Source: Candidatus Absconditabacteria bacterium
GTDB lineage: Bacteria; Patescibacteriota; Gracilibacteria; Absconditabacterales; Absconditicoccaceae
Direction of reading: 5' to 3'
Assembly: GCA_028693445.1 (NCBI GenBank)
Contig: JAQUVI010000004.1
Coordinates: 75,167 to 119,450, forward strand
Length of the DNA stretch: 44,284 nt
A program made the position numbers and the translations under genes. Positions 1 through 44,284 of the stretch are shown in pieces. The notes under the pieces were generated by a model that saw nothing but the letters and a program-made list of their open reading frames with translations, did no database searches and was not told the origin of the DNA. Each line of letters starts with the position of its first letter. The first letter of the stretch is position 1.

Positions 1-1121
1 GTTATCGTCTTTGATGTTGCTGCTGTTGTTGTTGGATTTGCTATTGTTATTGTCGGTGCTGCGGTATCTATTCAATTCCAAGTAACAGTAAAACTTGTTG
101 TAGATCATTCATTATCTCTTATTTGTACTGTACATGTATCTGATCAAACTTGATTAGCATTAGGTGTATAGATTATATTATCTCATACTACACTACAATT
201 TCATTTTGTTCATTGTGTATTTATTCTATCATATACAATACTAAAATTTCAACAAGTTCACTCTGTAGCAGAAGAAAGAGTTTTCCAATTAACAGTTTTT
301 GCTGTATTTCATACAGAAGAATGACCTATAAAATCATTTGCTTTAGGTACTATATCTGTAAATGTATATGTAGCTGATTTTGATAAAGAATTACCTAAAC
401 TATCTCTGACATAAGCAGTTTTGGTTTGCGCTCAAGGTTGTTGAGCTGTTATTGATATAGTAGTGGTAGTGTTCCAAGTAGAACCATTGAAACTATAAGG
501 AGTAGCATGCAATCATGCTCAAGCATCACTAGCAGCAGTGATAGCTAAAGAACCAGCAGTACACTCAGGTCAAGAAGTATTTGAAAAAGTAAATGTCGGC
601 GATTGTTTATCTATTTTTATTTGTGCTGAAGTTTTTGTAGCCTCTATATTACCTAGAATATCTGTAGAATAATATCTTACATATTGTGAAGGACATGTTG
701 TGTTTGCTGCACATGTCACACTTACAGTTGTTCATACTGTATCAGGTGTACATGTTCAATTTGTATCTACACAATATTTTGTTTCACCAGGTTGATCTGA
801 TGCTAATGTTACTAAAAAATCTGTTTTCCTCCAAGTATCATTAGCATTGTCTGTTGTAGTTGGTGCTGTAGTATCGCAAACATCAACAACCGCACATGAT
901 GGTGGATTAACAAAAAATGATTTTGTAGCTCATGATGGGTATAAAGGTACAAGTATAGGATATCAACAATTATTGGTTACTAATTTACAAGATCAATTCA
1001 TAGGAATCATTTTTGCAGAACCTAAGTCTATTACTAATTTATTTGAAGCAAAGCTCAAAAATATTGTTTGTGATAGACAAACTATGGTAATTAGAAACAA
1101 TATTCTTTTTATTATTTTCAT
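1..1121 (-). CDS. Secreted Ig-like, Thr-rich surface protein (3' end outside window)
   Basis: The start is the ATG at 1121. At least 373 residues are open to the window edge, with TGA read as Gly and no TAA or TAG in frame. The N-terminus has the charged, hydrophobic pattern of a signal peptide (MKIIKRILFLITIVCL...). The mature part is rich in Thr, Ser, Asn and Cys pairs. It contains repeated beta-sandwich-like stretches such as SAQIKIDKQSPTFTF, KTAYVRDSLGN and GSDTCTVQIRDNEG, which resemble bacterial Ig-like or cadherin-like modules of surface proteins. It is the third gene of a minus-strand run of secreted proteins (gaps of 45 and 34 bases), so it is probably co-transcribed with the fibre gene upstream. 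A role in adhesion or host contact is inference; no catalytic motif is visible. Confidence 0.75.
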
Positions 1122-1155
1122 ATTTTTTTGTAAGTAATAAACAAAAAGATTTTTC

Positions 1156-1749
1156 CTAGTTTCATTCTAAACATTTAAACTCTATCAAATAATCTGCACA
1201 AGTTTGAGTACCATTTACACAAGCATGTCAACATTGAGTATCAAGACTTGGATTATTAACTGCACAGTAACCATTTGCTTTGTTATAAAAATATCTTGTT
1301 CAATAAGAGGGATTTCAAGAAGAATACCAATAGATTGCATGAACATCTACTGGTGAATATCAAGCATCACATCAAACCAAATGAATATTATTATCAATTG
1401 TTAATTTTAATGTTTCATAATCTCATGTACCGCTAGGAGTATCTCTACTTTCTCTAGAAGATACTTTCTCAATACCTCGTGTGATGCAACTTGAAGCTGT
1501 CGTGCTATCTACAAAAGATAACCGTTCTCAAGTAGTTCTTGTTGGTACAAATAACGCTGAACAAGTATTCCTTTTAATCGATTTTACAGGATGTAAATCA
1601 ATAACAAATGGTGGTTTTTGATATCAGTTATTGAAACGCAAACCTGAATTATAATTAGGTACTGGTGATCTAGCCGCAAAAACAAAAACATTAACAGACA
1701 AAAAGATAGTAGTTAATAAATATATTTTTATAAGTTTGTTTTTTTTCAT
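1156..1749 (-). CDS. Small secreted Cys-containing protein, unknown function
   Basis: This is a 197-residue frame from the ATG at 1749 to TAG at 1156-1158, with several TGA codons read as Gly. It starts with a clear signal peptide (MKKNKLIKIYLLTTIFLSVN, then VFVFAA). The mature domain has about ten Cys residues, several of them late (GYCAVNN, QCGHACVNG, QTCADYLIEFKC), which suggests disulfides outside the cell. The motif PPFVIDL near the mature N-terminus has a loose echo (KLVIDLG) in the next gene downstream, so the two may be related cargo. It lies 45 bases downstream of the S74 fibre gene and 34 bases upstream of the Ig-like gene, in one probable operon. I do not recognise the family. Confidence 0.75.
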
Positions 1750-1794
1750 TTTTATATATTAGTAATAAACAAATAATGGTTTTAAGTTGTAAAT

Positions 1795-4700
1795 TTATTC
1801 TAATAACTTTTCCAATGAATTTATCCTGATTTCCAATTCATCAATTTTCTTTTGTTGATCCAAGTATTTGTTGTATAATTCCTTAATTGCTTCTATAATA
1901 GGAGCAACTAAGTTTCCATATTTTACTGATTTGAGTCATTTATCATCTGCCTTGACAGCATCTGGAAATACTTTTTCTACTTCTTGTGCTATGAGACCAA
2001 TATCTTTTGTATCATCAGATTTCCATGTAAAGTAATAACCATTGAGTGCCAAAACTTTATCAAGTGGATTTGAAATTTTTGTAAGATTTTTTTTGAGAGT
2101 TATATCTGATGAGTAGTAGAATGCAGTCGCTGTTACACTTCATTTTACTGTAACTGTTCAACTTAACAATGATGGACCTTTCACATTAAGTCATGCTCCT
2201 GCTCCAAATCATGTCATACCAATTCACAAATATCATGCGATATAAGTATCTCATCATCATTTAACATAAAATCTATTTGGTGTTGTGTTTCCATCTGCAG
2301 CAACACCGAATAAATAAGGAGTATCCCAAGGTCATGATACACTTAATCTAGCAAATGGAGATGTTATTCAAACTCAAACATTACCATTTGATGTTATTGT
2401 CATACGAGTATTTCAACCATTTGTCATAAAAGATATAGGATAAGCTCATAGAGTTCTGATATATCAATTTCATCAATCAAAATTGACATACCTTGATCAT
2501 CATTGTAACCTAATATCTCAATTAACAGATAATTTTGATGATGGATTTGTTATTCCAATTCAAACCTTACCACCATTTGTTCCTATACCAACATCTCAAA
2601 TTCATCCACCAACCTGAGTATCAGCACCATTTAATACTAAATCTGAACTTGGATGTGTTATTTTACTTGCTGTTATTGTTCCTGCTGCAAAATTTCAACT
2701 TGCATCACGTTTTACTATTGTACTTGCTGTATTTGCATTTGTTGCAGTATTTACTCAATTATATGCTATTTTTCCACGATCTCATCTATATGCTGTTGCC
2801 GATGTTTCTCATAATGCTAAATGCGCTGATTGTGAATGAGTATATGCTATATTTCCATAATCTCATCTATACGCTGTTGTTGATGTTGTTCATAATGCTA
2901 AATGTGATGATTGTGAATGAGTATATGCTATATTTCCACGATCTCATCTATATGCTGTTGTTGATGTTGTTCATAATGCTAAATGTGATGATTGTGAATG
3001 ATCATATGCTATTTTTCCACGATCTCATCTATATGCTGTTGCCGATGTTTCTCATAATGCTAAATGTGCTGCTTGTGAGTGAGTATATGCTATATTTCCA
3101 TAATCTCATCTATATGCTGTTGTTGATGTTGTTCATAATGCTAAATGTGATGATTGTGAGTGAGTATATGCTGTATTCCATTGGGTAGAATTTCATCAGT
3201 TTGCAGTAATTACTCAATTAACTTGTAATCTTGTTGATGGACTTATAGTTCAGATTCAGATATTTCCGTTTGCTAAATCCATTATCAAAGTATAATCATA
3301 TCCATTTTCTGTTCTATTTGCGTCAAAACCAAAGAATCAAAAATCATCTCATAATCAACCAAGATTTATTACATGATTTGATGTTGTTGTTTGTCTTATC
3401 ATTGGATGATAAGCAGTAGCTGTTTGTTTTGTACTTGATGTAATTCATCAATTTCAAGTTTTACCTGTAATCCAAGAACTTCATGGAGTTTTAACTTTTA
3501 GATTTCCATTTACATCTAATTTTGCTCATGGTGTTGTTGTACCAATTCCTACATTTCCAGAATTATAGTAAATTGCGCCAGCTTGAGTTGTAGAATCATT
3601 CCATTGACTCATTTTAATTGAAAATTCATTATCGTCTGGTAATATAGATTTATAATAATATGCATCTGCTATTACGGAGCCATTTACGTGTAATTTTGCT
3701 TGTGGAGATCATGTTCAGATTCCTACGTTTCCATTTGTTGGATTAGTTAAAAATAGATTTCCTCATTCAGATTGTAAATATAACGTAGATGCAGATCAAT
3801 TACTTCTTGCTTGAATTTCATTTTGATCCATAGATATATTGGCTGTTGTTATTCATCATAAAACAAACAATCAATGAGCTGACAAACTAGTGTCTGTTGT
3901 TCAAACTATATTTAATTTTGTTGCTGGACTTGTCGTTCATATACCTATATTTGTACCATTATCAGTCATCGTACCATTTATTAATGTAGATCCATTTCGT
4001 CTTGGTACTCTGTTTGTTGTTGTCATAGATACTTGTGGATCTGTTTCTGTATAACCATTAAATGCCACAGAATCTAATGTTCTTGTTTTAAATTCATTGT
4101 TTGCTCATTTCACTACAACTGTGGTTTCAGTAGATCATGATGTTAAAGATGCAAAAATTTTACTCCAACCAGTTGTAGCACTACCAAGATTTCTGTATAC
4201 AGTAGGTGCTGATCATATCAATGCTCCACTTACTGTAATATTTTCTACTGTTCTATTTACCAAGGTATCAGTAATTACTTTTCACACTACTCTCAAATCA
4301 CCATTTATTGTTAGGTTACCATTTTTTGTTTGAGGTGTATTGCTTGTATTTAGAAAATAAGTTGCATGTTGACCATCCAATAAATCAGAATTTAGATTTG
4401 TAACAACTGTATTACTTGTAACTGCAAATGGTGCAGTACCAGCTGCTTGTGTAGAAATCAATCTTGCTACTGTCAAATTACCAGCTTTTGTTTGTGCTGT
4501 TGCACTTGTATTTAGAAAGTTTCAACTCTGACTCATCCATACAGGATCTGTCTCTCCATTAAATGCTATATTATTGAATTTTCTTTGAACTACTGTCCCG
4601 TTTGAAGTCATCAATAAACCTGTTGTTGCTGTATTATCTAGTCATACTGATCTAATTCTTAAATTTCAATTTACATCCAATTTTGTTGTTGGATCTGTTG

Positions 4701-6246
4701 TTCAGATTCAGATATTTCAATTAGAAGACAAAAATAATCTAGTATTTGAATTTGTTCTTATATGTAATGGAAAATTTCATATAGTTCAAATATATGAAGT
4801 TGTTGAAAAATAAAGTTCATTATCATCAATTCATAATGTATTACCTATTAATAAACTTCAATTTGCTATTGTTGCTCATCATATTGTTCATCATGCTCAA
4901 TCTATTTTTACATCTCAAGCAATATGCATTTTTTCTCATGGTGTTGTTGTTCAAATACCGATGTTTCAATTATTTAATATTACCATTCTATCCAACATTG
5001 ATGTTGATGGCATTGTTCTAAATGTTATAGCAGAATTATTTAATAATATACCAGCTCTTAAATTATTATCTCAATCTTCTCAGCCTCTAATATATAATCA
5101 AGCACCTCTAAAACCAAACAGACTATTTACTGTTGTCGGAGAAGTAGTTGGAGAAAACCTTATTCATGCATATTGATCTCAATAACTAGGATCTTTTATT
5201 TGTAAAAAACTTTGTGGATTTGTTGTTCAGATTCATACGTTTGTTCAATTATCAGTTATTGTACCATTTGCTAATGTGGAACCATTTCGTCTTGGTACTC
5301 TATTTGTTGTCAATAAACCTACTTTTGGATCTACTTCTCCGTTGAATGCTACTCATGTCAAATCTCTTGTACTTAGTTGTCCATTTGTGTCTATCATCAA
5401 TGATTTAACCTGTGTAGAACTAGATAATCCTTCCAATCTTACACTTCAATTTACGTGTAATTTTGCTTGTGGATCGTTTATTCCTATACCTACGTTGTTT
5501 GTATTTGCATTGTATATATTATTTGAGTTGATTGCTGATCTTACAAAAAGTCCACTTCATATATCTGCTATATCTACACAAGATGTTCAATCTTCATTAC
5601 AATATCTATATGCTTGTACTTTATTTCCTACTCCACCTACTTGGAGATTTCCTTGGATATTTCCACTACCAGCTACGGTTAATCCATAACCTGCTACTGG
5701 AGTATTAGTATTGATAGCTACTCCACCTAGCGCACGTATAAGAAATTGATTTGGTGCTGTAGAGATAAAAGGAGTTCATTGACTATCTGACCAAACAAAA
5801 GTACCAAGGTGATTTGTATTTACAATAGCATAACGACCTGCTGCAAATCCATAATTTGCATTAACTCTATTATCAGAACCTCATGGAATCATTGCATTAG
5901 TTGCGTTAATTTTATTATTTCTACCACCAGCAATTACTGATTGATCTCATGTAATATTATTAAGATCTCAACCATAAATAGATGAACGTATACCTGATAC
6001 TTTATTACTTGCGGTATCACCAACTATCATTGATCATTTAACTGTAACTGGTGTAGCGCTTGATCCATCCAAAGTAATAATAGCAGGGCCATCTTTACCA
6101 TCAGCTGTCAGATTAATCTGTTTGATAGTCATGACAGAATTGTCAATACTGGATTCGATTTGAAGTTGCGCATACAATGCTCCAGCTAGTCCTGCTCCCA
6201 GGATTACTGCGATTGCAAATTTGAGAAATTTTGTTTTGTTGTTCAT
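1795..6246 (-). CDS. Giant phage-tail-fibre-like surface protein with C-terminal S74 chaperone domain
   Basis: This is a 1483-residue frame from the ATG at 6246 to TAA at 1795-1797, with many TGA codons read as Gly. The N-terminus is a signal or anchor segment (KFLKFAIAVILGAGLAGALY). The body is a chain of beta-helical fibre repeats: LLDGQHATYFLNTSNTPQT, NNVGIGINDPQAKLHVNG, and a block of about five 27-residue repeats (AYTHSQSSHLALGTTSTTAY) at 2762-3180. The last ~120 residues (DIGLIAQEVEKVFPDAV, KYGNLVAPIIEAIKELYNK, then a coiled coil) match the Peptidase_S74 intramolecular chaperone of endosialidases and tail spikes. In that family the domain trimerises the fibre and then cleaves itself off. 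A secreted trimeric fibre used to hold a host or substrate is inference. It is the first gene of the minus-strand surface operon. Confidence 0.88.
2762..3180 (-). repeat. 81-bp tandem repeats inside the fibre gene
   Basis: At least five near-identical 81-bp units encode 27-residue repeats on the minus strand, with the pattern HLALGTTSTTAYRGDxGxI. They alternate between two subtypes (LGTTSTT and LGETSAT), which suggests duplication of pairs. TGA supplies two of the glycines in each unit. Long plus-strand open stretches here (Leu/Tyr-rich) are only shadows of the repeat. Confidence 0.85.
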
Positions 6247-6638
6247 AAGTAGGTATAAGAACGTAAAAGCATTAATTTGGTATTGTATGTTGTTGATATG
6301 TCATTTCCGCCTGCCTGCCGGTAGGCAAGCCTTGTCGGTTGGGGCGGAAATCCAAATTGATTAGCTAGATTCCCGCCGCAATCCCTGCTCCAACTGGCAA
6401 CGCTGGGATAACAAAGCGGGAATGACAGATAAGTAATAACATTAAAACAACATATACCATCAATAAAACAATTATAGTCTTATCTATGGTTTTAAACAAA
6501 AAAATCTATGTCATTACAGTATTTTAAGTTGACATTTTGTGGTAAATAAATAGAATTTGGATTGGAAGCTGTTGTTCATTAACATTTTTTTATCATTACT
6601 AGTTGGAATCTAAATCTAATACAAATAAAACTAAAATT
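6247..6638. repeat. Intergenic region with two palindromic repeats
   Basis: This is the divergent spacer between the fibre gene and the T9SS-tail gene. It holds two GC-rich imperfect palindromes. One at about 6301-6352 has ATTTCCGCC and GGCGGAAAT arms with an inner CCTGCCGGTAGGCAAG. The other at about 6370-6430 has ATTCCCGCC and GCGGGAATGACA arms. Both contrast with the AT-rich background and belong to the family also seen at 13957-14437 and inside ligA. 6440-6638 is AT-rich and probably carries the two divergent promoters, but I could not pick convincing boxes. Confidence 0.6.
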
Positions 6639-8768
6639 ATGAAACGTATATTATTTTTCTTATCTTTGTGGGTAATTATGATTCAAGGAATCTATGCTAC
6701 CCATATTATCAAAGCACCAGGAAGTATGACTGATGTATTTACAGAATTACCAATTAAAGATATATTTGATGCTGACACCTTATTTATTGAGGGAGGAACA
6801 GGCGATATATATCTAAAGGCAGGACCTGTAGATGATGGTATTTCTTATAGTTGGTCTATTGGAGCAAATATTTATTATACATATTCTGCTACATTTACTT
6901 ATACAGATGCTACTGCTACTCTTCCGGATGGATCCAAAGGATCTTTGGTTAGTATAATAAGATCAAATCCAGACCAATCACAGTATTTCTATGTTGTTTA
7001 CCGTAATCTACCACTCAAACCAACCACTCCATCTGGTTCTACCAGTGTGTGTGCTGGGACGAGTGAGGGTTACAGTTCTACATCAACCAATGCTACGAGT
7101 TATCAGTGGTATTTGGATCCTGTAGCAGCTGGAACTATAACTGATGGTACAACAAGCTCTCCAACAATTACTTGGAGTAGTTCTTGGACTGGTGATGCAA
7201 CAATTACTGTAAAAGGTATCAAAGACGCAAACGAAAGTCCGCTTTCTGATCCTTTGACCGTAACAGTTACTACTGTACCTACAAAACCTGTAATTACAGG
7301 TGACCCCTTTGTCAAAAAAGGTTCATCTATAATTTACACAGGTAGTTCTATTGGTGCTGTTAATTGGACATGGGTAATGACGCCTAATGACCTAGCTACA
7401 GCTACACCAAGTGGACAGAATGTGACAATAGATTTCACATCTACAGGAACATTTGATCTAACTGCTCAAGCCCACAATACCTGTGGAGATGGAATAGTTA
7501 GTGATAATTTCAATGTAGAAATTGTCGACATCAGTGCGATGCAAGCAGATATAACTCAGTTGAAAGCTGATACTGCATTGTATCGACAACAAACTAGAGA
7601 TAGTTCTGCTGTTGCTCAGGATTTGAGATTGAGGTTGGCTGATAGTACTGCAGTGATAAATGATTTGCGTACTAACAACAATTTATTGCAAGGACAAGTT
7701 GCCGATCTCGAAATTGATACCGTTCTTTACAAGTCTGTGATAAGATTTTTGGAGAATGATAGCATACCTGAGTTACATGGTATTATTACCACGGTGACCG
7801 GGGAAAGAGATGCTGCCTTGACTGCTAACGCTACCTTGACTACTCAGCTTGCTACGGTTACTGGGGAAAGAGATGACGCACTTGCTGCTAACGCTACCTT
7901 GACTACCCAGCTTGCTACGGTTACTGGGGAAAGAGATGACGCACTTGCTGCTAACGCTACCTTGACTACCCAGCTTGCTACGGTTACTGGGGAAAGAGAT
8001 GACGCACTTGCTGATGTTGCTTTGTTGCAAACTCAGGTTAGCAATCTTGAACAAGAAGTTGCAGATCTTCAAGCTATTATTGATGGAGGTATGCAAGATT
8101 TACTTGATCAAATCGATCAGTTAGAAGCCGACAAGCTTGTACTTCAAGGACAAGTTGATAATTTAACTAGTCAAGTTGCTACGCTTACCGCTAGCAATTC
8201 TAGTCTACAGACTCAAGTTAATTCGTTAACCGATCAAGTTGCTACGCTTACTGCTAGCAATACTAGTCTACAGACTCAAGTTAATTCGTTAACCGATCAA
8301 GTTGCTACGCTTACTGCTAGCAATACTAGTCTACAGACTCAAGTTGATGATTTGACTGCAGAACGCGATCAAGCTTTGGGAAAAATCAATGAAATCGCTG
8401 ATTTACTTGGCGTTTCTGTTGAGGAAATCGAGAGCATAATAAATGAGTTAATAGCAGCTTATGCGATTGAATTTACTCTTGATAATGTGACGACACATGT
8501 GATAGAGACTGAAGTGGGTAATTTTACCATTTCACTTTATCCGAACCCAAATCCCGGTGAGGTATTTATCGATTGCGATCAAGTGATGGAAAGCCTAAAA
8601 GTTATAAACACTCAAGGCCAAACATTATTAGAGGAAACTGTAAATGGAGCTTCTACATCGTTTATCATGTATAGAAATACATTTACAGCAAACACGATAT
8701 ACTTTACTGTGATAAAATTACAGAATGGTGGAACTGTAACCAAAAAGTTCATTTTTTCACCAAAATAG
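6639..8768 (+). CDS. Secreted coiled-coil protein with type IX secretion C-terminal sorting domain; probably foreign
   Basis: I chose the ATG at 6639 because it begins the signal peptide MKRILFFLSLWVIMIQGIYA; a TTG 36 bases upstream is less likely. The product is 709 residues and ends in TAG. Residues ~130-300 form Ig/PKD-like modules. Residues ~305-620 are a long coiled coil with two blocks of exact 21-residue repeats (three heptads each). The last ~80 residues (SLYPNPNPGEVFI, LKVINTQGQTLLEE, GGTVTKKFIF) match the Por secretion tail (TIGR04183-type) of Bacteroidetes, a signal for type IX secretion and cell-surface anchoring. All of its roughly 42 Gly codons are GGN and none is TGA, unlike neighbours. 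The GC content also looks higher. Recent transfer from a Bacteroidetes-like donor is the best reading; surface adhesion is a guess. Confidence 0.85.
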   Translation: MKRILFFLSLWVIMIQGIYATHIIKAPGSMTDVFTELPIKDIFDADTLFIEGGTGDIYLKAGPVDDGISYSWSIGANIYYTYSATFTYTDATATLPDGSKGSLVSIIRSNPDQSQYFYVVYRNLPLKPTTPSGSTSVCAGTSEGYSSTSTNATSYQWYLDPVAAGTITDGTTSSPTITWSSSWTGDATITVKGIKDANESPLSDPLTVTVTTVPTKPVITGDPFVKKGSSIIYTGSSIGAVNWTWVMTPNDLATATPSGQNVTIDFTSTGTFDLTAQAHNTCGDGIVSDNFNVEIVDISAMQADITQLKADTALYRQQTRDSSAVAQDLRLRLADSTAVINDLRTNNNLLQGQVADLEIDTVLYKSVIRFLENDSIPELHGIITTVTGERDAALTANATLTTQLATVTGERDDALAANATLTTQLATVTGERDDALAANATLTTQLATVTGERDDALADVALLQTQVSNLEQEVADLQAIIDGGMQDLLDQIDQLEADKLVLQGQVDNLTSQVATLTASNSSLQTQVNSLTDQVATLTASNTSLQTQVNSLTDQVATLTASNTSLQTQVDDLTAERDQALGKINEIADLLGVSVEEIESIINELIAAYAIEFTLDNVTTHVIETEVGNFTISLYPNPNPGEVFIDCDQVMESLKVINTQGQTLLEETVNGASTSFIMYRNTFTANTIYFTVIKLQNGGTVTKKFIFSPK
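7791..8012 (+). repeat. 63-bp tandem repeats, coiled-coil block 1
   Basis: There are three full units and a partial one with a period of exactly 63 bp (units begin at 7791, 7854, 7917 and 7980). They encode TGERDDALAANATLTTQLAT plus Val, i.e. 21 residues or three heptads. Units two to four are identical at nearly every base, so expansion is recent. Confidence 0.9.
8165..8346 (+). repeat. 63-bp tandem repeats, coiled-coil block 2
   Basis: About three units with a 63-bp period encode SLQTQVNSLTDQVATLTASN plus Thr, again three heptads. The unit sequence differs from block 1 but has the same length, which keeps the coiled-coil register. Confidence 0.9.
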
Positions 8769-8796
8769 GGCAACAGCTTCCAACTTTTGCCTTAAG

Positions 8797-8825
8797 AAAA
8801 GCCCCGGATTTTTCCGGGGCTTTTT
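8797..8825 (+). terminator. Rho-independent terminator after the T9SS-tail gene
   Basis: A GC-rich stem AGCCCCGGA / TCCGGGGCT with a short T loop is followed by five Ts. It lies 28 bases after the TAG of the plus-strand gene. Its A-run/T-run symmetry lets it also end the minus-strand toxin gene. Confidence 0.9.
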
Positions 8826-8826
8826 G

Positions 8827-9087
8827 CTATTTATAAATTCAATGATTTCCTATATTAATCAACGTTATTTCTTTTTCTTCAATTTGCGTAATAAATCTAT
8901 AATCATCATTAATTCTACTAGAAGTAAATCATCAAAGCAATCATTTTAGTTTATGAGTTTTAAGCTGATGATCATAAGGATTAATTAAAAATTTTTGAAA
9001 GTTTATTTTGAACTTATCTTGGATATGTTGTGGGAGCTTTTGATAATTTTTCTTAAATTGATTAGTTCTTTTAATTATCCAAGTCAT
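8827..9087 (-). CDS. RelE/ParE-type toxin of a toxin-antitoxin pair
   Basis: This is an 86-residue frame from the ATG at 9087 to TAG at 8827-8829. It is open only if four TGA codons are read as Gly (HKLKGLLGG... and NIGNHGIY). Length, basic N-terminus (TWIIKRTNQFKKNYQKLPQH), the central LKG...SSRINDDYRFI segment and the C-terminal LINIGNHGIYK match the RelE/ParE fold. The family acts either as a ribosome-dependent mRNA endonuclease or as a gyrase poison; the sequence does not decide which. The final HxxY fits the RelE/YafQ group best. Its start overlaps the antitoxin's end by 17 bases, the usual translational coupling. Confidence 0.85.
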
Positions 9088-9349
9088 TGAATAATTCGTT
9101 AACATCAGTAAAAGATTTTGTTTCTCCTTTTTCTAGCTCTTTGGTTGCTACAATATGATCAATCTTTTCATATAATATTTTCATTTTATCAAAATTTATT
9201 AAAAAATCTTTGATTTCTATTTTTGGTTCAACATCAAAATCCGTCCAAAAACTTTCTTCTACTAATTCCAAAAGTTCTTGGTAACTAACAATCTTTTTAC
9301 CATATTTTTGAGCTATTTTTGTAGGGACTTCAACAGTTATTGTGTTCAT
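9071..9349 (-). CDS. Antitoxin partner of the RelE/ParE-like toxin
   Basis: This is a 92-residue acidic protein starting at ATG 9349 (MNTITVEVPTKIAQKYGKKI). It has a short N-terminal beta strand followed by helices, ending in the acidic tail FTDVNELFNDLDN typical of a toxin-wrapping antitoxin. The N-terminal strand-helix could be an AbrB- or RHH-like DNA-binding part that represses the pair; that is inference. It has only two Gly codons, so codon choice says nothing about its origin. It comes first in the pair, overlapping the toxin by 17 bases. Confidence 0.7.
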   Translation of the reverse strand: MNTITVEVPTKIAQKYGKKIVSYQELLELVEESFWTDFDVEPKIEIKDFLINFDKMKILYEKIDHIVATKELEKGETKSFTDVNELFNDLDN

Positions 9350-9430
9350 TTTTTTTGCATAACATATAAATATGGTTTAATTATATATCTTAGTTTGATT
9401 TTTTCAAGTGATTTATGATTTTTGCTTTGT

Positions 9431-9463
9431 AAAAAATCGTCAGGGGTTACCGGACGATTTTTT
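9431..9463 (-). terminator. Hairpin terminator downstream of the 90-residue gene
   Basis: The stem AAAATCGTC / GACGATTTT, with inner pairing GG/CC around GGTTA, is flanked by an A-run and a T-run. It sits just beyond the stop of the minus-strand gene at 9468 and could work on either strand. Confidence 0.7.
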
Positions 9464-9467
9464 TGTT

Positions 9468-9740
9468 TTAATTAATCTTAAAAACCTTTTTTGGAATGTT
9501 TTCAAAGCCTCCAGCAGAGACACAAGCGCCACATAATATTTGACACTTATCAATATCTCCTTGCTTACAACCATCCATCAGAGGAAATGGTATAAGTGGT
9601 ACATCCGCAAGAGCATTTTGTTCTTTTTGACGAGTAAAATACTCGTCAGGAGTAAATACTTGAAACCCCTTAGGAAGATCATTTGCCTTTGGAAAGCAGA
9701 ATCCTCGCATTCTTTCTTGTCTAACAAATTTTTTTTCCAT
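9468..9740 (-). CDS. Small Cys-rich hypothetical protein
   Basis: This is a 90-residue frame from ATG 9740 to TAA 9468-9470. It has no signal peptide. The C-terminal half has a tight Cys cluster, CKQGDIDKCQILCGACVSAG, that could bind a metal or form disulfides. The middle is proline-containing (LADVPLIPFPLMDG). All seven Gly codons are GGN, which is mildly unlike the neighbours; the number is too small to prove transfer. It has its own terminator and stands alone between the TA pair and the nucleotidyltransferase. I do not recognise the family. Confidence 0.6.
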   Translation of the reverse strand: MEKKFVRQERMRGFCFPKANDLPKGFQVFTPDEYFTRQKEQNALADVPLIPFPLMDGCKQGDIDKCQILCGACVSAGGFENIPKKVFKIN

Positions 9741-9811
9741 TGTTTAGCTTTTTTTGATGTTCCAAAAACACAATTGTATTATATATATCCGAACACTTAT
9801 GTCAACCTTTT

Positions 9812-10873
9812 TTATATATGAGTTTTGAGCATATTAATAATAGAATATACCTCGTAAAAATAAGCAAATCCATTGATTTTATTATTCAGATTTATTTTTT
9901 GTAAATATTCTTCAATTTTTTTACATTCTTTATCTGTAATTGTTTTGAGAAAAGTTGATTTTTTGATATAGAGATTTTGATGCATATGATTTTGATAAAG
10001 ATCAATTACTTGATATATTTTTGTAAGTTCCTTTTTTAATTCATGGTGAAATTTGGAAAAATCTACTTCTTTTTTACCATTATGATTATCAACATCAAAT
10101 TTTTGATACATTTTTACAATAATTTTGAGTTTTTTGTATACATTGGGATAATTTTCCAGCATTCTCTGGATAAATCATGATCTTTTGTGAGGTGCAATAT
10201 TTTTTTTGAGGTCTTTGATATAATTTCTTATAAAAGAAAGCAACCCTTTGGGACTAATATCTTTTTTGTGGATATAAAGAATTTGAATAATAGTATTGAG
10301 TCTGATTGCATCTTTGTGTTTATAGTCAAGATTTGTTATATGAGAAAACGATTTACGAGAAACTTCATCAATAAAATTTATCACATATCTTTTGGCAACA
10401 TCCAAAGTATTTAAAACTGCTACTTTTGTATTGTTTATCTTGATATAGTGAATATAAGGATCACAAACATCAATATTTGTTACCCCATTCCCCTTTTGTT
10501 CTGGAAATAATTCTACTGGCATTGTTTTGTATACATAAGTAATTCTTATATTTCATTGAGTAATTAGTTTATTTAATATTGGGGAAGATATAGTAATACT
10601 TTGATTTTTTTCGATTATTTGGTTTGCTATTGATTGATTTTCTATTGTTTTAAAACAAATATTGCTTACTCATGGCTGGGATTTTAGATATTTATATAAT
10701 TCCAAAAGTTCTTTTTTTGATTTTCAATTCCAATTCAATGCTATATCAAAATCACTTGGAGAGCCTTTATATCACGGCAACAACAAAAATAATGCCGTAC
10801 TACTAATATACGCATAATTATAGTTTTGAAGTAATATTGCATGGTCTGCAATTAGAGATTTTAGTTTTTTCAT
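9812..10873 (-). CDS. AbiEii-like nucleotidyltransferase
   Basis: This is a 353-residue frame from ATG 10873 to TAA 9812-9814, with several TGA codons read as Gly; with the standard code it breaks into three pieces. The N-terminus carries the nucleotidyltransferase signature: a TAL-type helix (AYISSTALFLLL) then GSPSDFD at residues ~37-43, matching GSxxDxD of the minimal NTase / type IV toxin AbiEii group. The C-terminal ~230 residues are helical and Lys/Ile-rich. Such proteins transfer NMP or pyrophosphate to tRNA, proteins or antibiotics. No AbiEi-like antitoxin is next to it, so whether it is a toxin, a defence protein or a housekeeping enzyme is open. Confidence 0.72.
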
Positions 10874-10952
10874 GACAAAAAGAAAAATAGAAACAAATAG
10901 ATTATAGTCGGAATTTTTTATTTGTCAAAATTTGAAAAACTGGAATTACTGC

Positions 10953-10980
10953 TTGAAATACTGATAAATATTTGTACTAT
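10953..10980 (+). promoter_or_regulatory. Possible promoter of infB
   Basis: TTGAAA (10953-10958) and TACTAT (10975-10980) are separated by 16 bases and lie 33 bases upstream of the infB start. Composition is AT-rich throughout, so such matches are cheap; this is a candidate only. Confidence 0.35.
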
Positions 10981-11012
10981 AAGCGGGATTTATTTTGTAT
11001 ATTTTTTTGTGT

Positions 11013-13355
11013 ATGCCGAAAAAAAGTGCTTCTGAAGAAGCGAAAAAAACAAAAGTAGTTGTTTCCAAATCCAAAAAGACAAAAGATTCTGATGGAGAAA
11101 CAGCAAAAGTACTGAAAATTGATGAACTCTGATGAGGAGGATTTTTATCATGACTTTGATTTGCACAAAAAGCAGCACAAAAAGTTGATCAATACGAAGA
11201 CGATACAATTGTTGCAAAGCCAGCTAAACCCAAAGAAATTATAAAACAAGAACCAATAATAGCAAAGAAAAGAGATGATTTTATTTCTGGAGTTTTTTCT
11301 GGAAAAATAGATCCAAATGCTCCTCGTAAAGAGAAAAAACCAGAACCACCAAAACCACAAGAAAAACCTACAGCTCGCAAAGAACCTGATCTTGCTTTTT
11401 TTGATGGTGTAAAAAGATATGAAGTACCAAAAAAACCTGTACAAACTCAATGACAAAGACCATGACAAAGACAACCATATCAATGACAAAGAAGATGAGC
11501 ACCTCAACAAAACCAAAGACCTGCTGCTACACCTACTCCTGCCAAAAAAATAGAAAAAATAGCAACTACTTCAGAAAATCTAGTTAAAAAACAAGAAATT
11601 ATTATAGAAGGTAAAATAACTGTAAAAGAATTTTCTGAAAAAATGGGTATTCCATTGCCAGAAGTGATGAAAACATTGATGAAAAATAAAATTATGACAT
11701 CTATTACTGCATCTCTTGATTTTGATACAGCTTCTTTGATTGCAGAAGAACTCTGAGTAATTGTAAAAAAGAAAGAAGTTCAACTAAATTTGGAATCATT
11801 TTTGAGTTGAGATTTGCAATCAATACTTGCGTTGGATAAAGATGCAGAACACAAAGAATCGCGTCCTCCTATTGTAACAGTTATGTGACATGTAGATCAT
11901 GGAAAAACATCATTACTTGATTATCTTAGAAAAACAGTAGTTGCAGAATGAGAAGCTTGATGAATTACTCAATGAATATGAGCATCAGTAGTAGAACATG
12001 ATGGAAAACAGATTTGTTTTATTGATACCCCATGACATGAATTATTTACTAGTTTGAGAGCTAGGGGTGCAAAATTAACTAATATTGCTGTGATTGTAGT
12101 TGCAGCTGATGATAGTGTGATGCCACAAACAGTTGAATCAATTTGACATGCAAAAGCTGCTGGTGTACCTATTATAGTTGCTATCACCAAAATAGATAAA
12201 CCAGGTAAAAACGTTGATCAAATCAAACAGGATTTGGCAAAATATGAGGTTATTCCAGAAGATCGAGGTGGAGATGTACCAGTTATTGGTATTTCATCAA
12301 AAACATGACAAGGAATTCCAGAACTTTTGGAAAATATATTACTTCAAACAGAAATGCTAGATCTCAAATTTAATCCAGAAAGAGCTGCTGCATGAGTTGT
12401 TTTGGATGCACACAAAGATCCCAAACAAGGAGTTGTATCTACAATTATTGTAATGACTGGTACTCTAAAAGTTTGAGATATTGTAGTAGCATACGACACT
12501 TATGGTAAAGTAAGAAGAATGCAAGATTGGAAATGAAAAAGTATACAAAAAGCTATTGGTGGAGAACCTGTACAGATTCTTGGTATCACCAATTTACCAG
12601 AACCGGGACGTATTGTTGAAGTAGTTTCTAGTGAAAAAGAAGCACAACAAAGAATCGCTGCTGTAGTTGAATTTGAAAAAAAAGCTAATTCTGAATCAGC
12701 TATTCAACAATTTATAACTGGATTACAATCTGGTGGAAAAGAAGCTGCCGAACTTAGACTTATTTTGAAATCTGATGGAAGTAGTAGTATTGAAGCCTTG
12801 AAACAAGCTGTTGATGGTATACAATTACCAAAAAATGTAACTATCAAAATTATTCATACAGATGTTGGACATTTCAATGATTCTGATATTTCCTTGGCAC
12901 AAGCATCTGGAGCATTACTGCTTGGATTTAATATTTCACTCAATGCTATTCTCAAGAAAAAAGCTGAAAACCTAAAAATAGAAATGAAGAGTTTTGATAT
13001 TATTTACGAATTAACTGACTATCTAGACAAACTTTTACAAGGTATGATCGAATACGAAAAACATGAAGTAGTAGTTGGTAAGCTAGAAGTACTTGGAATA
13101 TTCTATAGTAAATTCAAAGATATGACTATTTGAGGAAGAATCATAGAAGGAAAAGCCAAAAACAAGTTGAAATTCAGAATTCTTAGATGAGAGGAAATAC
13201 TTGGAAATTGAGATATTGTATCTCTTCACAAAAATAAAGATCAAGTAAAAGAAATGAACGAATGAGAAGAATGTGGAATCAAAGTACTTACAGGTAAAAA
13301 AATTGAAATCTGAGATATTCTAGAATTTTTGGAAATGCAAGAAATTAGAGATTAG
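11013..13355 (+). CDS. infB: Translation initiation factor IF-2
   Basis: This is a 780-residue frame from ATG 11013 to TAG 13353-13355, with TGA as Gly throughout. The N-terminal ~200 residues are a charged linker rich in Lys/Pro, then Gln/Gly/Arg (QGQRPGQRQPYQGQRRG). IF2_N follows ([20 protein letters not shown]), then the G domain with GHVDHGKT (first Gly, residue 292, is TGA), DTPGHE and TKID, and domains II-IV to the C-terminus. IF-2 is the GTPase that brings initiator tRNA to the 30S subunit. Codon 418 is CGA where the family has the Trp of PEEWGGD, a key clue to CGA=Trp. It is followed by a heptamer repeat and pth. Confidence 0.97.
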
Positions 13356-13360
13356 TTTTT

Positions 13361-13391
13361 TAGAACTTAGTACTTAGCTCTTAGTACTTAG
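13361..13391. repeat. Heptamer repeat CTAAGNN, infB-pth spacer
   Basis: On the minus strand this reads as four CTAAGNN heptamers (GTA, GAG, GTA and GTT endings) plus a final CTAA. The same family occurs at 22234-22260 and 23245-23323. It lies immediately after the infB stop and 26 bases before the pth ATG. Confidence 0.7.
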
Positions 13392-13416
13392 GTTTTTATC
13401 TTACCATAAAGATAAG

Positions 13417-13950
13417 ATGAAATTAATTGTTGGATTGGGTAATCCATGAAAAGAATACGAAAAAACCAGACACAATATCTGATTTGTGATGCTTGATAAA
13501 TTTATAAAAGCACATAACCTCGGAAAATTTTCGTTTGATAAAAAATATATTGCAGAAATTTTGGTAGCTGATATTGATGATAACAGAGTGATTTTTTGTA
13601 AACCACAAACATTTATGAATCGCAGTGGTGATGCTGTCGCTCCCCTAGCTAATTTTTATAAAACAGAAAGTAAAAATATTCTGATTTTACATGACGAAAT
13701 TGATTTTGTTACATGAAGGATTGGATTTAAATTTGGTGGTAGTCCTGCTGGTCATAATTGATTAAAAAGTTTGATAGCAAGACTTGGTACTCCTGATTTT
13801 GCGAGAATTAGGATTGGTGTAGATAGACCACTTGATAATAATTTTGTTGCTGACTGGGTACTGAGTAATTTCAAACCAGAGGAGAAAAAATTATTGGAAG
13901 AAAAATATGATGAAGTAGAAAAAATGATTGATGAATTTTTGAAAGGGTAA
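13417..13950 (+). CDS. pth: Peptidyl-tRNA hydrolase
   Basis: This is a 177-residue frame from ATG 13417 to TAA 13948-13950, with TGA as Gly. Pth cleaves peptidyl-tRNA released from stalled ribosomes and recycles tRNA. The catalytic set is visible: Asn9 in GLGNPGKEYE, His19 in TRHNIGF, the Asn of [10 protein letters not shown] and Asp92 in LHDEID; the [12 protein letters not shown] loop and the RIRIGVDRP segment also match. Length is slightly short of the usual ~190 because the C-terminal helix is trimmed. Placement after infB suggests a small translation unit. Confidence 0.96.
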
Positions 13951-13956
13951 GAGATT

Positions 13957-14057
13957 TAGATTCCCTACCCAAATTCTTTAAGCGGGAATGACTAACAGGT
14001 ATTTAATTTTTTAAACAGTTTTATGTCATTTCCGCTTTGCCAGTTGCGGCGGAAATC
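13957..14057. repeat. Two REP/RPE-like palindromes between pth and the GIY-YIG gene
   Basis: Copy one (about 13957-13993) has AGATTCCC and GCGGGAATGACT arms around AAATTCTTTAA. Copy two (about 14022-14057) has GTCATTTCCGC and GCGGAAATCTA arms. Copy two abuts the stop codon of the next gene on the minus strand. Confidence 0.75.
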
Positions 14058-14347
14058 TATTCTATAATATTATCAAACAAATCTTCTCGTTGAGGATTTG
14101 TTTTTTCTATAAGACGAACTTTCCATTCTCTGTTCCAATGTTTTATTTGTTTCTCTCTAATTATTGCTTGTTCTATACTGTTTATTATTTCATAATATAC
14201 TAAATATTTTATTTCATATTTTTTAGTAAATCATTCATTAAATCAACTTTTATGTTCAAAAGATCTTCTTACAAGATTATTTGTAACTCATACATATAAT
14301 GTTCATTTTTTCCTATTTGTAAGAATATAAACATAATAAGTATTCAT
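14057..14347 (-). CDS. GIY-YIG domain protein, YhbQ-like
   Basis: This is a 96-residue frame from ATG 14347 to TAG 14057-14059, open with TGA as Gly. It begins MNTYYVYILTNRKKGTLYVG, the strand pair of the GIY-YIG nuclease fold, followed by VTNNLVRRSFEHK (catalytic Arg and His) and IIREKQIKHWNREWK with the metal-binding Glu. Small stand-alone proteins of this type (UPF0213/YhbQ) are common and may act on damaged or branched DNA; the role is not settled. Short palindromic repeats flank it on both sides (13957-14057 and 14370-14437), and its stop codon touches one of them. That suggests either repeat-driven movement or chance insertion near its ends. Confidence 0.87.
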
Positions 14348-14369
14348 ACGTTATGTAAAATATAAAATC

Positions 14370-14437
14370 TAGATTCCCGCCCCAAATTCTTTAAGCGGGA
14401 ATGACTAATAGATATCCAAATTTTTTAAGCCGCAATG
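14370..14437. repeat. REP/RPE-like palindrome plus a decayed copy
   Basis: AGATTCCCGCC and GCGGGAATGACT arms surround CCAAATTCTTTAA (14370-14406), nearly the same as the copy at 13957. A weaker copy follows at about 14411-14437 (AAGCCGCAATGACT). They separate the GIY-YIG gene from the end of ligA. Confidence 0.75.
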
Positions 14438-14445
14438 ACTTACTC

Positions 14446-16677
14446 CTAAAATAAGCTTGTCTGTGTAATTTTTGGTTTATCAGAAATATCGTTGATTTTG
14501 ATAGTTGCAAGAATAGGAAATTGTTTTGTTAAGATTTCTCGCCCTTCGTAAATAGTGATTCAGAGTTCTTGGGCTTTTTCTCTTTTGGAACCAGCTTTTT
14601 CTCCTATCAACATAAGTTGTGTAGATTTTGTTGGATTGTCATGAAAAATATATCCCTCTTTTTCTAAAGTCGAAACAATCAAATCTCTAGATACAGGGAA
14701 TGTACCTGTAATAGAAAAAGACTCTTTTTTTTCTGTATATAAATCATAACCATTTGTATCAACTCTAAATTTCATACCAATATCTCTTAGATGCATCAAC
14801 ATTTCTTGGTTTTGTGTATCCGAAAAATAATCAACCAAAGCATCAAGAGTTTTTCCACCGATTCCATACACCGTAATCAAAAAATCACGATCAGTAAGAA
14901 TATGTAAAATATCTTCCAAACAAACTGGTTGTTGAGAAACCATTGCTTGTACTATATCTTGAGCCATTTTTTTACCAACATGAGGAATTCCTAGCCCATT
15001 GATTAGTCTTCGTAATGGTTGTTGTTTAGATTCCTCTATTTCTTTGACTATTTCTGAAACTTTTTTATCTCCGATTCCTGGGAATTTGCGGAGTAAAATT
15101 TGTGTAGATTGCTCTGGAATACGGTAAATATCTGCAATATTCTGGACAATTTTTTGATCTACCAAGATATCTACGATACTATCTCAAATTCATTGAATAT
15201 CCATACAGTTCTTACTTACAAAATGGAGAATCTGTTCTTTGAGTTTTGCTGGACATTGAGGATTGCTGCAATAATAATGCATATCAACGTTATTTACTTT
15301 TCCTTCGCAAGAAGGACAGGCTTTTGGCATAATTATTGGCTGAATATCTTGTCTACGTTCTGTAATTACTCATACGATATAAGGAATAACTTCTCCACTT
15401 CTTTGGATCCATACATAATCTCCGATATGAAGATCTTTGGCTTGTATAAAATCAAAATTATGTAAACTGACTCTTTTGATAGTTACACCACTAAGTTCGA
15501 TAGGCTCGAGATTGGCTACAGGAGTAATTATTCATGTTCTTCATACTTGAAAATCCACCGATAAAATCTTTGTAGATGCCAGTTGAGCTGGAAATTTATA
15601 AGCAACTGCCCAGCGTGGATGATGATCTGTTGATCCTAAAATATTACGATATTGATAATCTTTGACCTTGATAACCAATCCATCGAAATCATAATCTTCT
15701 GATTCTAATTGTTTTTTGATTTGTTGGTCAAGACATATATCAACGACTTCTTGTATAGAATTAACTTCTTTTTTTCGAGGGTAAGTAGGAAGTCAAAGTG
15801 ATTCGAGATGGATTGCTTCATATTCATTCGCAATGACTGATCAGTTAGATTCCGACTCCAATTCCTTTAGGTCGGAATGACATAATGTATCATAAACATA
15901 ACAAACTAGTCACCTTTTTGCTACTTCTTTGGAATCCAAAAGTTTAATACTTCCCGATGCTGCATTTCTTGTATTTGCAAATGGAATTTCCCCATTTTCT
16001 TCTCTTTCTTTATTGATATCTTTCCAAACTGATTTTGGCATCATTATTTCTCACCTTACTGATATATCCATTGGTTGTTTGAGCTTTTGTGGAATATTTT
16101 TAATAGTTTTTACATTGGCAGTGATGTCTTCTCAAACTCGTCAATCTCAACGAGTTATTGCCTTTTCCAATCTTCCATTTTCATAGATCAACTCAACACT
16201 TATTCCATCAAATTTTGGTTCTATAATATATTTTAGATTCTCAGTTTGGATTTCCGCCCCAACAGACGAAGCGGAAATGACTTCGAAAGATTTTTCTAAT
16301 ATTTTTTTTATTCTTTCATCTCGGTCAGTGAGATCTTCTGCATTATATGTATTTTCCAATGAAGCTAATTTAATCGTATGTTTTGCTTGTTTAAATCCTT
16401 CACTCACCTGCCCTACAAGACTTTGGGTAGGACTATTTGATGATATTATTTCTGGGTGTAATTCTTCTATTTTTTTGAGATAAGCGAAAAGATCATCATA
16501 TTCTTTATCAGAAATAATTGAAGAACTTTCTATATAATAAAGATGATTATGATCTACGAGGCAGTCTATTAAATCTGTGTACAATTTATGCAATTCATCA
16601 GAATCTGAAATTGATGTCACGTTGGGATGTGAAATTATAAATGTTTGTATTGTTTTTGTTTGCTCTGATAAAGTCAT
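14446..16677 (-). CDS. ligA: NAD+-dependent DNA ligase
   Basis: This is a 743-residue frame from ATG 16677 to TAG 14446-14448, with TGA as Gly. Order: domain Ia ([12 protein letters not shown]), adenylation domain with the catalytic Lys155 in [11 protein letters not shown] and RGDGRVGEDIT, OB fold ([21 protein letters not shown]), four-Cys zinc finger (CPSC...YYCSNPQC), helix-hairpin-helix repeats ([26 protein letters not shown]) and a C-terminal BRCT domain ([12 protein letters not shown]). It seals nicks in replication and repair. It is longer than usual because palindromic repeats are inserted in frame at 15811-15837, 15847-15881 and 16247-16281 (residues ~266-289 and ~132-144), none breaking the catalytic motifs. 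Confidence 0.96.
15811..15881 (-). repeat. Two palindromic repeats inserted in ligA coding sequence
   Basis: 15847-15881 has AGATTCCGAC and GTCGGAATGACA arms. The adjacent 15811-15837 has GATTGCTTC and CGCAATGAC arms. Together they encode about residues 266-289 ([20 protein letters not shown]), which have no counterpart in ordinary LigA. Length keeps the frame. Confidence 0.75.
16247..16281 (-). repeat. Palindromic repeat inserted in ligA just before the active site
   Basis: The arms TGGATTTCCGCCCC and GGGGCGGAAATCCA-like sequence around AACAGACGAAG encode [13 protein letters not shown] (residues 132-144), about 11 residues upstream of catalytic Lys155. This is the same family as the intergenic copies at 6301 and 14022. 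Confidence 0.75.
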
Positions 16678-16749
16678 TGGTTTTAAAAGTTATAAGTAAG
16701 GTTTATAAAGTTATTGAGTCATTAGTAGCTATAAACTATAAGAATGAAT

Positions 16750-16903
16750 CGAGCAATAAAAAGGACAAATAAAAGAAGGAAATCATCACTAAACCAACAC
16801 CATCCGTAGCCAAAAAGCAGCGATACAATAGAAACTAAAATATAATTCTAAATAAAACATTGCCTTGATGATGGATGAATTTTATTTGTTTTTTATTGCG
16901 AGA
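16750..16903 (-). repeat. 143-bp dispersed element, copy A (minus orientation)
   Basis: The core spans 16755-16897, between the start of ligA and the end of the sugar transferase gene. Terminal inverted arms are AATAAAAAGGACAAATAAAA and its near complement, extended outward by TCGAGC / GCGAGAG. The element contains GTAGCCAAAAAGCAGCGAT, the reverse complement of the conserved core. See copies B (23050-23192), C (33281-33423) and D (38042-38182). It could be a MITE-like element or a structured RNA. Confidence 0.85.
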
Positions 16904-16913
16904 GAATGCATAA

Positions 16914-18305
16914 CTACTTTCCTTTAAATACTACGCCAAATGTTGCGAATAAAATATAAAGATCCATAAAGATAGATCGATTTTGAATATAGTATAGATC
17001 TAATTTTGCTTCATCTTCGAAGTCTAGATTATCTCTACCAAAAACTTGTGCGTAGCCTGTAATTCATGGTTTGATAGAAAGTAATCTTTTTTGCCAGATT
17101 TCATATTTTTCTACTTCACCAGGAAGGTGTGGTCTAGGACCGACCAAAGACATAGTACCTATCAAAACACAAAAAAGTTGTGGTAATTCATCAAGAGATG
17201 TTTTGCGAAGAAATTTCCCTACTTTGGTAATTCTTGGATCATTCTTGATTTTTGGTAATATATTTCATCTAATATTTGCATCAGATGCAATAAGTTGTTG
17301 ATAGAGTTTTTCTGCTTCTTTTCATCAGTATTTACCTCATGTGCTTAGGTGGGTAAACATACTACGAAATTTAACAAAAGTAAATAATTTGCTTCACTTA
17401 CCTACTCTTTTTTGAAAAAAGAATATAGAACCTGGTGAATTAATTTTGATAGCAATACCTATAACTATCATAACTGGAAGAAAAATTATTATGAGAATAA
17501 ACGAAGCAAAAACATCAAACAATCTCTTCCAAATCAATGACCATCAATCAAGAGTAGAATTTTTATATTCCAATGCTACTATATTATTTATAGCTTCTGG
17601 CGAATAAACAACATCTTCCAAGAAAAATCATTCTGAAATATGATAAAATCTTGTGTATGAAAATCTAGTTTTTTCAAATATTTCTTGTAACAATTCTTTT
17701 TCAAAACTTCAAACCGCTATTGCTATAAAATATTTATCCAATTCTACATCCTTTAGATTCTTAGCTCTTATAAACTCTGTTTTGTAAGAAAATCAACTCT
17801 TGATATTTTCTATTGCTTTGTAACTACCCAAAATATCACTTCAAATAATGATTATTTTACGATCACTTTTTTGGTTGAATTTTGATTCTATATAATTTCG
17901 TATTTGATCAAAGAAAAATAAGACAAAGAAGACTATTCACGATCATACCAATATAATAAATCTAGAAATTCCAAAATAAAATATAAATCACTGACCAAAA
18001 TATGCAATAAAAGTAATAGTAACCAACCAATATAACCAGACTTTTGTAAATGTTTGAAAATATTTTTGTATAGGTTTATGTAATTCGTACAAGCTTTTTA
18101 TAATACCCAAACCAATAAAAATTATTGTAGCAATCCATGCATATATCATGGTTTCACGATAATTCATAAGAGGAATATTTAATTGTACACCAGGTATAAG
18201 ATCAGTTACCAAACGTAATTTATATGTTAATGAAAAAATTATTATAATAATAAATCAATGGACAACTGGCCTAAGCAAACGAAATCATATATTTAATTGT
18301 TTCAT
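16914..18305 (-). CDS. Polyprenyl glycosylphosphotransferase (undecaprenyl-phosphate sugar transferase, WcaJ/CpsE type)
   Basis: This is a 463-residue frame from ATG 18305 to TAG 16914-16916, with TGA as Gly. Several N-terminal membrane helices come first, then a CoA-binding-like middle domain ([19 protein letters not shown]), one more membrane segment, and the C-terminal Bac_transf catalytic domain: [34 protein letters not shown] and [16 protein letters not shown]. Such enzymes transfer a sugar phosphate to undecaprenyl phosphate to start capsule or exopolysaccharide synthesis at the inner membrane. CGA at 16977-16979 sits at the Trp of the family motif YIENWS. It follows nrnA by 21 bases in a dnaE-nrnA operon. 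Confidence 0.93.
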
Positions 18306-18326
18306 ATATAAATTTTTGAGATAAAA

Positions 18327-19292
18327 TTATATCATTTTGGTTATTTTGTTACTTAGCTCTTCTACCTGTTGTTGGAATGTTCATTTTCTAGATACATTGC
18401 ATCATGCAGCATGAATATGTCATCCACCACCAAATGATTTTGCTAATCTTTGTACATCGGCATCCTTGCTTCTAAAAGACATATAACAATGGTTGTTTTC
18501 TTTATCATCTCTAAAAATAACTGTTACTTTTGCTTCCGCTATATCTTGTATAATAACTTGTCAAAAATCCGCTTCCTCGCGATCAATTCATATTTTTTTG
18601 AGATCTTTTTCTGTATATCGTGTATATATTAATCATCATTTTTTTTTCAATCTTTTGAATATAAGTTGCATCATTTTGACTCATGCAAAAGATTTTTTAC
18701 GAAAAGCGTTGTTTACAATATTTTTTTTGTCGGCTCATAATTCTATTAATTTCAAAGCGTTACCCAAAACCCTTTTGTGATCTTCATCATAACGAAAATT
18801 TCCAGAATCAGTAGTCAATCACAAATAAAAATAAGTAGCTATATTTTTGTCATATAATTTTGGCCATCGTTTGTAAGTATGTTCAAAGATTATTTCACAA
18901 GCACTCATTGCTGTGGGATCAGAAATCACTTTCCAATTTTTATATTTGTGTTCATAAACATGGTGATCTATTACTATTATATTATGATTATCAAAATAAT
19001 CCTTATCAAAATCATAAAAAGAAGAAATACGAGTATATTCAGAAAAATCAACAAATACCAAAAGATCATATTTCCCATAATCAAAATTGGATGAGATTTT
19101 TTTTGTTTCTGGCAAAAAATCATATATACGACTTGGTAATGTTGGAGTAAAATATTTTACATTTTTACCCATTTTCTCTAGCAACTTTCAAAGACCAAGC
19201 AACGATCATATACAATCACCATCAGGATTTTTATGTCAAAACATAGCTATATTTCTTGACGATTCTAATGTTTTTAAAATAGAGTTTATCAT
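18327..19292 (-). CDS. nrnA: DHH/DHHA1 phosphoesterase, NrnA-like (oligoribonuclease / pAp phosphatase)
   Basis: This is a 321-residue frame from ATG 19292 to TAA 18327-18329, with TGA as Gly. Motif I is GHKNPDGDCIGS near residue 19, motif II LVFVDFSE, motif III VIDHHVYE (the DHH), motif IV LTTDSGNFRYD, and the C-terminal DHHA1 motif is GGGHIHAAGC. NrnA degrades 2-5 nt RNA fragments and dephosphorylates pAp using manganese ions. It starts 6 bases after the dnaE stop and is followed by the sugar transferase gene after 21 bases, so the three are almost certainly one transcript; there is no obvious shared pathway. Confidence 0.93.
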
Positions 19293-19298
19293 ATCAGA

Positions 19299-22133
19299 TT
19301 ATAAATATAAAGATGAAATCTGTTTTACTCAATTTTCACTAACCAATATTTCTTTATTTCCTATGATAATTTTTTGATCTCAAGGATTTGATTTTATAAT
19401 ATCTGATAATTTATGTATTTTTTGTATGTTATCTGGAATAGGATATAAATTATTTGAAGATTCTGATTCTTTTTTTTGTTCTTTTACAATTATTATTGGT
19501 TCCAGCTTTGGTTTTTCATTTGAACTCGATCATTCCTGTCTCAATAATTTTGCTTTTATAACTGTTATTTCTGGATTATATTTACTTCATGCTTGTTGTA
19601 TCAACATTTCTCTAGATGTTCTAACTATTTTTTCCAAACTTATAGATCTTCATTTAAATATATGTACTATCACTATATCATTTTTTTTGAGATCAACAGT
19701 ATCTTTCATAAAAATTTCTATTTTGCCAGAAATATCTTCTATTTCTACAAAAAATCATTTCTTCTTTGCTCTTTGAATATTTTTGATATATCATATAATA
19801 ATAAAAGTTCCTGTTATTTTTTCCTTGCCTTTGAATTGTGAAATAAACGAAAACTTTTTGATATAATAATATAATCAATCCAATGGATTTCAGGTTACAA
19901 ATGTTTTAAACACATCTTGATCCATCAATAACTTCTCCATAAATGTTGTCTCATAATTGTTTTTGTATGTTATTTTTGTCTGTATATCTGTCATACCAAA
20001 AAGTCAACCTCACATTTGTTGTGAAGATTTGGTCCATTGCAAGAGCATTTCCACGCTTTCAAGCATTGTTTTTCTATCTCAAAACTCATCCAATGCTCAA
20101 GATTTTACCAATCATTCCAAAGATTTTTTATTTACAACACTTTGACACCTTTTGAGAAAGTCTTCTAAAGACTGGAACTTACCATTTGTTTGTCTTTCTT
20201 TTTGTATAGTTTCTCATATTTCCAATCAAAGTCATTTTATACAAAAAAATCAAAGTCTGACTTCATTATTGATAGCAGCTACATGATTAAAAGAATTATT
20301 GATATTTGGAGATAATACATTTATTCAATGAACTTGAGCTTCGTTTATATAACCACTAAGTCAATCTGTATCTTCCTCTACAGATCTAATTAAAGCAGCA
20401 TAAAATTCCACAGGATAATGTGCTTTGAGATATGCTGTTTGATAAGCAATCATTGCATAACATACCGAATGTGATTTGTTGAACGAATAAGATGCAGCTG
20501 GTTCTATCATTTTTTCGTAAATATATTGAGAAGTCTCTCTTTTGTATTCTCTATATTCTTCACATCTTTTTACAAATTCCTTTTTGAGTTGTTCAATTAC
20601 TTCCTTCTTTTTTTTACCTACTCATCTTCTGAGAATATCAGCTTCTGCTAGCGAAAATCATGCCATAGCTTGTACCAAAAACATAAGCTGTTCTTGATAC
20701 ACAGCAATACCGTAAGTAAGATCCATAATAGGTCATAAATCCTCTATAAGTTTTTGATTTTCAGCTTCGGCTATTTCTTCTGAGTATTTTTTGATAAGTT
20801 CTGATCTAAGTTCTGAATGCATATAACTAATTGGTTCCTCTCACTTTTTACGAGCAATATAATTTGGAATAAACTCCATTGGACCAGGACGATAAAGCGC
20901 ATTCATCGCAACAAGATCATCTATACGATCAGCTTCAAGTTTGACAAGAAATGTTCTCATTCATTCGGATTCGAATTGAAATATTCCTGTTGTATCTCAA
21001 ACTTGAAAAACTTTTTTAAATGTATCTACATCATCTATTGGAGGCAAAAAAGACATGTTTTTCATAAAATAAGAAAACATTGGCTCCAATTCTTTTCCTT
21101 CCTTTTCAGCTTTTTTGGAAATAATTTTGATACAATTTTTGATTACTGATAAGTTTCTAAGGCCCAAAAAATCCATTTTTAGCAATCAAATAGTTTCAAG
21201 AGTTGGTCAATCATACTGACAAACTATATCATGTGTATCTTCTTTTACATATTGTACTGGTGAATATGTTGTGATTTTTTCTGGTGCAATAATAACTCAA
21301 CATGCATGTACTCATAGTTGCCTCATATTTCATTCCAAACTTGCTGCTACTTCTGTTGTTTTTTGTACTTTTTCATCAGAATCATAAATTACTTTTAACT
21401 CTTCAGGAGAGTCTTGTGATTTGACTGCATCAAGCATCGACATTTTATCTGGCATCAAAGATGAGATTAAATTTGATTTTTCAAAAGGGATTCACATTAC
21501 TCTAGCTACATCCTTGAAAGCAGCTTTGGGGGCCATTTGCATATAAGTACCTATTGAAGCAACATTTTCTTCTCAATATTTTTCTCTCACATAAGAAATT
21601 ACTTGTTCTCTGAGAGTATCCTCAAAATCAATATCAAAATCTGGCATAGAAATACGAGCTGGATTGAGAAATCTTTCAAAAAGAAGTCAAAATGGGATTG
21701 GATCAACTTCTGTGATTCTAATTACCCGAGCGAGCAAAGAACCTGCTCAAGATCACCTTCCAGGTCCTACTACAATTTGATTTTTCTTTGCTCGACGTAC
21801 AAAATCAGCTACAATAAGGAAGTATGAATTAAATCACATTTCTTTGATAACTTTGAGTTCGTATTCTAAACGATCAATATATTCTCTAAGCGTTCATCAA
21901 TCAATTTTTTGATCTCCTTTTTCTCATAAATATTCTTTTTTGAACTTTGTATATGTTTGGATTGTTATTTCTTTGAGTTCTGTTGGACTGATTTCTGGTA
22001 AGGCCTTATCAACGACACCTTGATTAGAAATTTTAGTTAATTGTAAAATTGTTTCATTATCCCATCAGATATCGAATTTATGATTTAATCATTTGTATGC
22101 ACGATAACGTAATTCAAATTCGTGAAGATTCAT
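19299..22133 (-). CDS. dnaE: DNA polymerase III alpha subunit lacking the PHP domain
   Basis: This is a 944-residue frame from ATG 22133 to TAA 19299-19301, with TGA as Gly. The C-family polymerase core is complete: [30 protein letters not shown], the catalytic Asp pair in [10 protein letters not shown] (about residue 165), Asp321 in [10 protein letters not shown], a GGVGKKKK-like fingers motif, helix-hairpin-helix, QQMGGLFGM and a C-terminal OB fold. The usual N-terminal PHP domain (~250-280 residues) is absent: the frame opens just after where it would end, and an in-frame TAG lies about 70 bases upstream. CGA at 21792-21794 and CGG at 21726-21728 occupy aromatic positions of the family, fitting Trp. 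First gene of an operon with nrnA. Confidence 0.93.
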
Positions 22134-22233
22134 TATTCAATTAATAATAAAAAAGTTATTAGCTGTTCTTTTTATTGTTCAAATTAAAGTTATAGAGTCC
22201 TAAAGCCATTAGCCTAATTATGAAAAAATTAAA

Positions 22234-22260
22234 TTCTAAGTACTAAGAGCTAAGCTCTAA
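22234..22260. repeat. Heptamer repeat CTAAGNN upstream of dnaE
   Basis: Plus strand: CTAAGTA, CTAAGAG, CTAAGCT, then CTAA. This is the reverse orientation of the array between infB and pth, with the same order of units at its start. Confidence 0.7.
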
Positions 22261-22309
22261 TATATATACCAATTTCCCTTGATGAATCAACTCAAAAAGC
22301 TTTTATTAT

Positions 22310-22343
22310 AAAAAATCTCCCACCCAAAGATGAGAGATTCTTT
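22310..22343 (-). terminator. Terminator of the pilin-like gene
   Basis: On the minus strand AATCTC and GAGATT form a stem followed by a T-run, 15 bases beyond the stop of the 22358-22750 gene. Confidence 0.65.
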
Positions 22344-22357
22344 TGAAAATATTTATA

Positions 22358-22750
22358 TTAGCTATAAGTTACTGTTCAAGTTTGAGCTGATCATATAATA
22401 GCAAATATTGCACTTACTACAATCCATGATAATCCAACAACTACCAATCCAATAGCAGCTTGTTTCAAAACTTTGAATCATTCTTTGTATTTTCCATCAT
22501 CTCCTGCAGCAGTAACCATTTTGAAACCACCAAACAATGCCATACCCAAAGCAATAAGAGATAATAATCCTAAGATCCAGTTAATGAAAGATTTTACTAT
22601 CTTCAATAAACTAGGAGCAGCAGCTTCTGTTCATAATCATTGAATACCATCTACTGGATTAGCTCCAAATTGAGCAAATGCACCACCAACAAATAATCCA
22701 AAAGCAACAAGTACAACTAATACCAATGATTTTCCTAAAAATTTTTTCAT
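22358..22750 (-). CDS. Small pilin-like membrane protein (TrbC/VirB2-like architecture)
   Basis: This is a 130-residue frame from ATG 22750 to TAA 22358-22360, with TGA as Gly. It has a signal peptide (FLGKSLVLVVLVAFGLFVGG, cut near AFA-QFG), then two hydrophobic helices (FINWILGLLSLIALGMALFG and QAAIGLVVVGLSWIVVSAIF) joined by a short charged loop (AGDDGKYKEGFK). This is the layout of VirB2/TrbC pilins and of many small CPR membrane proteins annotated that way. No other type IV secretion gene is in the window, so involvement in a pilus or secretion apparatus is inference. It stands alone with its own terminator; a 583-base spacer with repeats follows toward the divergent PBP gene. Confidence 0.8.
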
Positions 22751-23044
22751 GTTTGTTTTATAAAAAATAAATAAAAGATATCAGTTCCATTGTTATCAAA
22801 GCGATAGATATTTTCAAGTGTTTTTTATCATATCAAACAAACACAATAAAAAGCACAAAAAAAAACAAATAAAACCCAGCTAAGAAGCTATTTGTAATAG
22901 GTTTTTATTTTTATATTTTATTGGTTATAAACATATATTCACGTTGTCAAAACTAGAAAAAAGTATACAGTATTGGTTGGTATTAGCTGTTGAATTTTAA
23001 TATCTAAATCGTAAATATTAAAATAGTTCGTTTATAAGAAGTAT

Positions 23045-23200
23045 CTCGTAATAAAAAACAAACAAGACTCAATAATCATCAAGGCAGTATCATATTTGGA
23101 ATTATAGTCTAGTTATAATTGCATCGCTGCTTTTTGGCTACAGATGATGTTGATTTAGTGATGATTATTTCCCTTTGTTTATTCTTTTTATTGCTCGAGT
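23045..23200 (+). repeat. 143-bp dispersed element, copy B
   Basis: The core is 23050-23192. The left arm is AATAAAAAACAAACAAG; the right arm, as its complement, reads AATAAAAAGAATAAACAAAG. The core ATCGCTGCTTTTTGGCTAC is intact. Both arms carry the CAAACAA variant rather than CAAATAA, as expected if the arms pair. Confidence 0.85.
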
Positions 23201-23244
23201 TATCGAACTCACTTGTTATATATTCATTTATTCTTTAACCGCTG

Positions 23245-23323
23245 AGTTCTAAGTTCTAAGTTCTAAGCTCTAAGTTCTAAGCTCTAAGTTCTAAGTTCTA
23301 AATTCTAAGTTCTAAGTTCTAAA
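23245..23323. repeat. Heptamer array (CTAAGTT)n, 11 units
   Basis: Eleven 7-base units, mostly CTAAGTT with CTAAGCT and CTAAATT variants, end 10 bases before the PBP start codon. The position within the 5' untranslated region means copy number could change the leader. Confidence 0.88.
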
Positions 23324-23333
23324 CCCCTTATAC

Positions 23334-25781
23334 ATGAGAAACATCAAAACATACAGAAATATAGATGAATATATACAAAAGAAAATTGACAAGATACCAT
23401 TTCTTAGTCATATCAAAGTAACTAAGGAATTCTACCTCCTTTCTTTCTTTGCTTTTTTGTTTTTCATAATATTTTTGAGATTGTTTTGGCTTCAAATATT
23501 TAATCATAGTTATTATGAAGATCTTTTGAGTAGACAACATGTAAGTCAATCTTTTTTGAAAGCAAAAAGAGGAAATATCTTTGCTTATGATAAGTCAGGT
23601 AAACCAGTACAACTTACAGAAAATATAACAATGTACAATATTTTTGTAGATCCCAAATTTGTTTGGGATAAACCTCGTTTTATACAGTTACTTACTCCTG
23701 TAATTTATTCTCATCTATGTGAGATGTATGGTATGAAACAAATAACAAAAGAAAATTGTATCAAAAATTTGGAAATATATACAAAAAAAGAAATTCTCCC
23801 AAAAGAACCAGAATTTTTTTATTATTGAAGTGGTATAGTAACTACTTGATATCGAGAACATGATCGAACATGACATTATGATAAAATAGAACAAGTTTTG
23901 ACATGATTTACAAAACAAATAGCTTACTGACTTATTAGGGATCAATTGGACAAAATGATTCAACCATGAATTAGGACAAAAAACTATTTATGATTTTTTA
24001 CTAATCAAGCTTTTTTACAAGAATTGGAAAGTAAAAATTTGGATTATATATCTATAGAATCTGATAACTATGTGTATATTATACCAAAAAAAATCGCTAG
24101 TATTTCTAGAGAAATATGACCACTAAAATCTCTTTTAACTAAATATTGATATATATCACAATACAATAATTTAGAAAATTATTTTGAAGAACAAGAAAAT
24201 AGATATGTAAAATTAGCATCTGATGCAAATCCTATGATAGCTCAAAGCATAAAAAATTTAAAAATAGAATATTATAGAGAACGAAATAGAGACAAAATAC
24301 CTCTTTTGCATTGATTATGACTTGAACCATATACAAAAAGATATTATGAATATTGATCTTTCTTATCGAATATTTTGTGAATGGTAGATAAAAATTGAAA
24401 TTCTTTTTATGGTATAGAACAATATTTTGATACTGAATTACGTGGTAAAGATGGTAAAATTATATGACGTTCTTCTTCTTGGGTTGGTAATGTATGAGCA
24501 AATGATTTTCAAATAGAAAATGTTGTTGATGGTGATGATATTTATCTTACTATTGATATTGGTATACAAAAAGAGATAGAAAGCATAACAAAAAAATATC
24601 AAGAACAATTTAGAGCAGATTCTGTTAGTATTCTGGTTTTTGATCCTTTTGAATGAACATTGAAAGCTTCTGCTAATTACCCTTCTTTTGATCCAAATGA
24701 CTATAACTCAACGTATCAACTTAGACCACTTTGATGGGATGATAGATATATAATTGATGATTTGACTTATTTGGATGTACCTGTTTATATAAATACTTGA
24801 TGAAATTACAGATTGGCAACTACTATAGAAAGAGCTGATAATACAATACCAAAATACATTGCAAAAAATATCTATTGACCTAGAGTATTTGTAGACAAAA
24901 ATATTGCCATGCCTTATGAACCTTGAAGTATTTTTAAAGCATTTACTGTTTGAATAGGCATAGATTTAGATGAAATTAATATGTATGATTTTTACCAAGA
25001 TACAAATAAAGTAGAAGTATGACCTTATACAATAAAAAATGCTGATCCAGATAATTGTGGATGATACAATAGTTTTTTACATGCTTTTGTTTATTCATGC
25101 AATGTAGGTATGGTAAGAATAGCATATGGTGATTGAAGCGGTAATATATTTGGTATTGGTAAAGAATCATTTTATAATTATTTAGATAAGTTTTGATTTG
25201 GTAAATTAACCAATATAGAACTTGCTGGAGAATCAGAATGATTTGTAGAAAACTCTTCTACTGTTGCGCTTTCTAGGTATCTAAACAATTCGTTTGGACA
25301 GGGTTTATTGACGACGCCTTTACAAGTTGCTGCTGGTTATGCACCTTTGATAAATTGATGATATTATCTCAAACCGACTATTATAAAATGAATTTTTGAT
25401 AAAAAAAACGATACATATATAGAAAACCAAAAACAAATTTTAAATCAGATTCTAAAACCTGAAACTAGCGAAATTTTAAAAGAAGCATTATTCAAAGTTT
25501 TAAATCAAAATCCCGAACTTTGACCTATTACTTATGTTGAATGATATAATTTATGAGGTAAGAGTTGAACTTCTCAGATTTCCTACAAATGAAAATATCA
25601 ACAATGAATATGATGGACTAACGCTTCTTTTGTATGAATTATAACCAAAGATGATCCAAAATATGTTGTAATTATTCAAATTCGCCGTCCTAGATCAAGT
25701 ATATGGTGATGACAAACTGCTGGTAAAGTATTTTGAGATATTGCAAAATTTTTGGTTAATTACTCATTGATGGTTAAATAG
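23334..25781 (+). CDS. Penicillin-binding protein 2-like transpeptidase (class B)
   Basis: This is an 815-residue frame from ATG 23334 to TAG 25779-25781, with dozens of TGA codons as Gly. One N-terminal membrane helix (FYLLSFFAFLFFIIFLRLFW) is followed by a dimerisation region (KAKRGNIFAYD) and the transpeptidase domain. Active-site motifs: S532 in EPGSIFK (SxxK), SCN at ~588 (SxN) and KSGT at 743 (KTGT motif with Ser for Thr). The NSFGQGLLTTPLQVAAGYA segment is typical of FtsI/PBP2. It cross-links peptidoglycan outside the membrane during elongation or division; which of the two is not clear. It heads a run with the transketolase-like gene (23-base gap) and ybaB. Confidence 0.93.
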
Positions 25782-25804
25782 TTTTATTTTTTTATTAAAA
25801 TTTT

Positions 25805-26641
25805 ATGAATAGTGATTTTTTATTTAACGATAATTTTATTTCAGCTGCCAAAGAAAACTTTGAGAATATTGTTTTTGAATCTACATTTAATGATAAAGAA
25901 AATGACTTTTTATGAGCAATATCATACTATACTCGTCAAGAAAAAAAACTCCTTATTGTTGCATCTAAAACTCCTGTAGATATTATATTTCCTATTATAC
26001 AATCAGGAAAATCAAAAACAACATTAATAAATCCTAGTTGTGGATTGCTTTGATTTTCAAATAAATGATTTTGGGATGTGCGAGATATCACAAAAGCAAA
26101 AGATTTTGGGCTGGATGTTTATGAGATAGCATACCAAGAACAAATATTAGATCTATTTAAAAAAAATCAATCTTCTTGTTATATTAGATTAAATGAACAT
26201 ATCCCATATAAAGAACAATTACCCGAAGTTAATATTGAATCACTTGGTATTACTAGCTTTCAAAAACATTGATATAGTTGAAGTAATTGAACAATTATTT
26301 GTTTTTGATCGCTTTTAATTGATGTTTTATATGGAGCAGGATTTTTACAAGAACAGTGACATGCTGTAGATGTTTTTGTTGGTTCTCAATTGTTTTTTAA
26401 AATAGATAATGATCTCAAAGAAAGTCTACAAAGGACAGAAAAATTAATAATAATTATAGATCAACATTTAGGATCTTTGTATGAATCTTGGATAAAAGCA
26501 ACTCTTTTTGAAATAGGATTATCAAATGTTTCAATAAAATTTATTACACCATCTTATCAGAGTGTATCTAGTGTGGCTATAGAATATATGTATGAACAAG
26601 CCAAGATTGATTGATTTAATATTACACAAAGAATAAAATAA
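25805..26641 (+). CDS. Orphan transketolase/E1-beta C-terminal-like protein
   Basis: This is a 278-residue frame from ATG 25805 to TAA 26639-26641, with TGA as Gly. The order resembles the second half of DXS, transketolase or pyruvate dehydrogenase E1-beta: a pyrimidine-binding-like part (LLGFSNKGFWDVRD), YIRLNEHIPYKEQLPE, then the C-terminal fold with GTIICFGSLLIDVLYGAGFL, FVGSQLFFKIDNDLKESL and KLIIIIDQHLGSLYESWI. The TPP-binding N-terminal half is missing from the gene and its neighbours, so it is unlikely to act alone as a TPP enzyme. It could pair with a distant subunit or be repurposed. It lies between the PBP gene and ybaB in one orientation. Confidence 0.65.
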
Positions 26642-26642
26642 T

Positions 26643-26756
26643 ATGCTATTAAAATCAAAAATACTAAAGTTTCAAGATTTAATATCCAATGACTTGATTT
26701 TAAAAAATATTTCAGTACAAATCATCTCGCAAATAATCATAAATTTTACCTTATAA
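26643..26756 (+). CDS. Doubtful 37-residue ORF
   Basis: An ATG one base after the preceding stop opens a 37-residue frame (MLLKSKILKFQDLISNDLIL...) ending in TAA three bases before the ybaB start. It is Ile/Leu/Lys-rich without Gly or recognisable motif. Tight packing is the only argument for it. Confidence 0.2.
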   Translation: MLLKSKILKFQDLISNDLILKNISVQIISQIIINFTL

Positions 26757-26759
26757 GTT

Positions 26760-27131
26760 ATGAAAATGTTTGGAAAAGTATGAGAACTAAAAAAAATGTA
26801 TGATAAGTACAAAACATTACAAAATGCTCTAAAAAATCTTGTTATAAGATGAAAAGAATGAAAATTTACTGATGGTCAATGAAATGAAATTGATGCTGTT
26901 GTCGTAGATATTTCTGGAGAAATGAAGCTCAAAGAGCTAAAAATAAATGATACTAATTTACTTGATCCTGCAAAAAAAGAAGCACTAGAATGACTTTTGA
27001 TTACTTGTTTCCAAAAAGCTCAAAATAAAGCACAAGAAATTGCTGCAGAAAAAACAAAAGAAATTCTTGGATTTGATCCTTCAAATATAGGAAATATGCT
27101 TGGTTGATGAGGAATACCAGGGATGTCTTAA
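26760..27131 (+). CDS. ybaB: YbaB/EbfC-family nucleoid-associated protein
   Basis: This is a 123-residue frame from ATG 26760 to TAA 27129-27131, with TGA as Gly. An N-terminal coiled helix (GELKKMYDKYKTLQNALKNL) precedes a small sheet (EIDAVVVDISGEMKLKELKI) and a second helix (EALEGLLITCFQKAQNKAQE), then a Gly-rich tail (IGNMLGGGGIPGMS). This is the tweezer-like YbaB dimer that binds DNA. It often sits between dnaX and recR, but neither is here. Stop codons of ybaB and the convergent GHMP gene are two bases apart, with no visible terminator between them. Confidence 0.9.
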
Positions 27132-27133
27132 AA

Positions 27134-28927
27134 TTATCCAGAAAGCGGATTCAATATAGTCATTTCAATATCAGAATCTTGTAATTTAATAGTAAAATCA
27201 TAGAGACTACCCTTGCAAATAAGCGGTAGTCTTTTTCCTGTTTTCTTTTCTACCAAAGAAATCAATGGCATCACAATTTTACCTATCATATCATTTTTAT
27301 TTTTACTATAACTTGAGGTAGGAAGTTCTTTATTTGGTATATCTTTGTCAGGATTTTCTAATAACATTTTCAAGATTTCTATTGTTGCACTCTGTGAATG
27401 TAAATCTTGAGATGTAAGTTTTTTACCATCTAAATAAATTTTGTTGTTTAAAGTATCCAAAAGCAATCATTTTTTTTGGCTATACAAAAGTTTATCACAA
27501 TCTCCAACAATAACTTTTCAATTTGTCCGTTTTATAATACAATTTCTACCATCAAGAAATTCTGAATATTTATTTTCGGTAAGATCCTGTTCTATTTTAC
27601 ATCATTCATAGGCTAGTCCATCTATCCAATTAGCATACAAAAGTTTTGAACCAGAAAAATCTTTGTTGATAGTATCTATTACATTCATTATAGGAACCCT
27701 AAATCATTCCAATGGCAACATAAAAATCAAAGATCATCACATTATAGTTGTATCGTTTGGAGCTAATGAAATATATTTTGAAGATCATTGAAATTTTTCC
27801 AACATAGTTTTTATATATCTCAAAAAAGTATGAGAACTATCTCTTGTAACACAATCTGCTTGTCTAAGTTTTTTGAATGTATCCAAAAGAGCTAAAACAC
27901 TTGATTCATCATATCAACTACGATATACTTTTGCCATAAAATAAAGCATTTTCAAACTAATAATACCCATCATCTTACCATAAGTATGAGTAAATTCATC
28001 TGTATCTGGTTCTATCAAATGTTTGTAAAATTTTGGTCTTTGTTTTGGTGATAAATTATCCAAAAAATCTCCAAATAGATTCTTTGTTTCATTTATAATT
28101 TGCTGTGCCAAAACTCAATTATTTTTATAATTATCTCATGCTATTTGCTCCAAAAGAACTGGTTTACCAGAATAAAGCACACCATAATCAATTGGAACAT
28201 ATGGAACCTCTCTAAGTTCTGGATAAAGATCATTTAGTTTAAAACCAAAATATCTTTTACTATTTGTATGGTTAATATTTTTTTCATAATCTTCAGAAAA
28301 AGATACAATAGGATAATATGAATTAAAAAATGAAGCAAGTTTTGTTCATGAAGAAACCATACCATAAATATGTTTATCAAATTCTAATGCATCAGAAAAA
28401 ATTTTGTAAAACGATGAATATTGATCACTAAGTTGTTCATTGATATTTTTTTGAGTCAGTTTTTCTAATATGTTAGAATCTATAGTTCATTCCAATTTAT
28501 TTATCAAAACAGATAACAATAAAGCCAATATAGAACCAAATCCCAATCAAACTCATCTTGGTAATTCAGAAAGAATATTAATCTCTATTCATCAATATTT
28601 ATCACAAAGTTTTGAATATTTTTTTTGCAAAAATTTATTTAGATCATTGAAATATGGTGCATACTCCAAAACATTTGTTTCTATAAAATTATAATCATGA
28701 AATTCCAAATGATACATTTTTTTAATTGTGATTTTTTTGGAATTAGTTTTGTTATATCACATATATAAGCGCAATGGTATTTGTTGTTTTAGTCAAATTC
28801 CACAATAATTATTTAAAACATCTCAAGACCAATTCATTACAAAAGGTGTAGAAACTACAAAATTATTTTCAATAAAAAATCTTTCATAGGTATGAAAGTA
28901 CGTTTTTTTGAGATTATTGGAATTCAT
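27134..28927 (-). CDS. GHMP-kinase-like protein with extra C-terminal region
   Basis: This is a 597-residue frame from ATG 28927 to TAA 27134-27136, with TGA as Gly. The N-terminal third has the GHMP order: STPFVMNWSGDVLNNYCGIG (substrate/motif 1, residues ~26-45), then the ATP loop ELPRGVGLGFGSILAL (~121-136), whose PxGxGLGS pattern is almost intact with Phe in place of one Ser. A later GGSLIFMLPLEGF stretch may be motif 3. The family phosphorylates sugars, mevalonate or homoserine. At 597 residues it is far longer than a normal GHMP kinase (~320). The last ~110 residues (ATIEILKMLLENPDKDIPNK, then GKIVMPLISLVEKKTGKRLP) look like a winged helix. The substrate is unknown. Confidence 0.7.
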
Positions 28928-29045
28928 AATACACAATAAATGGGTAAAGAAATTACATAAAGGCTACCCTATTGCTTATGATTTATATAAATCTACTCAA
29001 TAATTTCAATAGATATATTGACATTTTACATTAAAATAAAAATTT

Positions 29046-29072
29046 AAAAAAAACCACCTTAATAAAGGTGGT
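29046..29072 (-). terminator. Terminator of the 100-residue gene
   Basis: A perfect stem ACCACCTT / AAGGTGGT with an AATA loop is followed on the minus strand by eight Ts, directly after the stop at 29075. Confidence 0.9.
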
Positions 29073-29074
29073 AA

Positions 29075-29377
29075 TTAACTTGCTATTTTAAGTTCCATAT
29101 AAAAAATTTTTCTTTTATCTTCTTTTTTGGATCCCATCACACTGGCTATTCCTTTATCTGATATAGAGCATATTTTACTTAAATAAAATATATCTCCTGT
29201 ATCAAATAAACACTCAAAGCTTATACCAGCGTCCTTTACTTCTTCTAATACTCCAGAAAAAGATTTAAAATCTATTTCAATAATAATCTTTTTCCCTCTG
29301 TATCTATCTAGCCAACTTTTTACTGGTGATAGATTTTCTTTTGGTTTTTTTTCCCAAATCCTAAAAAAATTTATCAT
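29075..29377 (-). CDS. Hypothetical protein, 100 residues
   Basis: The frame runs from ATG 29377 to TAA 29075-29077 with no TGA. It starts MINFFRIWEKKPKENLSPVK and continues with alternating strands: KKIIIEIDFKSFSGVLEEVK, GISFECLFDTGDIFYLSKI, FYMELKIAS. The strand pattern with a Gly-containing turn resembles a small Sm-like or SH3-like barrel, but I do not assign a family. Its six Gly codons are all GGN. It follows glyA by 82 bases in the same orientation and ends in a strong terminator, so it may close the glyA transcript. Confidence 0.7.
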   Translation of the reverse strand: MINFFRIWEKKPKENLSPVKSWLDRYRGKKIIIEIDFKSFSGVLEEVKDAGISFECLFDTGDIFYLSKICSISDKGIASVMGSKKEDKRKIFYMELKIAS

Positions 29378-29459
29378 AAATCTAACGTTTTTATTTTTAT
29401 TTTATATTTAACTCATACTTCTATAATTAATGGTTTTATTATATCAATAGATTATATTT

Positions 29460-30749
29460 TTAAACTATGATTCCTGGAACTGGAAATGCTTTACAAAAGT
29501 CTTTTACCTCTTGTTCTATCATTTTTAGTGCTTCTTCATTGTCATGATTTTTGAATGCACGATCCATAAAGTCAACTATTTTTACTGTATCAGATTCTTT
29601 TACTCATCTAGTAGTCATTGCTGGCATACCTATTCTAAGTCCTGATGGTCTAAATGGTGGATTCGGATCATCTGGTATTGTGGATTTAGATGTTGAGATA
29701 CCTATTTTATCTAATGCTTTTTCAGCTATAGATCCATCAATACTTGTTCCTTGGAAATTTACTACTACCATATGATTATCTGTTCATCATGTCACTAATT
29801 GATATTCACGAGAAACTAATTCTTGAGCCAATATTTGAGCATTTTTGAGAGTTTGAGATGCGTAATTCTTGAATTCTTGTGTTTGGGCTTCTTTGAGAGC
29901 AACTGCTATTGCGCATATCGTATTCATATGCGGTCATCACTGAACACCTGGAAAAACTGCCCTATCTATTCTAGTAGGTATATTTTCTATAGTATCTTCT
30001 GGTTTTTTGAGTGGATTGGAAACTATTCATTTACTAAGTATCAATGATCATCTTGGTCATCTAAGTGATTTGTGAGTCGTAGTCATCATTGCATTGAAAC
30101 CGTAATCAAATGGATTTTTCAATGCTCATCAAGCAATCAATCATCCAATATGAGAAACATCAGCATAAGCTATTGCACCAACTTCTTTGGCTATTTCTGC
30201 AAATTTATCATATTCTAATTCTCTAGGATAAGCACTAAATCCAGCCAAAATCATTTTTGGATGGTATTCGTGAGCCAACGCACGAACTTGATCAAAATCT
30301 ATTTTACCATCAGGTTTTGTTTTATATCTTTGAAAATTAAATACCTTTGAAATAAATGTAACTGGAGCTCCGTGTGTCAAATGTCATCAGTGAGTCAAAT
30401 CCATACCCAAAACTGTATCTCCTGGTTCCAAAAGTCCTGCATATACAGATACATTTGCAGCTGCTCCAGAAAGACCTTGTACATTTGCATGATCTGATTT
30501 AAAAATTTCTTTTGCTCTATCTATAGCTAATTGTTCGATCTTATCTGTATTTTCTTGTCATCCATAATATCTTCTCCCTGGAGTTCCTTCGGAGTATTTA
30601 TTTGCAAAATGAGATGATTGTGCCTCCAAAACTGCTGGCGACTGATAATTTTCACTCGCAATAAGTTCCATTCATTGGGATTGACGAAGTTGCTCTGCAA
30701 GAATTAATTCATAAGCAGCTTGATCTTCTTTTTTTACGTTATCAAACAT
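29460..30749 (-). CDS. glyA: Serine hydroxymethyltransferase
   Basis: This is a 429-residue frame from ATG 30749 to TAA 29460-29462, with TGA as Gly. It is a PLP enzyme that interconverts serine and glycine and charges tetrahydrofolate with one-carbon units. Visible motifs are [68 protein letters not shown] and the PLP-lysine segment [18 protein letters not shown] near residue 226. Length matches the family (~415-430). Glycine supply matters in a cell that has an extra Gly codon, though SHMT is universal. Upstream, 118 bases away, is an AlaE-like exporter gene in the same orientation. Confidence 0.96.
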
Positions 30750-30796
30750 CTCTTTTGATTACCAAATAAAAATTCCAAAATAATTTAGAATCTGAT

Positions 30797-30816
30797 CTAC
30801 CTACCGGCAGACAGGT
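30797..30816. repeat. Decayed palindrome before glyA
   Basis: TACCTACCGGCAGACAGG followed by a T-run resembles the inner CCTGCCGGTAGGCAAG hairpin at 6312-6330. It lies in the 117-base gap between the AlaE-like gene and glyA and could act as a weak plus-strand terminator. Confidence 0.4.
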
Positions 30817-30866
30817 TTTTTTATAGTAAATGTAAATTAAATATCAAGGGAGGTTTTTTATATTAA

Positions 30867-31418
30867 TTATCTCTTACCAAACAACCATTTTTCTACCAAA
30901 TCTGCGGCGAAGCAACCAAATCTACCAAAAAGTAAAATTGCTCAGATTCCTACGTATACCGAATACCAGAGGTTACTTCGCTGAGTGAGGTCAAAAGCAA
31001 CTAAAATCATAAGTTTTACTATATACATAGGTACCCAAAAAACCAAAGAAGCAAATGTATCCCCCATAAATTCCCAAAACTTATAATGATTTTTTACATC
31101 ATGTTTAATTTTTCTCAAAACAAGATTTCTCCATCGACCAAAAAATCACGAAGTACTAAAAGTTATCATAATAGCAACCAATCTTATTACAATTGCATTT
31201 CATGTTCCCAAAATAAACATTTCTATTACAAACCTTGTTATATCACCGACCAAATAAACAATTCCAAATTTTTTCCATTCACGCCAAAAATCTTTTCCAA
31301 AAGAAAAAGGTGTTGGGATATGTATTTTTGTTGTTAGTTTGAGAAATTGCCAGATTCAATAAACATATAAAACACTTGCTAATAAACACAAAAAAAAGAC
31401 TAAAAAATATACTCACAT
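30867..31418 (-). CDS. AlaE-like L-alanine exporter family membrane protein
   Basis: This is a 183-residue frame from ATG 31418 to TAA 30867-30869, with TGA as Gly. After an extra N-terminal helix (GVYFLVFFLCLLASVLYVYG) the rest follows the ~150-residue AlaE layout: GDITRFVIEMFILGTGNAI, IRLVAIMITFSTSGFFGRW, FWEFMGDTFASLVFWVPMYI and VGIGAILLFGRFGCFAADL. The paired GD(I/T)-type helix starts and the RLVAI segment are the features I recognise from AlaE. E. coli AlaE exports L-alanine across the inner membrane. Neighbours on the same strand are a GH3-family enzyme upstream (gap 24 bases) and glyA downstream, an amino-acid-themed context. Substrate is inferred only. Confidence 0.7.
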
Positions 31419-31442
31419 AATATTGTTTTTTACATAATAAAA

Positions 31443-33140
31443 TTATTTTATAATTTTCAAAACCTCTTCTATAGTCTTTCTATCATTTGCAAGTTTTGGA
31501 ATTTTATTTTGTCAACCAAGTTTATTTTTGGATTGTAACCACTTGTAAAAACTACCTTTTGGTACCAAATGAACTGTTGGTTCTCCAAGAACTTTTGTAT
31601 CATATCTTTCGTCATAATAATACGAGTTTACGTTGCAAAGTTCTTGATCAAGGATTTTTGCAAATCATTCTTGATCTTCTGGAACACTCTCACATTCTAT
31701 TATCCATTCATAAGCTCATCTTATTTCTCAACCTTCGTACATAATTGGTGCAACCATATAATCATAAGCATGGACTCAAGTTTTATCACTTGCAGCCAAC
31801 AATGCTCTATCAGTATAATCAGCAGTTACACATTCCCCCACAACATCAATATAATATTTTGTTCTTCCTGTTATCTTAATTCTCCAAGGATTTAGGGTAG
31901 TAAACCTTATAGTATCTCACAAAACATATCTTCGCAAACCAGATGTATTGGTAATTAAAATAACATAATCTTTATTTAATTCTACTTGATCCAAAGTGAG
32001 TACAGTTGGGTTATCCTTTCCATATTCTTGGAATGGTATAAATTCATAAAAAGTTCCATGGTCAGTAAACAAAAGCATATCATCAGCATCATTGCTATCT
32101 TGAGATGCGAAATATCATTCAGAGGCATTATAAATCTGATAATATTTCATGTTTTTGTTTGGCATTAATTCCTCTAATTGTTTTTTGTACAAACTAATAG
32201 ACATTCATCATCGGAAAAACAATTCCAAATTTGGTCGTATTTCATGAATATTGTTTTGAGATTTTTCTTCCAACAACCTATATAAAAAATTTGAAATCCA
32301 TGATGGTTGACCACTAATTGAAGTAATATTTTGTTTTGTTGTAAGTTTTATTGTTTTTTTGACTTTTTCTTCTCGATCATCCATATAAGAAATTTCTGGT
32401 CATGGAGTTTTAAATACTTGCCCTATCCATGGAGAGTTTTTCTGTAAAATAGCAGAAATAAAGCCGATATTATCTTCACCAGTGAAAGGGTTTTTTACAA
32501 ATCATCATCAAATAACCAATCATTTACCTTGAAAAAACTTACTTTTGGGATTATTCTTAACGTATAAACTAAGCGAACCAAGTCATCATTTAAAATGAGA
32601 TGTTCTGAGGTTTTCATTTGTAATTGGAATATATTTTGCTGTTCATCAAGTTGTACCTGATGATGTTGCAAATCGATCTATTTTACCTGGATAACTAACA
32701 TTTTTCTCACCTTTTACCATACGTAAAATCCATGGTTCAAAATCCTTATAATGAAAAATAGGAACTAATTTTTGAAAATCTTGGATAGTTTTTATTTTTT
32801 CAAAATTAAATTCTTTTGCAAAAGACGTTTTTTTTGCTTTTCTTATAAGATCAAAAAGAATTCTCTTTTGTTGTAAAAAAGAAGGAATATATACATCTGC
32901 ATTTACTATTAGATAAGCCTTAATTACTTTTTCAAAAACACGAGATGGGAGATGAAAAACATGCTTTGGAATATCTATTATTTTTTCTGGGCTTCACAAA
33001 ATATCTATTGATAGTTCTAATACATCAATCCCCATTTCTAAAACATTTTTTGGTATACTAAGAATAATTTTTGGCGCAAGTAAAACTTTTTGTGAAGCGC
33101 TAATTAATCTTTCTTGAAAATCTTTGATTTTATTTGGCAT
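31443..33140 (-). CDS. GH3-family acyl-adenylating amido synthetase
   Basis: This is a 565-residue frame from ATG 33140 to TAA 31443-31445, with TGA as Gly. Motifs of the ANL/GH3 fold: FATSSGTTGGTAKYIPIT (phosphate-binding loop, residues ~157-174), SISGQPSWI, LFF(CGA)GGMSISLYKKQL, YNASEGYFASQD (the tyrosine-Glu A5 region), FIPFQEYGKD and GLRRYVLGDTIRFT. Plant GH3 enzymes join amino acids to jasmonate or auxin; bacterial members are widespread but their substrates are mostly unknown. CGA at 32673-32675 precedes FATSSGTT, where bacterial relatives commonly have Trp. It sits upstream of the AlaE-like gene in one probable transcript; amino-acid conjugation linked to export is speculation. Confidence 0.87.
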
Positions 33141-33487
33141 ATATATTTTTATTTTTTAAATAGTTAGATTTTGTTGTATATATTGGTTGTAAAATTGCAA
33201 GAATTTTAAATAATTTTTATTTTCTCTTGTGAAAAGAGTTTAAAAATGTAAATATTAATCTCAAATAAGCTTTCTCTCACAATAAAAAACAAATAAAATT
33301 CACCCATCATCAAAGCAATATCATATTTAGAATTATAATCTAGTTATGATTGTATCGCTGCTTTTTGGCTACACAATATGTTGATTTGGTGATGATTTCC
33401 TTCTTTTATTTGTTCTTTTTATTACTCAATTCATTACGCTATCAAAAATATATAATCAAATTTTATTTTACATTATAAATTCAATAA
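33141..33487. other. Divergent spacer between GH3 gene and pheT
   Basis: No gene is supported. It contains 143-bp element copy C (33276-33429, listed separately) and AT-rich flanks that must hold both promoters; the pheT start follows copy C by about 60 bases. Confidence 0.7.
33276..33429 (+). repeat. 143-bp dispersed element, copy C
   Basis: The core is 33281-33423. The arms AATAAAAAACAAATAAAA and TTTTATTTGTTCTTTTTATT are nearly complementary over 20 bases. A second inner pairing is ATCATCA with TGATGAT. The core ATCGCTGCTTTTTGGCTAC matches the other copies. It is the cleanest copy of the family. Confidence 0.88.
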
Positions 33488-35986
33488 ATGAAGTACCATT
33501 CATCGCTGATCAAGAAGTACATTTCTGTAAACGATACACCAGAAAATATAGCCCAAAAGTTGATAGTAAAAACATGCGAAATTGAAGAAATAATCGAAAG
33601 AAAAATTTCAGATTTGATTGTTATCTGATATATAAAAAGTTGTGAAAAGCATCCTGATGCAGATAAATTAAATGTTTGTATGGTAGACTGTGGCGATAAA
33701 TGAGAATATCAAATTATATGTGGTGGAAGCAATGTAAGAGCCGGAATTTATGTACCAGTTGCTTTGCCAGGTACGGTTTTTTCAAAAGCAGGAATTACGA
33801 TTGAAAAAAGAAAAATGAGATGAGTCGAATCAAATGGAATGATTTGTTCAAAAGAAGAATTGGAAATCAATGAAGATCAAGAATTACATAGTATTTGGGA
33901 TTTGGAAGTTGATTTGGATGGTATTGAAGCTAAGGATTTGGGGACGCCTATTGCTCAAAAATTTCTTTGGCTAAATAGTTATGTATTTGATGTTGACAAC
34001 AAAAGTTTAACAAACAGACCTGATCTTACAGGACATTTTGGAGCGGCTGTAGAACTTAATGCAATATACGAAGCGAAGGATATTAGCTTCAACAAGGTTT
34101 CTGAGTGGATGAAACAATTTGCTGATACAAATATTTTTGATACTTTTGATCACTCTACTCCAGCCAAAAGAAATGTGATCTGAGAATCTACTAGCCTAAA
34201 TAGTTATACTCTTTTGGAAATCAATAATATAGAAATAAAACCTTTGTCGTTTTTCACGAGACTTCAACTTATCGATATGGGAGCAAACCCTAGAAATAAT
34301 TGGGTAGATTTTTCAAATCTTTTTATGCTTTTGACTGGACAACCTATTCACTTTTTTGATGCTGATAAAATTGATGGAGATGTAATAATTAGAAATGCCA
34401 AAGATGGCGAAGAATTTATAGATCTTTTTGAAACCAAGCATAGTTTGAAATCGACAGATATTGTAATTGCTGACAAAAACAAAATTCTTGCTTTGGCTTG
34501 AGTTGTAGGTTGATTGGAAAGTTGAGTTTGAGAAAACACCAAAAATATTTTGGTAGAAATTGCAAATTTCGATCCAGTTGCAGTGAGAAAAACTGGTACA
34601 AGACTTGGACTTAGAACAGATGCAGAACTTAGATACGAAAAAAATATCAATCCTTGGTGGTCTATGTATTGTTTGTTGTTATTCTTAGATGAACTCAATT
34701 ATTATAAAAAAGATTTATGAAATTTTGAAATTTGAGGAGTTTCAGTTTATGTAAAAGCCAATTTACAAGAACAAAAAAATAAAGAAATAAATATAGACTT
34801 GGATAATATTGAAAAAACTATATTTTGAACAAAAATTGAAAATTTCAAGCAAGATGCAAATAGAATTTTACAAGGACTTGGATTCCAAATAAAAGAAAAC
34901 TGAATTATTTGTCCAATACGAAGATCGCCAGATGACCTCAATATACAAGAAGACATAGCTGAAGAAATAATCAGAATTTATGGTTATGAAAATATAAAAG
35001 GTTTGCCGGTTTTGAGCGATGTGCAATATACGCCATATATTCCAACTGTAGAGCTTATGAGAACACTCGAAGATCTTTTTGTACAAGATTTTTGTTTTGA
35101 TCAAACAGAAACATATCCTTGGACAAGTGCGAAACTTTTGCAACAATTTGGGACAAACCCAGAAAATTGTTATAGTTTACAAAATCCAGTAAATATAGAT
35201 ACCCCATATTTGAGAGATAGTATGATTTACAACCTTTTGGGGTATGCTACAAAAAACAATAAATTTTTCGATAGTTTTCGTATTTTTGATATAGCTAATG
35301 TATGGAAGAAAAATTTAGAAGAAAAATCTGATAATGATAAAGCATATGCTACATCATTTGTAGATGAATCATTTGAACTCGGAGCATTGTTTTATGAAAA
35401 ATCGTTGGATACTTGGAATAATGACCCATTTTTGACTACAAAAAGTTTGTTAACTCCTTTATTGCAACGTTTGGGTATTGATAAAGAAATAACTTTACAA
35501 GTTACAAATCACAATCATTTTCATCCAAAAAAACAAGCTGATATTATCTTGGATTGAATTGTTATTTGATGTATAGCTTCTTTACATCCATTGGTTCTCA
35601 AAGATCATAAAATTCCTGAAACCGCAGGACTTTGTTATCTATCATTGTCTTTGTCTACACTTATAGAAATAAATAATAATTTAGAAATCAAAGCAACATC
35701 ATATGAAACGCTTCAAGATCAAATTGTTTGGAGAGATTTATGTTTTGTAGTTGATAACACAAGTAGTTTTGAAACTATTTTGAAAGCCATAAAAGATATA
35801 AAAGATATTTCAGCATTGGAGGTTTTTGATGCTTATGAAGGTAAAAATCTAGGTGAAGGCAAAAAATCAGTTTCTTTGAAAATCAAAATTTTGGGGGAAG
35901 GAAATCTCACCACAGAACAGATAAATGAAGTAATGAACAAAGCAATAAAAGCTGCCGAAAAAGCATGATGAAATTTGAGAGCATAA
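33488..35986 (+). CDS. pheT: Phenylalanyl-tRNA synthetase beta subunit
   Basis: This is an 832-residue frame from ATG 33488 to TAA 35984-35986, with TGA as Gly. Order: N-terminal tRNA-binding OB domain (KHPDADKLNVCMVDCGD, ICGGSNVRAG), B3/4 editing region (LTNRPDLTGHFGAAVEL, ANPRNNWVDFSN, GQPIHFFDADKI), B5 (AVRKTGTRLGLRTDAELRYE, EDIAEEIIRIYGYENI), the catalytic-like core and a C-terminal FDX anticodon-binding domain (FEVFDAYEGKNLGEGKKS). It charges tRNA-Phe together with PheS, which is not in the window. CGA at 34919-34921 lies where the family reads PSWR, i.e. Trp, directly followed by AGA for Arg. Confidence 0.96.
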
Positions 35987-35987
35987 G

Positions 35988-36010
35988 AAAAACCCGCGAA
36001 TGCGGGTTTC
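35988..36010. terminator. Bidirectional terminator between pheT and the 203-residue gene
   Basis: The stem AAACCCGC / GCGGGTTT with a GAAT loop lies 4 bases after each convergent gene's stop. The T-run is better on the minus strand. Confidence 0.85.
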
Positions 36011-36013
36011 TTG

Positions 36014-36625
36014 CTATTTTGCGATATTATCTTTTGGTTTTTCAGCTCATCTAAGTCATTTTCCATAATTAACAGCTTCTTCTTCTCATTCTTCCAAAAG
36101 TATTTTTTCGTATATCTTTTGATCAAATCATGTTTCTTCGATAACTTCTTTTGGCAACCATTCACTAGGGTCAAAATCATTTGGATCTATTAATTCTATT
36201 TTCTTTAATAAACTTTGTGAATCTAATTTACCGGTTTCCAATAATGTTATAGCATATTTAATCTGATCTACAATAGATTCGTTTGATATTTTTTCTGCTA
36301 GATAATAATAATTTTCTTTATTTTCTCATTGAGGATCTATTCTTAAATTTTGAATTCACTGATTTTTGTTTGCTACTACCTTTATTCTATTTTCTTCTCA
36401 ATTTTTATCTAATTTATACATATATATATCAAAAAAAATATTTGATTTTTCTTCTAATCACCTCTTATATCACTTTGAATTTTCAAAAATCTTTAAAACA
36501 TCCTTTGTTGAATCAGGTAATTTCATAATAATACTAGCTATAGCCCTTTGTACTTTTGTATTTCCTCTTTGATAATTTACACAAGCTCTTCTTGCTTTAT
36601 GAGATTCTAATGATTTTCTATTCAT
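36014..36625 (-). CDS. Hypothetical protein, 203 residues
   Basis: This is a frame from ATG 36625 to TAG 36014-36016, with TGA as Gly. It starts MNRKSLESHKARRACVNYQR and is strongly charged; the second half is acidic (LIDPNDFDPSEWLPKEVIEE, LLEEGEEEAVNYGKGLRG). There is no signal peptide or membrane segment, so it is probably cytosolic. The basic N-terminus with an acidic C-terminus could bind nucleic acid or ribosomes, but I find no known domain. It is convergent with pheT and divergent from the cold-shock gene (182-base spacer). Confidence 0.7.
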
Positions 36626-36807
36626 ATTATTTTGATAACAAAGTAAAAATACTTTTTTTATTATATATATTTTTTTCTATTTGTCAATAGAATATTGTAG
36701 TTTGGTTTTTTATATAAATAATCTCTTGCTTTTTGTTTTCTTTATTATATACTCAACTTTAGAATTCTAATGAATTCTGGTTTTTATTATTATTACCTAT
36801 TATTAGT

Positions 36808-37026
36808 ATGAGTACAGGTATTGTTAAATTCTTCAATGTAACGAAGGGTTTCGGATTTATCACACCAGATGATGGTACAGCTGATTTATTCGTTCACGTT
36901 AGTGGATTAGACAGAGATGTTTATCCAGAAGGACAACTTCCACAAGAAGGAGACCACGTAAGTTACGATGTTGTTGAATGACAAAAAGGTCCAATGGCAG
37001 GAAACGTTTCTACAGTAAAAGCTTAG
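36808..37026 (+). CDS. Cold-shock domain protein
   Basis: This is a 72-residue frame from ATG 36808 to TAG 37024-37026. It is a single CSD OB fold: [20 protein letters not shown] (RNP1-like KGFGFI), then DLFVHVSGL (RNP2-like FVHVS) and the closing [16 protein letters not shown], in which one Gly is TGA. Cold-shock proteins bind single-stranded RNA and DNA and melt mRNA structure. Only about one in nine Gly codons is TGA here, consistent with GGN preference in highly expressed genes. A strong terminator follows at 37126. Confidence 0.96.
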
Positions 37027-37125
37027 AAACCAACTATTTAATTGGATTATCTAAAAAAAACAATTAATTATCTTATTATATAGATTTGATTACAAATTAT
37101 ACTATAATACTAATTACGATTTTTT

Positions 37126-37152
37126 GATCCCGCAATGCTGCGGGATTTTTTT
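37126..37152 (+). terminator. Terminator downstream of the cold-shock gene
   Basis: The stem ATCCCGCA / TGCGGGAT with an ATGC-type loop is followed by seven Ts, 100 bases after the stop. Confidence 0.9.
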
Positions 37153-37221
37153 CTATCTTGAATTTAATTACATAAACAATACTCTCTTGTAAGAAATGTT
37201 TTATTTTTTACCCAACAAAAC

Positions 37222-37926
37222 ATGAAAAAAATCTGATTTCTTTTATTGTGAATATTGTTTTTGTGAACATCTTTTGCTACCTATTAATCAGTTAGTGAAA
37301 CATGGAAATCTCCAGAATATATGTCTATGAATTTTCAAGCAACACTAGAAAATAATACTGTTGCTATGACATGGGCTCCTTTTAATTTGCCAGCATGACA
37401 CTCTTTTGTTTATTGGAAAGTTATGAGATCTCAAAATACAGATAATCCTGTGTATAAAGAAGCTAATAGCGAATATATAAAATATGATAATGATATTGGA
37501 TTTACTTGGTATAAGGATCAATCTCCAAAAAAAGGAACTACGCGATATAGAATATGTGCTATCACCAAAGCATCTGATGGATATCATAGATATTGTTCAA
37601 AAGAAGTGAAAAAACTAGAATATTCTTATCAAAGTACAACAACTGAAACTTATACAAAACCTACAGTTACTACAACATCATCGCTTACAACAGCACAAAT
37701 AACTGTCTTAGATGAAATAGCTAGTCAATTCCTTGCAAAAATAGAAGCAAAATATTCTGATATATCAAAAAGAAATGAGATAATATCAAATGTTATTACT
37801 CAATTAGATATATTAGCAAAAAGAAGAGCTTCTATGAAATCAATGATATCTTATCTCAACACAAAATTAGAAGCAGCTATTGATCCTTTGAAGAAATTAA
37901 AAGTATATTGGATATTGAATAGTTAG
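37222..37926 (+). pseudogene. Secreted fibronectin-like protein gene interrupted by TAA after the signal peptide
   Basis: ATG 37222 opens a perfect signal peptide (MKKIGFLLLGILFLGTSFAT, with three TGA glycines), then TAA at 37285-37287. The same frame stays open for another 212 codons to TAG at 37924-37926: SVSETWKSPEYMSMNFQATL, WAPFNLPAGHSFVYWKVMRS and KGTTRYRICAITKASDGYHR look like one fibronectin type III-like domain. A Thr-rich linker and a C-terminal helix (ISKRNEIISNVITQLDILAK) follow. Intact coding on both sides of one stop suggests a recent nonsense mutation (TAA could come from CAA), a sequencing error or readthrough. An internal start at 37321 would lack a signal peptide. Confidence 0.72.
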
Positions 37927-38037
37927 AGTTGTACGATGTCATTTTGCAATTAAAAAAAATCAGCTATGTATAATTCTAAGACAAACAATATATAAACCAT
38001 TCACTGTTACATTTTCTTAACGGCAATTAACTTATTA

Positions 38038-38188
38038 TCGTAATAAAAAATAAAAAAATTCATTCATCATCAAGGCAATATCTTATTTAGTATAAAGTCT
38101 AATTTTTGATTGTATCGCTGCTTTTTGGCTACAGACAATGTTGATCTGGTGATGATTTCCTTCTTTTTTTATTATTTTTATTACTTTA
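38038..38188 (+). repeat. 143-bp-type dispersed element, copy D
   Basis: The core is 38042-38182 (141 bp), between the interrupted gene and the convergent rnhB. Left arm AATAAAAAATAAAAAAATTC; right arm, as complement, AATAAAAATAATAAAAAAAG. Both arms have lost the C of CAAATAA in parallel. The core ATCGCTGCTTTTTGGCTAC is intact. Nothing else is seen in 37927-38209. Confidence 0.85.
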
Positions 38189-38209
38189 GTTATAAAATAT
38201 ATTTCTCTT

Positions 38210-39034
38210 TTAGAAAAGTTTCTCAGCCTGAGGTTTCTTTTTGCGGGGTAGACGGGAAACTTTTTTTGGTTGTTTTGGTTTTTTGGGCTGTTTCTTAAAC
38301 TCGGGGAAATATTCTTTCAAAAAAAGTTTTCTATGAATATCTGAGGGACCATGTTCGGCTATTAAATCCCTATGCTCTTGGGTGCCGTATCATTTATGCT
38401 GGGCAAAATTATATTGAGGGTAGTCTTTGTCTAGTTTTATCATTTCATGGTCCCTCAGAACTTTTGCGATGATGGATGCCATGGAAATCTCGGGGATGAG
38501 CGCGTCGCCGTGGATGATTGTGATTACTGGACATCAGAGTATCTGGTCGACGCCAAAAGTTTTGTTTCCGTCAATACTGAGTTCTAGTTCGAGACCGAAG
38601 TCTTTCAAGATATCTGCAATCTGAGGCATAGCCTCCACTACATTTTCTTTTTCTAGAAAGAGATTTTGCAATTTTATTCACTGCATTGCATCACAAGAAC
38701 AAAGAACCTTACCTAATTGTTGGCTAATTTCTGTTGTGTAAAGTTTCTGCAAAACCATCTGCACCGCTCTAAGCACACCAAATTGCAATGCTTTGGTCAT
38801 ACCATGAAGATCTATTTCACGTGATGAAACAATCCCATATCAATAAATAATCTGATTTTTTTGTTCTAATATTTGAATTTTGGCAAATAATTCTTCTCTT
38901 TGACGCTCGGAGAGAATTTTGGAGTCTTTATAGTGTTTCTTGGTAAATCTCTGGCGGGGAAGAACTGCTCCCACATATAAAGGTCAAGCCAGCGGTCCCC
39001 TCCCCGCCTCATCAATATATATTTTGAGTTTCAT
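38210..39034 (-). CDS. rnhB: Ribonuclease HII with basic C-terminal tail
   Basis: This is a 274-residue frame from ATG 39034 to TAA 38210-38212, with a few TGA glycines. It removes ribonucleotides and RNA primers from DNA. The type 2 RNase H signature is at the very start ([20 protein letters not shown], Asp/Glu for metal), followed by [25 protein letters not shown] (second Asp), [19 protein letters not shown] (third) and [17 protein letters not shown]. The last ~45 residues are a Lys/Pro-rich extension ([19 protein letters not shown]) beyond the usual end, probably a nucleic-acid-binding tail. GC content is locally higher than neighbours, with ordinary GGN glycines prevailing. Confidence 0.94.
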
Positions 39035-39378
39035 AAAAGGAATTGTAAAATTATAAAACTTATAAATATATTTTATTACTCTGCATTAATTCTCTTTGTC
39101 GCTCTGAAACTGCCTCTCTTTGTCACTCTGAATGAAATAAAGAGTATAAGAGAGCTTATTCTCTTCGACATTCCTTTCGACTACGCTCAAGGCTTTGGCT
39201 CAGAGAGACAAAGCTCTAAATCAGAGAGACAAAATTATTAAACAGAAATAATAATAGAAATAATAAAACAAATAAAACACTTTTTAATATTTCTATCCAC
39301 TTTATAAAAAAAGAGTTGCAATTCCATCTTAAATTTTTATATATACTTGGCTTCGTTTTAGATTCGTAATTTTTTATT
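39035..39378. repeat. Intergenic palindromic repeats upstream of rplI
   Basis: Between about 39084 and 39236 there are repeated CTCTTTGTCRCTCTGA units, facing TCAGAGAGACAAAG units on the other side. The middle holds GAATGAAATAAAGAGT and CATTCCTTTCGACTACGCTC. Together they can form a long hairpin, and the style matches short mobile palindromes of this genome type. The last ~140 bases are AT-rich leader of rplI. No gene is supported. Confidence 0.65.
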
Positions 39379-39894
39379 ATGCCAAGAAGAAAACCTGAAA
39401 ACAAAACTATTGAAGTAATACTTCTGCAAGCAGATAAGCATTTAGGAGAAAAATATGAAATTGTTAGAGTGAAACCAATTTTTGCAAAAAATGTTTTGTT
39501 ACCACAAAATATAGCGGTTTTAGCTGATGCCATAAACAAAAATAATTATGCTCAAAAAATGGCTTCTGCTGAAGAACAAAGAAAAAAGAAAGCTGCTGGT
39601 TTTGATGATTTGTTTATGAAAATCCAAAATGATAATGGAATTCTTATCACAAGAAAAACAAACAAAGACCATACTTTATATGCAAAAGTAAATGAAGAAG
39701 ATATATCAAAAGCTATACATGACATTTATGGTATGGAAGTTGATTCTCATCTTTTCAAACTTAAGAAAAAGATCAATGCATTGGGTATGTTTAATGTACC
39801 GTTTATGTACAAAGATATCAAAAAAGAAGTAATGGTTCGTGTAGAAGAAGAAAAAGAAGAAAAAAAGTCAGTTAAAGAAGAAAAATCAGAATAA
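39379..39894 (+). CDS. rplI: Ribosomal protein bL9
   Basis: This is a 171-residue frame from ATG 39379 to TAA 39892-39894. The N-terminal domain has the bL9 pattern (TIEVILLQADKHLGEKYEIV then VKPIFAKNVLLPQNIAVLAD), followed by the long connecting helix (YAQKMASAEEQRKKKAAGFD) and the C-terminal domain (KKINALGMFNVPFMY). A Glu/Lys tail (EEEKEEKKSVKEEKSE) extends beyond the usual end. bL9 binds 23S rRNA near the L1 stalk. All of its few glycines are GGN, as in other highly expressed genes. Its last 148 bases lie opposite a minus-strand ORF. Confidence 0.94.
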   Translation: MPRRKPENKTIEVILLQADKHLGEKYEIVRVKPIFAKNVLLPQNIAVLADAINKNNYAQKMASAEEQRKKKAAGFDDLFMKIQNDNGILITRKTNKDHTLYAKVNEEDISKAIHDIYGMEVDSHLFKLKKKINALGMFNVPFMYKDIKKEVMVRVEEEKEEKKSVKEEKSE

Positions 39895-40421
39895 TATATT
39901 TTTAAAAAATAAAGAACTAAGATGGTGTTAATACCATCTTTTTTTTGTAAAAAAAGAGCAATCTGGGTTTCAGCTTGCTCTCTGTAAATCTTCACTGCAT
40001 TTGCATTAATTAAATCGGTGATTGCTTTGAGATTCCTCATGTTTTCATGCTTTGCAAACATCATAGCACGAACACTTTGAAAATTTCTCTTAATAGCCTC
40101 TACACACAGGCTATTAATCAAGGATTTTACCTTTTCTTTATAGCCACATGCGGCCATTTCATAACACCCCTGAAGCACCTCAAACAAATAAATAAAATCT
40201 TCTTGATTTAAAGATTGATTTTTCAACAAATGTTTAACAAGTGATTCAATTTTGGGACCTCCTTTAAAATCCCTTTTAATGTTCACACTTTGAATAAGGT
40301 CCTCTAAATTAATTAATTCATGAACCTCTTTTTCAATTGTTGTTGTTTCAGCAAGATTTTTCATTTCCGTTAAGAAAGAAATATCTTGTTGAATTTTTTT
40401 AACTAATTGATCTTCTCCCAT
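39747..40421 (-). CDS. Unknown helical protein whose frame runs through a terminator into antisense rplI
   Basis: ATG 40421 opens a 224-residue frame with no TGA. Residues 1-~160 look like a genuine soluble helical protein (VKKIQQDISFLTEMKNLAET, LVKHLLKNQSLNQEDFIYLF, AMMFAKHENMRNLKAITDLI). After about residue 158 the frame passes through the terminator hairpin at 39919-39946 and then the reverse strand of rplI, giving a low-complexity Ser/Phe tail that stops at 39747. The natural C-terminus is therefore probably lost; truncation at an insertion boundary near 39950 is the simplest explanation. It belongs to the TGA-free block 39950-42894. I do not recognise the family. Confidence 0.6.
   Translation of the reverse strand: MGEDQLVKKIQQDISFLTEMKNLAETTTIEKEVHELINLEDLIQSVNIKRDFKGGPKIESLVKHLLKNQSLNQEDFIYLFEVLQGCYEMAACGYKEKVKSLINSLCVEAIKRNFQSVRAMMFAKHENMRNLKAITDLINANAVKIYREQAETQIALFLQKKDGINTILVLYFLKIYYSDFSSLTDFFSSFSSSTRTITSFLISLYINGTLNIPNALIFFLSLKR
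39919..39946 (+). terminator. Terminator of rplI
   Basis: The stem AAGATGGT / ACCATCTT with a GTTAAT-type loop is followed by eight Ts, 25 bases after the rplI stop. It lies inside the opposite-strand 224-residue frame. Confidence 0.88.
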
Positions 40422-40480
40422 TTTGTTTTTATTAGTTTAATATTTTTTTATTTTAATAATCTGCCATTCTTTTTCAATCA

Positions 40481-40516
40481 AAAAAAAGAGTGAGCTAGAA
40501 ACCTAGTCACTCTTTT
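40481..40516 (-). terminator. Terminator of the 287-residue gene
   Basis: The stem AAAAGAGTGA / TCACTCTTTT, with an inner CTAG pairing, gives a T-run on the minus strand, 8 bases past the stop at 40524. Confidence 0.9.
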
Positions 40517-40523
40517 GTTAAAA

Positions 40524-41387
40524 CTATGCAGCACGTACGCGGATTTGCGTTTTTTGCCGCGTTTTTTTTTGCTGTCTCTTAGTTTTTTTGAACAAAACTT
40601 TTGCTCGGTCTTGCTCTACAACTACTTCAACAGGGAGATGCGTTTGAGCAATATATGATTCAATAAATTGAACTATTTGCCCAAAGTTTTCCTTTATTCG
40701 AATCCTCTTTATCCCACTTGGAAGTGGGAAGGCTTCCTGATAAATTAAGAAACTTTGTTCCTTCTCTAGAACAGAGATAATTTTCTGTCTAGAAGAGATA
40801 CCACTTTTTCTAGGGCGAGGGCGATTTGGCTCGGGCTCTTTCTTATGCAGAATAAAGACCTGTTTTGACTGTTTTTGAGTTTTTCGTTTAGATCTCGAAG
40901 GTTTATAATTTTCTTCAATATCTACCGAATCATCCAAACCCCTACTTGTTTGCACTATAGACGGTTTTTCAATCTTTGCAACAATAGAAGGCAGTTTCAA
41001 ACTGTCGAAACCTGACAAAATTAATTCTTTTCTTGCTCCTATTTCACAAAGTAAAATAGAAACAAACGTAGCTCTTTCATCTTTTTGAACATTTTTTTCG
41101 TGGAAATAAGCTAATATTTGAATTTCTTCAGAAATTGGTTCTGCAGGCAAATTCAACAAAATAGCAATGGCTATTTTAAGCCAATTACTATCAAAACATT
41201 CTTCTGCTCTAATAAAAGATATAAGTTTTAAAAGCCGTGGATCTCCAGCTTCTTGGTTTATTTTGACCAATCGCTGAAGTACAAAATTTTTTGATTTACC
41301 TTGAGAGAATTGATGTTCAAGAATATTGTTATACTGAGACATCAAATATTGTAGCGAAACATGGTTCGCATCTAAAGCTATATCCAT
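40524..41387 (-). CDS. Unknown protein with basic linker, standard-code features
   Basis: This is a 287-residue frame from ATG 41387 to TAG 40524-40526 with no TGA. The N-terminal ~130 residues are helical (LQYLMSQYNNILEHQFSQGK, LKIAIAILLNLPAEPISEEI). Then comes a disordered basic linker (SRSKRKTQKQSKQVF, NRPRPRKSGISSRQ), a small alpha/beta stretch (FGQIVQFIESYIAQTHLPVE, VVVEQDRAKVLFKK) and a very basic tail (KTKRQQKKTRQKTQIRVRAA). CGA/CGG codons fall inside these basic runs, where Arg is natural and Trp would be odd; this supports a standard-code origin. It has its own terminator. An AAAGGAGG at about 41432 is too far (about 40 bases) from the ATG to be its ribosome site. Function unknown; nucleic-acid binding is plausible. 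Confidence 0.7.
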   Translation of the reverse strand: MDIALDANHVSLQYLMSQYNNILEHQFSQGKSKNFVLQRLVKINQEAGDPRLLKLISFIRAEECFDSNWLKIAIAILLNLPAEPISEEIQILAYFHEKNVQKDERATFVSILLCEIGARKELILSGFDSLKLPSIVAKIEKPSIVQTSRGLDDSVDIEENYKPSRSKRKTQKQSKQVFILHKKEPEPNRPRPRKSGISSRQKIISVLEKEQSFLIYQEAFPLPSGIKRIRIKENFGQIVQFIESYIAQTHLPVEVVVEQDRAKVLFKKTKRQQKKTRQKTQIRVRAA

Positions 41388-41511
41388 ATATTTTTTTTGG
41401 TTTTTGTTTGGTTTGTTTACTATTTTTAAAGACCTCCTTTCTTTTGTTTTTATTTGACATATTGTCTTTATATATTTTTGTTATACTTTTTCAATACTGT
41501 TTTGAAGATAG

Positions 41512-41541
41512 AAAAAAAGGTTGGATAAACCAACCTTTTTT
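41512..41541 (-). terminator. Terminator of the phoH-like gene
   Basis: The stem AAAAGGTTGG / CCAACCTTTT with an ATAAA loop and a T-run on the minus strand lies 3 bases beyond the stop at 41545. Confidence 0.92.
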
Positions 41542-41544
41542 ATT

Positions 41545-42894
41545 TTACAATATATCTGCAGCTAATTCAGCTAATTCGCTGCGTTCACCTTTTTCAAGCA
41601 TAACATGGGCGAAAAGTTTCTGCCCAGTCATTTTAGCGATAAGATGAGATAGTCCATTTGAATATGCATCTAGATATGGACTATCTATTTGCGATACATC
41701 ACCACAGAATACAATCTTTGTGTTTTGCCCAGCACGAGTTACAATCGTCTTGACTTCGTGTGGGGTTAGATTCTGTGATTCATCAATGATAAAGAAGGTG
41801 TCATTTAGACTTCTACCCCGAATTGAGGCCAATGGCTGGATAGATATAAGACCTGATTTTTGTTTTTGTTCAATCAAATCACTATCTTTTTGATTCATTT
41901 GACGTTTAATAAACGCCAAATTATCGAACAATCCTTGCATATATGGAGACACTTTTTCTTGTGCATCTCCAGGCAGAAAACCTATTTCTTTATTTCCCAA
42001 AGGGACAGTAGCTGCGGCTATAATAAGCTGAGCAACTTTTTCCTCTTTGAGAAGTTGTAATCCAGCTGCAATTGCAAGCAACGTTTTCCCTGTACCTGCT
42101 TTTCCTGAAAGACAGATTAATTTTATATATGCCTCCAATAAAGCATTTACAGAAAAAGTCTGTTCAAAATTCCTTGGTTCAATGTTTGATGGTCTTTCTT
42201 TTTTTACATGAATTAATTTGCCATCACTGTATCTTGCTAAAGCCGTCTTCTTATCTTTTGTACCATTTAATATAAAAAACATATTTTCTGGTACTTGATC
42301 AGGATAATTTTTGAACAATGATTTATCCACTTCCTGTATAGAATTTACATAAAGGTCGTCTATACCCTTATCTGGATATTTAATAGATGCCCTACCAAGA
42401 TATCCTTTGAAATCAGCTTTATCATTTTCGTAATCCTCGGCCTCCAACCCCAAAACATCAGCTTTGATTCGTAAGTTGACGTCTTTGGTAACAAGTACAA
42501 CCTTTCTTGTTTCATCTTTTTTATTTGACATATCAAAGACAAGACCAAGAATCCGGTTATCACTAGTATCTTCAGGGAAAGCTTTTTTGATTTCTTCTGC
42601 AATTTTACCAGTTATTTTGACTTGCATCAAACCCTTTCCTGTACCCAAAGAAACACCACCATTTGACAATGCAGATTTCTTCTCGTGTTTTTCTTTTCGG
42701 AAATTATCCATACTACGGATAAATTTTCTGGCATTGTGATTTCTTTCTTCATTCCCTTTTTTGAAGTTATCTAATTCTTCGAGAACGATTGTTGGAATTA
42801 CAATATCATTTTCTTGAAATTTGTTTATACAATCGGCATCATGAAGAATAACATTTGTATCCAACACAAAGACTTTCTTGATAGATTCACTCAT
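41545..42894 (-). CDS. PIN-PhoH ATPase (PhoH2/YlaK type), standard-code gene
   Basis: This is a 449-residue frame from ATG 42894 to TAA 41545-41547. An N-terminal PIN domain (VFVLDTNVILHDADCINKF, IPTIVLEELDNFKKG, VVLVTKDVNLRIKADVLGL) is joined to a PhoH P-loop domain: CLSGKAGTGKTLLAIAAGL (Walker A), GFLPGD, FFIIDESQNLTPHEVKTIVT (Walker B) and IVFCGDVSQID. Such proteins are suggested RNA helicase-nucleases. All 29 Gly codons are GGN. CGG codons at 41818-41820 and 42553-42555 fall on family Arg positions (IRGRSLND and DNRIL), so the gene reads correctly with the standard code, unlike the CGA=Trp genes around it. Recent transfer is likely. Confidence 0.93.
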   Translation of the reverse strand: MSESIKKVFVLDTNVILHDADCINKFQENDIVIPTIVLEELDNFKKGNEERNHNARKFIRSMDNFRKEKHEKKSALSNGGVSLGTGKGLMQVKITGKIAEEIKKAFPEDTSDNRILGLVFDMSNKKDETRKVVLVTKDVNLRIKADVLGLEAEDYENDKADFKGYLGRASIKYPDKGIDDLYVNSIQEVDKSLFKNYPDQVPENMFFILNGTKDKKTALARYSDGKLIHVKKERPSNIEPRNFEQTFSVNALLEAYIKLICLSGKAGTGKTLLAIAAGLQLLKEEKVAQLIIAAATVPLGNKEIGFLPGDAQEKVSPYMQGLFDNLAFIKRQMNQKDSDLIEQKQKSGLISIQPLASIRGRSLNDTFFIIDESQNLTPHEVKTIVTRAGQNTKIVFCGDVSQIDSPYLDAYSNGLSHLIAKMTGQKLFAHVMLEKGERSELAELAADIL

Positions 42895-43286
42895 AATTAT
42901 TTGTTTTTATTTGTTAATACTTGGTTTGTTTTTTTATTTAAAAGAACACATCTTTCCATTTGTTTTTGTTTGTTATTTAAGTACTTTACTTTTTTCTTAA
43001 AGATTTTCAAGTAAGTTTAAAGTTTTTTTATTAAAAAAATTCTCGTTTTCAAAAAATATTGATTTGTTTGTTTTTATTTAGACCAGACTAACTTCGAAAC
43101 GCCATCTGTTGGATTTAAAAGCTTTTTCTCAACCATAGATAGTATAATCGAAATATTGATAAAACGCATATATATAAACAAAGAAATAGTAAAAATATAA
43201 ATTATGTTACACGTTACATTTAAAAAATTTGCTTTTTCTTCTATTTCATATATTATTATAAATGATTTATTCTTTCTTATTTTTTT
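42895..43286. other. AT-rich spacer between phoH-like and lpxH-like genes
   Basis: I see no gene, RNA or copy of the dispersed elements. It is full of TTTGTTTTTATTT-type runs on the plus strand (AAATAAAAACAAA toward phoH), similar to the leaders of the two other island genes. The phoH promoter and the lpxH promoter should both lie here. Confidence 0.5.
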
Positions 43287-44004
43287 ATGAAAAAGTATTA
43301 TAAAACAGTTATCTTATCAGATATTCACTTGGGTAAACCAAATAATTTATCCAACAAATTATTAGAGTTTTTGGAAGGTTGCACTATAGAAAGAATGATC
43401 TTCAATGGTGATGCTATCGATTTTTGGCAATTAAATACATTTTGAGCCCGAAAAGAAAAAGAAACCAGATTTGTAAATTATATTATTAATATTAATAGAA
43501 AGTTGAGTTCATGTAACATATATCAAAGGAAATCATGATGGATTTATGAAACATCTTTACCATATTCATGTGCATAATATTAGTATTGTAAAAGATTTGG
43601 TATATACGACAGCCAATAATAAAAAATATTATCTTTGTCATGGAGATAAATTTGACTTTGTAAATGATACTGTTGGTAGAATAACTAACTTCTTTTATAG
43701 TCTATTATATCTTTTGGAAAAGAAATTTAACAAAAATATCTCAAAAGAACATTATGTCCCTTTTTCTGAAAGATCTAAAATGCGATTTAAAAGACATTTC
43801 TTTCCAAAAAAGACTTTACATAAAAAAGCTTTTGCATTGGCAAAAGAAAAATGATGCGATGGAATTATTATAGGACATTATCATATGCCTGATCATGTAA
43901 AAAATCATACAATGGAATATTTTAATACAGGCGATTGGATATCTTCTTGTACTGCAGTGGTAGAGAATAAAAAGGGTGATCTAGAATTAATTCATTACAA
44001 ATAA
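43287..44004 (+). pseudogene. UDP-2,3-diacylglucosamine pyrophosphatase-like phosphoesterase with a frameshift
   Basis: The first half runs from ATG 43287: TVILSDIHLGKPNNL (first metal motif), MIFNGDAIDFWQLNTFGA (second) and KEKETRFVNYIININRK. Near 43499-43506 the reading frame must shift by +1 to continue with VHVTYIKGNHDGFMKHLYHI (GNHD motif), YYLCHGDKFDFV, GIIIGHYHMPD, YFNTGDWISSCTAVVE and TAA at 44002-44004. With the shift repaired it would be a normal ~238-residue LpxH-like metallophosphoesterase, active at the membrane in lipid A or related lipid metabolism. Without it, translation ends soon after. CGA at 43449-43451 sits at the family's GKW Trp. A one-base insertion, sequencing error or programmed shift are the options. 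Confidence 0.8.
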
Positions 44005-44010
44005 TAAAAA

Positions 44011-44036
44011 AAATCTGGAATTCGTTCCAGGTTTTT
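44011..44036 (+). terminator. Terminator of the lpxH-like gene
   Basis: The stem CTGGAA / TTCCAG with a TTCG tetraloop is followed by TTTTT, ten bases after the stop. Confidence 0.92.
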
Positions 44037-44050
44037 AGTTTTTAATATAG

Positions 44051-44284
44051 GCGAGGTGGGATTCGAACCCACGACCTTTCCCGCTTTAGCGGGACTGCTC
44101 TAACCAGCTGATTAACTATTAAAAAAATTCTCATTTACAGAGAATCTTAATTGTTTTTAGGCGAGGTGGGATTCGAACCCACGACCTTTCCCGCTTTAGC
44201 GGGACTGCTCTAACCAGCTGATTAACTATTAAAAAAATTCTCATTTACAGAGAATCTTAATTGTTTTTAGGCGAGGTGGGATTC
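44051..44284 (-). repeat. 110-bp tandem repeat carrying the 3' half of a tRNA and a terminator
   Basis: Two full units (44051-44160, 44161-44270) and 14 bases of a third are identical. On the minus strand each has a D-loop-like CAGCTGGTTAGAGCA, an anticodon-like hairpin TCCCGCTAAAGCGGGA with a six-base loop, a variable loop, a perfect T arm (GTGGGTTCGAATCCCAC) and acceptor strand CTCGCC. The matching 5' acceptor GGCGAGG and the 5' half of the D stem are absent; AT-rich sequence stands there. Downstream of each tRNA-like 3' end is ATTCTC / GAGAAT followed by seven Ts, a terminator. I call this a tRNA-derived array, not a functional tRNA gene. Ending exactly at the window edge raises the chance of an assembly artefact. 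Confidence 0.75.

Follow-up and report, generated by a model that had tools for sequence, protein, structure and literature searches.

The 143-bp element located between a GH3-family gene (31443-33140, minus strand) and pheT (33488-35986, plus strand) is a member of a dispersed repeat family, which probably consists of small non-autonomous mobile DNA elements similar to bacterial MITEs or to ERIC/NEMIS-type intergenic repeats. The dispersal of the copies, their junctions, and their presence or absence at syntenic positions together point to mobility. In total, 18 full-length copies, plus deleted and composite ones, were detected in the 1.17-Mb genome studied (1,167 kb; G000). Four of these lie in the window, i.e. 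the whole 44-kb stretch of DNA that was analysed (44,284 nucleotides), which is therefore unusually dense in the element. The species studied belongs to the Absconditabacteria (SR1) and is congeneric with RAAC1_SR1_1 (Candidate division SR1 bacterium, Accession No. CP006913.1; G002), its closest congener, and a third congener (G001) was also compared.

The four window copies lie exactly at the positions and on the strands given in the original prediction. They are 143, 143, 143, and 141 bp in length and alignable end to end, with a mean column identity of 83% over the aligned stretch including flanks. Copy 1 (16755-16897, minus strand) is located between the genes for a sugar transferase and the NAD-dependent DNA ligase, copy 2 (23050-23192, plus strand) between a T4SS-pilin-like gene (minus strand) and a penicillin-binding protein gene (plus strand), copy 3, the element under study (33281-33423, plus strand), between the two genes named above, and copy 4 (38042-38182, plus strand) between a plus-strand gene ending at 37926 and the RNase HII gene (38210-39034, minus strand). 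These gaps are co-directional, divergent, divergent, and convergent, respectively. The host uses TGA as a sense codon: long frames with clear Pfam domains, including those for the NAD-dependent DNA ligase, sugar transferase, penicillin-binding protein, PheT, and RNase HII, are open only when TGA is read as a codon. The element itself contains no conserved frame and all copies are intergenic, both as originally proposed.

The element is composed of inverted outer arms and an inner stem surrounding an asymmetric loop. In copy 3, the left outer arm AATAAAAAACAAATAAAA (33281-33298) pairs with the right outer arm TTTTATTTGTTCTTTTTATT (33404-33423), and the two enclose an inner module of ~92 nt (33305-33396; model R2) comprising the inner stem, the apical loop, and the core ATCGCTGCTTTTTGGCTAC (33354-33372), all on the plus strand. 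The four window copies have in common their A-rich/T-rich arms, a TCATCA/TGATGA inner stem, and a 19-nt core that is the same in all of them. The family consensus is AATAAAAA.ACAAAYAAAA / TTTTRTTTGT..TTTTTATT for the outer arms and TCAYYA/TRRTGA for the inner stem, which is followed by the apical loop with the core ATSSCTGC(TT)TTTGRCTAC on its 3' side. Among 25 copies from the two species, 95% of the cells in the 17 outer arm pairs are paired, and standard pairs account for 95.8% of the cells when the 23 pairs of arms and stem are taken together. Seven pairs (21 cells) have changed on both sides, a level reached in none of 500 shuffles and a signal destroyed by sliding the partners, so that the predicted pairing of the inverted arms is genuine. 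Wobbles in the arms and stem are of the G.U and A.C types in similar numbers (7 and 13, respectively), and thus neither strand is marked as RNA by these parts, as expected for DNA.

Exact matches to the core numbered 11 in the studied genome, compared with none for a reversed control, and blastn and a covariance model (R1, built from 17 copies) yielded 17-18 full-length copies; a chance origin is thus excluded, and the expectation that many further copies exist beyond the window was borne out. The R1 model identified ~13 elements in CP006913.1 and none in the third congener, and a search of 46 further genomes of the family gave nothing convincing except in G045, which is described below. An exact-core search of 85k genomes returned 17 matches, among which only CP006913.1 has the element itself. 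Eight other matches viewed in context all lack the arms, and several of them resemble protein-coding sequence (ATG GCT GCT TTT TGG CTA). Two exact-core matches in IMG/VR are likewise without the element, and searches of phages and plasmids gave none. Weak matches to the ends only, obtained in sister genera (L043-L052), were rejected as apparent chance similarities between A/T-rich stretches, an inverted partner being found in none of the seven tested. No match was obtained with the Rfam 15 covariance models at either gathering or permissive thresholds, in keeping with the description of the element as uncharacterised, and the literature searched yielded no account of repeats of this kind in Candidate Phyla Radiation bacteria. 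Over 28 copies, the relation to neighbouring genes shows no preference (9 opposite, 8 same, 7 divergent, and 4 convergent); a role as a transcription terminator or leader was rejected in view of this inconsistent context.

The junctions have the consensus RTTNTYTCRC followed by AATAAA on the left and TTTATT followed by GYTCRAWTYAT on the right, so that YTCR occurs on both sides. In 13 of the 27 copies with both ends, the two 4-mers are identical, including co-varying pairs (CTCA/CTCA and TTCA/TTCA), whereas in the remaining half or so they differ between ends. Identity exceeds that of shuffled pairings (permutation p ~0.0005 at that offset, the best of ~280 offsets). Copy 3 is flanked by CTCA at 33276-33279 and 33425-33428 on the plus strand, a putative target duplication. 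A T is found two bases beyond the right 4-mer in all 27 copies, while further out than the 4-mer neither a longer duplication nor an extended inverted repeat rises above shuffled pairings. The YTCR 4-mers are thus probably a 4-bp duplication of a sequence-specific target. No clean single-copy empty site was found at the syntenic gaps compared, because the intergenic DNA is too diverged.

The window is collinear, in reversed order, with positions 345-396 kb of CP006913.1. Copies 3 and 4 have counterparts there in the same orientation (365448-365587 and 361355-361495, respectively) with alignable sequence on both sides, although a further insert breaks the right end in the case of copy 3. Copies 1 and 2 are absent from the orthologous gaps. 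With two more orthologous full pairs (L020/L085 and L024/L079), four orthologous sites are known in all, whereas L013, L016, and L017 face gaps of CP006913.1 lacking the element and the third congener lacks it at the sites of copies 1-3. Copies have been gained or lost between species, and the presence/absence at syntenic gaps (copies 1 and 2, L013, L016, and L017 relative to CP006913.1, and none in the third congener) favours the mobile reading. The gap of copy 1 holds a different mini-element in each species: in CP006913.1, a member of a second palindromic repeat family, and in the third congener (G001:C10 near 18200; L138), yet another dispersed repeat (GCAATCTC...GATTGCTTCGTC...CGCAATGACA). 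The second family (GTGAGCGYTTAMATTTTTAGRYAARAAAAYACA...TGTGTTTTCTAYCGTTAAGAAAAT...CTCAC, ~85-100 bp) is scattered in the genus, e.g. at 345-420 kb of CP006913.1 (L108 and L109), at L099 and L101, at L035, L037, and L148 of the studied genome, and in the window near 37990-38035; it is also inserted inside copies of the element studied and matches on both strands in the sampled parts.

Orthologous copies share 0.73-0.79 identity, which equals the between-species average (0.76), the average within the studied genome being 0.83. They are not mutual closest relatives, and the members of each of the four pairs differ in the two-base core indel; in L024/L079, the arms and the right half are nearly identical but the apical loop is wholly different. 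As orthologues are not closest relatives and differ in core type, the copies appear to have been inherited in place yet rewritten, either by gene conversion or by re-insertion into an existing element. Altered forms are common: arms-only minis (L103, 37 bp; L146, ~70 bp), a 120-bp deletion variant (L097), copies broken up by further local repeats (L029, L036, L091, L095, and L101), nested and composite copies, isolated ends, and doubled ends. L026 is a mosaic, its left third being 98% identical to L027 and its right third 98% identical to L023. Together with the arm covariation without strand preference, the arms-only, nested, composite, and mosaic copies suggest mobile DNA. Simple repeats in runs of (A)CTTAGA / TTCTAAG, as well as a longer repeat (AGTCGAAGAGAATAAGCTCTCTTATACTCTTCATT...), are inserted in or beside copies, replacing apical loops (window 23230-23310; L029, L033, and L036).

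The core had been described as almost invariant and better conserved than the arms, from which a functional RNA or protein-binding site was argued in preference to a plain MITE. Within the recent expansion in the studied genome, both descriptions hold (mean pairwise identity of 0.93 for the core and 0.86-0.88 for the arms), but in CP006913.1 the relation is reversed (0.81 and 0.90-0.93, respectively). Few copies of that congener keep the exact core, and two T's of it are missing in most of them, as also in some copies of the studied genome (L024, L028, and L145). Since the higher conservation of the core is lineage-specific, the argument fails as a general statement, and the core is not nearly invariant for the family as a whole. 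The preference for an RNA or protein site is further weakened by the duplication-like 4-mers, the gain and loss of copies, the nested, mosaic, and arms-only forms, and the wobbles without strand bias; what remains in its favour are an inner ~90 nt kept across genera and one inner helix that changes almost only in ways compatible with the plus strand, both considered below.

Bacterial MITEs such as ERIC/IRU (RU-1), Correia/NEMIS, and RUP are <200 bp, protein-free, A+T-rich, and intergenic, have terminal inverted repeats, form a long stem-loop, and occur in many copies, and no related IS is known for the majority of these families (review PMC2229807). The element of the SR1 genomes shares all of these listed traits, being 143 bp, non-coding, A+T-rich, dispersed (18 full copies in 1.17 Mb), and bounded by terminal inverted repeats, and no related IS was found for it either. 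However, most bacterial MITEs have 5'-TA-3' termini (PMC2229807), whereas the SR1 element ends in (C)AATAAA...TTTATT(G), the YTCR duplication is seen in only about half of the copies, the inner module is common to genera with different ends, and the copies show a polarity bias. REP/BIME elements with RAYT (TnpA-REP) transposases (named in PMC2817692 and PMC3733652) are likewise dispersed extragenic palindromes, but they are 20-40 bp rather than 143 bp, and no Y1 (RAYT) transposase is present in the three congeners. Miniature derivatives of IS200/IS605 also have hairpin ends and a conserved 4-mer beside the left end; in contrast to them, the SR1 element has true terminal inverted repeats and an apparent 4-mer duplication, its genomes contain no Y1 transposase, and its orientation does not flip between replication arms.

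As originally noted for the window, no transposase was seen: Y1_Tnp (PF01797), DDE_Tnp_1 (PF01609), and rve (PF00665) are absent from all three congeners, in which controls were detected. No inward-pointing end pair 1-3 kb apart, as sought for an autonomous copy, was found, and a Pfam scan of ten genes adjoining isolated ends revealed no transposase or recombinase linked to any copy. The mobilising enzyme may have been lost or may belong to a family outside these three. In the mobile reading, recognition of the arms, either by an enzyme or by host recombination at the hairpin, would have led to insertion into an AT-rich YTCR site with duplication of ~4 bp. Copies would then have been mostly inherited vertically, while recombination among them altered their sequences in place and other local repeats took over their loops. 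Arm complementarity could be kept by the need for symmetric end recognition or by hairpin-templated repair copying one arm to the other.

Two findings do not fit a plain MITE: the inner module is kept in another genus with other outer stems, which an element defined by its ends would not predict, and 22 of 27 independent copies have one polarity. The mobile reading is also weakened by the lack of an autonomous copy, of the three transposase families sought, and of a clean empty site, and by the junction 4-mers that differ between ends in about half of the copies. The inner module was recognised in one weak R1 match in G045 of the sister genus g14 (L149, E 1.2e-4), which aligns almost without gaps to the inner ~90 nt and agrees at 35 of 46 strongly conserved columns, but in which GGCGTCATTA/TAATGACGCC take the place of the A/T arms as the frame. 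Three more copies with the stem CACCATTA/TAATGGTG (L150, L203, and L205) were identified in G015, a sampled genome of the same genus, and L149, L150, and L203 are homologous to the inner module of copy 3. With a model built from the studied genus only (R3), L149 and L150 were recovered in 1.13 Mb at E-values of 1.6e-7 and 6.1e-4, respectively, and L203 came next at 0.19, while L205 was found by similarity to L150. When sequence alone was tested, L149 and L150 scored higher than 1200 dinucleotide shuffles. No clear match was obtained in the sampled parts of G007, G011, and G017. Because the module recurs in the sister genus with other outer stems, it, and not the A/T arms, is probably the older part.

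Each sister-genus copy is preceded by a hairpin (L150:15350-15430; L203:380-457; L205, minus strand, next to 19776; L149:1420-1490), and the stems of these hairpins all differ, e.g. CCAATATTTTTG/CAAAAATATTGG and CTACTTTTTC/GAAAAAGTAG. Two of the hairpins have a TCTTGAT loop with pseudoknot-like complementarity to the linker (ATCAAGA or ATCAA). The G015 copies (L150:15481-15505 and matching parts of L203 and L205) also carry an extra GC-rich hairpin inside the loop, with differing complementary stems and, in two copies, six T's after it, resembling a terminator.

A functional reading is kept open by the inner module, which is conserved more deeply, and by the polarity. The ~90-nt module might be an old structured element of Absconditabacteria, i.e. 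a small RNA or a hairpin read by a dedicated machinery, framed by different, exchangeable outer stems in different genera and amplified independently with fixed polarity around the chromosome; it would then be a new class of structured dispersed element and not a MITE, which we regard as rather unlikely. A dispersed structured RNA, in which each copy or its inner ~90 nt is transcribed from the plus strand as a small RNA or RNA-protein scaffold and the A/T arms merely frame it, is an unlikely explanation. The recurrence of the module without A/T arms and the two-sided changes of the inner stem across genera are consistent with it, but the outer arms show no wobble strand bias, the position and orientation relative to genes are inconsistent, the core and loop vary freely or are missing in some copies (L024, L079, L097, L103, and L146), and no Rfam model matches. 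Departures in two inner helices, CARTAT/ATRTTG and CAARGCA/TGC..TTTG, are mostly of the G.U type on the plus strand (37:3 and 26:0 relative to A.C, respectively), as an RNA would predict, but the two helices have bases in common, these counts reflect few independent changes, and the second helix does not exceed its shuffle control (102/500).

The polarity concerns the whole chromosome. In CP006913.1, 12 of 13 elements are on the minus strand, and when contigs of the studied genome were mapped on it by synteny anchors (those copies that lack a local anchor being positioned from the collinearity of their contigs), this polarity was shared by 14 of the 18 full copies; over both genomes, 22 of 27 independent positions point one way (p 0.0015). 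In sampled stretches of CP006913.1, GC skew is mostly negative at ~500-1,110 kb and near zero or weakly positive at ~120-450 kb, a strong asymmetry between the two halves of the chromosome. Since the polarity remains constant across the GC-skew switch near 470 kb, replication-linked (leading/lagging) orientation was ruled out as the sole cause. The bias and the symmetric, DNA-like covariation of the arms would suit a palindrome that binds a protein in a polarity-dependent way and organises the chromosome (nucleoid, segregation, or replication). Such a site is quite improbable, as known motifs oriented from ori to ter would flip at the switch, copy number and sites differ between species, and the lack of the family in the third congener indicates that the element is dispensable. 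A recombinase substrate, in which a tyrosine or serine recombinase would act on the hairpin as folded single-stranded DNA, as in a small integrating cassette or in integron attC, with YTCR as the crossover core and not a target duplication, would agree with the direct 4-mer, which has more conserved bases on either side (such as the T found in 27/27 copies), the imperfect hairpin with a conserved loop, and the insertion sites common to two species, but no recombinase gene is linked to any copy in the flanks scanned and the idea is very doubtful.

If the family consists of mobile DNA elements, then very small genomes carry and rewrite non-autonomous elements, although three major transposase superfamilies were not found in the genus. 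A functional inner module would represent a new structured element of a barely cultured phylum. The orientation of nearly all copies in the same direction round the chromosome is a puzzle open to testing. In either case, the covariance model provides a means of mapping intergenic turnover between SR1 species.
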